A stretch of 64,000 bases of DNA from an uncultured Ignavibacteriota bacterium (GCA_903900335.1 CAIUMP010000021.1:62001-126000); one strand, 5' to 3'. Positions 1 through 64,000 are shown, counted from the first letter of the stretch. Notes: generated by a model not told the origin, from the letters alone. Translations and numbers: made by a program.

Positions 1-2
1 GT

Positions 3-518
3 CACCCCGATCCGGACTTGGATCCTTTGCCCTCCGGCCCAATCCCCCTCGGTGTGCATTTCCTTGACTCCGGTCTGCATCACATTCGATTCACGTGCAC
101 AGGTAAAGCCGACACGGCTAAGAATTACTGGCTTGAGCCTGATAACCTGATCTTGCGTCCAACGACTACTCTTGCACCCGCTCCGGGGACACTTCACCGA
201 ACGGATTTGCATAACTCCAGTCCTCCGCGTGCAGTGCAGATCTTTCCGAACCCGACGCATAACCGGTCTGCAATGATAACATTCAGCCTTGGCGAGGTGG
301 ACACTCCGCTTCGGAACGGTAAGGTAGTTGCCCGTCTGGATGACGAAGTTGGTCGGACTTATTCTATTCAGCTTACCGGCAGCCTGATAGACGGAGGTTT
401 TACTGGATCGTGCTCACTTGTGGGGGTTCCTCCGGGTACATTTTTTGTCAGTCTAGTGGTTGCGGGAGAGACCGGAGAAGTTATTCAATTGCCGATGGTG
501 CCGCTGGTTGTAGAGTGA
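3..518 (+). CDS. C-terminal part of a secreted protein with T9SS type A sorting domain (5' truncated)
   Basis: The frame is open from the first bases of the window, so the gene starts upstream. The last ~90 residues begin with VQIFPNPTHNRS, the typical opening of a Por secretion-system C-terminal sorting domain (VxxYPNP-like), and continue as alternating beta-strand-like segments. Such domains direct cargo through the type IX secretion system to the cell surface, where they are cleaved. Nothing in the visible ~80 upstream residues identifies the passenger. The gene ends 39 bases before a strong hairpin terminator, so it is the last gene of its unit. The final residues (PLVVE) differ from the usual Lys/Arg-rich end, so the T9SS call is probable rather than certain. 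Confidence 0.6.
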   Translation, partial: HPDPDLDPLPSGPIPLGVHFLDSGLHHIRFTCTGKADTAKNYWLEPDNLILRPTTTLAPAPGTLHRTDLHNSSPPRAVQIFPNPTHNRSAMITFSLGEVDTPLRNGKVVARLDDEVGRTYSIQLTGSLIDGGFTGSCSLVGVPPGTFFVSLVVAGETGEVIQLPMVPLVVE

Positions 519-557
519 CAGAAGATCACCCAAACGCTCAGTCTAACAAAATAAAGG

Positions 558-590
558 AACCCCCTTCAAGTACAAACTTGAAGGGGGTTT
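558..590 (+). terminator. Rho-independent terminator
   Basis: A perfect 13-bp inverted repeat (arms 558-570 and 577-589) encloses a 6-base loop. It is GC-rich at the base, with A residues on the left and a short T run on the right. It lies 39 bases after the stop of the upstream sorting-domain gene and faces the convergent gene at 694-1275, so it may serve both strands. Confidence 0.8.
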
Positions 591-693
591 CGCTACTTCC
601 TCAGAATCACGGTGAAGAGAAAAGACCAATTCACTTGTGGTGACTCAGAGTACTATTGTGTCCTGTTCCACTTTGTACGATCGGATTGGATGC

Positions 694-1275
694 CTACTTG
701 GCTGCGAACTCGCTGCCGAGCTGATGGCTGAGCTCAGATATGATCGAGGCTAAAGTCTGCTCGTCAAGGTTTTCGACAGCGCTAGTGACACTCTTGGCGG
801 CAATGGGTCTGCTGGCTGAGCCGACGCCACTGAATAGCGGCACCAGCGCGACTTTGATACTAAGGATTCCACCAATCGGTCTGCGCTCGAAATTCACGCG
901 CGCTTGCAAGATGTGTTCTTGCGTCAAGGAATGCACACCGGCGGCGATAAGATTCGCGGAGATGCACACGGTTTGACCTCGAAGCAGTTTCTCGGTAGAG
1001 CCAATCAGCTTCGTCGCTACTTCGTTGGAGGTGATGCCACCAAGCTGTTCTCCGATTGCGCCGCGTATGGAGCTCTGGGTGATAGATCTCACCTCTTCAA
1101 AGCTCATTGGAGGAGTCGTTACGTTCGACGCCTGAAATTCATAAGAAGTCGGCACGTCGGCCTGCTGTGACTGCGGCGATGCGGGTTGCGCGTTCGCTAT
1201 CCGCACAAATCCGAGCGTTGCGACTATGGCTAATGCACGGATCATCGTCCTGGGGGAGGGGATAATCGAATTCAT
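694..1275 (-). CDS. Exported protein of unknown function
   Basis: A 193-residue protein. Residues 1-29 form a plausible Sec signal peptide (two Arg near the N-terminus, hydrophobic core ALAIVATLGFVRI, cleavage after ANA), so it is likely periplasmic or surface-exposed. The mature part starts with a Gln/Ser/Pro-rich stretch and is otherwise a mixed alpha/beta sequence with no motif I recognise. The end (SELSHQLGSEFAAK) is not a clear sorting signal. It stands alone, convergent with the sorting-domain gene at 3-518 and divergent from the glycosyltransferase. An 11-base tandem direct repeat lies just upstream of its start. Confidence 0.6.
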   Translation of the reverse strand: MNSIIPSPRTMIRALAIVATLGFVRIANAQPASPQSQQADVPTSYEFQASNVTTPPMSFEEVRSITQSSIRGAIGEQLGGITSNEVATKLIGSTEKLLRGQTVCISANLIAAGVHSLTQEHILQARVNFERRPIGGILSIKVALVPLFSGVGSASRPIAAKSVTSAVENLDEQTLASIISELSHQLGSEFAAK

Positions 1276-1283
1276 GGGCTTAC

Positions 1284-1317
1284 TGGCTAAACTATAATCG
1301 GCATTTTGGCTAAACTA
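1284..1317. repeat. 11-base tandem direct repeat upstream of the 694-1275 gene
   Basis: TGGCTAAACTA occurs at 1284-1294 and again at 1307-1317, a centre-to-centre distance of 23 bases (about two helical turns). It sits 9-42 bases upstream of the start codon of the minus-strand exported protein, where a regulator or RNA polymerase would bind. An operator role is inference only. Confidence 0.4.
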
Positions 1318-1680
1318 CCGGCAAACTTGCTGTTGAGACTCACCTGCGAGCTCCTGGCAATGGTAGGTGGATCGGCAAAAATGATCCACTCAAACCTCGT
1401 ACTCTAAAGACACGATTTGGGCTAGTATTAGTGCAGGAAAATCAGGAAATTGCACTGAAATCGTAGAGAATTGCAAATATCTGCTCTTCATTTTGGGACA
1501 TGCGTACAAGCTTGCTACAAGGCATTTCGTCAGAATTCTTAATTCAAGGCGACCAATTCTGTCACTTCCGATTTATGCACGTCGCATACTTCATCTGTAC
1601 AGAAACGTGACATATTGTGGACCGAATTGCAAAGTGAAAAAGGAAGAAAAATTTCACCAACGCACACTTGCCAATTACCA
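1318..1680. other. Intergenic region without a convincing gene
   Basis: About 360 bases between the divergent genes at 694-1275 and 1694-3292. The glycosyltransferase frame stays open back to 1493, but the added residues look non-coding and the strong ribosome site is at 1681. A small hairpin (GTGGATC at 1367-1373 with GATCCAC at 1383-1389) has no T run and is probably not a terminator. No RNA gene is recognised. Confidence 0.5.
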
Positions 1681-1687
1681 GGGAGGT
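1681..1687 (+). promoter_or_regulatory. Shine-Dalgarno site deciding a GTG start at 1694
   Basis: GGGAGGT is followed after six bases by an in-frame GTG at 1694. This is the best ribosome site in the region and moves the glycosyltransferase start 201 bases downstream of the longest open frame. Confidence 0.75.
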
Positions 1688-1693
1688 ATCTTT

Positions 1694-3292
1694 GTGCAAG
1701 TGAAATCCCACGAATTCCAAACCACTGCTTATCTTTTCGAAGCTCCCTGGCACTTCGCCTTTGCGATAACGGGTGCCTTAATGCTTCTTGCGACGCTGTT
1801 CTATCCGTTCGGCTATGATCAAGCAGTCTTCAGCGTCGGAGGCGAGATGATCATCAAGCACCTCGCTATCCCATACCGTGATTTCGTTGATACGAAGCCA
1901 CCGGTGATCTTTTACCTTTACGCGACTGCACTGTGGCTCTTCGGGCATCACGAATGGTCGATCCGCATATTCGATCTCTTGTTTCAGCTGCTCTCCTCTT
2001 TCTACTTCTACCGAATTCTCCGACGCGCGATCGATGGGAAGTTTGCGCTTGCCACAGTTTCGATTGTAGCGATGATCTATGCAGGCTCAGGCTTCTGGCA
2101 CACGGCGCAGGCCGAGAGTTTCGCTTATTTGCCTTCGCTCTTGCTGCTGGACATGGCCCTGCTCGTTCAGTTGAAACCGAGTAGGGCGTTCTGGTGGGGA
2201 TCTATCGCGGGTGGTGCAGCGATTATCTTGTTCCTATTGAAGTTCACACTTGTGCTCGGGGCGGCGGCGACAGCAGTCTTCTTGCTTTTTGAGCGGGACC
2301 GCAAGATTGGGGAAGCATTAAGGTTCATTGCCGGGATGGTCGCTTCCTTTCTGGCGCTTGCAGTTGTCATTGGGTTTGCTTTACAGAGAGCTGGGGCGCT
2401 CGCTCCGTTTTTTGAAGCGATGCGCTGGACGGTACAGTACGCGTCCATCACGTCTGTCACAACGGGAGCGTCGCTTGTCCAGCAGGTACTCCTTCTGTTT
2501 CCGGAGAGGTTCATGTATTGCACATCACCAACAGTCCTCTTGCTTGGGGTCTGGGGAATCTGGAACTGGATCATCGGAGGTCGTGCTGGTGAAGCACATC
2601 CGATACTCAAGTTGCTTGCTGTGACACTTCTCTTTCAGCTCACGGGAATTGTGCTAGAGCGGAAGATCGTGTTCGATTATCAGTATGCCAGGGCCTTGTG
2701 GGCCTTTGTCCCGTTTGCAATATTAGGCGGACTGGAACTGGCACGACAGATCAAAGGAAGGGGGCCTCACAAATGGATAGTCGGAGTTCTGGTTCTGGTG
2801 GCTATTGCAGCTTCGCCAATGGTCAGAATGTATACACAATCTCTTGCGTGGGCGAAGGTAGCATCTACTCACCAGGATGCCGGGCTCGAAGTACACAAAA
2901 GGATCGGAGATTACTTTGCGGATGAGCAGCGCGCAGTTGGGGAGTATCTTCAGTTACACATGTTCGATACCGAAAGGCTGTTCTTCTGGGGCAACGATGT
3001 CGGTGTGTATTGGTACGCTCGGAAGCTTCCCCCAACAATCTGCCTCACGGCAACGCCGCTCCGAACAGCCTTCACCCCGCGAGAATGGCGGGGCAGAATG
3101 ATGCGCCAACTCATAGAAGCGAATCCAAAGTACGTAGTCGTAGAATTTGGTGACGCGAAGGAGTATATCACGGGCAGCAAAGCAGATTCATATCAATCTC
3201 TGCAGCAATGGAGTGCTCTTGCCACGTACGTGGAAGCAGGATATGCCCGAGACACAGTAATAGGGCATTATCTAATGTATCGACGCCGGTAA
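1694..3292 (+). CDS. GT39/ArnT-like membrane glycosyltransferase
   Basis: A polytopic membrane protein of 532 residues starting at GTG 1694. It has the layout of GT-C fold glycosyltransferases (PMT/ArnT/GT39 type): a first transmembrane segment, then a periplasmic loop with FGYDQAVFSVGGEM and RDFVDTKPPVIFY, whose acidic residues and KPP motif are typical of the active-site loop. About ten further hydrophobic segments follow, then a soluble C-terminal domain of ~130 residues. Such enzymes transfer a sugar from a polyprenyl-phosphate donor to lipid or protein on the periplasmic side; donor and acceptor cannot be read from sequence. It stands alone, with no polysaccharide cluster around it, and converges on ddl with 15 bases between the stops. 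Confidence 0.75.
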   Translation: MQVKSHEFQTTAYLFEAPWHFAFAITGALMLLATLFYPFGYDQAVFSVGGEMIIKHLAIPYRDFVDTKPPVIFYLYATALWLFGHHEWSIRIFDLLFQLLSSFYFYRILRRAIDGKFALATVSIVAMIYAGSGFWHTAQAESFAYLPSLLLLDMALLVQLKPSRAFWWGSIAGGAAIILFLLKFTLVLGAAATAVFLLFERDRKIGEALRFIAGMVASFLALAVVIGFALQRAGALAPFFEAMRWTVQYASITSVTTGASLVQQVLLLFPERFMYCTSPTVLLLGVWGIWNWIIGGRAGEAHPILKLLAVTLLFQLTGIVLERKIVFDYQYARALWAFVPFAILGGLELARQIKGRGPHKWIVGVLVLVAIAASPMVRMYTQSLAWAKVASTHQDAGLEVHKRIGDYFADEQRAVGEYLQLHMFDTERLFFWGNDVGVYWYARKLPPTICLTATPLRTAFTPREWRGRMMRQLIEANPKYVVVEFGDAKEYITGSKADSYQSLQQWSALATYVEAGYARDTVIGHYLMYRRR

Positions 3293-3307
3293 GACGGCAC
3301 CATTTCC

Positions 3308-4330
3308 TTACGCTGCCGTCCTCAAAATCTTTTCGCACAGATCCTCGAATGACATCCCCGCGGCCTTCGCCGCATCCGGCACAAGGCTCGTCGAAGTCAT
3401 GCCCGGGAGAGTGTTGATCTCTAAGCAGAAGAATTTACCGTCCGGGCGAAGGCGATAGTCAATACGAGCGCATCCACGGCAACCAACAACGTGAAATGCC
3501 CGCAGCGCGTCAGCTTGGATGGCTGCTGTGAGTTCGCTCGGGAGGTCGGCTGGACAGGCGTGGAAGCTCATTCCCGTGGTGTACTTGTGGAAGTAATCGT
3601 AGAATCCACCGTTGGTCGTGATTTCAACGATTGGTAACACTTCGCCATCGAGCACAGCAACCGTCAGTTCGCGGCCAGCTATGAACTCTTCGATGAGTGC
3701 TTTCGGAGAATAGAGCAGCGCGAGATCAATCGCCTTGTTGAAGGCATCCTCGGCAGGGTCGTGAAGAATGGTAAGTCCAACCGTCGAGCCCTGATCGTTC
3801 GGCTTCACCACCATCGGGAATCCAAACTCGGCCTTTGTTAACTCATACGCCGCGTGGCGATCCTGCTGGTTTGTATCAAGCGCGACAATTGCTCCCCGTG
3901 GGACAGCAATGCCAGCATCTTTCAGTATGATCTTCGTGTAATGTTTGTCAATACAGATAGCGCTTGTTCTCGAATCTGAACCCGTGTAAGGTTTGCCCAG
4001 AAGTTCGAGCACGGATTGAATGATACCATCCTCACCCGGCACGCCGTGGAGCCCGAGCACGATGGCATCCGACTCCGCAATGGTGCTCGACATCAGGCTT
4101 TCGAGCACAATATTGCCCTGCGAGAAATTGCCGACCTGTTCGCTGGTTGGTGGCTCTGTGCTCGGGGGATCAGCCTGAAAGTCCTCAAGGCGCATAGCGC
4201 GGCCCGTTGCGGGGTCAAGCAGTGTTACGTCGTGACCGTTGCTCACGAGAGCGCGGGCCATTGCGGAACCGGAGATCAATGATACTTCACGTTCGGCGCT
4301 GGGGCCGCCTAGTAATACGCACAATTTCAT
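3308..4330 (-). CDS. ddl: D-alanine--D-alanine ligase
   Basis: A 340-residue ATP-grasp enzyme joining two D-alanines for peptidoglycan precursor synthesis in the cytoplasm. The N-terminus carries the LLGGPSAEREVSL signature and HGVPGEDG follows near residue 95. The ATP-grasp core includes MVVKPNDQGSTVG, the EEFIAGRELTVAVL strand and the metal-binding LEINTLPGMT near the end. It is somewhat longer than E. coli DdlB (306), mostly through a loop at residues 48-80. The ATG lies three bases after the leuS stop, so leuS and ddl are very likely one transcript. Confidence 0.95.
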   Translation of the reverse strand: MKLCVLLGGPSAEREVSLISGSAMARALVSNGHDVTLLDPATGRAMRLEDFQADPPSTEPPTSEQVGNFSQGNIVLESLMSSTIAESDAIVLGLHGVPGEDGIIQSVLELLGKPYTGSDSRTSAICIDKHYTKIILKDAGIAVPRGAIVALDTNQQDRHAAYELTKAEFGFPMVVKPNDQGSTVGLTILHDPAEDAFNKAIDLALLYSPKALIEEFIAGRELTVAVLDGEVLPIVEITTNGGFYDYFHKYTTGMSFHACPADLPSELTAAIQADALRAFHVVGCRGCARIDYRLRPDGKFFCLEINTLPGMTSTSLVPDAAKAAGMSFEDLCEKILRTAA

Positions 4331-4333
4331 AGA

Positions 4334-6949
4334 CTATCCGACTACAATATTTACCAACTTATCTGGCACTACAATAACCTTCTTTATCTCCTTGCCATCC
4401 GTATGCCTTATCACACTAGCACTGGCGCGCGCGAATTGCTCTAGATCTTCGCGGGAAAGTCCGCGTGGTACTTCGAGCTTATCGCGCAGCTTGCCGTTAA
4501 CTTGCAGGATAAGAGTGACCACGTCGTCCACAGTCTTCGCTTCATCGAAGGACGGCCACTTCGCATTGAAGATGGAGTCTTCGTGTCCCAGTCGTTGCCA
4601 CAATTCCTCTGTAATGTGCGGAGCAAAGGGTGAAAGCATCTTGAGCAGAGCCTCAAAAACGTAGATGGGAATCCCTGCTTTCTCGTCGGCGATCGCGTTC
4701 ATCAGGATCATGAGCGCGCTGATCGCTGTGTTGAGGCGCAATGCGTCAATGTCTTCGGTAACCTTCTTGATGGCCTGATGGAGCGCACGTTCAAGCGCTG
4801 GCGATGCAGAGGCATTTGCCAAACGAGAGAGATCCGTGACCCCTTCTTCTGTTGCTGCCAATCGCCACACGCGATTGAGAAATCGGTGTACGCCGTTGAT
4901 ACCTTGCGAGTCCCACGGTTTGGTACCTTCGAGCGGCCCTAAGAAGAGAATGTACGTGCGAACCGTGTCTGCGCCGTACCTTGATAGGAATTCGTCTGGG
5001 TTGACGATGTTGCCAAGCGACTTCGACATCTTCACTCCATTCTCACCCAAGATCATCCCCTGATGGAATGCGCGGACGAATGGCTCACGTGTAGAGACAA
5101 CGCCGAGATCGAATAAGAACTGATGCCAGAAGCGAGCGTACAGCCAATGGGTGACAGCGTGTTCCGAACCGCCGATATAGAGATCGACGGGCATCCAGTA
5201 CTGCTCATCTGCTTTTGATACGGCCTCGTGGTCGTTGTGGGGATCGAGATAGCGCAAATAATACCAGGACGATCCCGCCCATTGTGGCATCGTATTCGTT
5301 TCGCGGCGCGCGGGATGGCCTGTGGTTGGGTCAGTAGTGTTGACCCATTCCGATATGGTTGCGAGTGGTGACTCACCGGTGCCGGAAGGTGAATAGCTCT
5401 CGACCTGAGGCAACATTACAGGCAGCAATTTCTCCGGTAATGCCTTCGCATAATCACCGTCGCCATCATTGACAAAAATGATCGGGAAGGGCTCACCCCA
5501 ATAGCGTTGGCGCGAAAAGAGCCAGTCGCGGAGCTTGTACTTGATCGAGCGATTGCCTAATCCAGTCGCTTCCAGCCACTCGATCATCTTAGATTTGGCT
5601 TGCGTGGTAGGCATATCCGAAAAGAAGCCTGAGTTCACGGCGACCCCGTGTTCGGTAAAGGGCCGTATCAGCGGTTCGTTTGCATCCACGCCGGGTGCCT
5701 GAACCACTCGAATGATTGGTAATCCAAAGGCCTGCGCAAATTCAAAGTCGCGTTCGTCGTGACCGGGCACAGACATGATCGCTCCGGTGCCGTAGGTCAT
5801 GAGCACATAGTCGGCGATCCAGATCGGTATCGGCTGACTGGTTGCTGGATTGATCGCATATGCACCAGTAAAAACGCCGGTCTTCGCACGAGATAGGTCG
5901 ACTCGCTCGATGTCGCTCTTCCGGCGCACGTCGTCAACGTATTGCTCGACGCTTGATTGCTTGTCCTGAGTTGTAATTCTCGCCACGAGCGGATGCTCTG
6001 GAGCTAGGACCATGTACGTTGCACCGAAGAGGGTGTCCGGGCGAGTAGTGAATACGCGAATGTTCTCCCCATGACCTGCGATAGCAAAATCTATCTCCGC
6101 ACCCTCGCTGCGGCCAATCCAGTTACGCTGCATTTCGATCGTGCTTTCGGGCCAGTCAAGCTGATCCATCCCTTGCAGCAAACGTTCGGCGTAGGTTGTG
6201 ATCCGCAGCATCCACTGCCGCATGTTGCGGCGAACAACGGTGAAGCCCTTCTCTTCCTGCTCCGGGACTTCCTCGTTTGCCAGCACCGTGCCAAGCTCCG
6301 GGCACCAGTTTACAGGCGCTTCAGCGATATATGCTAAGCGGCAATTCGCCAGAAAATCCGCGCGTTGCTTGTTCGAGGCGTGGTGCCACTCTTCAGCGCT
6401 GTAGTGGCGAGGTTTGCCAGCGGTTGCGCATGGCAGACCTTGCGTGCCGTGGGACTCAATGAGACGGACAAGCCCGTCAATCGGCTTCGCCTTCTGCTCA
6501 GCGGTGTCGAAATAAGAGCCGTAGAACTGCAGGAAGATCCACTGTGTCCACTTAAAGTAGCTCGGATCGGTGGTATTGATCTCGCGGCTCCAATCGTACC
6601 CATATCCAAGCGCTTCAAGCTGCCGCTTGAAGTTCGCGATATTCTGAGCGGTGGTGATGCTCGGGTGCAGTTTGTTCTTGACGGCATACTGCTCGGCGGG
6701 CAGACCGAAGGCGTCCCAGCCGGTGGTGCGGAGTGTGTTGAAGCCCTGCATACGCTTGAAGCGCATCGTTACGTCCGTAGCGGTGTAGCTCAGTGGATGC
6801 CCGATGTGCAGTCCCGCGCCCGAGGGATACGGGAACATCTCCATCACGAAATACTTCGGCTTGGATGGATCGCGTTGAACACGGTATAACTCGCTGGCGC
6901 GCCAGGCGTCCTGCCATTTGAGTTCGATTTCGGAAAAGGGGTATGGCAA
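4334..6949 (-). CDS. leuS: Leucyl-tRNA synthetase
   Basis: A class Ia aminoacyl-tRNA synthetase of 871 residues, close to the usual bacterial length. Visible are FPYPSGAGLHIGHP with the HIGH motif near residue 48, a long CP1 editing domain (VFTTRPDTLFGATYMVL, and YGTGAIMSVPGHDERD with the conserved editing Asp), the catalytic core GSEHAVTHWLYARFWH, KMSKSLGN, and a C-terminal anticodon-binding domain. The start is a TTG: MPYPFSEIELKWQ aligns with the usual LeuS N-terminus and no ATG lies near. A tRNA-Leu(GAG) gene is 4.2 kb away. First gene of the leuS-ddl unit. Confidence 0.97.
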   Translation of the reverse strand: MPYPFSEIELKWQDAWRASELYRVQRDPSKPKYFVMEMFPYPSGAGLHIGHPLSYTATDVTMRFKRMQGFNTLRTTGWDAFGLPAEQYAVKNKLHPSITTAQNIANFKRQLEALGYGYDWSREINTTDPSYFKWTQWIFLQFYGSYFDTAEQKAKPIDGLVRLIESHGTQGLPCATAGKPRHYSAEEWHHASNKQRADFLANCRLAYIAEAPVNWCPELGTVLANEEVPEQEEKGFTVVRRNMRQWMLRITTYAERLLQGMDQLDWPESTIEMQRNWIGRSEGAEIDFAIAGHGENIRVFTTRPDTLFGATYMVLAPEHPLVARITTQDKQSSVEQYVDDVRRKSDIERVDLSRAKTGVFTGAYAINPATSQPIPIWIADYVLMTYGTGAIMSVPGHDERDFEFAQAFGLPIIRVVQAPGVDANEPLIRPFTEHGVAVNSGFFSDMPTTQAKSKMIEWLEATGLGNRSIKYKLRDWLFSRQRYWGEPFPIIFVNDGDGDYAKALPEKLLPVMLPQVESYSPSGTGESPLATISEWVNTTDPTTGHPARRETNTMPQWAGSSWYYLRYLDPHNDHEAVSKADEQYWMPVDLYIGGSEHAVTHWLYARFWHQFLFDLGVVSTREPFVRAFHQGMILGENGVKMSKSLGNIVNPDEFLSRYGADTVRTYILFLGPLEGTKPWDSQGINGVHRFLNRVWRLAATEEGVTDLSRLANASASPALERALHQAIKKVTEDIDALRLNTAISALMILMNAIADEKAGIPIYVFEALLKMLSPFAPHITEELWQRLGHEDSIFNAKWPSFDEAKTVDDVVTLILQVNGKLRDKLEVPRGLSREDLEQFARASASVIRHTDGKEIKKVIVVPDKLVNIVVG

Positions 6950-7100
6950 TGGAAGTTCGGTAATAATGAAATACTGCGAAAGAGCTATGCCGATTTACGC
7001 GGTTTAGTTTCTGTTCTCTTTAGGTCGGCGTTGGAATTGTCGTGATGCGATTCAAAAGCGGTATATTCGCACTCATTCTTTCACAGATGGAGGCCTCCTC

Positions 7101-8603
7101 ATGAGAATTCTCGTCATAGTCCTTCTGGCGGCACTTGTTTCGGTCGAAAGCAGTGCGCAACCCTTAGAACTTGTCCCAAGCACGCTCGTCGTCCCACAGA
7201 AATATCAGAAGTATTTCGACTCCACGCGCACGTTGAACCTGCCGCGAGGATTCACAATGTCGGTGTACGCGACTGGGTCATTCAGCGTCCCTCGATTTCT
7301 CGAGTTCAATCCTCAAGGAGTGCTCTGCATTGCTGACGACAGCTATAAGACGGTCATGGCCATGCCAGACAAGGATTCTGACGGTGTGGCCGACACCATC
7401 TACGAAATTGCAGCAGGAACAGAGGGCGCCCATGACATTGCATTTTATGGCGGTGGCATGCTTGCCGGCAGCCCGAATCATGTCTGGCAATACGATAACC
7501 CGTCAAGCACTGGTATTTACTCATCCAAGCATCTATTTATCGACTCCATCGGGGCTGCCCCGGAGGGGGTGCTTAATCACAACCTCCGAACGATGCTGAT
7601 AGATGAGGCGAGCAAATCGCTCTACATCGGCGTTGGAGCGCCGTGCAATGCCTGTCGAGAGAAGGATACCACACGGGCGACCATCCAGCGATATTCCCTG
7701 GAGGGACTGCCGCGAGAACTCTATGCTACGGGTATGCGGAATGCCACTGGTTTAGCAATGGATAGCTCGCATCAGCTGTGGGCGGCTGTTGCAGACCGCA
7801 ACGATCAGGGCCAAGATTTGCCGTCCGATTATGTAACACGAGTAACGAGAAGTGGCTTTTACGGCTGGCCTTTGGCCTTTGGCAACCAACAGTGGGTTGA
7901 TCTGAATGTTGACTCGGAGTACAAAGCCATGCTTCCCACGACGGCAGCAGATACCGCTCGCGTCGCCTCCACGCTTCCGCCGGACGTGCCCGTCGCCGCG
8001 CACTCCACGCCCTTGGGGCTTATCTACTGCAAGAATCCGAATCTTCCAGCATATATGGACAACACACTTCTCGTCTCGATTCACGGCTCCTATCCGGGAC
8101 CGACGGGTCGTTTCATTGCAAATGGTTCGAAGATCATGCTGATCAGCAACATCGGCGGCAAGTGGACCGCACAGGATTTTCTGACAGGGCTTCTCACAGA
8201 CTCTGTGAACTACGGACGCTGGGCCCGCCCCTGCGGACTCGTGATGGACCGCAAGGGGAATATCTACTTCTCATCCGATCATACTGCCCCCCACGTAACC
8301 CCGGCGGTGTATCGTATTAGTTTCGATCCAAAGAATGCGGTTGAACCTGCGCTGCCCTCCCCGGGACTCTTGGATATCACACAAGAAGCCGGTGGATGGA
8401 ATCTAACTGTTCATTCAACGGAACACGCCTCAATCTTATTGTATGATATGCTTGGCCGCCGAGTCGAAGCGCACGTGAGCGAGCGCAGCGTATCTGTGGA
8501 TGGGCGCTCGTTCTATTTGGATGCGACTGAGATGCAGCATGGCGTGTATTGGGTGGTGGTCCAGTGCGGTGGGGAGAGGGTTGCGAGGAGGATAGTGCAA
8601 TAG
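7101..8603 (+). CDS. Exported sorbosone-dehydrogenase-like beta-propeller with T9SS sorting domain
   Basis: A 500-residue protein with signal peptide (residues 1-19, ending SSAQ). The central ~380 residues resemble the glucose/sorbosone dehydrogenase family (PQQ-dependent six-bladed propeller): LPRGFTMSVYATG, the paired cysteines of GAPCNACREKD, YATGMRNATGLA, FYGWP, and YFSSDH near the end. The last ~75 residues have strand patterns (ILLYDMLGRRV, GVYWVVVQCGGERVARRIVQ) typical of a T9SS C-terminal domain, so the enzyme is probably surface-anchored or released. Whether it binds PQQ and what it oxidises cannot be told from sequence. GGAGG lies upstream of the ATG. Divergent from leuS. Confidence 0.8.
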   Translation: MRILVIVLLAALVSVESSAQPLELVPSTLVVPQKYQKYFDSTRTLNLPRGFTMSVYATGSFSVPRFLEFNPQGVLCIADDSYKTVMAMPDKDSDGVADTIYEIAAGTEGAHDIAFYGGGMLAGSPNHVWQYDNPSSTGIYSSKHLFIDSIGAAPEGVLNHNLRTMLIDEASKSLYIGVGAPCNACREKDTTRATIQRYSLEGLPRELYATGMRNATGLAMDSSHQLWAAVADRNDQGQDLPSDYVTRVTRSGFYGWPLAFGNQQWVDLNVDSEYKAMLPTTAADTARVASTLPPDVPVAAHSTPLGLIYCKNPNLPAYMDNTLLVSIHGSYPGPTGRFIANGSKIMLISNIGGKWTAQDFLTGLLTDSVNYGRWARPCGLVMDRKGNIYFSSDHTAPHVTPAVYRISFDPKNAVEPALPSPGLLDITQEAGGWNLTVHSTEHASILLYDMLGRRVEAHVSERSVSVDGRSFYLDATEMQHGVYWVVVQCGGERVARRIVQ

Positions 8604-8687
8604 GGCCAAGTATCGGAATAAGAATTGAAGTAGCTTCAATTGTGGTTTACCATTAGAATTTTGCTCCGTCTACTATTATTCGAACTA

Positions 8688-10169
8688 ATGCCAATCCGTC
8701 GTCTGCTTTTTCAATTCGTTCTGATAACGGCAAGCTTCGCCTCCTCGCAACTCCGCGCCCAGGGCCAACCTCTCGACAGCCTACTGGAGCGCATCGGCTC
8801 TGATCTCCACAATCCCGCGTTGGCAGAGCAACTTCATACAATGCTCCCGCAAGGGATAGATTTCCGCGTGTGGGGATATGCCGCCGGGGATTTTTCGAAC
8901 GATACCATTCCCGATCTCGCGCTCTCGCTGTACAATCATGACGAGGGGGGAAACAAGGTTCGCGTTTATCTTTTTGAGAATGTGAAGGGAAGGAAATTAG
9001 TGGAGCGATTTGCGAAGACGATCGCCTATATCGAGACGCCGATAGAAGTCGGGCTTTCCATTGAGGGGTCGGTAGTGACGATCACACGGAAGACCAGCGC
9101 GGTGCATTGGTCGCAGGAGGGATACTCGATCGAATCAGGGGATGTGGCGCTGGTGGATCGTTTCGAGACCGAGCAGGAAGACCCAACGGGCAAATCCAAG
9201 TCGAAAGCGAATGCGGTGGGACATGATGTCTATCGTAATTACGAAACGCTGCGTACGCGCGAGGCGTGGTACACCGGTGTCGGGGCTGATCCGGTGAATT
9301 CAATAGCGTACTTCACGCTGCCAGCGTATCAGAGATTGCGAGAAATATATCCTGGGTTCGGACATAGGGGAAGCGACACCTCCAAGGACTTTATACTCGG
9401 CGGCAATACGTTTCGCCGGGATTCAACGGATCTCTCCATTCGCAGTATTCAGGCCGCTTACACCGACGAGTATCTTTACATCGCACTTCGTGTGCGGGAC
9501 GATTATGTGATGGGCGGTGCGCCGCGGCCTGAAGCCAACGACCGCGTCACGCTATGGTTCGACACCAAGTTCACCGGCGACCGCAACAACCGTGACCGGC
9601 GCATTCTCTCGAATGAGGGAGGCACACCCACCTTCCGTGATGCATTGGATTCGCTAGTTCACAACCTCACGTTTGTGCTCCCGAAATCAAGTGGGCGAGT
9701 GACGCAGATCGGTCAAACATCGCCGGCATCGCTCACGCCGTTGGAGCAGGAAGGACTGAAGGGTGTTCAGGCTCAGATGAGCTATGATACGCTCAAGGGA
9801 GTCGTCAATGGCTATGGGCTGAGTGTTCGCATTCCGTTTACCTTTTTGGGTTTTGAAACGAACCCCGCAAGATTTTACGAGACCCGAGGCCCCGCAGGAC
9901 GGAAAACCGAAGATCAGAACGGTCCAGGTCCGGCGGAGACTAGCGGCATCGGCGATGCGGCAACGCTTGGGTTTTCGGCCGTCATCTATGATGTGGATGA
10001 CCCGTCGCACCCGGACGAGGTCACCGTCGAGGGGACGAGCCGATACGAGGAGGGGAATCCCTCTACCCTGGGCACAATGGTCCTGGAGCCGAGCACGCTC
10101 TACTATGGTGAGGTTCATCCAACCTATTTAGAAGAATTGCGAGCAGGGCTGTCACTCTCGGGGTATTAA
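8688..10169 (+). CDS. Exported protein with CBM9-like domain
   Basis: Start set at ATG 8688 rather than the upstream TTG 8640 because it gives a standard signal peptide (MPIRRLLFQFVL...LRAQ); 493 residues. An N-terminal region (GYAAGDFSNDTIPDLALSLY) recalls an FG-GAP/VCBS repeat. The second half contains YTDEYLYIALRVRDDYV and NDRVTLWFDTKF, a pattern of DOMON/CBM9-like sugar-binding beta-sandwich domains found in outer-envelope proteins of Bacteroidota. No catalytic motif was seen. It lies 84 bases after the sorbosone-dehydrogenase-like gene on the same strand, so co-transcription is possible. Confidence 0.65.
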   Translation: MPIRRLLFQFVLITASFASSQLRAQGQPLDSLLERIGSDLHNPALAEQLHTMLPQGIDFRVWGYAAGDFSNDTIPDLALSLYNHDEGGNKVRVYLFENVKGRKLVERFAKTIAYIETPIEVGLSIEGSVVTITRKTSAVHWSQEGYSIESGDVALVDRFETEQEDPTGKSKSKANAVGHDVYRNYETLRTREAWYTGVGADPVNSIAYFTLPAYQRLREIYPGFGHRGSDTSKDFILGGNTFRRDSTDLSIRSIQAAYTDEYLYIALRVRDDYVMGGAPRPEANDRVTLWFDTKFTGDRNNRDRRILSNEGGTPTFRDALDSLVHNLTFVLPKSSGRVTQIGQTSPASLTPLEQEGLKGVQAQMSYDTLKGVVNGYGLSVRIPFTFLGFETNPARFYETRGPAGRKTEDQNGPGPAETSGIGDAATLGFSAVIYDVDDPSHPDEVTVEGTSRYEEGNPSTLGTMVLEPSTLYYGEVHPTYLEELRAGLSLSGY

Positions 10170-10215
10170 TTCGTATGGGGTTCGAGATGTATTGCATTTC
10201 GAATTACGTACCAGT

Positions 10216-10539
10216 ATGATCAGAGTTACTATAGTGTATCCGGCGGGTGAGTCGTCTCACTTTGACATGGAGTATTACCTCAAATCGCACATGCCTGAGT
10301 CCATCGCTCGGCTTAGCGTGGCAGAGGGATTTCAGGGAGTATCTGTCGAGCGCGGTGTAATGGGAGACGCACCCGGAGCGCCGCCAACCTTTGTCGCAAT
10401 GTGTATCTACACCTTTGATTCCATAGAATCTTTTCTCGCGGGGTTCATGCCGCATGCTCCATTTTTGCAAGGTGATATGACTAACTACACGGACATCAAG
10501 CCGATCATTCAATTTAACGAAGTTGAGATTCTGAAATAG
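10216..10539 (+). CDS. EthD family protein
   Basis: A small dimeric alpha+beta-barrel-type protein of 107 residues. MIRVTIVYPAGES, then FDMEYYLKSHMP and a C-terminal PIIQFNEVEI strand match the EthD family (an HxP helix after the first strand). The start at ATG 10216 is chosen because the family begins directly with this strand; an upstream TTG adds eight poorly fitting residues. EthD was first found beside an ether-degrading P450, but most members have no proven reaction. It ends two bases before the DinB-like gene, so both are probably co-translated. Confidence 0.75.
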   Translation: MIRVTIVYPAGESSHFDMEYYLKSHMPESIARLSVAEGFQGVSVERGVMGDAPGAPPTFVAMCIYTFDSIESFLAGFMPHAPFLQGDMTNYTDIKPIIQFNEVEILK

Positions 10540-10541
10540 TT

Positions 10542-11072
10542 ATGAAAGATATTCTTACCTTAACTACCGACCGTTTCACCCAGATCCGCTCGCTCGGCGA
10601 GAAGACACTGGAGCAATTGAGTGAGGCCGATCTGCACTGGTCGCCAGACGAGGAATCGAACTCCATCGCAGTGATCGTTCAGCATTTGGCAGGAAACATG
10701 ATCTCGCGTTTCACGGATTTCCTGACAACCGATGGCGAAAAAGAAAATCGCAACCGGGATGGGGAGTTCGTCGAGCATGGTATGGGCTCTCAGGAATTAC
10801 GCGAGCGATGGGACGCAGGATGGGAATGTCTGTTCGCTGCGATGCGCCCTCTCACCGAGGCAGATTTGAATCGCGAGGTGTTTATCCGGGGAGAGTCACA
10901 CACTGTGATGGAGGCGTTGCTGCGGCAGCTAAGCCACTTCGCGTATCACGTCGGGCAAATTGTCTATATTGGAAAGATGCGGCAGGGAAGTGCCTGGAAG
11001 ACGCTTTCGATAGCGCGGGGAGCTTCGCAGCAGTTCAATACAGCGTTGTCACAGTCACAAAATAAAAAATGA
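10542..11072 (+). CDS. DinB superfamily protein (DUF1572-like)
   Basis: A 176-residue four-helix-bundle protein of the DinB/YfiT type. Conserved features are AVIVQHLAGNM in helix 2 and LLRQLSHFAYHVGQIVYIGKM near the C-terminus. The histidines (H of QHL and the two of SHFAYH) are the likely divalent-metal ligands of the family. Members include metal-dependent thiol transferases, but the substrate here is unknown. The 2-base spacing to the EthD-like gene suggests one transcript. The stop codon overlaps the start of a hairpin that terminates both this gene and the opposing tRNA. Confidence 0.75.
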   Translation: MKDILTLTTDRFTQIRSLGEKTLEQLSEADLHWSPDEESNSIAVIVQHLAGNMISRFTDFLTTDGEKENRNRDGEFVEHGMGSQELRERWDAGWECLFAAMRPLTEADLNREVFIRGESHTVMEALLRQLSHFAYHVGQIVYIGKMRQGSAWKTLSIARGASQQFNTALSQSQNKK

Positions 11073-11103
11073 AGTACGAATTACGCATATAATTCATACT
11101 TCA
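11070..11103. terminator. Bidirectional terminator between DinB-like gene and tRNA-Leu
   Basis: Arms 11070-11083 and 11090-11103 pair over 14 positions with one mismatch and a 6-base loop. On the minus strand the stem is followed by TTTTTTATTTT, so it is a good terminator for the tRNA transcript. It also starts at the stop codon of the plus-strand gene. Confidence 0.65.
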
Positions 11104-11117
11104 TCTTGTTGTATCTG

Positions 11118-11198
11118 TGCGGGAGGGGGGACTTGAACCCCCACACCTCTCGGCGCTACCACCTCAAAGTAGTGCGTCTGCCATTTCGCCACTCCCGC
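11118..11198 (-). tRNA. tRNA-Leu (GAG)
   Basis: The minus strand folds as a class II tRNA. Acceptor arms are GCGGGAG/CTCCCGC (11192-11198 with 11119-11125) and the discriminator is A. The anticodon stem CTACT/GGTAG carries loop TTGAGGT with anticodon GAG. A long variable arm follows, then the T arm GGGGG-TTCAAGT-CCCCC. The long variable arm and A73 fit leucine. CCA is not encoded; the next bases are CAG. Confidence 0.95.
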
Positions 11199-11367
11199 AT
11201 TGCTCCAGGTTCACTTCCCGGAAAACCGGGGCATGTACTCGAAGCGCCGTGAAAACTGAACGATGGGGGTGGCGGTTCCAATTTGAATGAAATGAGTTGG
11301 GAATTGGCAAAATTTACGCTGAGAACTGATACTCAGGGACCGGATAGGTGCAGGTTTTGCCTCAATG

Positions 11368-11934
11368 CTATTTGCTGATCCCCAGCACGGGATGGATTTC
11401 CCTGTAATTCAAGGCGTGGCCTTTCTGCCCATGAGGGAAATCCTGGAAGAGCACACCGGAGACTGTCGCCGGTACACTTACTTTTTTGAACGTTGTGGTC
11501 GGCTTCCCCACGTTATCCAAGACCCACTGGTAGGCCACCATAAAGGCCGGAGCCCGGCTGGAAGCGGCGTTCTCGGCGCAGGAGACGTTTGGTACTTCTG
11601 CGATCATGGAGTCCTGACTCGCATCGGTGAGAATAAGATGAATGTCGCTGTCATCCTCGCGTACGAAGGCGACGATCGTGCAGGGGATGCTGACGGTCTG
11701 CTTCTCGAATGCCAGGCGTGCGGTTGTGTCGCCGACGGTGATGCGCGGGAAGCTGTCCTGCGCGGCGATGCTGCTCATCGGCGAGGACCAGTCAATTGTG
11801 GCAACGTCTCCATCCGTCAGGTTCTTGATTGACCAGCGTTCGATGCCGCACGGCGCGGTTTCTGAGGGCGTGTCCGTGGATTTCGAACAGCCGAGGGCTA
11901 AGAGGAGCAATACGCAGGAAATGTATTTCTTCAT
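11368..11934 (-). CDS. Lipoprotein of unknown function
   Basis: 188 residues with a clear type II signal peptide: MKKY, hydrophobic stretch, lipobox LALGC at residues 12-16, so Cys16 would be lipidated. The mature part starts with WSIKNLTDGDVATIDW and ends with FQDFPHGQKGHALNYREIHPVL, a pattern I associate with a widespread uncharacterised bacterial family whose members end in a similar HGQ...N.xELHPVL motif. No catalytic residues can be named. It precedes a DUF4236 gene on the same strand, but the gap between them gives no proof of an operon. Confidence 0.65.
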   Translation of the reverse strand: MKKYISCVLLLLALGCSKSTDTPSETAPCGIERWSIKNLTDGDVATIDWSSPMSSIAAQDSFPRITVGDTTARLAFEKQTVSIPCTIVAFVREDDSDIHLILTDASQDSMIAEVPNVSCAENAASSRAPAFMVAYQWVLDNVGKPTTTFKKVSVPATVSGVLFQDFPHGQKGHALNYREIHPVLGISK

Positions 11935-11961
11935 CCGATAGATTGGCTACACTCGACAGGA

Positions 11962-12411
11962 TCAGTTCAAGGCAGATTTGGTATTTGCATTCCTATACAC
12001 CAATCTCACAAACAATACCAACCAATACCCAAACCATCCAAACCAGAATACCCCGATGACTACGTTCGACTTCGTTGCTCCGGCCGCGATCATTGTCGCT
12101 ATAAAAAGTAGCACTTTCCACCAATGCAGGTACTGCGTGTGAATCGGCTGCACGCTCTGAGTTGTGGCTATTTCGGGCGCAGAAGTCAACTCGGGCGCGG
12201 AAGAGGCCATTGGGCGATTCGCCGTTGGCGAATCGAGGCGGGTGCGCATGGAGATACCGGTGCCGGGTAGGCCGGTGTTTAAGTATCTGCCGTTCTTGCC
12301 GAGCGTGACGCTCGCGCCGCGCACACCAATGGATGTGCTGATACCCGATCGGCTGATATTCAAGTGGACACCAGGCAAAATCTTAATTCGTCGTCGAAAT
12401 CGGAGGGCCAT
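11962..12411 (-). CDS. DUF4236 domain membrane protein
   Basis: 149 residues from ATG at 12411. The N-terminal ~55 residues (LRFRRRIKILPGVHLNISRSG, SIGVRGASVTLGKNGRYLNTGLPGTGIS) are the DUF4236 signature. The C-terminal third holds two likely membrane helices (VLLFIATMIAAG and VVIGVFWFGWFGYWLVLFVRL). The open frame continues upstream to 12600, but those 63 residues translate palindromic repeat DNA (Pro/Gly/Trp/Lys-rich) and are rejected. The function of DUF4236 is unknown. Confidence 0.8.
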   Translation of the reverse strand: MALRFRRRIKILPGVHLNISRSGISTSIGVRGASVTLGKNGRYLNTGLPGTGISMRTRLDSPTANRPMASSAPELTSAPEIATTQSVQPIHTQYLHWWKVLLFIATMIAAGATKSNVVIGVFWFGWFGYWLVLFVRLVYRNANTKSALN

Positions 12412-12496
12412 AATTGTACTGGGTTGAGACAGGGAGTTGGGAGAACGAGGAGGAGGCAGGTAGAATTCACAATAGAAACCGTCCATCGAAACAACA

Positions 12497-12583
12497 CCCC
12501 CGCCTTTCCAAGGCGGGGGCAGGGGGTGGTTGTTCCAATTGGGGTTTGACCACCCCCCAACCCCCGCCTTGGAAAGGCGGGGG
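12497..12583. repeat. REPIN-like pair of inverted palindromic repeats
   Basis: Two 23-base palindromes (12497-12519 and 12561-12583), each a 10-bp stem of CCCCCGCCTT/AAGGCGGGGG, stand in opposite orientation: the 3-base loop is TCC in the first and GGA in the second. The symmetry extends outwards from each core, so arms 12497-12532 and 12548-12583 pair almost throughout. A third single copy is at 14703. This is the architecture of REP doublets (REPIN/BIME). It lies between two minus-strand genes. Confidence 0.8.
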
Positions 12584-12609
12584 AGCACGCTACGTGACAC
12601 ATTGTGTGG

Positions 12610-14616
12610 CTATCGCACAATCACTAGACGAGAATAGAATGTACTCTTTTCAGAGTGGAGAGTCAGTTCGTACGCACCTGGTGAAAGATTGTCAACGTCG
12701 CACTGCACGGACTCTCCGGAGACAACAGAATGAAGCGATATGCTGCGCCCCAATGGATCGCGTGCTGTTACTGACCACACACCTGCGGATGGAAGAGCGA
12801 TGGTTATGCGCTCGGATGCAGGATTTGGGAATGCTGGGATAAGAGGCTGTGTGATTGCCGTCCTAACTCCGAGTTGCAAGGGCACCCCGACACTTTTATA
12901 GACACCTGCGCCAGTAGTGGAAGCGTAGATCGCACCCGCCGCATCACGGGCGAGCGCATTGACGCCCAACGAATCTAATCCATCACTGAGGTTGTACATC
13001 CCCTTGCTCGCGCGAGGCCAGTAATAAACTCCCGTCGAGGAGGAGGCATAGACATCATTGGAATCGGAGAGTAGAAAATCGGTGATGGCCGATTGATCGG
13101 GCATGACCGTCAACTCCCACGTCACGCCCTGATTGCGCGAGCGAACAAGGGCATTCGGGGAGCAATAGATCGCGATCGTTCCGGATTTGTTGGCGATTAT
13201 CCTTCCCGGATTCATTTTAGGTGGCATCGTAACTTGTTGCCATTGATTGCCGCCATCTGTAGTCTTGAATAAGTTTGTGGCAGTACACGCATACAGAGTC
13301 CCCGAGGAGTCAGCACAGAGTGATCCCACAGCGCCGACAATTGCATTGTCATTCGTTTCGGACCATGTCTTGCCTGTGTCGTCGGAGTAGAAGACTCCTT
13401 TTGTGGCGGCGTAGATTCGGGCAGGTGCGGTGACAGCAACACGGACGGTGCCATTCGGCAATGCGCCAAGAATATTCTTCCACGCGGCGCCAGAGTCGGT
13501 GGAACGGAGGAGATCACTGCCGGATGTAGTGCCAAGGAGCGAATGATCGAATCTATCCACACCCAGGAATGACGCTGTCTTCCATTGCGATGGGATCCAT
13601 TTGCCCACTGAATCCTGGACATATTGCGAGGTGCCGGATCCAACGAAGATCCGATCATTAGCGCGAAAAAGAGTTGGGAGTGATGACATGGGAACCGACA
13701 GCCCATTCCATGAGGAGGGCTTTCCGGTAGCGGCATAGTGCAGGTTGGTGCCATACGAAGTTGGTGCAATCCACCTTCCGGATGAGTCGAGTTCAAAATG
13801 ACCTAAACTGCCGGGCAAATTAAATGCCGTGCTTGATGAATCATGAAAATACTGGTTGTTGCTAAACAATATTTCATTGTTCGTATTTGCGAGGATTGCG
13901 AAGTGTATGTCTGCACCACAAGGACGTGTCCAGTGCAAACCATAATCAGTGGAAAAGTAAAGGAAGCTGCTACTGCCGTCATAACAGGTCGCCCAAACAT
14001 GCCCCGCATGTCCTGCTAGAATGAAGTAGTAGTTCGCTGTAATGAGACCGTTCAGACATCTCTTCCAACTTGCGCCCTTGTCGGTACTGGTGTAGATACC
14101 CGAGTTGGTTGTCACGTAGTAGTGCAGCTGATCAGCGGTGAAGCCTGCTAATGATTCACTTTGCGGTCCTAAGACTGTATCCCAGGAGTTACCTGCGTTT
14201 GTGCTGCGAAGGATATTTGAGGAGTTTTGTACACTGAATAAGACCCCCGCACGATCGGCGAAAATAGCGGTGCCAATTCTGAAAGGCAGGATTTGAGCTC
14301 CGCTGCCATCGGCATCGGTACGAACGAGTACTGACCCGTCCATGCGGAGTACAATCTTTGCACTTGGCAATGTGGTGATTCCCTGAACACTTCCCAGTGA
14401 TTTCGGGATCGGAAATCGTTGCCAGGAAACACCGGCGTCTATAGATCGAAACAGCACTCGTCCGCGCCCTGCAAGAATGTCGCCATTCGTATTGACTTCA
14501 AGGATCGTAGGTACGTCGAGACCTGGCCCGTTGGTAGGCACCCAGTGAAGTTGACCAGACACAGAACTTACGAGAAGGAAAGATACCAAGCAGACCAACG
14601 GGAGAATTCGTCTCAT
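12610..14616 (-). CDS. Secreted BNR/Ycf48-like beta-propeller with T9SS sorting domain
   Basis: A 668-residue exported protein: signal peptide 1-22 (ending VSGQ), then many repeats of the kind SxDxGxSW, STNAGNSW, STDKGASWKR, STDYGLHW, STDSGAAW, SDDTGKTW and TTDGGNQW. These are Asp-box (BNR/sialidase-like or Ycf48-like) propeller blades, fewer than 15 of which are regular. The last ~85 residues begin PAFPNPASERITI and end TFYSRLVIVR, a textbook T9SS C-terminal sorting domain. Asp-boxes are structural, so no enzymatic activity is implied. The gene is flanked on both sides by the same REP palindrome (12497-12583 and 14703-14725). Confidence 0.85.
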   Translation of the reverse strand: MRRILPLVCLVSFLLVSSVSGQLHWVPTNGPGLDVPTILEVNTNGDILAGRGRVLFRSIDAGVSWQRFPIPKSLGSVQGITTLPSAKIVLRMDGSVLVRTDADGSGAQILPFRIGTAIFADRAGVLFSVQNSSNILRSTNAGNSWDTVLGPQSESLAGFTADQLHYYVTTNSGIYTSTDKGASWKRCLNGLITANYYFILAGHAGHVWATCYDGSSSFLYFSTDYGLHWTRPCGADIHFAILANTNNEILFSNNQYFHDSSSTAFNLPGSLGHFELDSSGRWIAPTSYGTNLHYAATGKPSSWNGLSVPMSSLPTLFRANDRIFVGSGTSQYVQDSVGKWIPSQWKTASFLGVDRFDHSLLGTTSGSDLLRSTDSGAAWKNILGALPNGTVRVAVTAPARIYAATKGVFYSDDTGKTWSETNDNAIVGAVGSLCADSSGTLYACTATNLFKTTDGGNQWQQVTMPPKMNPGRIIANKSGTIAIYCSPNALVRSRNQGVTWELTVMPDQSAITDFLLSDSNDVYASSSTGVYYWPRASKGMYNLSDGLDSLGVNALARDAAGAIYASTTGAGVYKSVGVPLQLGVRTAITQPLIPAFPNPASERITIALPSAGVWSVTARDPLGRSISLHSVVSGESVQCDVDNLSPGAYELTLHSEKSTFYSRLVIVR

Positions 14617-14702
14617 ATTTTTAGATGGGATCGTACGTGGACATGGTAATAACTCTTCAAATTGAAAATTGTTACACCAAATTCAGCGGTTAGACCCAAG
14701 AA

Positions 14703-14725
14703 CCCCCGCCTTGGAAAGGCGGGGG
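14703..14725. repeat. Single REP palindrome
   Basis: Identical 23-base palindrome (10-bp stem, GGA loop) to the copy at 12561-12583, in the same orientation and in the divergent intergenic region between the Asp-box protein and the M1 peptidase. Confidence 0.8.
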
Positions 14726-14820
14726 AGTAGGAAAGTGAAATCGCTGAAGCCTCAATTCACGCCCGCGCCTCTTTTTCTTCCGATATTTGCAGTTCCAAAT
14801 TCAAACCGACGGATCAATTC

Positions 14821-17358
14821 ATGCATCATTTCTCGCGTCTTCTAATCGCTTTCGTTCTTTGTGCTCTCGCGTTGCCGCTGCGTGCTCAGTATCTCGGCTG
14901 GGACTATCAGGAGCAGGCCCGCACACATACGACCGATGTCCAGAACATCGAAATGCACATCTCCTTCGATCAGCCAGCCAAGCGGATCATGGGGACAGTC
15001 TATCACCGTCTGCAGATTCTCCCTCAGCGCGATCCCGTGACGGATATTGTCTTTGACGCCAAAGATATGACGATTGAGAAAGTGTGGGTCCAGGACGGGA
15101 AGAAGCAGACCCCGCTGACATTTGACACCAGCGAGAGTGGCAAGCTTCGCATGACACTTGACAAAGTGCATCCGAACAATACACCGTTTACGATCGGAAT
15201 CCAATACTGGGCGAAGCCGAAGAAGGGCATGTACTTTATACAGGCGGATACCTTCTACACGCAGCGTACACCGGAGATCTGGACGCAGGGCGAAGGTGAA
15301 GATAACCGTTATTGGCTGCCCTGCTACGATTATCCCAACGACAAAGCTACGACGGAAATGTACGTGACCGTTCCGGCCGAACAGAAGGCACTCTCGAACG
15401 GACATCTGGTCTCGAAGGATAAGAACAAGGACGGCACAGTGACGTGGCATTACAAGGAAGATAAACCCTACTCGAGCTATCTCATCATGCTCGGTATCGG
15501 CGACTACGAAGTGCCGAAGGATAAGTGGCGCGGCAAGGACGTAGAGTATTGGGTCTATCCGGGTTGGAGTAAAGAAGCGAATCGCATTTTTGGTTTGACG
15601 CCGAAGATGCTGGAGTTCTACTCGACCAAGACAGGCTTCCCGTACGCGTGGGAGAAGTATGCGCAGATCGCCATCGAGGATTTCATGTATGGTGGGATGG
15701 AAAACGTCTCGGCCACCACGATGAACGATTATATCCTATTCGATAAACGCTCTGGCGTGGATTTCAACGCGGAGGGCTTGATTGCGCATGAGCTAGCCCA
15801 TCAGTGGTTCGGCGATGTGCTCACCTGCCGCTCGTGGATACACATGTGGTTGAATGAATCCTTTGCGACGTATTTCGAGGCGCTCTTCCGTGAATTCAAT
15901 GATGGCAAGGATGAATTTGACGAGGAGATGTACGGCGCGCAGCTGGCCGGAATTAACGCTGAGACCGGCGAACGTGGAAAGAAGCCGATCGTGGCTCCCA
16001 ATAACTACACCGCCAATCACTATCCACGTGGGGCAGCAACGCTAAACATGGTTCGCCACATCCTGGGTGACACCGGCTGGTGGAAGTCCATCCATCATTA
16101 TTTAGATGCACACCAGTTCCAGCCTGTAGTGACCGATGATCTGAAGATGGCCATCGAAGAGACGACCGGGCAGAACCTGCAGTGGTTCTTCGATGAGTGG
16201 ATATACAAATCCGGGCATCCTGTCTTTGATGTCACATATGAGTACGATGATGCGGCGAAAGTTGTTCGTATGACGGTGGTGCAAAATCAGGCGCACGATT
16301 CACTCACTGGCACATTCAAAATGCCTGTGGATGTCGAACTGACGATGCCGGATGGCACGACCCGAATGGAGACAATCCGCATCGCGGACTCCGTGCAGAA
16401 GTTTACGATCATCTCACCTCAGAAGCCAGTGATGGTGATCTTTGACAAAGGTAACACGCTTATCAAGGAATTGCATATCCATAAGGAGCCTGGAGAGTGG
16501 ATCTACCAGTTGAACCATGCAAAGCTCGCGATCGAGCGCTCGCAGGCAGTGATGAACATGGTTCGCGAGCCACTCTTTGCGCACGAAGATCCTGCGAACG
16601 ATGCCAGAAGCAGCCAAACGAACGAGATGTTCGCGGCCCTAAAGTACTCCGTCCAGCACGACCCGTTCTGGGCCGTGCGATTGCATGCTCTGAACACGTT
16701 GGCAAAGTTTGCAGATCCGACTCACAAGATCGAAGATGTGCTCGCTAACATCGCACTGCACGATGAGAAAAATGATGTCCGGGCGCAGGCAGTGGAATAC
16801 TTGGCTCGTTACTCTACAAGCGCGGTAGCGATGCCTACACTGATCACCGTTCTGGAAAAAGACTCAAGCTATCACGTTGTTGGGAATGCACTTAAGGCGC
16901 TCTTCAAGTTCGATCCGGAGCGTGCGTTCCAGTTCGCACACGCCTATTTGAAGACTGGCTCGCCGCGTGACAGAATGCGTCAGTCCGCGATCGAGATTTT
17001 GGAGATGACGAAGAATCGGCAATCACTGAATGAACTGATCCAGATGGTGGGGACGCATGATGTGCCGAAGCACACGCGCTACAACCTCATCGAGTCTATA
17101 GCAAAGTTTGCGGAAGTGGATTCCGCGCTCGTATATAAGACGCTTTGGATCCTGGCCGACAATGGTGATCTCCCGATTCGTGGCGTGGCACTCAATCGCC
17201 TCGCAGACATGGGCGGTGAGCCAACCTTGCGTCAGTTGGAGGCGCAAGCGGCTACCCGACCGGAGATGAAGGTAACGTATGATGCCTTGCTCAAGCGGAT
17301 GCGGTTGCGACTTGGTGTGCCGGAGCCGCCGGAATCAGACCCAACCAACAACAAGTAA
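14821..17358 (+). CDS. Exported M1 family aminopeptidase with HEAT-like C-terminus
   Basis: 845 residues with signal peptide (1-23, ending LRAQ). The zinc-peptidase signature is complete: GGMEN exopeptidase motif at 291-295, HELAH at 323-327 and the third zinc ligand Glu346 in NESFATYF. The N-terminal beta domain and catalytic domain occupy ~25-470. A beta domain follows, and residues ~590-830 are helical HEAT-like repeats (ALNTLAKFAD, AVEYLARYS, ALKALFKF, RLADMG). It probably trims peptides in the periplasm or at the surface. Its last 24 bases overlap the convergent DUF4337 gene. Confidence 0.92.
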   Translation: MHHFSRLLIAFVLCALALPLRAQYLGWDYQEQARTHTTDVQNIEMHISFDQPAKRIMGTVYHRLQILPQRDPVTDIVFDAKDMTIEKVWVQDGKKQTPLTFDTSESGKLRMTLDKVHPNNTPFTIGIQYWAKPKKGMYFIQADTFYTQRTPEIWTQGEGEDNRYWLPCYDYPNDKATTEMYVTVPAEQKALSNGHLVSKDKNKDGTVTWHYKEDKPYSSYLIMLGIGDYEVPKDKWRGKDVEYWVYPGWSKEANRIFGLTPKMLEFYSTKTGFPYAWEKYAQIAIEDFMYGGMENVSATTMNDYILFDKRSGVDFNAEGLIAHELAHQWFGDVLTCRSWIHMWLNESFATYFEALFREFNDGKDEFDEEMYGAQLAGINAETGERGKKPIVAPNNYTANHYPRGAATLNMVRHILGDTGWWKSIHHYLDAHQFQPVVTDDLKMAIEETTGQNLQWFFDEWIYKSGHPVFDVTYEYDDAAKVVRMTVVQNQAHDSLTGTFKMPVDVELTMPDGTTRMETIRIADSVQKFTIISPQKPVMVIFDKGNTLIKELHIHKEPGEWIYQLNHAKLAIERSQAVMNMVREPLFAHEDPANDARSSQTNEMFAALKYSVQHDPFWAVRLHALNTLAKFADPTHKIEDVLANIALHDEKNDVRAQAVEYLARYSTSAVAMPTLITVLEKDSSYHVVGNALKALFKFDPERAFQFAHAYLKTGSPRDRMRQSAIEILEMTKNRQSLNELIQMVGTHDVPKHTRYNLIESIAKFAEVDSALVYKTLWILADNGDLPIRGVALNRLADMGGEPTLRQLEAQAATRPEMKVTYDALLKRMRLRLGVPEPPESDPTNNK

Positions 17359-17898
17359 CACCGCGCCTGCGACGGCGAGCGCGAGCGAGCCGTACCAGAC
17401 GAATTTCTGCGACAGCAGCGCCGCGATCGCCGACAAAGCAATGGCGATCTGGAAAAGGGTGACAGCAATGGCGAGCTTGTGATGATGTTCCATAAGGAGG
17501 TCGGACCGTGTGTCGGCCTCCTTTGTTTTTTGTTCGAAGGCTCTCGCTGCGAGCGCGATAGAGTCTTGTTGCAAATGATAGCGGTATGCTTCCTTGGCGA
17601 GACTGCTGTCATGATACTGCCGGAAGAATGCATCGTCCAAGTTCTTTTTCAGCCCCTTGGATTGATACAGATTCCAAATATCCGTGGCTCTGCTTGTGCT
17701 AAGGATGGCATTGTTCTTTTCGAGAATGGCCTCATTGGCGTATTGCCCGGACAAGAGTGAAGCAATGGCAGCGCAGACGGCGATCAGCGCCGTGGATAGC
17801 GCAAGATACCGCCGCCAACCCTGGCCGTGCTCGGTGCTATGCTCCACAGCATGCTCCAAATGTTCACGTAGTTCGAGTGCGTCGTTGTCGTCTTCCAT
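17335..17898 (-). CDS. DUF4337 domain membrane protein
   Basis: 187 residues. An acidic, His-rich N-terminus (EHLEHAVEHSTEHG) precedes a first membrane helix (LSTALIAVCAAIASLLSG). A long charged helical region with NEAILEKNNAILSTSRATDIWNLYQ follows, then two C-terminal membrane helices. This order matches the DUF4337 family; function unknown. The 3' end overlaps the convergent M1 peptidase by 24 bases, which is unusual but leaves both reading frames intact. Confidence 0.75.
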   Translation of the reverse strand: MEDDNDALELREHLEHAVEHSTEHGQGWRRYLALSTALIAVCAAIASLLSGQYANEAILEKNNAILSTSRATDIWNLYQSKGLKKNLDDAFFRQYHDSSLAKEAYRYHLQQDSIALAARAFEQKTKEADTRSDLLMEHHHKLAIAVTLFQIAIALSAIAALLSQKFVWYGSLALAVAGAVLLVVGWV

Positions 17899-17921
17899 AT
17901 CAATAAAGTGAGGACTACTCT

Positions 17922-18668
17922 TCAGACTGTGTGCTTCCGGTACCGCTCTAATTTGAACATCTCTCCCAAATACAAGCGACGAATTTCTTCATCATTGGCT
18001 AACTCCTCTGCGCTACCTGCGCGATAGATCGTGCCGTCTATGAGGATATAGGCGCGATCCGTGATAGAGAGCGTTTCGTGGACGTTGTGGTCGGTGATGA
18101 GGATGCCGATGCCGCGGTCCTTCAAGCGAAGTACGATCTGCATGATCTCCTCGACGGTGATAGGGTCGATGCCGGCGAAGGGCTCGTCGAGCAGGATGTA
18201 GTTAGGATTTGTCGCGAGTGAGCGGGCGATTTCGCAACGGCGTCGCTCGCCGCCGGAGAGCATGTAGCCGTGGGATTTGCGAATGGCGGTGATGTTGAAT
18301 TCTTCGAGGAGTTCGTCGGTGCGAGCGTGGCGCTGCTTGCTGGAGAGAGGCATGAGTTCGAGCACCGAGAGGAGGTTTTCCTCGACGGTCATCTTGCGGA
18401 AGATGGACGCCTCTTGAGGCAGATAACCAATGCCTTTGCGGGCGCGGGCGTACATAGGCAGCGCGGTGATGTCCTCGCCATCGAGCAGCACGCGGCCTTC
18501 GTCCGGCTTGACGAGTCCCGTGATCATGTAGAAGGTGGTCGTCTTGCCAGCGCCGTTTGGGCCGAGAAGACCCACGATCTCGCCCGGCTCGACCGATACG
18601 CTGGAGTCCTTGACGACCGTGCGCTTGCCGTAGATTTTTTTGAGATGCTCGGAGTGAAGTTGCCGCAT
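17922..18668 (-). CDS. lptB: LPS export ABC transporter ATP-binding protein LptB
   Basis: A 248-residue cytoplasmic ATPase that powers lipopolysaccharide extraction from the inner membrane with LptFG. Walker [11 protein letters not shown]-loop [19 protein letters not shown] (the RKMTVEEN stretch is typical of LptB), signature [16 protein letters not shown], Walker [14 protein letters not shown] and switch His in [12 protein letters not shown] are all present. It starts 13 bases after the OstA-like gene, matching the usual lptA-lptB order, so the two form one unit. LptF/LptG/LptC are not in the window. Confidence 0.95.
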
Positions 18669-18681
18669 GAGGAGATAACTG

Positions 18682-20295
18682 CTATTGGGTGAGCTTTGGT
18701 TTGGAGGGCTTTTTGTCTGGGATCGTGAGCATGGGGGTTGCCCCAGCGCCAGTCACGCTTTTTGTATCAAGGCTCTTCGGCAAAGGCGGTGGAAGGAGCC
18801 AGGGCATGACGAACTCCTGACGATACGGCCGCAGATCGACGTGGCGCTCATAGTCATTCAACCGGAATCCCGCAGCGCGGTTGCCGACAAATCTCTCCGG
18901 AAAATACTCACCCTCGGTGCCGGAGATGATGGCAAGCCGCTTGACCGATTTGTTCTTGAAGTCGATGCGAATGGTATCGCCGCTTGCGCGATTGACACCG
19001 TCTGGCTTGCCATCGCTAACTGCAAAGTATATTGAGAGAGCATTCGAGCGGTCATAAAGACAGCGAGCGGTATCCTTCTCGACGACGAGCATCATAGATT
19101 CTCCTTCGAGCTGATTCATTCTGCCCGAATTGGGGAATTCGTCCACCGGGCTGGTGGCGAATGCATGACCGACAGCAAAAACTCGCTTGACATGGTGATC
19201 TTTCATGAGCATTGCAACGCTATCGGCGTCAATCTCGGTGCTGTCGTTCCAGACTCGCTGGCGCTTGGCGTGAAACACATTGATGATGTCTCTAACCTGA
19301 TCGAAATCCATTCTGCCACCAATGAGGCTGAAGCCTGATCGCAACATACGAACGCTGTCGATAGCCACAAAATGTGCCGAGTCACCTTGATACATCTTCA
19401 TCGTATCAGCCCGCAGGAACATCGTGTCGAAGACAGTACGCACGATCTGCTCACTGTCCCGCTCCTGGCTGCTGTCGATGTAGTAGAGGAGAGGCCGCCC
19501 TGGAACAACGGTGAAATTCGTCTTCGCAAATCGAGCGAGCGTGTCTCCGAAAATGATGGTCTTATTGCGAATGTCCTCCACACTGACATGTCCTCGAGCA
19601 TTCATCTCGCCGCGCGCTTTGGAATCGTAAAACCAATCGGAGGCGAGACGAACCGAATCGTTGGATAGATGAACTCTCCCCTTAGCTGTTGTCTCATCAA
19701 GGGCTTGAAGATGGATAATGGTGTCAGCGGAGAGCGAACCGGAGTCGCTCTTTACTTCTGCATTGCCAAGCAAGATGGATGTCTGCGTGGAACGATAATA
19801 CTGGAGGTGGTCAGAGAGGCTTGTCGTCTTGTGCTGAGTGACGGTAACATGCCGATGGAAGTTAGCCATCTGGCGATAGCTGTCATAGTCGCCCATGCCA
19901 GCGGTGAGTTCGATGTCGCGGTCGAAGAGCCGGACGTTTCCCTCGGCGTGTCCGACGCCGGTGGAGTCATCGAAGACAAGATATGGAGCGTATAGCGAGA
20001 GAGTATCCTGATGGATCTCAACATTGCCGACGAGTTCGAGGCGGTGACCCGCGGTATATTGAATTGCTTTGTCCGCCGAACCATACAGTGGCCCCTGCAC
20101 GAACCGCACGTGCCCGAACATTTGTTTGACAGGCTCACCATTGATCACGTCGGCGGCAAGGCTATCGCCAGTGACAGTAACAGGCTCACGCTTCTGCCCG
20201 TACACTCCTGAGGCAAGAAGCGCCAGCACGAGCGCCACCATCAGACGTGCGAGTCCTGGCTGGCGGCGAGTGGCGGAGAAAATGCTGGATGACAA
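18682..20295 (-). CDS. OstA-like (LptA/LptD N-terminal-like) LPS transport protein
   Basis: 537 residues, exported. The repeated pattern ([60 protein letters not shown]) is that of the OstA/LptA jelly-roll, repeated several times as in Bacteroidota OstA-like proteins, which carry LPS across the periplasm. The longest frame starts at TTG 20295. It is supported by a minus-strand AGAGGT site (20299-20304) and by the basic signal-peptide start ([10 protein letters not shown] then a hydrophobic core ending VYGQ); the internal ATG at 20241 would lack the basic region. Directly upstream of lptB. Confidence 0.85.
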
Positions 20296-20334
20296 ACGAC
20301 CTCTTTTTCTGATTTTCGAACGAACGCTTAGGTT

Positions 20335-21654
20335 ATGGCAATCAATCCGAACAAACTAACGGTCAAGACGCAGGAAGCGCTTCAGGCAGCCGTGGAGATC
20401 GCATCGAATTACGGAAATAATCAAATTGAGCCGGAGCACCTCCTCGCCGCGCTGATCCAGGATCCCGAAGGCGTAGCGACCTCCGTTCTGCGGAAGATAG
20501 GCGTTAATATTGACTCGCTCCGCATCCGCGTTACGGGCGCGATGGAGAAGCTGCCGAAAGTTACCGGTGTGCCAGGCGCAAATCAGTTTGCTTCGAACAA
20601 TCTGAACAAGCTCTTCGATAATGCTCTCAAGGAAGCGGAATCGCTCAAGGATGAGTACGTATCCACTGAGCATTTGTTGCTCGCTTTCCTCGATGGCAAT
20701 ACACCGGTTACGAAGCTGCTGAAGGAGAGCGGTGTTTCGAAGAACGCTGTTCTCACCGCGCTCCAATCTGTCCGCGGCACACAGCGCGTGACCGACCAGA
20801 ACGCGGAAGACCGCTACCAATCGCTGGAAAAGTATGGCCGCGATCTCACCGAGGCCGCAAAGAAGGGCAAGCTTGACCCCGTCATCGGACGCGAGGAAGA
20901 GATTCGGCGCGTGATGCAAGTGCTATCCCGCCGGACGAAGAATAATCCTGTGCTTATAGGCGACCCGGGAGTGGGGAAGACTGCGATTGTTGAAGGGATT
21001 GCTAATCGGATTGCGTCGGGTGATGTGCCGGAAGGATTGAAGAGCAAGCGCATTGTTGCGCTTGATATGGGCACGCTCGTTGCGGGTACGAGTTTTCGGG
21101 GGCAATTCGAAGAGCGATTGAAAGCGATCATGAAAGAAGTGGTGGAGTCTGCGGGAGAGATCATTCTCTTCATTGACGAACTCCACACACTCATCGGAGC
21201 TGGTGCAACAGGGGGTGCGATGGACGCTGCGAATATCCTCAAACCTGCGCTCGCTCGCGGAGAGCTTCATGCCATCGGCGCGACAACCCTTGACGAATAT
21301 CGCAAGCATATAGAAAAAGACGCTGCGCTCGAACGTCGATTCCAACCCGTGTTCGTGGGCGAACCAAGCGTAGAAGATACCATCTCCATTCTCCGTGGCT
21401 TGCAGGAGAAGTACGAAGTTCATCACGGCGTCCGCATTCGCGACGCCGCGCTCATCGCAGCCGCGCAGCTATCTGATCGCTACATCGCCGACAGATTTTT
21501 ACCCGATAAGGCAATTGATCTCGTTGATGAAGCTGCAAGCAAACTTCGCATCGAGATCGATTCGATGCCGGTGGAGTTAGATACTATTGAGCGCACGATT
21601 CGGAAGTTGGAGATCGAGCGTGAAGCACTCAAGCGTGAGTTATCCGCTGTATAA
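20335..21654 (+). CDS. clpB: C-terminally truncated ClpB (N domain and first AAA+ domain only)
   Basis: 439 residues, about half of a normal ClpB (~860). The N domain ([20 protein letters not shown]) shows the ClpB-type double repeat. The first AAA+ module is intact: Walker [26 protein letters not shown], Walker [16 protein letters not shown], sensor region [27 protein letters not shown]. The protein stops at [11 protein letters not shown], the beginning of the coiled-coil middle domain, so the M domain and the second AAA+ domain are missing. None of the three frames after the stop resumes ClpB sequence before the next gene, which argues for a deletion rather than a single frameshift. Disaggregase activity needs both AAA+ rings. 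Confidence 0.9.
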
Positions 21655-21704
21655 GGCATCGGTAACATCTCGTACTTCCGATTACACGTTCAGAATACTA
21701 CCGA

Positions 21705-22412
21705 GTGTACAAGGTATATTGTGATTTCGACGAGACCGTCACCCAGCGTGATGTTGGGCTGCAAATCCTCCAACGCTTCGGAACGCCATTAGCAACGGAA
21801 GTGTGGGCAGATCTGGAAAACGGCTCGGAAAGTGCTGCGGAGTGCTACCGAATTGCTTGCGGGACGGTAGAACATGCTGATCGCTCAGCTTTTGAAAAAT
21901 TGATCGATGAACAGCACCTAAGGCCTGGGTTTCTGGAGTTCGTGCAATTCTGCAAAGAGTGTGCTATTGAAGTTCATATCGTCAGCGACGGGCTCAGCGC
22001 ATACATTCGACGCATTCTTGAAAAACACGGGCTCGGTCATCTGCCAGTCTGGACGAACAAGGTTGAACTCTTGGAAGACGGAAGCCTGTCTGTCGAATTT
22101 CCGAATGAACGGGAGGGATGCAGGCGCTGCGCCTCCTGCAAGTGTGCGAGATTGCTAACATCGAGCGCAGACGAGGATACGATTGTCTATGTGGGTGATG
22201 GTTATTCGGATCACTGCCCGGTCCGCATGGCAGATGTCGTGTTTGCGCGCGCGACACTTTTGAGGCAGTGCGGAGAGTTAGGAATCCCGCATCATCCATT
22301 TTCGGACTTCCACGAAGTACAAGCAATATTGCAGAACTACCTCCGAGACCGCCCGAAGTACCGCCGCGAACAAGCGCACCGGAGGCGGAATGAATTGATA
22401 ATGATGGAATAG
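21705..22412 (+). CDS. HAD superfamily phosphatase (MtnX/SerB-like)
   Basis: 235 residues from GTG 21705. HAD motif I is FDETVT (Asp nucleophile and acid/base Asp in the DFDET start), motif II IVSDG (Ser), and motif IV VGDGYSDHCPVRMAD. The protein resembles MtnX-like enzymes (2-hydroxy-3-keto-5-methylthiopentenyl-1-phosphate phosphatase) and phosphoserine phosphatases. With no methionine-salvage neighbours the substrate is open. An internal GCRRCASCKC cysteine cluster could bind metal, as seen in some MtnX-like proteins. It starts 50 bases after the truncated clpB and ends one base before pgeF. Confidence 0.8.
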   Translation: MYKVYCDFDETVTQRDVGLQILQRFGTPLATEVWADLENGSESAAECYRIACGTVEHADRSAFEKLIDEQHLRPGFLEFVQFCKECAIEVHIVSDGLSAYIRRILEKHGLGHLPVWTNKVELLEDGSLSVEFPNEREGCRRCASCKCARLLTSSADEDTIVYVGDGYSDHCPVRMADVVFARATLLRQCGELGIPHHPFSDFHEVQAILQNYLRDRPKYRREQAHRRRNELIMME

Positions 22413-22413
22413 C

Positions 22414-23145
22414 GTGATCATTCGTCCGACAATCTTCGAACAATTTCCCGAAATCATCGCCGCGCAATCGACGCGGCTTGGCGGCGTTTCACCCGAGCCG
22501 TTCGGGATGAACCTCAGTAGCCATGTCGGTGATGAGCAGGCAAACGTCGATGAGAACCGGCGACTGTATTATTCCGCCATTGGGATCGGGGAGGATGCGA
22601 AGAAAGTCTATCAGAATCAGGTTCACTCCGCAAATGTCGCAGTGGCTATCGGCGATGAGGGGGTGGTGAAGGAGAATGATGCGCTCATTACATCCGAAGC
22701 CAATGTGCTGCTCGGCGTCACGGTTGCTGATTGCACTCCAATATTGCTATGCGATCCCGTTACAAATCTCATCGCAGCAATCCACGCTGGCTGGCGGGGG
22801 ACGGAACAGATGATCACACTTGCGACGGTCCGCAGAATGCTCTCGCTGGGTGCGCGGCCTGAAAACATTTTTGCCTTCATCGGAGCAAGCGCATCATTGG
22901 AGAAATACGAGGTCGGTCTTGAGGTTGCAACGTTGTTTGAATCCAGACACACTAGGGAGCTAGGTAACAACAAGTTTCTCCTTGACGTGAAGACGGCGAA
23001 CCTAGACCAGCTGCTGTATGCGGGAATTCCTCGTGAGCAGATCGAGGTCTCACCTCTCTGCACCATTTCCGATGAGCGATTGCATTCTTACCGGCGAGAT
23101 GGTAAGAAGTCGGGAAGAATGTTGGCTGTCATCATTAGACAATAA
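22414..23145 (+). CDS. pgeF: PgeF/YfiH family (laccase-domain) protein
   Basis: 243 residues from GTG 22414, one base after the preceding stop. The family signature is complete: STRLGGVS and MNLSSHVGD at the N-terminus, YQNQVHS with the His ligand, VADCTPILL with Cys, and AAIHAGWRGT with the second His; the C-terminal HSYRRDGKKSGRML is also conserved. Members were shown to edit peptidoglycan precursors (PgeF) and to act on purine nucleosides; older annotation calls them polyphenol oxidases. The tight spacing suggests co-transcription with the HAD phosphatase. Confidence 0.9.
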   Translation: MIIRPTIFEQFPEIIAAQSTRLGGVSPEPFGMNLSSHVGDEQANVDENRRLYYSAIGIGEDAKKVYQNQVHSANVAVAIGDEGVVKENDALITSEANVLLGVTVADCTPILLCDPVTNLIAAIHAGWRGTEQMITLATVRRMLSLGARPENIFAFIGASASLEKYEVGLEVATLFESRHTRELGNNKFLLDVKTANLDQLLYAGIPREQIEVSPLCTISDERLHSYRRDGKKSGRMLAVIIRQ

Positions 23146-23197
23146 CTGAGCCTGAACGCAAGTAGGAAACAGTGTTTTCATCCAAGCTACCTTTAGC

Positions 23198-25087
23198 CTA
23201 CTCCACTGTGACAGATTTTGCCAGATTCCTCGGCTGATCCACATTGCATCCACGCGCACATGCCATGTAATAGCTTAGAAGTTGCAGTGGCACCACAGAG
23301 AGCATTGGTGTGAAGAGCGACATTGTCCGCGGAATGTAGATCACCTGCTCTGCCAACTCCTTTATCTTCTCATCACCCTCAGAGGCAATGGCGATGACGT
23401 GTCCCTTCCGCGCGCGGACTTCCTGGATATTCGAAAGTACCTTCTCATAGACCTCGTCGTGCGGGGCAATGATGACCACCGGCATGTTCTCGTCGATGAG
23501 TGCGATCGGGCCGTGCTTCATCTCCGCAGCAGGATAGCCCTCTGCGTGGATGTAGGATATTTCTTTCAGCTTCAATGCGCCTTCGAGCGCCACGGGATAG
23601 TTGTAGCCCCGACCAAGATAGAGGAAATTTGTTGCGTCCTTGAAGATTTCGGCGATCTCCTTGACTTGTTGCTCTGAGTCGTCGAGGATCCTCTGGACTT
23701 TCTCTGGAATGAGGAGAAGTTCGCGGATCATGGCGCGACCATCCACCACGGAGAGGTGGCGCATACGGCCCAGCATGATGGTGAGCAAAGAGAGCACTGT
23801 TAGCTGAGAAGTGAATGCCTTTGTTGACGCGACTCCGATCTCCGGACCAGCATGAATATAGACACCGCCATCGGACTCGCGCGCGATGGTCGAGCCAACG
23901 ACATTCACTATTCCCAGGGCGCGAGCGCCTTTGCGTTTGCCCTCGCGCATCGCGGCAAGGGTGTCGGCGGTTTCCCCAGATTGGCTGATGCCAAACATCA
24001 CGTCGTCGTCGCCAACGATGGGATTACGATAGCGGAATTCGCTGGCATATTCGATCTCCACCGGGATGCGCGCATATTGCTCGATCATGTACTTACCAAT
24101 CAGGCCAGCATGAAAGCTTGTTCCGCACGCCGTTAGGATAAGGCGCTTTGCGCGGCGCAGGTCACGGAGCTGATTTTGCAGTCCGCCGAGCACGATGTCA
24201 CCTTCCTCCTCAATAACACGGCCTCGCATGGCGTCCGTGATGGTGCGCGGCTGCTCGTGTATCTCTTTCAGCATGAAGTGATCGAACCCGCTTTTTTCGA
24301 TGGCTTCGAGCTCCATGTCGAGTACTTCAATGTTTTTGGTGATCTCGATATTGCTAATGGTTCGCGTCTTGATGCCGGAGCGCGAAACTGTCGCCATTTC
24401 GTTATCGGAGAGATAGATGACCTGCCGCGTATGGGCGATGATGGCCGCAGCATCACTTGCTACGAAATACTCATTGTCGTTGCCGACGCCGATAACGAGG
24501 GGGGAGCCCTTGCGGGCGCAGACGATCTCGTTTGGATCATCTGCTGCCACGACAGCAATGCCGTAAGCACCGACGACCTCGTTTAGGGCAAGCCGAACGG
24601 CTTCGGTCAGGCTACGCTCCTCGGAATAAAACTCACCAATGAGATGAGCGAGGACTTCGGTGTCGGTCTCGCTTCGAAACGTGTGTCCGCGGGCGGCGAG
24701 GCGATCCCTGATCTGACCATAATTTTCGATGATGCCATTATGGATAATGGCGAGCCGCTCGTTCTGATCCGTGTGAGGGTGCGAATTAATGTCGCTTGGG
24801 GCGCCATGAGTTGCCCAGCGAGTGTGGCCGATGCCGACGGTTGAGTGAATCGGTGTAAGCGCGGAAAGCTCTTCGAGCTCCGTGACCTTACCCCTGCACT
24901 TTTGAATCACAAGCCGGGTGCCAGTCACTAAGGCCGTTTCTGTGCCGTTGGAAGTGACGGCACGGGGGAGATCTTCAAGCAAGGCAAGTCCCGCCGAGTC
25001 ATAGCCGCGATACTCCAGCCGTTTTAGTCCCGTAAGGAGGATGGGCGTTGCTTCGCGATAGCCGATATAACCTACGATTCCGCACAT
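23198..25087 (-). CDS. glmS: Glutamine--fructose-6-phosphate aminotransferase (isomerizing)
   Basis: 629 residues. It makes glucosamine-6-phosphate from fructose-6-phosphate and glutamine, the first step to UDP-GlcNAc for cell wall and LPS. The N-terminal glutaminase starts MCGIVGYIG with catalytic Cys2, followed by GHTRWATHG and HNGIIENY. Two SIS domains follow (GTSFHAGLIGKYM, SGETADTL, STKAFTSQL, EGALKLKEISYIHAEGYPAAEMKHGP), and the protein ends CNVDQPRNLAKSVTVE, the usual C-terminal substrate loop. About 20 residues longer than E. coli GlmS because of an insert at residues 38-60. No glmS ribozyme was recognised upstream. Confidence 0.97.
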   Translation of the reverse strand: MCGIVGYIGYREATPILLTGLKRLEYRGYDSAGLALLEDLPRAVTSNGTETALVTGTRLVIQKCRGKVTELEELSALTPIHSTVGIGHTRWATHGAPSDINSHPHTDQNERLAIIHNGIIENYGQIRDRLAARGHTFRSETDTEVLAHLIGEFYSEERSLTEAVRLALNEVVGAYGIAVVAADDPNEIVCARKGSPLVIGVGNDNEYFVASDAAAIIAHTRQVIYLSDNEMATVSRSGIKTRTISNIEITKNIEVLDMELEAIEKSGFDHFMLKEIHEQPRTITDAMRGRVIEEEGDIVLGGLQNQLRDLRRAKRLILTACGTSFHAGLIGKYMIEQYARIPVEIEYASEFRYRNPIVGDDDVMFGISQSGETADTLAAMREGKRKGARALGIVNVVGSTIARESDGGVYIHAGPEIGVASTKAFTSQLTVLSLLTIMLGRMRHLSVVDGRAMIRELLLIPEKVQRILDDSEQQVKEIAEIFKDATNFLYLGRGYNYPVALEGALKLKEISYIHAEGYPAAEMKHGPIALIDENMPVVIIAPHDEVYEKVLSNIQEVRARKGHVIAIASEGDEKIKELAEQVIYIPRTMSLFTPMLSVVPLQLLSYYMACARGCNVDQPRNLAKSVTVE

Positions 25088-25242
25088 AGATGATTTCCGA
25101 TTGAATGACCGTGAGCCTGAACAGCCAAGAAGGCTTGATTATGCTGCCTAAGACGAACAACTTGGTTGAATGTTCCGATTTCATCATTTGCGAATTCTCT
25201 TAGGTAATCGTAGAATTCAATGTGGGCCCTCCGATTCGGCGC

Positions 25243-25250
25243 TATTTTTG
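25243..25250 (+). promoter_or_regulatory. TAnnTTTG box, possible -7 element
   Basis: TATTTTTG fits the Bacteroidota -7 consensus (TAnnTTTG) 73 bases upstream of the CDF transporter start. No clear TTTG -33 element is placed 19-21 bases before it, so the call is weak. Confidence 0.3.
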
Positions 25251-25322
25251 CAAGCTAAGTCTAAATGACCCGGAGCAGGGAAAGCTCTGGGAATCCTCCC
25301 AAAACGAAAGTCATTCCGATAC

Positions 25323-26252
25323 ATGGCCCACTCACACTTCGAGCCGGGATCACACTCGCACCTCTCCGCGGCCGGGGTGAGCGCAGTTCGCAACTCCTTT
25401 ATCATACTCTTTTTCACTGCCTCACTCCAGCTCGCTATTGCGGTGTATTCTGGAAGTATTAGCCTTCTGGCCGATACCGTTCACAATTACGGAGATGTGG
25501 TAACTTCCTTTCCGCTTTGGATCGCATTCCGATTGGCAGAGCGGCCTCCGAGCGCCCGATTTCGATATGGCTATGGAAGGGTGGAGGATCTCGCAGGAAT
25601 CCTTGTAGTGCTTATCATCTTGGCCAGTGCCGTCGTAGCTGGTTACCTCGCGATTGACAGGCTCCTCCATCCCCAGGAAGTGACACACCTTTGGTACTTG
25701 AGCATTGGCGCGATCATCGGATTTATCGGTAACGAATCCGTTGCTCAGCTTCGAATGAAGGCGGGACGCGAAATGGATAGCGCGGCTCTGATCGCCGATG
25801 GATTGCATGCACGCACTGATGGGTGGGTCTCACTCGCCGTGCTTGGTGGAGTGATCGGTACCTACTTCGGCTTTCCGCTTGCTGATCCTTTGATCGGCAT
25901 TGGGATCACAATTGCAATCTTGTTTATTGTTTGGGAATCCGGGCATACGGTATTCGTTCGCATTCTGGACGCGATAGAGCCGGAAATTGTAACAAAGTTA
26001 GAGGTTGCATCGAAGGAAGTCGAGGGGGTTCACACGGTGACGGATGTGCGTGCGCGCTGGTTTGGTCACAGATTGATCGCCGAGTTGAGTGTAGGAGTCC
26101 AAGGGACCCTGAGTGTGGAACAGGGACACGCAATTGCGAAGCAGGTGCAGAAGGCGCTGTTCGTTGCTGTTCCTCAGCTCAATAGCTCCGTCATTCACGT
26201 GGATCCTGAGTCGGAGTCTGGCGACTCTTTCCACTCCCACCTCCCCGATTAG
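25323..26252 (+). CDS. Cation diffusion facilitator family transporter
   Basis: 309 residues, inner-membrane divalent-metal efflux. After a His-rich N-terminus (MAHSHFEPGSHSH) come six membrane helices. Helix 2 carries LLADTVHNYGDV and helix 5 LIADGLHARTDGW, the paired HxxxD metal sites of CDF proteins. A cytoplasmic ZT-dimer domain follows (EVEGVHTVTDVRARWFGHRLIAELSV...VIHVDPE). The His/Asp pattern suggests zinc, cobalt or similar ions but does not fix the substrate. Divergent from glmS. Confidence 0.9.
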   Translation: MAHSHFEPGSHSHLSAAGVSAVRNSFIILFFTASLQLAIAVYSGSISLLADTVHNYGDVVTSFPLWIAFRLAERPPSARFRYGYGRVEDLAGILVVLIILASAVVAGYLAIDRLLHPQEVTHLWYLSIGAIIGFIGNESVAQLRMKAGREMDSAALIADGLHARTDGWVSLAVLGGVIGTYFGFPLADPLIGIGITIAILFIVWESGHTVFVRILDAIEPEIVTKLEVASKEVEGVHTVTDVRARWFGHRLIAELSVGVQGTLSVEQGHAIAKQVQKALFVAVPQLNSSVIHVDPESESGDSFHSHLPD

Positions 26253-26357
26253 GAGAGGGATTCGAGCGCTAATTCGCCTGAACAGACTTCCTCGCCCTGC
26301 GGTTATTGTAAATTGGCAGAAACCCGATCTCGCTTTTCCATATTTACTTGCACTACA

Positions 26358-28307
26358 ATGATCATCAGAGTTCGCCGCTTCTTGGGCTTTGCGGCTGTCT
26401 TCTTGCTTCACATCTCGCTTACGATTCCGTCTATCACTGTTGCTCAGCAACGCATTGCACATCCGATGCTCGGCGCGGCGGTTACACAGGCACACCGTGC
26501 TGCCTCTGCAAGTTCTGACGGAGCGCAAGGCAAAGAGAAGCTTTCGGGAGCCACCCCAGAGCAGACGCTGAGCGTCTATAGCCACGGCGACCCTACCGCA
26601 GAAGAGCAGTACATGCTTGAACTTGTCAACCGAGCACGCGCCAATCCACCGGCCGAAGGAGTGCTGATTGCGACAACTGCCGATGCGGATATCTCAGGGG
26701 AGTTCACCTATTGGGCAGGGCAGGATGCCAACGAACCGTCACGCTCGAAGATCCAGTCCGATTTTTCGAAATACCCTTCTCGTCCGCCGTTGGCATTTAA
26801 CTCGAGTTTACTTAAAGCAGCCCACAATCACAGTCAGGATATGCTCGCGAAGAATTACCAAGGCCATCAGGAGTCTGACGGTTCGTGGCCGTGGGATCGC
26901 GCAAAGACAGCAGGGTACGGCAGCACGTATGTAGGCGAAAACGCCTATTGCTATGGCAAGAGTATCTGGGAAATTGACGCGGGTTTCCTGATCGACTTTG
27001 GATCCCCCAACGACACGGTTCTCGGGCATCGGGAGAACGTCTTGAATTTTCAACCGAGCGGCTCTATGTATTCGGAGATAGGTTTGGGTATTATTCACGG
27101 AGGTACGGGACTTCCGAATGTTGGGCCGATCATCACGACGCAGGATTTCGGCGATAACGGCAAGACATTCGTACTTGGCGTGGTTTACGATGATCAGAAT
27201 CACAACGGATTCTACGATATCGGCGAGGGACTTGCTGGTGCAACGATTACCGTCTCTGGCGGGACGTATACGGCCGTGACGTCCACCTCGGGCGGGTATG
27301 CGGTACCATATAGCGGAAGTGGGACTATTACAGTTACGGCTTCTGGTGGTGGACTTGCGGCCCCAATTTCCCATCAGGTGCAATTCAACGGCGAAAATGT
27401 GAAAGTCGATTTTACGAAGGACTACGCAGGGCTTCCTGCCCAGGTCCAGCTTGTGCTCCCGATCGGGGACACCCTTGTCACAGTGGATACTGCACATTTT
27501 GTTTGGGGCGCCGTTACAGGTGCGACAAAGTACCGAATTCAACTTTCTACGGATTCGACACTTAAAGCGCCTATCCTGACCGATTCTTTGCTCACCACGC
27601 CAAAGAAGACTTTTGTTGGATTAAGGGATAGCGTAACATACTACTGGCGCGTGCAAGCCCTGAATGCAAAAGGATGGGGGCCATACTCTCCGATTGAGTC
27701 CTTCAGAGTCGGTCTAGTGCCAAACACCGTGGTGCTGGTTTCCCCAGCGGACGGAATCAATACCGGCTCAAGCGATGTGACTTTCACGTGGCAGAACCCC
27801 AATCCTTCCAACGTGACGGCATACTGGTTCGAGCTTTCAACTTCGTCCAAATTCTCGACATTGTATCGCAGTGATACACTCTACGACCCCACGATCCCAT
27901 CTGAGAAGATATCCGGTACAGATTTTCTTCCGGGAGTAACATATTACTGGCGCGTCTTTGCAGTGAACGATAACGGATGGAGCGCCTCGAGCGCAGTGCG
28001 GCATATTGTTGCTGGCTCATTGTCGGTGGCAGACAACTCGGCCTCTGTTCTATCCCCAGTTAGCGTCTCTCCAAACCCTACTACTGGAGAGACGAACATC
28101 CGTTTCTCGCTTGCGACTACTTCTGATATCTCGCTGAAGGTATTTAATGCGCTTGGTGAGGAGATCGAATCGATCGTTCTGGGTAAACTTTCACCCAGCG
28201 ATTATTGCATTCCATGGAATGCAAACAACCGGGCCGATGGTGCATACTTCTATCAGCTTCGAGTTGGGAAGCAGACACAGACCGGAAGGATAGTCGTTAT
28301 CCGATAG
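26358..28307 (+). CDS. Secreted CAP/SCP-domain protein with SdrD-like, Fn3 and T9SS domains
   Basis: 649 residues from ATG 26358; the longer TTG frame adds 15 residues before the signal peptide. Order: signal peptide (1-30); CAP/SCP domain at ~75-265 with AAHNHSQDM, GENAYCYG and the CAP motif GHRENVL; an SdrD B-like/Cna-type domain with a Ca-binding loop (DDQNHNGFYDIGEG) at ~275-350; two fibronectin-III-like domains (TYYWRVQALNAKGWGPYS and TYYWRVFAVNDNGWSASS); and a C-terminal sorting domain starting VSVSPNPTTGETNI and ending QTQTGRIVVIR. It is therefore a T9SS cargo displayed at the surface. The CAP domain function is unknown. Confidence 0.9.
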   Translation: MIIRVRRFLGFAAVFLLHISLTIPSITVAQQRIAHPMLGAAVTQAHRAASASSDGAQGKEKLSGATPEQTLSVYSHGDPTAEEQYMLELVNRARANPPAEGVLIATTADADISGEFTYWAGQDANEPSRSKIQSDFSKYPSRPPLAFNSSLLKAAHNHSQDMLAKNYQGHQESDGSWPWDRAKTAGYGSTYVGENAYCYGKSIWEIDAGFLIDFGSPNDTVLGHRENVLNFQPSGSMYSEIGLGIIHGGTGLPNVGPIITTQDFGDNGKTFVLGVVYDDQNHNGFYDIGEGLAGATITVSGGTYTAVTSTSGGYAVPYSGSGTITVTASGGGLAAPISHQVQFNGENVKVDFTKDYAGLPAQVQLVLPIGDTLVTVDTAHFVWGAVTGATKYRIQLSTDSTLKAPILTDSLLTTPKKTFVGLRDSVTYYWRVQALNAKGWGPYSPIESFRVGLVPNTVVLVSPADGINTGSSDVTFTWQNPNPSNVTAYWFELSTSSKFSTLYRSDTLYDPTIPSEKISGTDFLPGVTYYWRVFAVNDNGWSASSAVRHIVAGSLSVADNSASVLSPVSVSPNPTTGETNIRFSLATTSDISLKVFNALGEEIESIVLGKLSPSDYCIPWNANNRADGAYFYQLRVGKQTQTGRIVVIR

Positions 28308-28465
28308 TCAGTTTCGACATTGTTGCTCAGCTCTCAGCTTGGAGGGCGGGCACTTCGGCATAGAATGGGGACTCCTGATCGGTCGATCGATTGATTCGTC
28401 GCCCACGCTGGGTTTCCTCGCACAGACCGCTACGAAGTCGTTCTGAATTTCAAGACGCAAAATAA

Positions 28466-28497
28466 AAAGAGCCTGTCGCTTTCGCGCCAGGCTCTTT
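28466..28497. terminator. Bidirectional terminator
   Basis: Arms 28466-28475 and 28488-28497 form a 10-bp stem with AAAGAGCCTG/CAGGCTCTTT. An A-rich left flank and T-rich right flank lie between the convergent CAP-domain gene and the poly-proline lipoprotein gene, so it can stop transcription from both sides. Confidence 0.75.
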
Positions 28498-28542
28498 CCT
28501 TTGTTCTTCGCTTGCTTGCCCCGCTTTCACGGGGTGTTACAC

Positions 28543-28911
28543 TTAGCGTTTCACCTTGATCAGCGAATCAATGGTGGTGGTGTCGAGGACGCCGCCGCCC
28601 TTGCCGCCGTTCGGTCCGATATTGCTATCGCCTGGTGGCGTCGGAGGTGGTGGCGGCGGAGGAGGTGGTGGTGGATTCTTGATCGAGGAATCCTTCACCG
28701 GAGGAATTGGTGGCGTAGGAGGTACAGGTGGTTTCGGTGGTACTGGCTTTGGATTGACGACAGAGGTGTCCCTGCCCTTTTTCACGCCGCCGCCTTTGTT
28801 GCCGCCGCCGTTACCGCCGGTGCCCGGTCCGGTAGGATTGAAGCAACTCGCGACGCCGAAGCTTAAAAAAGCTGCGAACGATAAAACCGCAAGGTTCTTG
28901 ATGTTCTTCAT
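28543..28911 (-). CDS. Proline/glycine-rich lipoprotein
   Basis: 122 residues. The N-terminus (MKNIKNLAVLSFAAFLSFGVASC) is a type II signal peptide with Cys23 as the lipidation site. The rest is low complexity: GPGTGGNGGGNKGGG, then proline repeats (VPPKPPVPPTPPIPP) and a run of eleven consecutive prolines, then a Gly-rich end and LDTTTIDSLIKVKR. Such a chain would be an extended linker with no globular fold. The codons are ordinary for the window outside the repeat, so this looks like a real gene and not repeat noise. The antisense frames give Gly/Trp/Arg-rich shadows. Confidence 0.7.
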   Translation of the reverse strand: MKNIKNLAVLSFAAFLSFGVASCFNPTGPGTGGNGGGNKGGGVKKGRDTSVVNPKPVPPKPPVPPTPPIPPVKDSSIKNPPPPPPPPPPPTPPGDSNIGPNGGKGGGVLDTTTIDSLIKVKR

Positions 28912-29197
28912 ATGATGGTTTCAGTTAAGAAAATTCGTTTTGACCATAAATGCCCTCATGCGTCTCGAATTCAACGATTCGATCGAGACCGGAGAATCTG
29001 TCTGGTTGTATAACTCCGCGGAAGCAGGGCCGTCACAAACTAATTTGAAAAATCTTTCTTGCCACAGGAAAACAAGCTTGGTATTGCCATGATTCCGAGT
29101 TGGCCTGCGTTATGAGGACACCAAAATCGGGCCGCCTAAGTCACGGTCAGATTTTTTTCTGTTACAGATCCCCGAGTCAGGGGTTAGACCAATGAAT

Positions 29198-29202
29198 AGG
29201 AG
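29198..29202 (+). promoter_or_regulatory. Shine-Dalgarno site favouring a GTG start for the sigma factor
   Basis: AGGAG lies seven bases before an in-frame GTG at 29210, but inside the frame of the earlier ATG at 29192. A small CCCC/GGGG hairpin precedes it at 29170-29183. Confidence 0.6.
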
Positions 29203-29209
29203 AGCAAAC

Positions 29210-29983
29210 GTGGGCGAGTTGGCATTTACGGTGGATGGCAGCATGTCACGGGCTCTATCAGAGACGCACGAAGTGAGCGAGGCAATGACCGCGCCGGCTT
29301 TGAGCGAGGACGATAGCAGCGCGGTGATGTCGGCTATGCGAAAACCGCAATTCGCCGGAACGCGCACTTTCGCTGAAGACAAGAAGCTCAAGACGGAGCT
29401 CGCAGCACTCGAAGATGCAGAATTGCTTCGGCTTTTCCAGGAAGGGATCGAACCAGCGTTCTACGTTATCTTCGAGCGGCGTCACAAGGAGATCTTCACG
29501 CATTGCTATCGCATGTGCAATGGCGATACCGAAAAAGCAAACGATGCTTTCCAGGACACCTTCGTGAAAGTATTCACCCGTAAGGATCTCTTCACGGACG
29601 CGACGAACGGCAGAGCTTGGCTCTATCGCATAGCAACGAACACGTGCCTCAACGCACATCGCTACGATAAGCGGCATCCGCGCGAGGAGCTTGACGACAC
29701 CATGCGCGCCAGCGACCCGCAACTCATGCCCGATTTCGGGACGGAGCAGGATTCGCTCCGAAGCGCAATTGAACGGGCCGTCGGCAAGCTGCCCATGGAA
29801 CTACGTGAACCGTTCATGCTCCGCGAGCTGGATGAGTTCAGCTACGAAGAGGTCGCGGAACAATTGAACATATCTGTTGCCGCATGCAGGCAGCGGGTGT
29901 ATCGAGCGAAGCAGATCCTTCGCGAAGAACTTGAGGAGATGGTGACCGGCGAGGCACCGAAGAAGAAAAAGAGGAAGTGGTAA
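29210..29983 (+). CDS. ECF-type RNA polymerase sigma factor
   Basis: 257 residues from GTG 29210 (ATG 29192 is possible). An N-terminal extension of ~65 residues with no recognised fold precedes sigma region 2 at ~78-150 (FERRHKEIFTHCYRMC, ANDAFQDTFVKVF, AWLYRIATNTCLNAHR) and region 4 at ~182-242 (LPMELREPFMLRELDEFSYEEVAEQLNISVAACRQRVYRAKQ split over the helix-turn-helix). The C-terminus is Lys-rich (APKKKKRKW). Its TAA stop overlaps the ATG of the next gene as TAATG. This is the classic sigma/anti-sigma order, so the next gene is very likely its inhibitor. Confidence 0.92.
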   Translation: MGELAFTVDGSMSRALSETHEVSEAMTAPALSEDDSSAVMSAMRKPQFAGTRTFAEDKKLKTELAALEDAELLRLFQEGIEPAFYVIFERRHKEIFTHCYRMCNGDTEKANDAFQDTFVKVFTRKDLFTDATNGRAWLYRIATNTCLNAHRYDKRHPREELDDTMRASDPQLMPDFGTEQDSLRSAIERAVGKLPMELREPFMLRELDEFSYEEVAEQLNISVAACRQRVYRAKQILREELEEMVTGEAPKKKKRKW

Positions 29984-31629
29984 TGCAACAGCACGAAAAA
30001 GATAAATTAGAAGAGCGAATCGTAGCCTACTTCGAGGGCGAGCTTGACCCGAATGCGGGCAAGCAGCTTCTTGCGGACGTTGCGAAGAACACGGAGTCGC
30101 GCGCGCTCTTCAAGAGCCACGAGTCGCTGAACGCACTCATCAACGCCGCACGCGTCCCGATGGAAGTGCCGCTCGAGGCCAAGCGTTCTATCGCCGAGCG
30201 CATTCCCGGCCTCATCGCATTCATCCCCGGATTACTCGGTGGCGCACAAGCTATACCCGTTCTCACTCAATCAGGTAATTCCCTCTTCGGATTCCTCGCG
30301 AAGATTCCGCTTTCGACTGCTATCTCCGTCGGTACTTCAGTTGCCGTGCTCACGACCGCAGGTGTCATCGTCAAGAATAAAATGGATGCGAACGCCGACG
30401 CCGAGCGTAAGGCGAAGGTCGTTCTCATGCAGAATCAATCCAAGGTATCCGACGGCACTCAGTATTCCATCGCCCCACTTCCCACAAAGGACGTCGCCGT
30501 GCCGAATATTGGTAATGCAAGCGCGACAGTTGTTGGAGGAGAAGGTTCAGGCGTATCCAATAATGCTTCTCCCAACGCGTCTTCGACTAATACTTCCTCG
30601 GCTAATACTCCCCCGGCCTCTGGCTTCACACCAGCCGTTCCTTCGCAGGCGGAGCGGACTCACCTGCCGATCGCACCCAAGACGCTTGCCGCGGTTGTGG
30701 CCGGTACGGAACATGTCGCCTCTGCCCACGCCGCCAAGGGTGTTGATGGGATGAATAACTCTGGAAGGTCCGAAAAGCCAAAGGCGATTGACAGATCTGC
30801 CAATGCCTCTATCGCGGACAAATCCATCGCCGATAACGAGAGAAGCAAGGACTTTGACCAATCCGAGAACCAAAGCAAAAACTTTGGTATAGCTGCCACT
30901 ACGCCTACCACGCCTGCAAGCGATGCGCCGCCTCAAATCAGCACAGTCGGAGTGTCTCAGTCATCTGTGGCTCCGGCGAATAACGCCCTCCCACGAACTT
31001 CCGTCTTGTCACCGCTGCCCATTAGCTTTGGCGATGGACTCGTCGTTCGACCGTTCGGTTCTATCGGAACGAGAATTTCGTTCTTCAATGTGAAGGGTGA
31101 ATCGAGTGCTGACAAGTATCGTAGTGGTACCGCTGCCCCAGTGATGAACATCCTTGCAGGGTTGGACTTTCTTCTGGACGAAGTTTGGTCGCTGCGCATC
31201 CAAGGTGGACAGAGCGCCTTTGCTCACGAGGTACGCCGAAGTGATGTTCAACTTACTGGTCTACTGCCAAGCTACGTCCAGTATTCGACTGTCGAGAGTG
31301 ATGCTGCCTTTTGGTCAACGGCTGGAGTGAACTACCAGTTTAGTTTGACCGACGCGGTACCTGTCACGCTCAGTGCAGGTGTTGGCGCGGCATGGTTGCA
31401 TCCGATCGCCTTCATGGCGGACTTTGGTGTGACTGCCGAGATGCCGGTATCCTCGGGTCTCGCACTTCGTCCGGGTGTCACATTCGACCTTTTGAAGACC
31501 GGCATTGATGCGCTCCGTGATGGCCAAACTCAGCCCGGTTCTGCTATCATCGTAAATCGCGAGCTATCGGGTAACGGATTCTGGAGCACTTCGGTGGGCA
31601 TTAATATAGGCTTCATCGCACGATTCTAA
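29983..31629 (+). CDS. Anti-sigma-like protein fused to a C-terminal beta-barrel-like domain
   Basis: 548 residues. Residues 1-60 (EERIVAYFEGELDPNAGKQLLADVAKN split) look like the cytoplasmic helical domain of anti-sigma factors, without the HxxxCxxC zinc motif. A membrane helix follows at ~108-131 (STAISVGTSVAVLTTAGVIV). Residues ~150-345 are a Ser/Asn/Ala/Pro-rich linker, and ~348-548 is a run of amphipathic beta-strands ending in a terminal Phe (GINIGFIARF), as in outer-membrane beta-barrel proteins. It starts by TAATG overlap with the sigma gene and ends by TAATG overlap with the lipoprotein gene. It could join inner and outer membranes in one chain; that topology is inference. Confidence 0.75.
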   Translation: MQQHEKDKLEERIVAYFEGELDPNAGKQLLADVAKNTESRALFKSHESLNALINAARVPMEVPLEAKRSIAERIPGLIAFIPGLLGGAQAIPVLTQSGNSLFGFLAKIPLSTAISVGTSVAVLTTAGVIVKNKMDANADAERKAKVVLMQNQSKVSDGTQYSIAPLPTKDVAVPNIGNASATVVGGEGSGVSNNASPNASSTNTSSANTPPASGFTPAVPSQAERTHLPIAPKTLAAVVAGTEHVASAHAAKGVDGMNNSGRSEKPKAIDRSANASIADKSIADNERSKDFDQSENQSKNFGIAATTPTTPASDAPPQISTVGVSQSSVAPANNALPRTSVLSPLPISFGDGLVVRPFGSIGTRISFFNVKGESSADKYRSGTAAPVMNILAGLDFLLDEVWSLRIQGGQSAFAHEVRRSDVQLTGLLPSYVQYSTVESDAAFWSTAGVNYQFSLTDAVPVTLSAGVGAAWLHPIAFMADFGVTAEMPVSSGLALRPGVTFDLLKTGIDALRDGQTQPGSAIIVNRELSGNGFWSTSVGINIGFIARF

Positions 31630-33203
31630 TGCGTATTTTTCTTTTCATATTTCTTGTCGGTCTTTCAGTTGCGGGATGCACAACACTTACCGCTCCTGAT
31701 CCTGATTCGCCGAATACATTCAGTCTGACGGCCTACTTCTGGCCCTCGCAAGATACGGTTTTGTCGTATCAAACGGATAGTGGCAATCACTCGATCTCCT
31801 TGAATTCGACCGGAACTACGGCTACCGATCTGGGGCCGAGTTCTCCCGAAGCGGCATCATTGACTATACAGAAGTCCGGCTCTACAATTTCGTTGGGAGG
31901 ACTGACCGCGGCTGACATATTTGGCATTGATCCGGAGATCCAGATCGTGGGCCAAACCACGCCGATAACTTCAAGCCAATCCATCTCAATTCAATCGATT
32001 GCTAGCGTTGGCCCAAATCTCTATCTTGCGTCGAGCACAAAGCTGTACCGGAATCTTCCCGGCCAGCAGCCACAGGATTTGGGTCCGCTGCCTGCGCCAG
32101 GTGTTCAGTTGCGTGCAGGGCTAGACGGTGAAATGTTGTATGCGGTTGAATTTGGTGGAGACAGGGTCTTCTTTGCCACGGTCAAATCCAACCCGTCTAC
32201 AATTAATTGGAGTACCGTTGTTGGCAATGGTGGAAGTATTACTGCATTTGCACCCCTGGATGATCGCAGCGGTGGATCAGGACAAAATATTTTCCTGACT
32301 GCAACGGGTGGCCAACTGTACCAAGGTACCGACGATCATGGCAATGCAACCGCCTCGCCATTCGGACCGATGCTTTCCGGGACCGTCACAGCTATCGAAT
32401 GGGAACAGGGGTTTGGTCCGCCGACAGCCCTTGCTGGAATGCAGGACGGAAGGCTCTTCCAAGTGGGTGCCGGACGAAAGCCGATCGACTCGGTGACTGT
32501 AATAAACTTCGGCTCCAGAATCACCGCTATCTCTCAAGGATTCGTTGGTACTCAGCAGGGGCTGTACGCCTTCGATGGCTTTAGTTTATGGGGGCAGATC
32601 AATACGAATCCCGTTCTCACACTGCTCAATGCAGGTAGCAACGCGGTGTTTGCAAGTCTAAGCACAGGGCAGGTGATCGGCGTCTCTAATCGAGGCCTAA
32701 ATATCGTACCATTCGGGTATCCGAATGGTACAAGCGGTGCAACCGCCTTTGGAGTTACCCTAACGCAATCAGGCGGCAGCCGAGTGGCCACACTCTTCGC
32801 TTTGGCCGGGGCGAGCCTCTTTCAACACGATGCAAATGTTCCTTCTACAGCTTGGACACCGATCAACTCCGTGACCACAGGCAGTACTCAGTGGCCGGCC
32901 GGAACATTCACGATACTCGCTAATGGGGCCTCCTCATGGCAGGTTGGGTATGCATTGCGGACGGATCTAGGCACGTCTCGTGTTTACACGTACAATGCCT
33001 CAGTCACCGGACAACATGCAATGGTTCTTGATAATGTTGGTTACTCCGACGTAATCATTGTTACATATTTGGCTTCACTTGCCGGGGTCGCGGATACTAC
33101 AGTGATGCCAAAGTTCGTGATCTATTTCCAGAAGGGGCTTGGCCCAATTCGAATCGAGCGTACCGAAAATCTTTGGACCGAGATCGTCCGACTAGTGAAA
33201 TAG
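31629..33203 (+). CDS. Lipoprotein with beta-propeller-like repeats, third gene of the sigma operon
   Basis: 524 residues. The signal peptide has lipobox SVAGC (Cys17). The rest is beta-rich with loose repeats of ~45 residues (NLYLASSTKLYRNLPGQQ, GEMLYAVEFGGDRVF, NIFLTATGGQLYQG, GLYAFDGFSLWGQ, AVFASLSTGQVIG), suggesting a propeller. No known family is recognised. Its ATG overlaps the previous stop (TAATG), so it is translationally coupled to the anti-sigma fusion and is probably part of the same sensing unit. A 17-bp-stem terminator follows. Confidence 0.7.
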   Translation: MRIFLFIFLVGLSVAGCTTLTAPDPDSPNTFSLTAYFWPSQDTVLSYQTDSGNHSISLNSTGTTATDLGPSSPEAASLTIQKSGSTISLGGLTAADIFGIDPEIQIVGQTTPITSSQSISIQSIASVGPNLYLASSTKLYRNLPGQQPQDLGPLPAPGVQLRAGLDGEMLYAVEFGGDRVFFATVKSNPSTINWSTVVGNGGSITAFAPLDDRSGGSGQNIFLTATGGQLYQGTDDHGNATASPFGPMLSGTVTAIEWEQGFGPPTALAGMQDGRLFQVGAGRKPIDSVTVINFGSRITAISQGFVGTQQGLYAFDGFSLWGQINTNPVLTLLNAGSNAVFASLSTGQVIGVSNRGLNIVPFGYPNGTSGATAFGVTLTQSGGSRVATLFALAGASLFQHDANVPSTAWTPINSVTTGSTQWPAGTFTILANGASSWQVGYALRTDLGTSRVYTYNASVTGQHAMVLDNVGYSDVIIVTYLASLAGVADTTVMPKFVIYFQKGLGPIRIERTENLWTEIVRLVK

Positions 33204-33245
33204 ACTCTCCAGACCATCTCTCGGAATTGCCGGGACGAAACGCTC

Positions 33246-33300
33246 CGCGCGAATGTTTATGGCGGCTCAAATCCATAGACATTCGCGCGTCACGTTTTTT
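33246..33300 (+). terminator. Very strong Rho-independent terminator of the sigma operon
   Basis: Arms 33246-33262 and 33273-33289 pair over 17 positions with a single G-U wobble around a 10-base loop, and six T residues follow at 33295-33300. It separates the sigma operon from the aminotransferase gene 15 bases further on. Confidence 0.92.
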
Positions 33301-33314
33301 ACATTTCTCCCGCA

Positions 33315-34475
33315 ATGCAGATAGCTAACCGCATCGACCGACTCGGTACCGAAACATCCTTCGTTGTACTTGCCCGCGCCCGCGAACTCGAAGCTCAGGG
33401 CCGCGACATCGTCCATCTTGAGATCGGCGAGCCCGATTTCGCCACTGCACCGAACATCATCGAAGCCGCCAAGAAGGCGCTTGATGCCGGCTTCACGCAC
33501 TACGGTCCCGCCGCTGGACTGCCAGAATTTCGTAAGGTCATCGCTGAAGTAGAAGGTGCTCGCCGCGGACTTGAATTCAAACCAGAGCAGGTTGTCGTCA
33601 CCCCCGGCGCGAAGCCGATCATGTACTATGTGTTCATGGCGGTCATAAATCCCGGTGACGAAGTGATCTATCCGAACCCCGGATTCCCGATCTACGAAAG
33701 CGGCATTGAACTCGCTGGTGGTGTGCCTGTGCCGCTTGCCATTACCGAAGCAATGGACTTCAAATTCAGCATCGAAAATCTCAAGACGCTCATCACGCCA
33801 AAGACGAAGATGATCGTTCTCAACTCGCCGCAAAACCCAACCGGCGGCATACTTACGCAGGATGATCTTAAGCAGATCGCCGAGCTTGCTGTCAAGCACG
33901 ATCTCTATGTCCTTGCGGACGAAATTTACGGGCGCATTACTTACGATGGCTTTAAGAATTACACCATTGCGAGCTATCCAGGAATGATGGAGCGAACGAT
34001 TATCCTTGACGGCTTTTCAAAGACCTATGCAATGACTGGCTGGCGTCTTGGCTTCGGTATCATGCCCGCAGAGCTGGCTCTCATCGTTGCCAAGTTGCAG
34101 ACGAACGTCGCAAGCTGCACTGCGAGCTTTGTGCAGGTCGCAGGTATCGAGGCACTCACTGGTCCGCAGCATTGGGTGGATGAAGTTGTTGAGGAATTCC
34201 GCCGTCGCCGCGATTTTATCGTTGATGGCCTTAACACTATCCCCGGCTTCACTTGCCGGAAGCCGCTCGGTGCGTTCTATGTATTCCCGAATATTACTGC
34301 CACGGGTGCGGATTCCAAAACGCTAGCAAATCGTCTGCTGAATGAGGCTGGTGTCGCATGTCTTTCTGGCCACACATTTGGCAAGTTCGGTGAGGGCCAC
34401 ATCCGATTTTCCTATGCGAACTCGATTCAGAATATCGAGAAGGCTATCGGGAGAATTAAGGCGCTTCTTAGTTGA
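33315..34475 (+). CDS. PLP-dependent class I/II aminotransferase (aspartate aminotransferase-like)
   Basis: 386 residues of fold type I. Substrate and cofactor motifs are VHLEIGEPDF near the N-terminus, ILNSPQNPTGG-type NSPQNPTGG at ~175, LADEIYGRITYDG, and DGFSKTYAMTGWRLGFG with the Schiff-base Lys. FSYANSIQNIEKAIGRI closes the protein. This is the Igamma subgroup of aspartate/aromatic transaminases common in Bacteroidota, thermophiles and archaea. The amino donor and keto acid are not fixed by sequence. It stands alone behind a strong terminator. Confidence 0.9.
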   Translation: MQIANRIDRLGTETSFVVLARARELEAQGRDIVHLEIGEPDFATAPNIIEAAKKALDAGFTHYGPAAGLPEFRKVIAEVEGARRGLEFKPEQVVVTPGAKPIMYYVFMAVINPGDEVIYPNPGFPIYESGIELAGGVPVPLAITEAMDFKFSIENLKTLITPKTKMIVLNSPQNPTGGILTQDDLKQIAELAVKHDLYVLADEIYGRITYDGFKNYTIASYPGMMERTIILDGFSKTYAMTGWRLGFGIMPAELALIVAKLQTNVASCTASFVQVAGIEALTGPQHWVDEVVEEFRRRRDFIVDGLNTIPGFTCRKPLGAFYVFPNITATGADSKTLANRLLNEAGVACLSGHTFGKFGEGHIRFSYANSIQNIEKAIGRIKALLS

Positions 34476-34521
34476 GGTACATCGGTGCGCGTCGTCTCGC
34501 ACCTGAATTGAGAAGGACAGT

Positions 34522-37500
34522 ATGAGCTTTGATACATCATCGCGTCTCACTCGCGGCGGGCAATTCGTTGTTTCCGCCGCGTTCTTATTCATGTTGCAAC
34601 TTGCGGCATTCTTCTCTCCTGCGAAAGCGGGCTACTGGCAGCAGCATGTCAGCTACGAGATCAGTGCAACGCTCATTGACTCCATTCACACGCTCGACGG
34701 ATCCCTTACGGTAGCGTATGGAAATAACTCGCCGGACACGCTTAAGGAAATCTATTTCCACCTCTACTCAAATGCCTTCCAGCCTGGGAGCATGATGGAT
34801 GAGCGCGCGCGGCAGCTACACAGCAATCCCGTGCAAGACCGGATCAGTAAGCTACCGGAATCGGAGCGCGGGGTGTACGTGATCCGTGGGGTATCGTCGG
34901 AGGGTACAGCGGCGGATTTCGAAGTCACTGGCACCATCATGCGAGTGAGCCTGCCCAAGCCTTTGCCACCCGGCGGCTCCATCCGAATCATGATACCTTT
35001 TCGGGAACAGATACCGCGACAAACACGGAGGAGCGGTTGGATGTCGCATGAAGGGGTAGAGTATTCCATGTCGCAGTGGTATCCGAAGGTTGCGGAGTAT
35101 GATCAGGAAGGTTGGCATCGACAGGAATATGTATCACATGAGTTTTATGGGGTGTGGGGTGATTTTACCGTCGATCTCACACTGCCATCTCGTTTTACCG
35201 TCGGTGCGACCGGGGAGTGCATGAACCCATTGCAAGTTGGGCATGGCTATGACCGCATTGCAAAAGGGGAGAAAGAGGGACTTGTCCGAGCAGGTGAGGA
35301 AGGCGAGTCGAAGCAAACAATCTGGCGATTTCATGCATCGAATGTCCATGATTTCGCGTGGGTCGCGGACGATGATTACATTCACGAGTGGACAACGTGG
35401 CAGGATACGATCACGCTTCACGCATTTTACAAGAGCAGATTTGCGCCCTTCTGGATCAAGTCAGCGCTTGAATATACTAAGCGGTCGCTTGCAATTTATA
35501 GCGAGGTATTTGGGCCCTATGCCTACCGTAATTTTTCGACAACGATGGCAGGCGATGGCGGAATGGAGTACCCGCAGCTTATCATGATCACGGGATATCG
35601 TCCGTCCGTGCTCTCAATGGCAGGGGTGATAGCCCACGAAGTTGGACATCAATGGTTCTATGGAATGCTCGGCTCAAACGAAACGCGCGAGGCATTTATG
35701 GATGAGGGCTTCACGAGCTATGCGACGACGCTTGCCATGAATCGGATGTTCGGAGATCATCAGGTTGTCCCCGGGGCCGAGCATTCATGGCTTGATTGGT
35801 TCATCCCTCAGTTCAGTAATAAGCGCGATAACTATCGCGGCTATCAGCAGATCGCTTCACAACAATACGAAGAGCCTCTGGACATTCCGCATGATTGGCT
35901 CAGGGAGGATGCAACAGGTGGACAAGTTTATGGCAAGACGCAGGCTGTGCTAACCATGCTGGAGTACGCACTTGGCAACGACGTCTTTGCTAAAGGGATG
36001 AAGGAGTACTACGCTACATGGCATTTTAAACACCCCCATCTCGTCGATTTCAAAAAAGTGATGGAGCGGGTGGCGCACACGGACCTCGATTGGTTTTTCG
36101 ACGAGTGGTTTCGTAGCACACGCAGTCTGGATTACGAGGCAAAGGATGTGACCTCGATTTCTTCCGGGGCTGCATTCGAAACAACGATCAGGCTCCGCAA
36201 CAACGCTCTGGGTGTAATGCCGCTGGATCTGCTGTTGCACTATGACGACGGCACGGAGTCTTCTGCTCTGATTCCACTCGCGACAAATAAGGATCTTACC
36301 TATAACAAACCAGGTGTCAATCTGTATTTTCCAGGATGGGACTGGGTGAGTCCGGATTACGCCGGAATGGTGAGGACTCCGAAGCGAGTTTCCTGGTTCG
36401 AGATCGACACATCCTGGCGGTTGCAGGATCTGAACTGGTCGAATAATTTCAGTGCGCGGAGCGGTCTTTGGTCCCCCCCTGGTGAGTGGGCGGTATGGAA
36501 GCAGCTGTTTGCTAATCCACCGCTTGATGAGTATTATTCCGTCCTTCGACCGATTATCTGGTATGAGGAATCATCCAGGATTGACGCAGGTATCGGCATG
36601 AAGTTCGGCATGAACAACAGTTACTCTGGCGATGTGAAGCTGCTCTACAAAGTCGATCCCTCACATGATGTGGGTGTCATGGATTGGTCCGACCATGTGG
36701 AAGGAAAGTTGTACTATTCATCCCCTGTCGATTGGATTGGAAGACTTGGCTCGATAGCCTTCGATGCGGAGAAAATGTATGGAATTGGTACGCTGAGGGC
36801 AGCCCTAGCGAAAGTTTTCCGTCCGACATACTGGAGACTTGGTAGTGATCATAGCGCTCAGCTCTATATTGAAAGCCAGAAGTTACTCGACCCCAGTTAT
36901 TCTTCCTTTCATTCTGGGTGGTCCGCGGGTACCGTACAGGTCGGTGGATTGCAATACTCAATCGCAGGGGAAACACCTAGCGAGGGATTAAAACTGCTTG
37001 GAGAGACGAGCCTCTGGAGTTCAGATGCGAAGTTTGCACGGATGAAGGCCGAGTATATCACAAACTTTGGCACATTGCGGGGGGCTGATTCCCGCTTGCG
37101 GATCGCGGCCGGAAGTGCGACAAATGGAACGCCGGTCGAGCGACAGTTCTATGTCGATCGCGCAAACAATTACGAGGAGCAGTCGAGTGGATTGTTCCGT
37201 GCAGTCAGCGGAATTGATCGCACAATCGGTGACAAGTCTGGAATGCTTGTGGAAGGCGGCGCGGGAGCGCGAGGGTACGCCCGCGGCGACAGCGGAGTTA
37301 ACAATAGCGCTCTCGTAGGTACGCAGATGCTCGGGATAAGCTATGACATTGGGCTGCCGAATCCTCTCGCATCGTTGGGTCATTTTCCTTCTACATTCGG
37401 GTTTGGATTGTTTGCTGACGCAGGCTGGGTGGGTACAGACGTGTCAGATTTTTGGAGCGACTTTCGTTCAAATCTGAGGACCGATGCAGGGCTCAAGATC

Positions 37501-37668
37501 GGCATTAATGTGCTTTCCTGGCTTCCAGCGCAGCTGCGCGGAGTTGCGGAGGAGTACGCATCAATACCAACAGTAAATGTATTTCTTCCTTTGTATGAAA
37601 ATCATCCGCTTGATGGAAAAAAGCCGATTGATTTTCGTTGGACTGTTTCGCTCGGTGCTAAATTCTAA
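34522..37668 (+). CDS. M1 family metallopeptidase fused to a C-terminal outer-membrane barrel-like domain
   Basis: 1048 residues. AAGGA lies upstream of the ATG. The signal peptide region (VVSAAFLFMLQLAAFF) ends near residue 36. The M1 domain has GGMEY at 346-350, HEVGH at 372-376 and the third zinc ligand Glu395 in DEGFTSYA; GGMEY in place of GAMEN is common in this branch. After ~600 the chain changes to ~450 residues of amphipathic strands with GFGLFADAGWVG and a final FRWTVSLGAKF, as in surface-antigen/Omp85-like barrels. The peptidase would thus be carried by its own barrel. Ends with a 4-base convergent overlap with the S41 gene. Confidence 0.85.
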   Translation: MSFDTSSRLTRGGQFVVSAAFLFMLQLAAFFSPAKAGYWQQHVSYEISATLIDSIHTLDGSLTVAYGNNSPDTLKEIYFHLYSNAFQPGSMMDERARQLHSNPVQDRISKLPESERGVYVIRGVSSEGTAADFEVTGTIMRVSLPKPLPPGGSIRIMIPFREQIPRQTRRSGWMSHEGVEYSMSQWYPKVAEYDQEGWHRQEYVSHEFYGVWGDFTVDLTLPSRFTVGATGECMNPLQVGHGYDRIAKGEKEGLVRAGEEGESKQTIWRFHASNVHDFAWVADDDYIHEWTTWQDTITLHAFYKSRFAPFWIKSALEYTKRSLAIYSEVFGPYAYRNFSTTMAGDGGMEYPQLIMITGYRPSVLSMAGVIAHEVGHQWFYGMLGSNETREAFMDEGFTSYATTLAMNRMFGDHQVVPGAEHSWLDWFIPQFSNKRDNYRGYQQIASQQYEEPLDIPHDWLREDATGGQVYGKTQAVLTMLEYALGNDVFAKGMKEYYATWHFKHPHLVDFKKVMERVAHTDLDWFFDEWFRSTRSLDYEAKDVTSISSGAAFETTIRLRNNALGVMPLDLLLHYDDGTESSALIPLATNKDLTYNKPGVNLYFPGWDWVSPDYAGMVRTPKRVSWFEIDTSWRLQDLNWSNNFSARSGLWSPPGEWAVWKQLFANPPLDEYYSVLRPIIWYEESSRIDAGIGMKFGMNNSYSGDVKLLYKVDPSHDVGVMDWSDHVEGKLYYSSPVDWIGRLGSIAFDAEKMYGIGTLRAALAKVFRPTYWRLGSDHSAQLYIESQKLLDPSYSSFHSGWSAGTVQVGGLQYSIAGETPSEGLKLLGETSLWSSDAKFARMKAEYITNFGTLRGADSRLRIAAGSATNGTPVERQFYVDRANNYEEQSSGLFRAVSGIDRTIGDKSGMLVEGGAGARGYARGDSGVNNSALVGTQMLGISYDIGLPNPLASLGHFPSTFGFGLFADAGWVGTDVSDFWSDFRSNLRTDAGLKIGINVLSWLPAQLRGVAEEYASIPTVNVFLPLYENHPLDGKKPIDFRWTVSLGAKF

Positions 37669-38543
37669 GTCGGGAGGGACGCACGCAGCGCGTCCCTTCG
37701 GAGATGTTCTAACGCCAGCTTCAGGGCGCTCCGTGATGGACAAGGAACGTTCGGGATGACACCGACGCCTTCCCAGTTGGTGTTGCTGATCGGATTGATA
37801 GTTTCTGCGAATGGAACGGTGAGAGTCAAGTTGTCCGTGATTGGATGGCGGCGGGAGGGATGCGCTCCGCCACGCGTTGTTTCGCCAATGATCGTGGCTC
37901 GCCCCAATTGCTGCAGGTTGTACGCGAATTCCTCCGCGGCAGAGAATGTCTTCTTGTTGACCAGTACACAGAGCGGTTTATCAGCCAAGGGATGCGAAAC
38001 GTTAGCGAATCCACCCGGCAGTTCTTCCCGAGTCCAGCTGTCACCGGAGAGATGTATAGTACGACCACGATAGTTCGCAAGCCGTATTGCAGGAGGATCA
38101 AGCAGATAACTCGTCGCAAGCGCAACGCTTGCACCATCTCCGCCTGGGTTATTGCGAATGTCAATAATGAGTGATCGAGCTGAAGCGGCAAGCCGGAATG
38201 CTTCGGCAATTTCTTGGGCAGTTGTGCCACGATCTGGGCGAATTGCAGGGAAGCGAGCGAGCTTTATCAAAGCGATACCACGCTCGACGAAGGTGCATTT
38301 CGCCACAGGCAAACTAACCTCTCGGTTTGACCTGGTGCGAACGTCCAAGCGTAAATGCAAGTCATTGCTCATCGCGAAGAAGTCGCGATTCAGCAGGTCC
38401 GAGAATTGCCGATCGCTATTGGCTACCGCGTACTTCCCCGAATGGAAGCGGAGGAAGTCGGCATACTCGTGCGCCCGATCTGCGGAGAAGTAATGCTCCT
38501 CGATCAGCTCGGCAATGTATCCGATTAATCGTTCGTATGCCAA
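37665..38543 (-). CDS. S41 family peptidase (IRBP/Tsp-like), no signal peptide
   Basis: 292 residues from TTG 38543. The N-terminal helical part (LIGYIAELIEEHYF) and the protease core with LIIDIRNNPGGDG, the nucleophile Ser in KKTFSAAEEFAYNLQQLGRATIIGE, and RGGAHPSRR match the IRBP-like S41 peptidases. No PDZ domain and no signal peptide are seen, so the protein may be cytoplasmic or its signal lost. The frame cannot extend upstream past the tkt stop. It begins 12 bases after tkt in the same reading frame, so they are co-transcribed. Confidence 0.8.
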   Translation of the reverse strand: MAYERLIGYIAELIEEHYFSADRAHEYADFLRFHSGKYAVANSDRQFSDLLNRDFFAMSNDLHLRLDVRTRSNREVSLPVAKCTFVERGIALIKLARFPAIRPDRGTTAQEIAEAFRLAASARSLIIDIRNNPGGDGASVALATSYLLDPPAIRLANYRGRTIHLSGDSWTREELPGGFANVSHPLADKPLCVLVNKKTFSAAEEFAYNLQQLGRATIIGETTRGGAHPSRRHPITDNLTLTVPFAETINPISNTNWEGVGVIPNVPCPSRSALKLALEHLRRDALRASLPT

Positions 38544-38555
38544 GGTCGGACGAAT

Positions 38556-40673
38556 CTATTTGGATGCGGTGTGACCGCCGTGCCGTGCAAATCGTGATTG
38601 CAAATCCTGCAGCTCCCGTTGAGCCTCGATCGGATCTTGAAGTAGCTTTTCAGCTATACGGGCAATGTACGCAGCAGTGAATCCAAAGCTCTCCAGTATC
38701 TTTTCATAAGGCGCCGATGCACCGAAGTGATCGACTGAAAGTGAAGCACCAGACGGCCCGACCCATCGCTCCCAACCAAACGAGACTCCAAGCTCGATGG
38801 ATAGACGACACGAAACGTCCGAAGGCAGCACAAGTTCTCGGTAGGACTGTGGTTGCTCTTCGAAGAACTCCCAACAAGGCATACTGACGACGCGTGTCAT
38901 CAGGCCTTTCTCTTCAAGAATGATCTGTGCTTCGAGCGCGAGATGCACTTCAGAGCCAGTCGCGATGAGAATTATCTCCGGGGCACTCATTGCGTCCGAT
39001 AGAATGTAGGCACCCCTTGCCAGCCCTTCCGCTTTTGCGTAGTTGTCCTGGTCGATGACGGGTAGCTTTTGCCGCGATAAGGCAATTCCCGCTGGCCCGG
39101 TCAGCTTCATCAAACATCGCCACGCTTGGACGGTCTCGTTCGCATCTGCGGGACGGATGATCGCGAAGTTCGGCATCGCACGAAGCGACATTAAGTGCTC
39201 GACGGGTTGATGTGTGGGTCCATCTTCACCGAGCCCGACGCTATCGTGCGTCCAAACAAATCGCGAGGGAAGATTCATGATTGCACTCAGCCGCACAGAG
39301 CCGCGCATGTAATCGCTGAACGTGAAAAACGTGGAGCCACTTGGATGAACACCGCCATGTGCCGCCATACCATTTATTATCGCACCCATCGCGTGTTCGC
39401 GAATACCGAAGTTGATGGTCCTCCCGCTGTACGTTCCACCCTTGAGAGGACTTGGCTCGAAATCATCCCACGATTCGAGCTTTGTAAACGTGGACTCGTT
39501 AAGATCGGCCGAACCGCTCATCATTGTGGGTATTCGCCCCGCGAGAACATTCATGATCTTGCCACCGATCGTGCGCGTCGCAATAGGTCCATCACTCGTC
39601 TTGTACACGGGCAGATCCGCTTCCCAGCCATTGGGCAGTACGTCCCGAATGGCATCATCCAATGCAAGCGAAAGCTCGGGCAGAGCGCTCGCATAATTAG
39701 CAATGTTGTTGTGCCAATGCTTGTGAGCATCGATGCCTCGCATAGCAGCTGCGGCGAAGACCGGAATCACCTCATTAGGAACTAGGAAAGTAGGAGCGAG
39801 CGGCCAACCGAGATGCTCTTTCGTCAACGCAACTTCTGCTTTGCCAAGCGGACTTCCGTGTGCCTTGCTTGTATCCTGCTTATTCGGGCTTCCGTAACCG
39901 ATATGTGTATGGCACACGATCAGGGTTGGCTTATCAAGCACGGACTTCGCGATTCGAATCGCATGATCGACGGCATCTACATCATTCGGGTTCGGGACGT
40001 CGATGACATGCCAATGATAGGCCTCAAAACGTTTGCTTACATCTTCGGTAAATGCGATATTAGTACTGCCGTCAATCGTGATCTTGTTGTCATCATAAAA
40101 GGCGATGAGCTTTCCTAGTTGCAGGTGACCTGCGAGCGACGCCGCCTCGCTCGTGATACCTTCCTCCATGCAGCCATCACCCGCAAAAACATAGGTGAAG
40201 TGCCCAATAACTTCGTGGTCTGCTTGGTTAAACGTGCTCGCAAGAAATTGCTCGGCAATTGCCATCCCAACTGCATTTGCGAAGCCCTGCCCAAGAGGCC
40301 CTGTGGTTACCTCAATGCCAGGGGTCTCGCCGCGTTCGGGGTGACCGGGCGTTTTCGAACCCCACTGGCGGAATTGTTTGAGATCGTCAATGGAGACATC
40401 ATAACCACACAGATGCAATAGCGCATAGTGAAGCATAGATGCATGGCCGTTTGATAGGATGAAGCGGTCACGGTTGAACCAGCTAGGATCCTTTGGATCG
40501 AACGTGAGGTGTTTTGTCCAAAGAGTGTACGCGATCGGTGCCAGCCCCATCGGAGCACCAGGATGACCGCTGTTCGCCTTCTCGACGGCATCGACGGCCA
40601 AGAAGCGAATGGTGTTGATGCAGAGTTGGTCGAGGGATTCAGGCGTCTGAGGTGTGTTGTTCATAGTATCCAA
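38556..40673 (-). CDS. tkt: Transketolase
   Basis: 705 residues, a thiamine-diphosphate enzyme of the non-oxidative pentose phosphate pathway. Visible are [13 protein letters not shown] at the N-terminus, the TPP motif [19 protein letters not shown], the pyrimidine-domain FGIREHAMG, and [18 protein letters not shown], plus [15 protein letters not shown] near the end. Length is ~40 more than E. coli TktA (663), mainly from a longer C-terminus ([17 protein letters not shown]). First gene of a unit with the S41 peptidase; divergent from dnaG across a region with an inverted repeat. Confidence 0.97.
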
Positions 40674-40712
40674 GATACGAAGATGTTCGCGTCAGCTCTC
40701 GTGTCAGAGGAA

Positions 40713-40759
40713 AAAGTGCAGTGAATTCTCTGCATGAGTCGAAACCTAAACTGCACTTT
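40713..40759. promoter_or_regulatory. Inverted repeat in the tkt-dnaG divergent region
   Basis: AAAGTGCAGT at 40713-40722 and ACTGCACTTT at 40750-40759 are perfect inverted 10-mers whose centres are 37 bases apart. The similarity extends (GGAaaAAAG against GGAgcAAAG). It sits between two divergent starts, as an operator would. The function is inferred. Confidence 0.4.
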
Positions 40760-40775
40760 GCTCCTTCCGTAGTTC

Positions 40776-42677
40776 ATGATTCTTCCAGAGAGCCAGGTCG
40801 AGCAGATACGCGAGGCGACGAATATCGTTGACCTTGTTTCGGAACACGTCCGGCTAAAGAAACGTGGACGCAATTATTCGGGATTGTGCCCTTTCCATAA
40901 TGAAAAGACACCGTCCTTTAGCGTGCTAGAGGATAAGGGAATTTTTAAATGCTTTGGATGTGGAAAAGGTGGTGATGTCTTTTCATTCGTGATGCAAATG
41001 GAAGGCCTTACCTTTCCTGAGGCACTTCAGCGACTGGCGAAACGGGCTAATATCGAGATTGAGCAGGTCCAGTCGGAGGATGAACTGCGCGCCCGCAACC
41101 AGCGGGATTCCATCTTTGATGTTCTGAAAGCGGCGGCGACATGGTATTTTAGAACGCTTCGCGTAGCTGATGGCAAATCCGCAATGGATTATCTGCTTAA
41201 GCGCGGGCTGGAGCCTGAGACCATTCGCAAATTCGGTTTGGGTTACGCGCCGGATCGACAGGGGCAACTCATTCAGACGCTGACCGATCAGGGGTATTCC
41301 ATCGAATCCATCGAGAATGCTGGTCTCATCACGCGCCGCGAGGGAGGCGAGTGGTTCGAGCGCTTCCGAGGCAGAGTGATCTTTCCAGTCTTCTCTGCCA
41401 CTGGAAGAATAGTTGGATTTGGTGGAAGAGTCATGCCTGGAGGAACACACCCAGCGAAGTACATCAACTCACCGGATACGCAGGTTTATCATAAGTCGCA
41501 GATTTTGTACGGACTGTTTCAGGCAAAGGATGCGATCCGGCGGAAGGAATATGCCTTGTTGGTCGAGGGCTATGCGGATGTTCTTGCAGTTTTCCAGAGC
41601 GGGGTAGAGAATGTCGTTGCAGCCTCTGGTACTTCACTGACAACCGAGCAACTTCAGCTGTTGAAGCGATATACAAATAATGTCGTGTTGCTCTTTGATG
41701 CCGACACGGCGGGTAAGAACGCGGCTATTCGGGGTATAGAATTGGCGATTGAAGCTGGCTTCGACGTGAACACTGTTGTGCTTCCTGCCGGGGAGGATCC
41801 CGACAGCTTCATACGATCGAAAGGCAAGGAGGCGTTCGAGGTCGCGCTCGAGCATCGGCAATCCTGGATCGAGACGAAGGCGCAGTGGTTCGAGGAGCAC
41901 GGGGCTTTCAAAGAGCCGGGACAAATGGCTGCTGCGATCCGCTCTATTGTTGAGACGGTCGCGAAAGTACCCGATGCCATCAAGCGCCCTCTTTTTATTC
42001 AGAAACTCGGTGACCGTTTTGGATTGAATGAGCAGATGCTGTCGATCGAACTTCAAAAGCTCACACAAGAGCGAGAGGCGCGTCGGGAGCATAAGAGATT
42101 TGAAGAGCCGGCCCAACAGGAATACCCTCCTTTCGACGATGAGGATTACCATCGAGAAATGCCAGTGTCGTCAAACGTGCTTCCTCGGCCAGAAGCTGCG
42201 ATACTGGAAGCAATTATTTCGGATCCAATTGGAGTTTCTCGAGTGATAGATGCAACGGGCCTTGATCTGAATAGTATCTCACACCACGTTGCTCGCGAGA
42301 TCATTAGCTATGTCATGCAATTGGCTGAGAGTGGGGAAGCACCGGAGGTGGCGGATCTCTACGCGGCATACCGCGGACGCACCGAGTACGAGGCGATGCT
42401 CGCAGCTCATTCGATGCTGGAGTTTGCGCTCAGCGCAAATTGGGACGAATCGGCAACAACGGCTCATTCTGTCGCGGTTCGACAGGCAGAGGATGCGATC
42501 ACGACGCTGGAAACGCAGAAGGCACACTTGGAGCTTTCAAAAACGCAACAACTATTGAAAGCATCTGCGAGTACCGATGAAGTGGACGCGATGTTACGGC
42601 AAGCTGGTGCACTTGCGCTTCAACGCTTGCGAGGACAACGAGATCCATTGTCGGAACAATCGGCAAATAATTCGTGA
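40776..42677 (+). CDS. dnaG: DNA primase
   Basis: 633 residues, the replication primase that makes RNA primers with DnaB. The N-terminal CHC2 zinc domain shows CPFHNEKTPSFSV and CFGCGKGGD (residues ~38-70). The catalytic core follows with PDRQGQL, VGFGGRV and the TOPRIM domain (LVEGYADVLAVFQSGVENVVA...LFDADTAGKNA). The C-terminal helicase-binding part contains long helices. Size agrees with the family. It overlaps the methyltransferase gene (GTGA). Confidence 0.97.
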   Translation: MILPESQVEQIREATNIVDLVSEHVRLKKRGRNYSGLCPFHNEKTPSFSVLEDKGIFKCFGCGKGGDVFSFVMQMEGLTFPEALQRLAKRANIEIEQVQSEDELRARNQRDSIFDVLKAAATWYFRTLRVADGKSAMDYLLKRGLEPETIRKFGLGYAPDRQGQLIQTLTDQGYSIESIENAGLITRREGGEWFERFRGRVIFPVFSATGRIVGFGGRVMPGGTHPAKYINSPDTQVYHKSQILYGLFQAKDAIRRKEYALLVEGYADVLAVFQSGVENVVAASGTSLTTEQLQLLKRYTNNVVLLFDADTAGKNAAIRGIELAIEAGFDVNTVVLPAGEDPDSFIRSKGKEAFEVALEHRQSWIETKAQWFEEHGAFKEPGQMAAAIRSIVETVAKVPDAIKRPLFIQKLGDRFGLNEQMLSIELQKLTQEREARREHKRFEEPAQQEYPPFDDEDYHREMPVSSNVLPRPEAAILEAIISDPIGVSRVIDATGLDLNSISHHVAREIISYVMQLAESGEAPEVADLYAAYRGRTEYEAMLAAHSMLEFALSANWDESATTAHSVAVRQAEDAITTLETQKAHLELSKTQQLLKASASTDEVDAMLRQAGALALQRLRGQRDPLSEQSANNS

Positions 42678-43381
42678 AGACAGACCAGTACTTTGACTTG
42701 CGCTCGTCGCGTTGGAGCGATCAATACGTGCAAGACGTGCGCTTTCGTCGGCGTTTTGAGCGAATCGCGGAGCTACTCACTCGCACACTGCCCACGTCAC
42801 CTACCAGCGTGCTCGATGCTGGTTGCGGGTCTGGAGTCTTCAGTCGTTTTCTCTCGACTAAGGGGTGGAATGTCACAGCGATCGATGCTTCTGTTGAAAT
42901 GATCGAATCGGCTCGAGGAAACAGCCAGGGAAGCGAGCGGATCAACTACGAAGTCAGTGCGATCGAGTCCTTCAAAGCAGAGGCGGGGAGCTTCGATGCC
43001 ATTGTCTCCTTCAGTCTATTGGAATACGTCGAACGTGACGATGACGCCATTGCAAAATTAGCGGGATTGCTCTCTTCTGATGGAGTGCTTGTAGTGAGTG
43101 TCCCGAACCGGAGCGGATTAATACGCAAACTAGAGGGGCTTCTCTTCGGAATTCGTGTCGCAAGCCGCGACCGTCTCTTCTCAGGACGGGGCGAATACCT
43201 TAAGTATCAAAAGAATCAATACTCTCCGTTCGAGTTAGATTTGATGATGCGCGCGCAGGGACTAAAAAAGATGCGCGGAATATACCTCAATAGCGGGCTT
43301 GCAGGGCCATCGTGGGTATTCCCGATCTTGGAGCGGCGCTGGTGGGCGGCGATGTATTGCGCGGCTTATAGAAGATCTTAA
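42674..43381 (+). CDS. Class I SAM-dependent methyltransferase
   Basis: 235 residues from GTG overlapping the dnaG stop by four bases. Motif I is VLDAGCGSGVFSRFL, motif II VTAIDAS, and motif III FDAIVSFSLLEYVE. The family is close to UbiE/UbiG-like small-molecule methyltransferases. The acceptor is unknown and no quinone or lipid genes are adjacent. Translational coupling to dnaG probably only reflects gene packing. Confidence 0.85.
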   Translation: MKTDQYFDLRSSRWSDQYVQDVRFRRRFERIAELLTRTLPTSPTSVLDAGCGSGVFSRFLSTKGWNVTAIDASVEMIESARGNSQGSERINYEVSAIESFKAEAGSFDAIVSFSLLEYVERDDDAIAKLAGLLSSDGVLVVSVPNRSGLIRKLEGLLFGIRVASRDRLFSGRGEYLKYQKNQYSPFELDLMMRAQGLKKMRGIYLNSGLAGPSWVFPILERRWWAAMYCAAYRRS

Positions 43382-43458
43382 TTCGAAGGGCTTCCTACCT
43401 GTGGTCGGATTTCCGCGTTCGTGGGGAGGACGTTCCAGGGAGGCAAGCTCAGCACGGC

Positions 43459-43887
43459 TTACTGTGCGATCGGGTACCACTGGTAGAGCATGAAGTAGAT
43501 TATCACGCCGGTTGCGCTGACGTACAGCCAGATCGGGTAGGTCCATTTCGAGAGTCGCTTATGTTTCTTGAATTGAGATTTAAGACCGTACCGCAAACTC
43601 ATCGTAGCAAGAACTGGAACCGTGGCTGCAAGAATTGTATGTGATATCAGCAGCGTGAAATAGATCGGGCGAATAATGCCAATTCCACCGAAGTGCAATA
43701 CGCCGGCGTTGAAATGATATACGAGGTAGGAAACAAGGAAGACACAGGAAGTAGTGAAAGCCGCTATCATCAGTGCACGATGCTTGACTCGGTCACCGTG
43801 CTTGATGCGGTTTCGTGCGATAAGCAACAGGATCGCGCTTGTTCCATTTAGAGTCGCGTTCAGAAGGGGTAGATCGTGGATGCTCAT
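43459..43887 (-). CDS. DUF420 membrane protein (CtaM/YozB-like)
   Basis: 142 residues with four membrane helices (LNGTSAILLLIAR, IAAFTTSCVFLVSYLVYHF, YFTLLISHTILAATVPVLA, YPIWLYVSATGVIIYFML). This is the DUF420 pattern, in which HFNAGVLHFGG and the IRPIYFTLLISH His residues are conserved. Related CtaM proteins are needed for heme-copper oxidase maturation in Gram-positive bacteria. The 4-base overlap with the SCO gene upstream and the ctaB/ctaA genes support a role in oxidase assembly. Confidence 0.85.
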   Translation of the reverse strand: MSIHDLPLLNATLNGTSAILLLIARNRIKHGDRVKHRALMIAAFTTSCVFLVSYLVYHFNAGVLHFGGIGIIRPIYFTLLISHTILAATVPVLATMSLRYGLKSQFKKHKRLSKWTYPIWLYVSATGVIIYFMLYQWYPIAQ

Positions 43888-44510
43888 TGCGTGGCTTCTT
43901 CTTTCAAAGCTTGTATGTCGTGCAGAATGATCTTCTTCGATTCATCCTCCAACCCGTTGTAGTAGGCACGAACATGTCCCTTCGTGTCTACGAGCACAAA
44001 GCGGGGACTGTGCAAGATCGGAGTTGTTTGATCCCCGCCGACTGAATCGACCGGTAAGTGGAAGCCCGTCTTTATGACAGTGTAGATTGTCGAGACTGGA
44101 CCTGTGAGGAATGTCCATCGGGATGGATCTGCACGGTGCATGGCAGCATATTGTGCGAGCGTATCCGGTTGGTCATGCGTGGGATCAACACTGAACGAGA
44201 CGATCTTCACGTCCGGTTGTTCAGCGGTAACCTTCTGCAACTCAAACATTTTCTGAGTCATCAAAGGGCATACACTTGCACAGTGGGTAAAGATCAAGTC
44301 GGCGAGCCAAACGTGACCGGTAAAAGTTGCGAGCGTGGTGGCGTTTCCACGTTGGTCCGTCAACGTAAATTGTGGAACGGCACCGTAGTCTTGCAGAGGT
44401 TTGTCATGCAGACTCTGCTTCAGCCATTTTGCCAAAGAGAGGGCCGCGACAGCGACCATAGCGATCGCGAGAAAGGCCCAGAGAATTCGTTGATTGCTTT
44501 TGGGATTCAT
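43884..44510 (-). CDS. SCO1/SenC family copper chaperone
   Basis: 208 residues from ATG 44510 (a TTG five codons upstream is less likely). An N-terminal membrane anchor (ILWAFLAIAMVAVAAL) is followed by a thioredoxin fold. FTHCASVCPLMTQK carries the CxxxCP copper site, and the downstream His (TTPILHSPRFVLVD) completes the ligand set. SCO proteins deliver copper to the CuA centre of cytochrome oxidase. It overlaps DUF420 by 4 bases and follows ctaB, forming an assembly operon. Confidence 0.92.
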   Translation of the reverse strand: MNPKSNQRILWAFLAIAMVAVAALSLAKWLKQSLHDKPLQDYGAVPQFTLTDQRGNATTLATFTGHVWLADLIFTHCASVCPLMTQKMFELQKVTAEQPDVKIVSFSVDPTHDQPDTLAQYAAMHRADPSRWTFLTGPVSTIYTVIKTGFHLPVDSVGGDQTTPILHSPRFVLVDTKGHVRAYYNGLEDESKKIILHDIQALKEEATQ

Positions 44511-44563
44511 TATTGCGGAAAACAAATTCTGGGAGGATAGAGTGCGATTGTCCGCAGCTAGGG

Positions 44564-45472
44564 TCAGCTCTTGTCAAAAACCATCAACGCAAGCAGAACT
44601 GGCAGGTAAATGATAGACGCGAACAGGAGCGTCTTTGCCGTGGTGTTCGAGCGCTCGGTTGCTGTCTTGATGGCAGCACCTGCAAAACCGATTCCGAGCA
44701 AGAGCGCCCCAGCAAAGTAGATGGGGCCGGTCAGCTTCAATAGGGAGGGGAGCAAACTCACCGGTATCAGGACAAGCGAGTAACTAAGTGCCTGAAACGC
44801 CGCACGCGACCCTTGAGGATCAACAACGGTAAGCATTGGAAATCCAGCACGAGCATAGTCTTTACGGTACATCCATGCGATAGCGAGGAAGTGGGGTATT
44901 TGCCAGAGGAACAGAATTGCAAAGAGCGCCCATCCTTCGATTCCGATCGAACCGCGAACTGCAACCCAGCCGATAAGTATGGGAAAGGCCCCGGGTACAG
45001 CACCGATCAAGGTAGAGAGATGCGTTTTCTTTTTCAGCGGTGTATAAACGAAGAGATAACCGATGAGGGTACTGATCGCAAGTAGGCTTGTTAAGCCGTT
45101 CGTAAACAGGTAGAGGTATAGAGCACCAACGATGGAAGTGATGATTCCGAATACGAGGCCGGTCGTGGTTGTCATCCTGCCGGACGGAAGCGGCCGGTTC
45201 TCCGTACGACGCATGCTGGCGTCCGCGTCGATTTCGAGCACCTGGTTCAATGCGCCGCCGCCACAAGTCACCAGTGCCGTTCCGAGTAGGGTGTGGATCA
45301 AAAGCGGAATGTTCAGCTCGTACGAAGCAAGCCAGAACGAAGTGGCAGTCGTCAAGAGCGCATAAAAACCAATGCCGGGCTTGGAGAGATCATAGAAATC
45401 TCGAAGAAGCTGACGCCAATCAAATGACGGCGTAAGATCAGCAGGATTGTTTGTAGGCAGAGCTGAATCCAT
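44564..45472 (-). CDS. ctaB: Heme O synthase (protoheme IX farnesyltransferase)
   Basis: 302 residues, a UbiA-type prenyltransferase with about eight membrane helices. NQVLEIDADASMRRTENRPLPSG (split) holds the Asp-rich NxxxDxxxD site that binds the prenyl diphosphate and the RTxxRPL stretch. It converts heme b to heme o. Its start shares one base with the ctaA stop (45472), so ctaA-ctaB are translationally coupled. Confidence 0.95.
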   Translation of the reverse strand: MDSALPTNNPADLTPSFDWRQLLRDFYDLSKPGIGFYALLTTATSFWLASYELNIPLLIHTLLGTALVTCGGGALNQVLEIDADASMRRTENRPLPSGRMTTTTGLVFGIITSIVGALYLYLFTNGLTSLLAISTLIGYLFVYTPLKKKTHLSTLIGAVPGAFPILIGWVAVRGSIGIEGWALFAILFLWQIPHFLAIAWMYRKDYARAGFPMLTVVDPQGSRAAFQALSYSLVLIPVSLLPSLLKLTGPIYFAGALLLGIGFAGAAIKTATERSNTTAKTLLFASIIYLPVLLALMVFDKS

Positions 45473-46467
45473 TATGCGTTTGATACAGCGACGTTACGCT
45501 GGTTCGATGATGATTCCGTCTGCGTTTGAACCGGAGAGAGGCGGTGGCGTGCGATGATCATGATAAACGTCATTGTACCAAGAATGGCAGCGCCGCAGGT
45601 CACATGAAAGGTAGTTGGTGTCACAGCTTTTGCCGTCCAGATGGTGATCGCACCGAGCATGATCTGAAGTCCCAACAGGAACATGCTGAAAGTGGCGGCA
45701 ATCGAGAGCACTTTATCACGGGAGTGATAGCGGAAGATCGTACGTGCAGTTAAGAACATCATCAGTGCAACACAACACGCTCCGACGCGGTGGGTAAAAT
45801 TGATTGCAACTCCAAATGAGGTGAAATCCGGAATGACGTTGCCATTCGGAGCGAATGGGAACGTGGGTATTGCAAGCCCGGAGAAGGTATGGCGCATCAC
45901 CGCGCCAATCAGCAATTGGGTAAATATGGTGAGCACGGTTACGAGGGACAAGGTCCGCACGCCGACGCGTGTCCTTTCGGGACGTTTGACCCTGCCAACA
46001 TCCCATCGGTTGCTTGTAACCATTGCAATGGCGATGGTTAGACAGAGTACGATTTCGGCAAGTCCGGCATGAGCACTCGAAATGGCCGGCGGCAGATAGT
46101 ATAGAACGGTCAGCCCACCGAGGATCCCTTGCAGGATTACTCCGCCAAGAGCAAGCCAGCCAAGGCGCTTTACCCAGGGACGCTGATCTTTCCACTGCAG
46201 TAACCCTGCCTGAACGAGGATGAGGAAGCCGACGTAGGATGCGAACAGGCGATGCGTGTGCTCGTAGAAGATATTGCCCATCCAATTCTTCATCGGGAAG
46301 GTAAACATGTTCCAGCCATAGCTGTTAGGCCAATCCGGGACGGAGAGTCCCGCCTGGTGACTGGTCACAAGGCCTCCGATGAATTGCAGGAGAAAACAGG
46401 AAACCGCGGTGACGATAGCCAAACGATGAAGCCATGGGTTTCTTTGAGTAGATGCGTACTTCATCAT
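45472..46467 (-). CDS. ctaA: Heme A synthase
   Basis: 331 residues with eight predicted membrane helices in two four-helix halves. Conserved His residues occur in YEHTHRLFASYVG, SAHAGLAEIVL, INFTHRVGACCVA and TFHVTCGAAILG, the heme-ligand positions of CtaA/COX15. It oxidises heme o to heme a. First gene of ctaA-ctaB-SCO-DUF420. Confidence 0.95.
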   Translation of the reverse strand: MMKYASTQRNPWLHRLAIVTAVSCFLLQFIGGLVTSHQAGLSVPDWPNSYGWNMFTFPMKNWMGNIFYEHTHRLFASYVGFLILVQAGLLQWKDQRPWVKRLGWLALGGVILQGILGGLTVLYYLPPAISSAHAGLAEIVLCLTIAIAMVTSNRWDVGRVKRPERTRVGVRTLSLVTVLTIFTQLLIGAVMRHTFSGLAIPTFPFAPNGNVIPDFTSFGVAINFTHRVGACCVALMMFLTARTIFRYHSRDKVLSIAATFSMFLLGLQIMLGAITIWTAKAVTPTTFHVTCGAAILGTMTFIMIIARHRLSPVQTQTESSSNQRNVAVSNA

Positions 46468-46584
46468 CGTTATTTAGCGCAAGGGGAGTGGTTGTGGCGA
46501 GGCTCTTATCAGCGAGGCGCACGAAAAACGCGGTACATCTCTTCGAAATTCCCTCTAAAAGCGGTAGTGCTATGAGACAATGCT

Positions 46585-47346
46585 TTAGCGCGCCTCAATA
46601 GCAAAATCTGCTTCTTTCGGCTCTTTTCCTGTCACGATCAGCTTTTTCGTTTGTACGATCGCCGCTTCCGTACCCCTACTCGATTCATGCCACAACTCAA
46701 GTGTGTACGCCCCAGGTGGCACGCCTTTGATCTCGAAGTGACCGCTTGAGTCTGATACCGCGAAGAATGGGTGCGGCAGGACGCCCACGTAGCAATTCAT
46801 CCAGCTATGGACGTCGCACTTGAGGGTTTTCATAACACCAGGCGTCTTCATTGGCTGCTCTAGAGGTGCCATGCCAGCTGGAAAAAGCTTGTTGAAGCAT
46901 TCGCTTGGAGTTTCAGATGTGAGATGCACATTATGAAGCGTTTGGTCACTGTTGAGAACCTTGAGTGTTTGTCCCGCGACAAGCCCAACGACGTGCGGGC
47001 GATAGACGCATGTTCGCTGGTCTAATATTACTGGATCGTTCGGCGGGTCATAGGTCCTGTTTCCAAGGCCGTCTTTGATATAAACAAAGGCATTGGCGAC
47101 TTTTTCATTGCGGACGATCCAATGCTCCGCTGTCACAGCAGCCTGTTGGCAATTTTGATCGCCGCAGGCGAAGCAGGCATCATCCACACAAGGGCCGTTA
47201 AGTGTCACGGTGCCCGAAATTATTGCACCATCCAATGCAGCAGTTATTGATTTGGACGGTGGCGCAGTGTCAGTTCTGCGATTGCAGCCTGCAAGCGAGA
47301 AGAAGTTCGTAGCGAATAAAATTGTGATGTAGGCGACGTGCTTCAT
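46585..47346 (-). CDS. Cupredoxin-like lipoprotein with C-terminal carboxypeptidase-regulatory-like domain
   Basis: 253 residues. Lipobox SLAGC (residue 21) suggests a lipoprotein. A beta-domain with two paired-cysteine loops (PCVDDACFACGDQNC) leads into a cupredoxin-like part: VLNSDQTLHNVHL, then LKCDVHSWMNCYVGV, which supplies His, Cys, His and Met of a type 1 copper site in the usual order. The end (SGHFEIKGVPPGAYTLELWH) is a carboxypeptidase-regulatory-like strand module. It lies 117 bases upstream of ctaA on the same strand. A role in copper or electron transfer for the oxidase is inference. Confidence 0.7.
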   Translation of the reverse strand: MKHVAYITILFATNFFSLAGCNRRTDTAPPSKSITAALDGAIISGTVTLNGPCVDDACFACGDQNCQQAAVTAEHWIVRNEKVANAFVYIKDGLGNRTYDPPNDPVILDQRTCVYRPHVVGLVAGQTLKVLNSDQTLHNVHLTSETPSECFNKLFPAGMAPLEQPMKTPGVMKTLKCDVHSWMNCYVGVLPHPFFAVSDSSGHFEIKGVPPGAYTLELWHESSRGTEAAIVQTKKLIVTGKEPKEADFAIEAR

Positions 47347-47452
47347 AGAGTAATTTTGGTGACGGTGGCATAACTCAGGCTATGAATGGAATAGTTTACG
47401 ATTTTGTATGTGTGATGTGAACTTTAGTACGCAGAACAAAGCTCTTTGACTA

Positions 47453-48319
47453 ATGAGAACGGACGAGCCACAACTTCGCGCGGCCTACGCCGAGTGCACA
47501 GCAATTGCAAAAGCGCATTACGAGAATTTTCCAGTCGGCTCGCTGCTGGTTCCCAAGCGCATCCGTCCCCACTTCCACGCCATCTATGCCTTCATGCGTT
47601 CTGCGGATGATTTTGCTGATCTTCCGCATCGCCCCAAGGAAGATCGGCTTCGATTGCTCGCCGATTGGCGGCGGAGTTTTGCCGAAGTGTCTTCTGGAAA
47701 TATTCCCACGAATCCGATCTTCATCGCGCTTCAAGACACCGTCAGGAAATTCGATTTGCCTCAGGGATTACTCACAGCACTCTTGGATGCATTTGACTTC
47801 GATGCCAACGGGGATGTGAAATTTGAGACGTACGAAGAGCTTCACTGGTACACCCGCCGCTCTGCTGAGCCTGTCGGCCAGCTTGTTCTAGCACTGTTTG
47901 GGTACCAAGATGCAGAGAGAATCGCATGGTCTAATGATATTTGCACCGCATTGCAGATTATTAACTTTATGCAGGATGCCGGGGAAGATCTGGCCAATGA
48001 TCGTTGTTATTTTCCGCGTGAAGATTATCTGAAGTATGGTATTCACTCCGCAGCTGAGATAGTGACATCAACGAGGGCCGGGGACCTAGTACTTTTCGAA
48101 TGCCAGCGAATAAAGCAGCTTCTTGAGAACGGCAAACGACTTCCCAAAAGCGTGCATGGCCGCTTGAAATTTGAACTTCGCGGCGTTCTTCAGGGAGCGT
48201 GGGCCATGGTCAGAAAGATCGAGGAGGCGAGGGGCGACACCATTTCTAATCGCCCGAAGCTAACTTCAAGTGAACGGCGGGCGATCCTTTGGCGAGCATT
48301 GCTACCATCTGGGGATTGA
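47453..48319 (+). CDS. hpnC: Squalene/phytoene synthase family, HpnC-like (hydroxysqualene synthase)
   Basis: 288 residues. HYENFPVGSLLVPKRIRPH and YAFMRSADDFADLP (first Asp-rich motif) match HpnC, as does INFMQDAGEDLANDRCYFP (second DxxxD motif). Members of this class convert presqualene diphosphate to hydroxysqualene in the HpnC/D/E squalene route used for hopanoids. The partners HpnD and HpnE are not in the window. A phytoene synthase reading is less likely because the ENFPV motif is typical of HpnC. Divergent from the cupredoxin gene. Confidence 0.82.
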   Translation: MRTDEPQLRAAYAECTAIAKAHYENFPVGSLLVPKRIRPHFHAIYAFMRSADDFADLPHRPKEDRLRLLADWRRSFAEVSSGNIPTNPIFIALQDTVRKFDLPQGLLTALLDAFDFDANGDVKFETYEELHWYTRRSAEPVGQLVLALFGYQDAERIAWSNDICTALQIINFMQDAGEDLANDRCYFPREDYLKYGIHSAAEIVTSTRAGDLVLFECQRIKQLLENGKRLPKSVHGRLKFELRGVLQGAWAMVRKIEEARGDTISNRPKLTSSERRAILWRALLPSGD

Positions 48320-48416
48320 TTCAGCGTGCAGGCATGTACATACTGTTTTGCCCCACTTTGCAGCAAGCTACAGATCGTCCCCATCAACCAATAGTGGCGA
48401 TGCTTGTACGGTGATC

Positions 48417-48743
48417 TTATTCAAGCTTGACGGCCGTACCATAGCACAACACTTCCGTAATGCCGGCGGAAATTTCTGTGGCATCATAGCAGACACCAAC
48501 GACTCCATCTGCTCCCATAGACTCAGCGTGTGAGATCATCAGGCTGTAAGCGTCATCACGAGCTTGTTCGCACAGTTCCGTGTAGAGCGTTATGTTGCCG
48601 CCGAAAATCGATTGGATTGCTGCGCCGAAATTCCCAATAACCGAGCGCGAGCGAACAATAATACCTTTGACGACGCCAAGGTGTTTAGAGACCTTGCGGC
48701 CTGCGATGTCGAATGAAGTTGTTACGTTTGAGTGGTCCATCAT
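48417..48743 (-). CDS. YbjQ family (UPF0145) protein
   Basis: 108 residues. GVVKGIIVRSRSVIGNFGAA, EQARDDAYSLMISHAESMGADGVVGVCYDA and VLCYGTAVKL form the heavy-metal-binding-domain-like beta/alpha pattern of YbjQ/DUF74 proteins, which assemble as pentameric rings. The function is unknown. Convergent with hpnC. Confidence 0.9.
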   Translation of the reverse strand: MMDHSNVTTSFDIAGRKVSKHLGVVKGIIVRSRSVIGNFGAAIQSIFGGNITLYTELCEQARDDAYSLMISHAESMGADGVVGVCYDATEISAGITEVLCYGTAVKLE

Positions 48744-48847
48744 GAGTTATTCTTCTTTCGGGAAATACTACGACCAATGACACGACGCAATATACATCCC
48801 AATGGTAGTCGTGAGGCAATTTCGTGGGTCGCCATGTTCGATTGATT

Positions 48848-48855
48848 ATATTTGC
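48848..48855 (+). promoter_or_regulatory. TAnnTTTG box upstream of the cobalamin riboswitch
   Basis: TATATTTG matches the Bacteroidota -7 element about 75 bases before the conserved riboswitch core. Only a poor TTTCG is found near the -33 position. Confidence 0.4.
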
Positions 48856-48914
48856 ACATAAGTATGTGGTGCCTCGGTGGATGATCGCTCATTCACATGG
48901 ATGATAGGTCATCC

Positions 48915-49101
48915 AGGCTGCAAAGCACGAGGTGAAAAGGGAATTTCGTGAGCTTCGCTGCCAAAGCGGATCGATTCGAAAGCTGCCCCGCAACTGTAAC
49001 TCCATCATAAATCCACTGGTCTTAAGACGTGCACCGCACCTCCAAACGAGACCGGGAAGGTGATTTCGAGAGAAATCAAGGAGAAGCCAGGAGACCTGCC
49101 A
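48915..49101 (+). promoter_or_regulatory. Cobalamin (B12) riboswitch
   Basis: The conserved boxes occur in the right order: GAGGTGAAAAGGGAA (from 48929), the B12 box AGCTGCCCCGCAACTGTAA (48981-48999), CCACTGG (49013-49019), GGGAAGG (49051-49057) and AGCCAGGAGACCTGCC (49085-49100). A 10-bp hairpin follows directly (49107-49129) with no T run, suggesting control of translation or pausing rather than intrinsic termination. It lies upstream of the BtuB-like receptor gene; binding adenosyl- or another cobalamin would lower expression. Confidence 0.95.
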
Positions 49102-49106
49102 CATCG

Positions 49107-49129
49107 AAGCGGACGACGGTCGTTCGCTT
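49107..49129 (+). other. Hairpin following the riboswitch, possible expression platform
   Basis: Arms 49107-49116 and 49120-49129 pair over 10 positions (one G-U) around CGG. It begins six bases after the riboswitch core and could be the regulatory hairpin whose loop contacts the aptamer. The contact is inferred. Confidence 0.45.
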
Positions 49130-49261
49130 TAAGATCATTGAGCCTTCGAGGGAGAGGCCGCGGTCGTACAGGTATATCCTTGTGTGCGCGTTATTTGCGC
49201 GTACTTATTAATTGGATTTGCACGTACTCCTGCGCAACTCTGCCAACCAAGGCCGAGGCAT

Positions 49262-49267
49262 AGGAGT
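49262..49267 (+). promoter_or_regulatory. Shine-Dalgarno site deciding a TTG start at 49274
   Basis: AGGAGT is followed after six bases by TTG 49274, which begins a clean signal peptide. The longer frame from GTG 49184 has no ribosome site. Confidence 0.7.
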
Positions 49268-49273
49268 ATTTTT

Positions 49274-51241
49274 TTGGGCTTCCGCATCGGAAAAGGGGCT
49301 GTTGTCATCTTCGCACTTCTATCGTGTGCCACTTCGGCACATGCACAGAGCGAGGATAGCCTTCAGCATTTGCCCACGAAGGAGGTCGAGATCACGGCGC
49401 TGCGCCCAAGCGACCTTCCGACCATTGACCCTCGGGGTGCGGAGATCAAGTCTACCGCTACGCTGCTGTGCCAAACCGGCACGTATCTCGCCTCTGATGC
49501 TCTTCGGGCAATATCCTCATCGCTTGACATTCGCCGCTATGGGACGCTCGGCGCAATCGCCATACCAAGTTTTCGCGGACTTCCAACCGAATACACCATC
49601 GTCTATCGCGATGGCATCCGCTTGACCAATGAGCAACTTGGGCTAACGGATCTCGGCCAACTCTCTCTTCGTGGAATGTCACATGTTGAGTTGATACCTG
49701 GATCGAGTTCAATTGAGCTGGGAGGGGATGCGATTGGCGCTGCTATCAATATTGTTACATCTCGCTCGGATACAGCGCTGATTCGCATCGGGACCGAACA
49801 AACGGGTTTTGCGCACGGTAGCGGACTTCCGATCCATTCCTATTCTGTCGCCTCAGGTTTTAGTCCTATAGATGGAGTTGCGATCGTCTTCGGTGGCGCG
49901 ATAGACGGCTCGAACGGGGCATTCCCATTTTTCGACACAACTCGCAAGGCCTACATACTCAGGGAGAATAATGATGCACTCATCCAAACAGTATATCTGA
50001 GTGCTAGTTGGATTGTGAACGCGGAGACCGATATCCGTCTGATTGGCAATTACTTCCATGCTGAAAGAGGTGTTCCCGGGCCGATAACTGCATCGGGGCT
50101 TGGGGCTACATCGCTCGTCTCACGACAATTGGATGATCAAGCGCTTGCAGCACTAAAGGTGGAACACATCGCGGGGCCATTTTCTGGATCGGTCGTACTC
50201 AGCGTCAACCAGCAGTTCGAGAATTTCAAGTATCAAGAGCATCAAGTAGATACTTCCAACGACCACATCATTTCACTCGGGGCTTCCGGAAAATACGAGA
50301 TCAGTTCGTTCCTAACTGGATTCGGTGGGCTGGAGTATATGCACACTAGTCTAACCGGCACTACTGATCGGACGGCTGCCGGGGACACCATTCTACTTCG
50401 CGATCGCCAGAGTATTTTTGCTGCAGTTCGGGCAGCACCAATTGGTAATCTATCTGCAACTGGTTCAGTCCGTTGTGAGAAAATCTCCGGAATGTCTGAG
50501 GTCGAGACTCTTCCACAATTTGCGGCAGAGTACGAACCTGTGACGGACTTGAGGGTAAGTGCAGCATTTAGCCGGACATTCCATGCTCCAACGCTTAACG
50601 ACCTGTACTGGCATGGCGCAGGCAACGATACCCTTCACCCGGAGCGCGGAGTGAATACGCAAGTGGTCGCAAGTTATCTCTACCGATGGACGCATTCCGA
50701 TGTCTCGTTTGGGATAACGGGATTCTTGTCATCCATTGATGATGAGATCATTTGGCTTCCCGGAGCGCGTGACTACTCGCCGGTAAACGTTGGCCACGTT
50801 GATTCTCGGGGCTTAGAGTTTCGTGCTTCAGGTGATCTCGGTTTCAGCGATAACTGGTCTATTCATGTCGAGGAGAGCTACACCATCCTTAAGGCTATGA
50901 ATAAGACCGATGATCCCACCTTGCTGAATAAAGAGCTTCTTTATACAACACCGACGGCTTCGCTACTCATCGCCACCATTCAATCCGAGGAGATAGGGTC
51001 GCTCTCGGTGCTGGCACGATACCGGGGTCACAAGTTCATCGATCCCGAAAACTACGAGGCCCCTCTGCCACCGGTCACGACGCTCGATCTCTCATTTGCT
51101 ACGCGCAACTTCAGGTTCAACCGGCTGGGATGGAAGGCACTGTTAACGATCGATAACCTGACAGACAAACAATTTCAAGAATCCGCCGGCTATCCACTGC
51201 CAGGACGGAGTTACAAAATCGCCTTAGAACTAAACTATTAA
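49274..51241 (+). CDS. btuB: TonB-dependent receptor, BtuB-like (vitamin B12)
   Basis: 655 residues from TTG 49274; signal peptide ends SAHAQ. After a TonB-box-like segment (KEVEITALRP) comes the plug domain (SSLDIRRYGTLGAIAIPSFRG split, IVYRDGIRLTNEQ, MSHVELIPGSSSIELGGDAIGAAINIVT) and a 22-strand barrel ending GYPLPGRSYKIALELNY. This is the usual TonB-receptor architecture, with plug motifs close to BtuB. The substrate is assigned from the cobalamin riboswitch in its leader and the BtuG-like gene ten bases downstream, not from the barrel itself. Confidence 0.88.
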   Translation: MGFRIGKGAVVIFALLSCATSAHAQSEDSLQHLPTKEVEITALRPSDLPTIDPRGAEIKSTATLLCQTGTYLASDALRAISSSLDIRRYGTLGAIAIPSFRGLPTEYTIVYRDGIRLTNEQLGLTDLGQLSLRGMSHVELIPGSSSIELGGDAIGAAINIVTSRSDTALIRIGTEQTGFAHGSGLPIHSYSVASGFSPIDGVAIVFGGAIDGSNGAFPFFDTTRKAYILRENNDALIQTVYLSASWIVNAETDIRLIGNYFHAERGVPGPITASGLGATSLVSRQLDDQALAALKVEHIAGPFSGSVVLSVNQQFENFKYQEHQVDTSNDHIISLGASGKYEISSFLTGFGGLEYMHTSLTGTTDRTAAGDTILLRDRQSIFAAVRAAPIGNLSATGSVRCEKISGMSEVETLPQFAAEYEPVTDLRVSAAFSRTFHAPTLNDLYWHGAGNDTLHPERGVNTQVVASYLYRWTHSDVSFGITGFLSSIDDEIIWLPGARDYSPVNVGHVDSRGLEFRASGDLGFSDNWSIHVEESYTILKAMNKTDDPTLLNKELLYTTPTASLLIATIQSEEIGSLSVLARYRGHKFIDPENYEAPLPPVTTLDLSFATRNFRFNRLGWKALLTIDNLTDKQFQESAGYPLPGRSYKIALELNY

Positions 51242-51251
51242 TTTCACGGAC

Positions 51252-52298
51252 ATGACATATAGATTCCATGTACTTTTGTTGCTCCTTGCTACAGTGGGGG
51301 CACTCGCATCCTGTGAATCGACTACCGGCACAACGCCCGCGCCATTCGATTCGACGATTGTGAACACGGGCGATCGCGCACTATTCATCGTGGACGAGGG
51401 GCACTTCCAGTCCAACAATTCGTCTATGGATGCCATCGTATTTCGTACGACCACGGCAGTGGACACGGTGAGCCACAAGGACGTGCTAACCGGATTGGGT
51501 GAAGGCAACGACATCTGGCTGGTTGGCAACCGCGCCTACATTCTCGACAATGGGGGCCAGATAGTTATCGCGAATGCAGACTCGCTGAAGAAGATTGGCT
51601 CGATTCCTCTTGGAATAACTCAGCCGGACAAGATGGCGCTGATCGGCGCTGGAAGGTTCGTCGTGACGGAACGAAGTGGTTCTTCCGCAAAGGTCGTCGA
51701 TGTGAACGCAGCAAAAATTGTGGATTCACTTCCCGTCGCCGACGGCAGCGTGTGCGTCGGTGTTCTGGCAGGGAAGGTATTCATAACGTCTGAGCCTTCC
51801 ACTTCACGCGGCTCAATGAGCGTGTTCGACGCAAATTCCAAAGCGTTGATCAATACTATTTCGCTCGACGCCAATCCTGAAGACCTCGTAGTCGATAGCG
51901 TTCATAACCAGATCATCGTTGGATGCTCCGGGGATTACAATATGGTAGCCCCATCGGCAGCCTTCATTGACGCGTCGAATTTGGCAGTAAAGAAGAAGAT
52001 AACACTCGGTGCCGTTGGCGACCAGTTCGCATTCGTTTTGGGGCCACAGTTGTATGTACTGGTGTCTTCTGCGGCGCTTGTTGTGGATCTGTCCACATAT
52101 GCGAATGCCGCAGTCCCGATCCCAGGTGGCAATTCCTACTACAACGGCATCTACGACGCAAAAACCAACGCGCTCTACCTCGGGCGCACGAATTATACCT
52201 CCGCCGGGACGGTGGACGTGTTCGATGCAACCTCCATGAAAATACGATGGTCGTTCAAAACCGGAATCGCCCCTGCGCATTTTGCGTTCTACCACTAA
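51252..52298 (+). CDS. Surface lipoprotein beta-propeller, BtuG-like
   Basis: 348 residues with lipobox GALASC (Cys20). The chain is a YncE-type propeller: repeated blades such as ALFIVDEGHFQSNNSSMD, DIWLVGNRAYILDNGGQIVIANAD, RFVVTERSGSSAKVVDV, KVFITSEPS, IIVGCSGDY and ALYLGRTNY. In Bacteroides, BtuG proteins of this type are surface lipoproteins that bind cobalamin extremely tightly and hand it to BtuB. The start ten bases after the BtuB-like stop and the shared riboswitch leader fit that role. Sequence alone does not show the B12-binding residues. Confidence 0.75.
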   Translation: MTYRFHVLLLLLATVGALASCESTTGTTPAPFDSTIVNTGDRALFIVDEGHFQSNNSSMDAIVFRTTTAVDTVSHKDVLTGLGEGNDIWLVGNRAYILDNGGQIVIANADSLKKIGSIPLGITQPDKMALIGAGRFVVTERSGSSAKVVDVNAAKIVDSLPVADGSVCVGVLAGKVFITSEPSTSRGSMSVFDANSKALINTISLDANPEDLVVDSVHNQIIVGCSGDYNMVAPSAAFIDASNLAVKKKITLGAVGDQFAFVLGPQLYVLVSSAALVVDLSTYANAAVPIPGGNSYYNGIYDAKTNALYLGRTNYTSAGTVDVFDATSMKIRWSFKTGIAPAHFAFYH

Positions 52299-52325
52299 TT
52301 CGGAAAATTTTCACCCAACTCAAGC

Positions 52326-52871
52326 ATGAAACAGACTCGAGAACAAGCTCTATTCGCAGGACTTCTTGTCGTCTTCGCGATAGCTACGCGTATTGTGTTT
52401 AACCAGCTCCATGTGTACAATTTCAACGCTGTTATGGCTGCTGGGTTGTTCGCCGGGGCATATCTTGGCAGCAAGCGCATCGGCATTCTCGTGCCGCTGG
52501 CAGCCATGCTCATCACGGATCTTGTCATCGGCGTCTACGACTGGAAGCTCATGATGGTGATCTATGCCTCGCTGCTTTCGGCGGTGTTCATCGGCAAGTA
52601 TTATTCGAAGAACGCGACGCTTCTGCGCTACACGGGTTCGGTCCTTGGCGGATCGCTCCTGTTCTTTGTAGCGACGAATGCGGCTGTGTGGCTTTTCGGC
52701 GATGGCTCGTTCTATCCGCACACCGTTGCAGGCCTCGTGCAATGCTTCACGATGGCGATTCCGTTCTATCGTAATTCATTACTTGGCGACATCACCTGGA
52801 GCTCGGTGCTCTTTGGTAGCTACCAGTTGATGCAATTGCGAGCACCTAAATTAGCTCGGCAAGCTGCGTAA
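52326..52871 (+). CDS. DUF6580 family membrane protein (possible cobalamin-related transporter)
   Basis: 181 residues with five or six membrane helices: ALFAGLLVVFAIATRIVF, FNAVMAAGLFAGAYLG, IGILVPLAAMLITDLVIGVYDW, LMMVIYASLLSAVFIGKYY, VLGGSLLFFVATNAAVWLFG, then AGLVQCFTMAIPFYRNSLLGDITWS. The small size and layout recall the substrate (S) components of ECF transporters. It is 27 bases after the BtuG-like gene and before a terminator, so it belongs to the riboswitch-controlled unit. A role in moving cobalamin or a precursor across the inner membrane is inference; BtuC/D/F are absent here. Confidence 0.7.
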   Translation: MKQTREQALFAGLLVVFAIATRIVFNQLHVYNFNAVMAAGLFAGAYLGSKRIGILVPLAAMLITDLVIGVYDWKLMMVIYASLLSAVFIGKYYSKNATLLRYTGSVLGGSLLFFVATNAAVWLFGDGSFYPHTVAGLVQCFTMAIPFYRNSLLGDITWSSVLFGSYQLMQLRAPKLARQAA

Positions 52872-52893
52872 GTGTTCGAAACAGTATTTTTCA

Positions 52894-52926
52894 AAGGGCT
52901 CTCGCAGAAGTGAGGGCCTTCTTTTT
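52894..52926 (+). terminator. Terminator of the cobalamin operon
   Basis: A stem pairs AAGG[G]CTCTCGC with GTGAGGGCCTT (52894-52920) through 11 pairs with one bulged G, and a T-rich tract CTTTTT follows. Confidence 0.7.
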
Positions 52927-52954
52927 GTGAAGCGGAGTGGAAGAGAGAGGCAGT

Positions 52955-54106
52955 ATGGCGGGAAATATTGATGGCGTCGTTGGAGGTTCTGCTCGCAAAG
53001 CAGCTTGGTTGGTGCTCGAGAATGGAGTGGTCCTACGGGGCCATGGTTTCGGTGCGCTCGATGTGCCGCGCACGACCGGCGAGGTTGTCTTCACCACCAG
53101 CACGACCGGCTACCAGGAAATACTCACCGATCCATCCTACGCTGGGCAGATCGTCACGATGACGAATCCGCTAATGGGTAACTATGGGGCAACGGATGAC
53201 GATCTGGAAAGCACCTATCCCTTTTGCAGTGGATTTGTCGTTCGCGAGCTCGCCGAGCGATATTCCAACTGGCGAGCCGAGGAAAGCTTGGAGCGTTATC
53301 TCGAACGCAACGGCATCCTCGCCATCGAACAGGTTGATACCAGGAAACTGGTTCGCTTGCTGCGCAGCGAAGGAGCAATGCGAGGAATTCTCTCAACTGA
53401 GCTTGTGAGCGACGAGGAGTTAGTGGAGGCGGCGCGGCGCTCACCACAGATGACAGGACTAGACCTGACAAAAGGTGTGACCACGAAGGAGGCGTACGAA
53501 ATGGCAGCAGACCGTCCGGAGGGTACGCCGATCGGAAGCCAACCACCGCATGTCGTCGTTATGGATTATGGTGTCAAACAGAATATTCTGCGGAAGTTGG
53601 CCGCACATGGTGCGCGGTTGACCGTTTTGCCCTCAACTGCCACTCGGGAAGAGATTCTTGAACATAAGCCGGATGGCATCTTTCTTTCGAACGGCCCCGG
53701 TGACCCGGATGCGGTGAAGGACACTATCAAGATGCTCAAAAACCTCATCAAGCGCGATGAGCAGCCAATATTCGGTATCTGTCTTGGTCACCAGTTGCTC
53801 TCGCTTGCGTTGGGTGGAAACACCTACAAGTTGAAGTTCGGACATCGCGGTGCAAATCATCCCGTGAAAAATCTGCTGACGAACAAGATCGAGATCACTT
53901 CACAGAATCATGGTTTCGCCGTGGACTGGAAGACCATGCCTAACGAGTGCGAGTTAACGCATCTGAATCTTAACGACCAGACAGTCGAGGGATTCCGGCA
54001 CACCAAGCAGCCGATATTCGCCGTGCAATATCACCCGGAGGCCTCTCCTGGCCCGCACGAGAGCGATTATTTGTTCTCGCAGTTTATGGGGGCGATCAAC
54101 AGTTGA
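52955..54106 (+). CDS. carA: Carbamoyl-phosphate synthase small subunit
   Basis: 383 residues from ATG 52955; AGAGAGG precedes it by four bases. The N-terminal CPSase domain (FTTSTTGYQEILTDPSYAGQIVTMTNP split) and the C-terminal class I glutaminase (FGICLGHQLLSLALGG with nucleophile Cys, NHGFAVD, QYHPEASPGPHES with His and Glu of the triad) are complete. It supplies ammonia from glutamine for carbamoyl phosphate. carB is not adjacent; pyrB and pyrC lie 8 kb downstream. Confidence 0.95.
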   Translation: MAGNIDGVVGGSARKAAWLVLENGVVLRGHGFGALDVPRTTGEVVFTTSTTGYQEILTDPSYAGQIVTMTNPLMGNYGATDDDLESTYPFCSGFVVRELAERYSNWRAEESLERYLERNGILAIEQVDTRKLVRLLRSEGAMRGILSTELVSDEELVEAARRSPQMTGLDLTKGVTTKEAYEMAADRPEGTPIGSQPPHVVVMDYGVKQNILRKLAAHGARLTVLPSTATREEILEHKPDGIFLSNGPGDPDAVKDTIKMLKNLIKRDEQPIFGICLGHQLLSLALGGNTYKLKFGHRGANHPVKNLLTNKIEITSQNHGFAVDWKTMPNECELTHLNLNDQTVEGFRHTKQPIFAVQYHPEASPGPHESDYLFSQFMGAINS

Positions 54107-54227
54107 GGTTTAGAAGCTAAAAATTCCATAGAACAAGACTCTCGGCGATCTCCAATCGAAGCCCTGCGCTGGCTGTCATTTCAGCCAAAACTAGGTTTGA
54201 CTCTTTAGGGTGTTGTTGTGTTCTGCA

Positions 54228-54245
54228 CTTCCCAAAATTGGGAAG
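54228..54245 (+). promoter_or_regulatory. Inverted repeat just upstream of the lon start
   Basis: Arms CTTCCCAA and TTGGGAAG with a 2-base centre form an 8-bp palindrome 12 bases before the lon ATG. The right arm contains GGGAAG, the only ribosome-site-like sequence, so the structure could bind a regulator or mask translation. Confidence 0.4.
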
Positions 54246-54257
54246 ACTTATTATTTG

Positions 54258-56990
54258 ATGGCAAAGAAGCAATCCAAGAAGACTGACGTCGCTACCACAG
54301 AAGCAGAGCCAAAGAGCCACTTTCTTTCAGAAGATGAAGAACGGACGTTGCTCTCCGGATCCACGGAAAAAGTAGGCGTCCTACCGGAGTGGGTGCCTGT
54401 TCTCGCGTTGCGGGATGTGGTCATATACCCGTTTATGATCTTTCCAGTTCTTGTTGGCCGCGAAAGCTCGCTCGGCTCGGTCAGCGCGGCGGTTGGCCGT
54501 GAGCGCTACCTCTTTCTTGTGGCGCAGCGTAACTCTCAACAAGAAGATCCGCCAATGGGGGAGTTGTACCAGCACGGTACACTGGCGAAGATCGTCCGCA
54601 TCATCCGACTTCCGAATGGACTGATGAAGGTGCTGGTGGATGGTCTGGAACAAGCCGTTGCGACGGAGTACGGGATGGTCGATGGCCACGTCGAAGCAAA
54701 AGTGGTTGTCCTGGAGCCGGAGTCCGTATTTGCACCTGAGCTTGAAGCCTTAACGCGACATGCAAGTGAGTTATTCCGAGAGTACGTTAAGCAATCGCGA
54801 ACGGTGCCGCAGGAGGTACTGCTGGCATTCGAGAATATCGCAGACCCACGTCGTAAGCTTTTCTACATCGCGGCGCACCTGGCAAAAGACTTAGAGAGCA
54901 AGCAGCGGATCGTGGAAATCACCGATCTGCGTGAGCAGTATCTGCATTTGACCACACTCCTTACGAGTGAGCTGGATATTCTTCGAATCGAACATGAGAT
55001 AGACGAGAAGGTCCAACAAACAATTCAGAAATCCCAACGGAAGTACTTTCTGAGTGAGCAGATTCGCGTGCTGCAGCAGGAGCTGGGTGAGAACGTCGAG
55101 GAGCAACATCCAGAACTCGCAAAGCTAGCGGAGCAACTCGATGCCACCAAATTACCCAAGCACGTGCGCGAGCGCGCCGACGAAGAGCTTGCTAGATTGC
55201 GCAAGACGCCTGCGATGTCTCCCGAGGCGTCAGTCATCCGGACCTATCTCGAATGGCTCGCAGAACTTCCGTGGAAGAAGCGGACGAAGGACCATCTTAA
55301 TATCGAGCATGTCCGGGAAGTGTTAGAGGCTGATCATTACGGATTGGAAAAGCCCAAAGAGCGCATTCTGGAGCACATCGCTGTGCTCAACTTGGTCGAA
55401 AAGATGAGGGGGCAGATTCTGTGCCTAACCGGCCCTCCGGGAGTAGGTAAGACATCGCTGGCGCGCTCGATCGCGGGAGCTTTGGGTCGCGAGTTCATAC
55501 GAATATCACTTGGCGGTGTGCGAGACGAAGCGGAAATTCGTGGACATCGACGAACCTACATCGGTTCAATGCCGGGGAAGATCATTCAATCCATGAAGAA
55601 GGCCGGGGTTTCGAATCCATTGATATTGCTGGATGAAGTAGATAAGATGTCGATGGATTTTCGCGGCGACCCGAGCTCCGCGCTGCTCGAAGTGCTCGAC
55701 CCTGAACAGAACAATACGTTTAGCGATCATTATCTCGAGGTCGAGTATGATCTCAGCAATGTCTTCTTCGTGACGACGGCAAACGTGCGCTACAACATTC
55801 CGCTGCCGTTGCAGGATCGCATGGAGGTCATCGAGATACCGGGCTATCTCGAGCACGATAAGTTGGAGATCGCTAAGCGGCATATCATTCCGAATCAGCT
55901 CCGCGCGCACGGTCTGCCGCCAGGTACCGTGATCTTTGAAGACGCTGCCCTCTTGCGATTGATCCGGCAGTACACCGAGGAGGCTGGCGTTCGCAATCTG
56001 GTGAGGCAGATCGCACGTATTTGTCGCAAGGTCGCGCGCCAGATCGTGAGCAAAGCGTATGAGAATTTGCCGGCGGAGACCAAATCGCCTGCGAACGCCC
56101 GCACAGAGGATCCTGCGATTTCTCGCGTAACCGTTAGTGAGCACGGAATTCTCACACTGGATGAATCTGGAGACGAGGATACAGGTCGTTTCGAAGATGG
56201 CGAGACTCCGAAGGAGACGCTTAAAGTGCCAGAAGGCTTTAGCGTGACGGTCACGGTTTCATCGCTCGACTCCTACCTTGGCGTCCCCAAGTATCTCATC
56301 TCGAAAAGCGAGCTTGCTCCCAAGGTCGGGGCTGTCATGGGATTGGCATGGACAAGCACCGGAGGCGATGTGCTGCCCGTTGAAGTTGCGGTCATCAAAG
56401 GCAGCGAGAAGCTGACTTTGACAGGTCAGCTCGGCGATGTAATGAAGGAGTCGGCGCAGGCGGCGCTGACCTACATCCGCTCCAATTACAAAGAATTGAA
56501 ACTGCCGCTCGGCTTCTCCAAGCACAAGGAGATTCACATTCACCTACCCGAAGGCGCGATTCCAAAGGATGGTCCATCGGCGGGAATTACCTTGATCATG
56601 GCGATGCTATCAGCGGTATCAGGTCGGCCTGCACGCGGGGATATTGCAATGACAGGCGAGATCACCCTGCGCGGAAATGTGCTTGCTATTGGCGGACTTC
56701 AGGAGAAGTTACTTTCTGCCAAGCGAGCGGGCATCAAGGCCGTGCTCATTCCGGAGGATAATCGCGGCACCCTCTCGGAGATACCAGAGCGCATCAAAGA
56801 GGGGCTTAATATTATACCGATCGCGAAGGTGGATCAGGCGGTTGGGATCGTGTTCGATCTTACGACACCAGCTGAAAAGTTGAAGCGGAAGGAGGCGGCT
56901 GCCGTTGTTAAAGTGACCGTGAAAGCGAAAAACAAGAAAGCAATCAGTCAAAGGGTGTCGGCGAAAAGGAAGTCGGTGAAGAAGAAGTAA
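54258..56990 (+). CDS. lon: ATP-dependent protease Lon
   Basis: 910 residues from ATG 54258 (an upstream frame adds 16). The N-terminal substrate domain includes LALRDVVIYPFMIFPVLVGR. The AAA+ module has Walker A GPPGVGKTSLARS and Walker B LILLDEVDKMS. The C-terminal Ser-Lys protease carries PKDGPSAGITL with the nucleophile Ser and KRAGIKAVLIP with the Lys. It is longer than E. coli Lon (784) through an N-terminal extension, an insert between ATPase and protease (~615-670) and a Lys-rich tail (RVSAKRKSVKKK). Cytoplasmic quality-control protease; the inverted repeat upstream may regulate it. Confidence 0.97.
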   Translation: MAKKQSKKTDVATTEAEPKSHFLSEDEERTLLSGSTEKVGVLPEWVPVLALRDVVIYPFMIFPVLVGRESSLGSVSAAVGRERYLFLVAQRNSQQEDPPMGELYQHGTLAKIVRIIRLPNGLMKVLVDGLEQAVATEYGMVDGHVEAKVVVLEPESVFAPELEALTRHASELFREYVKQSRTVPQEVLLAFENIADPRRKLFYIAAHLAKDLESKQRIVEITDLREQYLHLTTLLTSELDILRIEHEIDEKVQQTIQKSQRKYFLSEQIRVLQQELGENVEEQHPELAKLAEQLDATKLPKHVRERADEELARLRKTPAMSPEASVIRTYLEWLAELPWKKRTKDHLNIEHVREVLEADHYGLEKPKERILEHIAVLNLVEKMRGQILCLTGPPGVGKTSLARSIAGALGREFIRISLGGVRDEAEIRGHRRTYIGSMPGKIIQSMKKAGVSNPLILLDEVDKMSMDFRGDPSSALLEVLDPEQNNTFSDHYLEVEYDLSNVFFVTTANVRYNIPLPLQDRMEVIEIPGYLEHDKLEIAKRHIIPNQLRAHGLPPGTVIFEDAALLRLIRQYTEEAGVRNLVRQIARICRKVARQIVSKAYENLPAETKSPANARTEDPAISRVTVSEHGILTLDESGDEDTGRFEDGETPKETLKVPEGFSVTVTVSSLDSYLGVPKYLISKSELAPKVGAVMGLAWTSTGGDVLPVEVAVIKGSEKLTLTGQLGDVMKESAQAALTYIRSNYKELKLPLGFSKHKEIHIHLPEGAIPKDGPSAGITLIMAMLSAVSGRPARGDIAMTGEITLRGNVLAIGGLQEKLLSAKRAGIKAVLIPEDNRGTLSEIPERIKEGLNIIPIAKVDQAVGIVFDLTTPAEKLKRKEAAAVVKVTVKAKNKKAISQRVSAKRKSVKKK

Positions 56991-57011
56991 AAGGACATCG
57001 AGTCGAAGTCA

Positions 57012-57332
57012 TTATAGAGATACGTCCAGTTGTAGTTTCTCTGATAGTGCTTTTGCAAGAAAGCTCTGAATGCTCTCGCCGCTCTTTTCATTCACCCAAT
57101 GTGCGACGGTCTCCGACCACAGAAAGCGATGTCCCGCATAGTTCGCGGAGACCCACAACTGTTCCAGTGGCGCTTGCGGAGTGATGACGATCTTCTCGCC
57201 GTCTTCGAATTCGATGGTTAATACGTCGCCACGTTTGTCGAGATCGAAATCCAGTCCGCCGTCAATGAGATCGCTCAGCTTCGATTCGAGATCGCGGATG
57301 GTGGTGTCGTAGGTTGTTGCAAAAGTGGGCAT
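57012..57332 (-). CDS. cyaY: CyaY (bacterial frataxin), iron donor protein
   Basis: 106 residues from ATG 57332, the same length as E. coli CyaY; a GTG 39 bases upstream is possible. The frataxin pattern is clear: an acidic first helix (TTIRDLESKLSDLIDGGLDFDLD), then the strands DVLTIEFEDGEKIVI, PLEQLWVSANYAGHRFLW, WVNEKSGESIQSFLAKALSE. Frataxins bind iron on the acidic helix and modulate Fe-S cluster assembly by IscS. No isc genes are in the window. Frataxin is best known in Proteobacteria and eukaryotes, so its presence here is notable. Confidence 0.87.
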   Translation of the reverse strand: MPTFATTYDTTIRDLESKLSDLIDGGLDFDLDKRGDVLTIEFEDGEKIVITPQAPLEQLWVSANYAGHRFLWSETVAHWVNEKSGESIQSFLAKALSEKLQLDVSL

Positions 57333-57405
57333 TCCGAAGTAGTTTGTGAAAGCACCAAACGCAACAAACACGGCCTCAATTCACACTTTTGGGAAGAGAG
57401 TGTCG

Positions 57406-57413
57406 TATATTTG
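57406..57413 (+). promoter_or_regulatory. TAnnTTTG box directly before a start codon
   Basis: TATATTTG ends six bases before ATG 57419. If used as a -7 element, transcription would start at or next to the ATG, giving a leaderless mRNA. An upstream TTTTG (57387-57391) is only 14 bases away, shorter than the usual 19-21. Confidence 0.4.
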
Positions 57414-57418
57414 CGCGA

Positions 57419-58090
57419 ATGAAAAAACACAGCATATTCACAATTCTACCGTTCTCGATTCTTCATCTTCGTGGATATGGGTTTTCCCTCTGGGGGCGGC
57501 TCGTTTTCGCCTGGGAGTTTACCCGCCAGTATTATGGCATTCAACAAGCGACGAAGCTCTGGGTACAGAAGATCATGTCGCTGCTGTTCTACCTCAAGAA
57601 GACAGTGGACGTCAGCGGCGCGATGGCGGAGCTAGGTGTGTATAAGGGAGGTACGGCGAAGCTCATGGCGGATGTTGTTCCCGACAAGCCGTTGTACTTA
57701 TTCGATACCTTCGGTGGTATGCCGCAAGTGAAAGCTATCGATATTCACAAGGCTGGGGATTTCGCCGACACGTCCGTCGAAGAGGTCTCAGGTCTGCTAG
57801 GAACCAGGACTAATGCGATCTTTCGGAAGGGCTTCTTTCCTGAGACAGCCAAGGGGCTCGAAGATGAACGATTTTCGTTCGTGCATATTGATGGGGACTT
57901 GTACCAGTCCACGCTCGATTCACTGGTGTTCTTCTACCCGCGAATGCCCAAAGGCGGTGTGATGATCCTAGATGACTACGAATGGCCTGACTGTCCCGGC
58001 GTCAAGCAGGCTATGGACGAATTCCTCGCGGACAAACCGGAGAGGCCGTTCGTACAAACGAAGTATCAAGCGATACTCATCAAGCAGTAG
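57419..58090 (+). CDS. TylF/MycF-type O-methyltransferase
   Basis: 223 residues from ATG 57419. AELGVYKGGTAKLMADVV (SAM site), YLFDTFGGMP, FSFVHIDGDLYQSTLDSL and GGVMILDDYEWPDCPGVKQA (metal-binding DD pair) are the signature of the macrocin O-methyltransferase family, which methylates sugars in macrolides and surface glycans. It starts with MKKHSIFT and has no signal peptide. It is isolated between cyaY and uvrA, so the sugar acceptor is unknown. No ribosome site is seen, in line with the possible leaderless promoter. Confidence 0.88.
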   Translation: MKKHSIFTILPFSILHLRGYGFSLWGRLVFAWEFTRQYYGIQQATKLWVQKIMSLLFYLKKTVDVSGAMAELGVYKGGTAKLMADVVPDKPLYLFDTFGGMPQVKAIDIHKAGDFADTSVEEVSGLLGTRTNAIFRKGFFPETAKGLEDERFSFVHIDGDLYQSTLDSLVFFYPRMPKGGVMILDDYEWPDCPGVKQAMDEFLADKPERPFVQTKYQAILIKQ

Positions 58091-58095
58091 GGGAC

Positions 58096-61000
58096 TTAGT
58101 CTATCGGCATCCCAAGTTCTTTCCGCAGATAGAACGCCGTGTGGCTCCCGCTTGTGCCAAAGCGCGAAGCGAGATCTTCCGGTGTGCCTTCATCAACAAT
58201 TGATCCGCCTGCGCCACCACCTTCGGGACCAAGATCGACGACCCAGTCCGCCATCTTTATCACATCGAGGTTGTGCTCGATGACGATGACGGTATTGCCG
58301 CGCTGACGCAGTTCGAGTAGCACGGACATGAGTTGTCGAATGTCCTGGAAGTGGAGTCCGGTTGTTGGCTCATCGAGGATGTAGCAGGTCTTGCCTGTTG
58401 CCACTTTCGAAAGTTCCGTTGCGAGCTTCACGCGTTGCGCCTCGCCACCGGAGAGCGTTGGCGCGGGTTGCCCCAAGCGGATGTAGCCGAGACCTACACC
58501 GGATAAGCCTGCAAGTTTGCGACGAATACGTGGTATCTCGGAGAAGAACGCCTCCGCTTCGGTCACGCTCATCTCCAGCACATCCGAAATGGATTTGCCT
58601 TTGTAATGCACTTCGAGCGTTTCGCGATTGTAGCGTTTGCCTTTACAGACATCGCATGTCACATACACATCCGGCAGGAAGTTCATCTCGATCTTCTTCA
58701 CTCCATCGCCTTCGCACTCTTCGCAGCGACCACTCTTTACGTTGAAGGAGAAGCGTCCAACCTTATACCCGCGAATCTTCGCTTCGGGAAGCGTCGCATA
58801 AAAATCACGGATGTAGGAGAAGAGTCCGGTGTAGGTTGCAGGATTCGAGCGCGGCGTGCGGCCGATGGGGGATTGATCGATCTCGATGACTTTATCAATG
58901 AGATCGAGACCTTCAACCGATTTGAACGGCAGCGGTACGGTGTGCGATTTGTAGAAATGCCGATTGAGTACCGGTGCGAGCGTCTCGTTTATCAACGTTG
59001 ATTTGCCAGAGCCTGAGACGCCGGTGATGCAGGTGAATCCACCTATAGGAATGGAGAGCGTTACATCGCGCAAGTTGTTGCCTGTTGCACCAGTGAGCAC
59101 GATCATCCGCTCTGCATCGGGGGCAACGCGCTCCTTCGGTATTTCCAACTGTTCGACATTCGCGAGATAGCGCGCCGTCGGAGAATCCTCGCTGACGAAA
59201 TATCCTTCCGGCGAGACTTCACCACTCGCGGGTTCGCGGAAGAGTGCAGGCGGGCCATACGCAACAAGCTTGCCGCCGTATTCACCCGCGAGAGGACCAA
59301 TATCGAAGAGCATATCGGCAGACTCCATCATCTCTCTATCATGCTCGACAACGATGACGGTGTTGCCGAGATCACGGAGCTGCTCGAGCGAGTAGATGAG
59401 CAAGCGATTGTCACGTTGATGAAGTCCGATGCTCGGCTCATCCAAAATGTATAGGACGCCTACAAGTTGAGTGCCGATCTGCGTTGCAAGGCGAATGCGC
59501 TGCGACTCTCCGCCGGAGAGGGTTCGCGCCGAGCGATTGAAATTGAGGTAACCGAGTCCCACTTGAAGCAGAAACTCGATGCGTGGAATGATCTCGCGCA
59601 TGATCGGCTCGGAGATTGTCTTACGCATTCCTTCGAAGGTGAGCGACTTGAAGAAGGGGATCGTGTCCGTCAGCGAGAGCGAGACGATGTCCTGCACATT
59701 CTTTCCATCGATGCGGATGGCGAGATGCTCTGGCTTCAAGCGACCACCGTGGCACTCGGGACACGGATGCGCTGCCATGAACTCCTCTGCCCATTGCCGC
59801 TGCGATTCGGAATTCGATTCACTGATCCAATAGCGCAAAGTCGCGTACACGCCAGCCCACTTCGTCTGATATTTCGATTGCCGGCCTCGATCCGAGACCC
59901 ATGTGACGGAGAGCTTCTCCTTGCCGGAGCCATCCATTAGCATTTCCATCAGCTCCGGCGTGAGTTCGCTAATGGGATCGCTCATTTTCTCGCCCCAATA
60001 TTCGAAGACGGCCTCGACCTGCGCCCAGAGCCAACTCTTTTTCTCTTTGCCGAGCGGTGCAATGCCGCCATCTGCAACAGAGATAGATTTGCTTGGAATA
60101 ATGATATCTTCGACAAGATCGCGAATCTCCCCGAGGCCGTGACATTTCGGGCACGCACTCGAAGCGGAGTTGAAGGAGAAGGTATTCGGTTGCGGCTCTT
60201 CGTAGGAGCGTCCGCAATTGGGGCAGCTATACTGTGAGCTGAAGAGCGTATCGACAGCAACTTGTTGGTCTGGCGTTTGAGTCGAAGCGGTCATCACACC
60301 CTTGCCCATCTTCAGTGCCGTCTCGACCGATGCCGTGAGACGCTGACGAATATCTCCAGTGAGTACGAGCCGATCGACAACGACATCAATCGTGTGAATC
60401 TTATAGCGATCGACCTCCATTTTATCGGTGATCTCAAGGATCTCGCCGTCAACGCGAACGCGGGTGTAACCTTGGCGCAGCGTGTCGCGGAAGAGCTCGC
60501 GGTAGTGGCCTTTGCGTCCGCGAATGAGCGGCGCGAGGATGGTGACCTTCGTGCCATCGGGATGCTTGACGATCGCGTCGAGCATCTGGTCGATGGTCTG
60601 CTTCGACACAGGCAGATTGCAATCGACGCAGAACTGTGTGCCGAGTCGCGCGAAGAGCAGGCGGATGAAATCGTAAATTTCGGTGACGGTCCCGACAGTC
60701 GAGCGCGGCGTGGAGCCGATGGTTTTTTGCTCGATGGAAATCGCGGGGGAGAGGCCTTCGATGTGGTCAACATCCGGGCGCTCCATCATGTCAAGGAATT
60801 GCCGCGCGTAGGGAGAGAGCGATTCGACATAGCGACGCTGGCCCTCGGCGTAGATCGTATCGAATGCGAGCGACGACTTACCCGAACCAGAAATACCCGT
60901 AATAACGACGAGCTTCTCGCGCGGAATATCGACATCGACACCGCGCAAGTTATGAACGCGCGCGCCACGCACGATGATCGAGTCCTCGGACGACGCGCTG

Positions 61001-61098
61001 CTATGCCCCACCCAATCCGGGAGCACACCCTTCGGCTCCACAAAAACGGGAGCCGCAATAATCTCGCTCTTCTTACTCTTTTTCGCGACCTTAGCCAA
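58096..61098 (-). CDS. uvrA: Excinuclease ABC subunit A
   Basis: 1000 residues, the damage-sensing ATPase of nucleotide excision repair. First ABC half: [20 protein letters not shown], zinc fingers (CVDCNLP and CPNC...CPKCHG), [16 protein letters not shown]. Second half: [15 protein letters not shown], the CEECEGDG...CDVCKGKRY zinc finger, [15 protein letters not shown] and [16 protein letters not shown]. The N-terminus has ~35 extra residues rich in Lys and a TTG start (61098), so the true start may lie further in. Standard length is ~940-960. Confidence 0.97.
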
Positions 61099-61301
61099 CG
61101 TACCGAACCCGATAAAGACAATGATTTTCGCCCCACCCAGAACCGATTTCCGCGAGCGATTTGGGAAAACAAGTTGGGGTTTGGGTTGGTTGCTTTGGAG
61201 CGGGTTTTAAGAGGAGGAAGAGTTGGCTGGGTGAAGGATCTTCAGTCGCGAAACTAATCCTTCGGGCCGAGTCTTTGAAGGCCGGAATATTTGCACACCT
61301 T

Positions 61302-62267
61302 GTGAGAGAGACGCCACCGACACGTAGGGACCTCCTAACCACCGAGCATCTGCCCGTCGAGACGATAACCCGCCTTCTCGACCGGAGCGACTATTTTGTT
61401 GAGATGTTGCGCATCCCGTCACCGTTTCAGAAACTGCGCACACTGGAGGGCCGGACGGTCGCGAATTTGTTCTTCGAGAATTCCACCAGAACGCGGATAT
61501 CTTTCGAACTTGCCGAGCGGCGCATGGGTGCCGATCACGTGACGCTGACGCCCAGCGGCAGCAGTATGACAAAGGGGGAGTCGGTTCTGGATACCGTCCG
61601 GGTGATCGAGGCAATGAAGGTGGATGCTGTCGTTGTCCGCCATAGTGTCTCCGGAGTGCCCGGGTTTTTGGCGGGGCATCTTCCGACCCATGTGCACGTC
61701 GTTAATGCTGGCGATGGCGCACATGAGCATCCCACCCAGGCGCTCTTGGATGCTGCGGAACTGAGAGCAGCGTTGGGGGACCTTCGGGGAAAACGGGTCG
61801 TGATCGTCGGAGATATTTTGCACTCGAGGGTGGCGCGCTCCAATGTGTGGCTATTGAAGAAGTTCGGTGCGGAGGTCGTGCTGGTTGGGCCGTCAACACT
61901 TTTGCCGAGGCACGCGGAGAAAGTGTTCGGAGTAGAAGTGAGTTGGAAGATGGATGATGCTCTCGTGAAGGCAGACGCAGTGATGATGCTCAGAATTCAG
62001 ATGGAGCGGATGGCCGGCGGCTTCTTTCCGTCTTTGGAAGACTACAGTAGTAGGTATGGATTATCGGCAAGCGGAGCCGGGGCGCGGCGCAGCGCATCAT
62101 GCGTTATCCTGCACCCGGGGCCTGTGAATCTTGGAGTGGAACTGGATGCGGAAGTATCAGGTGGTGAGCAGTCGTTGGTATTGAAGCAAGTCAAGCGTGG
62201 TGTAGCGGTTAGAATGGCTGTCTTGGAGTGGATGTTTGAATCGGAAACAAGTAGCAGAGTAGAATGA
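61302..62267 (+). CDS. pyrB: Aspartate carbamoyltransferase catalytic subunit
   Basis: 321 residues from GTG 61302; TTG 61275 and TTG 61161 are alternatives in the same frame and no strong ribosome site decides. The carbamoyl-phosphate loop FFENSTRTRISFE, SSMTKGES, HVVNAGDGAHEHPTQALLDA and ILHPGPVNLG (usual HPGPVNRG) are present. A Leu replaces the customary Arg in the last motif. It condenses carbamoyl phosphate with aspartate. Its stop overlaps the pyrC start (ATGA), so the two are coupled. Confidence 0.93.
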   Translation: MRETPPTRRDLLTTEHLPVETITRLLDRSDYFVEMLRIPSPFQKLRTLEGRTVANLFFENSTRTRISFELAERRMGADHVTLTPSGSSMTKGESVLDTVRVIEAMKVDAVVVRHSVSGVPGFLAGHLPTHVHVVNAGDGAHEHPTQALLDAAELRAALGDLRGKRVVIVGDILHSRVARSNVWLLKKFGAEVVLVGPSTLLPRHAEKVFGVEVSWKMDDALVKADAVMMLRIQMERMAGGFFPSLEDYSSRYGLSASGAGARRSASCVILHPGPVNLGVELDAEVSGGEQSLVLKQVKRGVAVRMAVLEWMFESETSSRVE

Positions 62268-63538
62268 ACCTCCTATTACAAAATGCTCGGATCATTGACC
62301 CCTCGCAGAAGCTTGATGCCTCCGGGATGGATATTGAAATCCGGAATGGTGTGATCGCTCGGATCGGTCAGGGGCTGAAGCCCGATGGCGATAGCAGGGA
62401 TCTGGCCGGCGCTGTTGTCGCTCCCGGCTTCTTTGATATGCATGTTCATCTTCGCGAACCAGGGCAGGAGTACAAGGAGACGATCGAGTCGGGGCTTGGC
62501 GCTGCAATGGCCGGCGGATTCACGGGGGTCTGCTGTATGCCAAATACCGAGCCTTCGATCTCCGATCCGTTCGTTGTTAGCTACATAAAGGAGAAGGCGG
62601 CGGGGCATCTTGTGGATCTGACGATCTGTGGCACAATGACGAAGGACCGCGCTGGCGAAGAGCTTTCACGGATGGATGCATTGGCAAAATCCGGAATCCG
62701 GATGATCTCGGATGATGGTGTAGCTCTGAGAAGTTCGCAGATGATGCGGCGGGTTTTCGAGTACGCTAAGATGTTCGATCTGCTGGTAACCCAGCATTGC
62801 GAAGAGCACACGATGACTGTGAAGGCTCCGGTGAACGAGGGGCGGGTTTCGACCAAGCTTGGGTTGACGGGTTGGCCTTCGGTCGCAGAGGAGATAGTCC
62901 TATCGAGGGATATCTTGCTTGCGGAGTATGTCGGCGGAGTAAGGTACCACGCGGCGCATCTGAGCACAAAGGGCTCGGTTCGCATAGTTCGAGAGGCCAA
63001 GTCGCGGGGAGTGGCAGTGACCTGCGAGGTGACACCGCATCATTTCGCCCTCACTGAAGATGCCGTCGAGCGTCATGGAACGATGGCAAAGATGAATCCG
63101 CCCCTTCGGACGCAGGAAGATATTGATGCGATCATCGAAGGATTGAAGGATGGTACGATCGATTGCATCTCTACCGACCACGCACCGCACGCTACTCATG
63201 AGAAGGAGACGGACATGGTGAGCGCCGCTTTTGGGATCATAGGACTTGAGACGGCTCTGCCGCTCGGGATAACTCATCTGGTGGAGTCGGGGAGACTGAG
63301 TCTCGTGGAGTACATCACAAAGTGCTCTGTCAATCCTAGGGCAGCGTTGCGGTTGCCGCAGGTTTCTGTCAAAGAGGGGACGTTGGCCAATCTGACGATC
63401 TTTGATCCGAAGGCGAAATGGCGCTTCATGGAGCAGGATATTCGATCTAAGTCCCACAATACTCCGTTTATTGGCCAGGATTTTGTGGGAAAGGTGATCG
63501 GCAGCATAAATAATGGGTTGTCTCACTGGCCGCGTTAG
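62264..63538 (+). CDS. pyrC: Dihydroorotase
   Basis: 424 residues, class I cyclic amidohydrolase. Zinc-binding motifs are FDMHVHLREPGQEYKET (HxH), HCEEHTM and ISTDHAPHATHEKE. The end (AKWRFMEQDIRSKSHNTPFIGQ) is typical of dihydroorotases. It makes dihydroorotate from carbamoyl aspartate. Coupled with pyrB by a 4-base overlap; carA is 8 kb upstream. Confidence 0.95.
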   Translation: MNLLLQNARIIDPSQKLDASGMDIEIRNGVIARIGQGLKPDGDSRDLAGAVVAPGFFDMHVHLREPGQEYKETIESGLGAAMAGGFTGVCCMPNTEPSISDPFVVSYIKEKAAGHLVDLTICGTMTKDRAGEELSRMDALAKSGIRMISDDGVALRSSQMMRRVFEYAKMFDLLVTQHCEEHTMTVKAPVNEGRVSTKLGLTGWPSVAEEIVLSRDILLAEYVGGVRYHAAHLSTKGSVRIVREAKSRGVAVTCEVTPHHFALTEDAVERHGTMAKMNPPLRTQEDIDAIIEGLKDGTIDCISTDHAPHATHEKETDMVSAAFGIIGLETALPLGITHLVESGRLSLVEYITKCSVNPRAALRLPQVSVKEGTLANLTIFDPKAKWRFMEQDIRSKSHNTPFIGQDFVGKVIGSINNGLSHWPR

Positions 63539-63608
63539 TCTCCCGAGGTTCTCCTGCGCAGCGCGGTAACGAAAGCGTGTTTCTGATTTTGATGTTTGCA
63601 GTTTTTTC

Positions 63609-64000
63609 ATGCTACGAGCGATTCTGTTCTTCGCGTTTCTTGTGACATGCTCTGCGACTCAGTTGCACTCGAGCGGGCGCGGATTCGCAAGAGCCCCCGT
63701 AAATGATCCTCGGCTACGAACTCAAATTCAGAAGCTCATTGTGGCCCTAAACAAGCGCGATTTAGATAGCGTCAGATCGCAAATTAGTCCTTCGAGAGTG
63801 TTCGTAGAGATTACCACGAAGCCAGGAGCCTATTTGTCTAACAGCCAGACTATTCTGGTGATGGAATCCTTTATTCGGACTCGGACAGGAATATCCTCAG
63901 TGTTCGATTTTGTCTCTGATGATGGTCGATTCGGGAGCGCCTCGGGTACGATGACTGCTACGGAAGGTGGACGGCGCGTTAGTTATCGACTAGATTTTGG
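63609..64000 (+). CDS. DUF4783-like exported protein (3' truncated by the window)
   Basis: An ATG at 63609 opens a frame that runs to the end of the window (130 residues visible). The N-terminus is hydrophobic (AILFFAFLVTCSATQ), so export is likely. The rest (IQKLIVALNKRDLDSV, VFVEITTKPGAYLSNSQTILVMESFI, GRRVSYRLDFG) resembles DUF4783, a small NTF2-like family of Bacteroidota. Function unknown. It follows pyrC by 70 bases with no visible terminator. Confidence 0.65.
   Translation, partial: MLRAILFFAFLVTCSATQLHSSGRGFARAPVNDPRLRTQIQKLIVALNKRDLDSVRSQISPSRVFVEITTKPGAYLSNSQTILVMESFIRTRTGISSVFDFVSDDGRFGSASGTMTATEGGRRVSYRLDF

Follow-up and report, generated by a model that had tools for sequence, protein, structure and literature searches.

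The window, a stretch of 64,000 nucleotides from the genome of an uncultured Ignavibacteriota bacterium (GCA_903900335.1, CAIUMP010000021.1:62001-126000; 4.0 Mb in 62 contigs, completeness 100), harbors an operon of three genes on its forward strand, closed by an intrinsic terminator and flanked upstream by a small divergent gene. The features of the locus, numbered from the first letter of the window, are the following:

28543-28911, minus strand: gene for a small Pro/Gly-rich lipoprotein of 122 residues with the lipobox FGVASC (ORF), a predicted second target of the sigma factor (regulation inferred)
29010-29037, minus strand: predicted ECF-type promoter toward the divergent gene (sequence motif), with -35 TGTGAC at 29037-29032, N16 and -10 AGTTAT at 29015-29010
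29160-29187, plus strand: predicted autoregulatory ECF-type promoter (sequence motif), with -35 TGTTAC at 29160-29165, N16 and -10 GGTTAG at 29182-29187
29192-29983, plus strand: ECF sigma factor gene, 263 residues (ORF; Pfam/NCBIfam family matches)
29983-31629, plus strand: gene of the middle protein, 548 residues from ATG 29983 (ORF; predicted structure)
29983-30201, plus strand: residues 1-73 of the middle protein, helical anti-sigma domain, zf-HC2/RseA-like, without cysteines (structure prediction; family profile matches)
30208-30264, plus strand: residues 76-94, a further hydrophobic segment, pronounced in the window's orthologue group alone (hydropathy 1.73)
30316-30372, plus strand: residues 112-130, most likely inner-membrane helix (hydropathy 1.79; within a predicted helix)
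30439-31029, plus strand: residues 153-349, disordered tether rich in Ser, Ala, Pro, Thr and Asn (pLDDT about 30; composition)
31042-31626, plus strand: residues 354-548, predicted 8-stranded barrel ending in GFIARF (structure prediction; fold comparison)
31629-33203, plus strand: lipoprotein gene, 524 residues (ORF; lipobox; fold comparison)
33246-33299, plus strand: intrinsic terminator with a 17-bp stem, a 10-base loop and T6 (folding against shuffles)

The sequence TAATG occurs at the sigma/middle and the middle/lipoprotein junctions alike, so that at each of them the stop and start codons have one base in common. The arms of the terminator stem (33246-33262 and 33273-33289) enclose the loop and precede the T6 run, and the folding energy is -32.2 kcal/mol as compared to -14.7 for shuffles (z -6.35). 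The three coupled genes and the terminator, both proposed in an earlier note on this DNA, are found at the coordinates given there. The sigma factor matches the Pfam models of region 2 (1.2e-10) and region 4 (1.9e-15), and its start at ATG 29192 is likely correct, as its N-terminal residues recur among orthologues.

The middle protein was modelled with AlphaFold2 on an alignment of 28 sequences. Helices extend across residues 3-73, with a pLDDT >90 for residues 1-50. By itself, the window protein matched no Pfam or NCBIfam family, and the sequence of its N-terminal domain alone passes no anti-sigma model. Sequence search returned no solved relative with a meaningful E-value, and a solved anti-sigma fold is absent among the matches listed for the whole model, barrel matches having filled the list. 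The evidence for the anti-sigma-like N-terminus claimed earlier is found at the family level: NCBIfam PRK13920 (“putative anti-sigmaE”) matches the N-terminal domains of 15 of the 28 family members (best 3.9e-7) and zf-HC2 those of 18 (best 1.6e-5), with weaker matches of NF052375 in five, RsrA in four, ChrR in one and RseA_N in one. None of the 28 members has a cysteine among its 90 N-terminal residues, which makes the domain a zinc-less version. At the family level, these profiles identify it as a zinc-less classical anti-sigma domain of the zf-HC2/RseA type.

A predicted helix at residues 110-152 covers the hydrophobic segment 112-130. The single membrane helix of the earlier note is supported as regards this segment, while its uniqueness is weakened by segment 76-94, which is nearly as hydrophobic. 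In the window's orthologue group, positive charges follow segment 112-130 instead of preceding it, against the positive-inside rule. Paralogues exhibit a single clear hydrophobic segment with mostly the expected charges; the extra segment and the reversed charges are mostly absent from them. With two membrane crossings, the barrel would end up on the side of the cytoplasm, and a barrel reaching the outer membrane requires one crossing of the inner membrane. The protein likely possesses one membrane helix, the crossing segment being 76-94 or 112-130.

The following 200 residues or so are disordered, as described earlier; the “Ser/Asn” label given to this linker was approximate, because Ala, Pro and Thr are also abundant (Ser/Ala/Pro/Thr/Asn at 15/15/10/8/8 %). 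Beyond residue 350, the model exhibits eight main strands between residues 354 and 546, with a pLDDT mostly of 80-97. Comparison with solved structures places this domain close to a designed transmembrane barrel (Z 18.0, rmsd 1.8, 116 residues aligned) and to NspA (Z 17.8, rmsd 2.5, 141 aligned), followed by OmpA (Z about 17) and by OprF and OmpW (about 16.4). Weak OMP_b-brl and PagL family matches are found in relatives. The chain terminates with GFIARF, in agreement with the strand-rich end and terminal Phe noticed earlier; the C-termini of the family (GLRYRI, GLQYRF and similar) resemble the insertion signal expected of a barrel, and are thus beta-signal-like. The C-terminal domain is predicted to be an 8-stranded barrel of the outer-membrane type. 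A soluble C-terminal domain was considered and is disfavored by the confident model and the outer-membrane barrel matches. To judge from the model, one chain very probably assembles an anti-sigma domain, a membrane segment, a tether and a barrel.

The third protein possesses the lipobox LSVAGC and matched no Pfam or NCBIfam family. Its AlphaFold2 model, built with 18 relatives (mean pLDDT 81.8), contains a WD40-like propeller at residues 115-419 followed by a conserved C-terminal beta domain. WD40 propellers and YncE match at Z 24-26 over 257-305 residues, the values being 26.5 for Utp4 and 24 for E. coli YncE. Lipobox and fold together bear out the propeller lipoprotein proposed before.

The genes for the middle protein, the lipoprotein, an aminotransferase and an M1 peptidase follow each other in this order in all seven genomes of the genus. 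The sigma gene precedes the middle gene in six of them; in the seventh (locus L032), the contig starts at the middle gene. Paralogous modules are found in the same genomes and in the family; most of these loci have the three genes side by side, and the third protein mostly bears a lipobox. The window's genome contains five modules, at the window locus and on contigs 15, 8, 44 and 37, the third gene on contig 37 being without a lipobox. At the level of the class, relatives of the middle protein were detected in 82 of 294 sampled genomes. Most of those inspected are 360-550 residues long and display a “YLDGxL” start, a membrane segment and a barrel-like end, and a sigma-like gene often precedes them. 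Five named relatives from a profile scan with a 7-row alignment belong to metagenome-assembled genomes, labelled Candidatus Kapaibacterium, Ignavibacteriae bacterium palsa_1295 and Bacteroidetes bacterium; Kapaibacterium is classed under Bacteroidota at NCBI. The search for the same domain order in related genomes thus found it kept across the genus and in the paralogues.

No homologue split into two genes was found among the genus copies and the inspected class relatives. A frameshift or gene-fusion artefact is rejected because all genus copies and most class copies are single stop-free frames. A soluble domain, separate genes and a frameshift, each of which the earlier note had named as speaking against its proposal, were all looked for, and none occurred. 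Shorter relatives of 153-262 residues (L103, L106, L109, L114, L120) keep the N-terminal part and the membrane helix without the barrel, a distribution consistent with gain or loss of a barrel on an ordinary anti-sigma factor.

Several neighboring genes deserve mention. The conserved neighbor at 34522-37668 encodes a protein with an M1 peptidase domain at residues 363-529; some 500 residues come after it, up to a terminal WTVSLGAKF, and the protein could be, from its sequence, a second domain-barrel join. At 26352-28304, a CAP-domain protein with fn3 domains carries a Por_Secre_tail, which points to type IX secretion in the host organism. The genome also encodes Omp85 proteins and M50 (site-2 type) proteases. 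To note, another of its five modules, with genes for sigma factor, anti-sigma factor with barrel, and lipoprotein (L174, G000:C44:86500-96000, positions 1905-7582), is located directly downstream of an Omp85/BamA-like gene, a placement that would suit a system surveying outer-membrane assembly; L051, the related locus of another genome, is without such a neighbor.

Distances between sigma factors correlate with those between N-terminal domains, with a Mantel r of 0.88 over 26 loci and an r of 0.75 over 16 within-genome paralogue pairs. For the latter, species descent alone is no explanation on these sequence distances, and both values are consistent with each anti-sigma factor serving the neighboring sigma factor. 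Barrel and lipoprotein distances correlate as well (r 0.79, 16 loci), as do those of the lipoprotein with the sigma factor and the N-terminal domain (0.83 and 0.85). As the lipoprotein correlates with all parts (0.79-0.85), the test singles out no barrel contact, and the analysis revealed no direct link of the barrel to the lipoprotein.

The motif TGTWAC-N16-KGTTW has a single match in the window, directly before ATG 29192, for 0.09 expected. G002, G003 and G004 carry the forward promoter at the corresponding position, and G006 has it with a single difference. In its exact form, TGTTAC-N16-GGTTA has one genome-wide occurrence, at this operon, a count that alone is not above chance; the promoter is called from its position and conservation and not from the genome-wide count. 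The divergent site is matched in six of six readable orthologous upstream regions, and the divergent lipoprotein gene has counterparts in L031, L033, L035 and G004. From this conserved divergent pair we infer that the sigma factor controls its own operon together with the divergent lipoprotein gene; autoregulation is probable on this evidence.

The paralogous modules display a related signal. TGTAAC is present upstream of the sigma genes in 17 of 28 modules, versus 1.35 in shuffles, and many of these sites continue as N16-TGTTT. Across seven genomes, TGTAACT-N15-TGTTTT yields 14 matches (L156-L169), versus 1 for the reversed control, and five of the 14 lie directly before sigma genes of the window-type family. 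By its motif, the promoter of the window's group is a variant of the TGTAAC type of the paralogues, and the TGTAACT-N15-TGTTTT sites delineate a candidate regulon for the sigma factors of the paralogous modules. Most of the other sites precede genes for secreted or lipid-anchored proteins, Kelch-like proteins and lipoproteins among them. In the window and at paralogous loci alike, only some 4-12 bases separate the predicted -10 element from the start codon of the sigma gene; this short distance suggests a leaderless or near-leaderless transcript for the sigma operon.

Signaling from an outer-membrane barrel to an ECF sigma factor via an inner-membrane anti-sigma factor is the principle of the FecI/FecR/FecA system. 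There, FecA is a separate TonB-dependent transducer, whereas the barrel of the window protein belongs to the same chain as the anti-sigma domain and has eight predicted strands. Class I anti-sigma factors (zf-HC2), represented by RseA, ChrR and RsrA, have models that match the N-terminal domain of the window family; the zinc type of this class possesses Cys/His zinc ligands, whereas the window family has no cysteines and carries a C-terminal barrel in addition. The EcfO/Reo pair of Bacteroides fragilis was reportedly the subject of a 2013 study in J Bacteriol. The earlier note had set the window protein apart from known systems as a single chain where others use separate proteins. This contrast does not hold, as single chains had already been published for Reo (2022) and Dma1-3 (2024-2026).

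Dma proteins comprise an N-terminal anti-sigma domain, a transmembrane helix, a long disordered tether and a C-terminal barrel, and their genes adjoin those of ECF21 sigma factors (PMC13088901). Dma1, Dma2 and Dma3 of Bacteroides thetaiotaomicron are presented as single spanning chains in PMC13088901, which cites PNAS 2024 (10.1073/pnas.2321910121). The dma2 gene belongs to a three-gene operon, and loss of Dma2 raises das2 and bt_1555-1557 (PMC13088901). Reo of Phocaeicola vulgatus is likewise described as a large anti-sigma factor reaching from the cytoplasm to the cell surface and ending in an outer-membrane barrel; it has been connected with envelope stress, and EcfO/Reo and NigD lipoproteins are induced by envelope toxins (PMC9308784, PMC13114119).

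The window protein, by prediction, exhibits the same domain plan as Dma and also directly follows an ECF sigma gene. For comparison, two dma2-type operons (L124, L125) were recovered through DUF4943, with the gene order as published: sigma, Dma2, DUF4943 and two further genes. The DUF4943 protein starts lipoprotein-like in these orthologues, whereas the third gene of the window lineage encodes a WD40-like propeller lipoprotein. The N-terminal domain of Dma is built on a short W-containing motif and matches no anti-sigma model, in contrast to that of the window family. Aligned by hhalign with 12 Bacteroidia Dma-type sequences, including the two dma2-operon orthologues, the window-type N-termini reach a probability of 0.9 %, versus 99.6 % in a sensitivity control within the window-type set. 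The barrel reaches 26 % with the Dma2-type barrel, over 28 columns only, and the sigma factor and a das2-type sigma are 30 % identical across 162 columns, a value that is not diagnostic of the ECF21 class. Because the N-terminal domains do not align, membership of the Dma sequence family is unsupported. With Reo, whose regulon includes surface lipoproteins, the window protein shares the spanning plan and the C-terminal barrel; the lipoproteins of Reo are NigD proteins and its inducers toxins and oxygen, whereas neither NigD (NigD_N) nor DUF4943 has a match in the window's genome. In another member of the Bacteroidota, a 547-residue protein (L146, 1495-3138, minus strand) combines a sigma-like start with a Dma2-barrel-like end, and resembles the described Dma3 arrangement. 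The spanning plan is thus already known from gut Bacteroidales, and what differs here is the anti-sigma module, the conserved propeller lipoprotein and the predicted promoter pair.

The reading we favor, at a probability of roughly 0.6, is a single-chain trans-envelope sigma switch of the Dma/Reo kind, in a lineage of its own. At the inner membrane, which the chain would cross once, the N-terminal domain is predicted to hold the ECF sigma factor; the tether of about 200 residues would span the periplasm and the C-terminal barrel would be embedded in the outer membrane. An event affecting the barrel, be it failed or disturbed insertion, envelope damage, or contact gained or lost with the propeller lipoprotein, would be passed down the tether, most simply by cleavage of the anti-sigma factor, freeing the sigma factor. 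From promoters of the TGTTAC-N16-GGTTAG type, the freed factor would then transcribe both the operon that encodes it and the divergent gene of the Pro-rich lipoprotein. The outcome would be a small envelope response that amplifies itself and yields, among its products, two lipoproteins and the sensor of the system. In such a chain, the state of the outer membrane or of the lipoprotein may be reported directly to the sigma factor. Transmission by tether and proteolysis has about even odds, and a role of the lipoprotein as direct input is put forward tentatively.

Along the lines of FecA/FecR/FecI, the barrel could instead be a receptor for the lipoprotein while the latter binds an outside ligand, a glycan or a peptide, so that sensing would be specific rather than of general damage. 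A lipoprotein encoded as third gene in nearly all loci, and translationally coupled in the window, speaks for it, as do the correlated barrel and lipoprotein distances and the about five systems per genome, which would fit different ligands. However, the correlations of the lipoprotein with the sigma factor and the N-terminal domain are equally high and may reflect mere co-inheritance, the third gene is short (215-240 residues) in some paralogous loci, the propeller being predicted for the window protein, and deletion of the genes downstream of dma2 left the vesiculation phenotype unchanged (PMC13088901). We regard this reading as rather unlikely.

Less likely still is a cleavage of the tether, be it constitutive or stress-induced, by which the barrel, as a porin- or adhesin-like product, and an RseA-like anti-sigma half would go separate ways in the cell. 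Such cleavage would suit a long, disordered and poorly conserved tether, the existence of barrel-less relatives and the M50 proteases of the genome. It fits poorly with a one-frame fusion kept in all genus copies, in most class relatives and across paralogues of low identity, and with the same plan being described in Bacteroides as a single spanning chain (PMC13088901, PMC13114119). Finally, that the strand-rich end forms a soluble beta domain in the periplasm, or is kept in the cytoplasm by two membrane segments, the likeness to a barrel being a modelling artefact, is very improbable: the second hydrophobic segment and the reversed charges of the window's group would agree with it, but the high model confidence, the Z of 16-18 to many eight-stranded outer-membrane barrels such as NspA, OmpA and OmpW, the weak OMP_b-brl/PagL matches and the family-wide beta-signal-like C-termini argue against it.

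The trans-envelope switch that we favor bears on the history of these proteins. Anti-sigma factors spanning two membranes may have been assembled at least twice, with the W-motif in Bacteroidia and with a zinc-less classical domain in Kapabacteria and relatives, the second lineage having multiplied until a genome contained about five such systems in parallel, of which several possess a lipoprotein and a promoter type of their own; we hold this at slightly less than even odds. On the favored reading, single-chain two-membrane sigma switches would not be exclusive to gut Bacteroides but widespread in an environmental class of Bacteroidota, and the small predicted regulon together with the parallel copies in each genome would offer a compact test set for how such chains report on the outer membrane.
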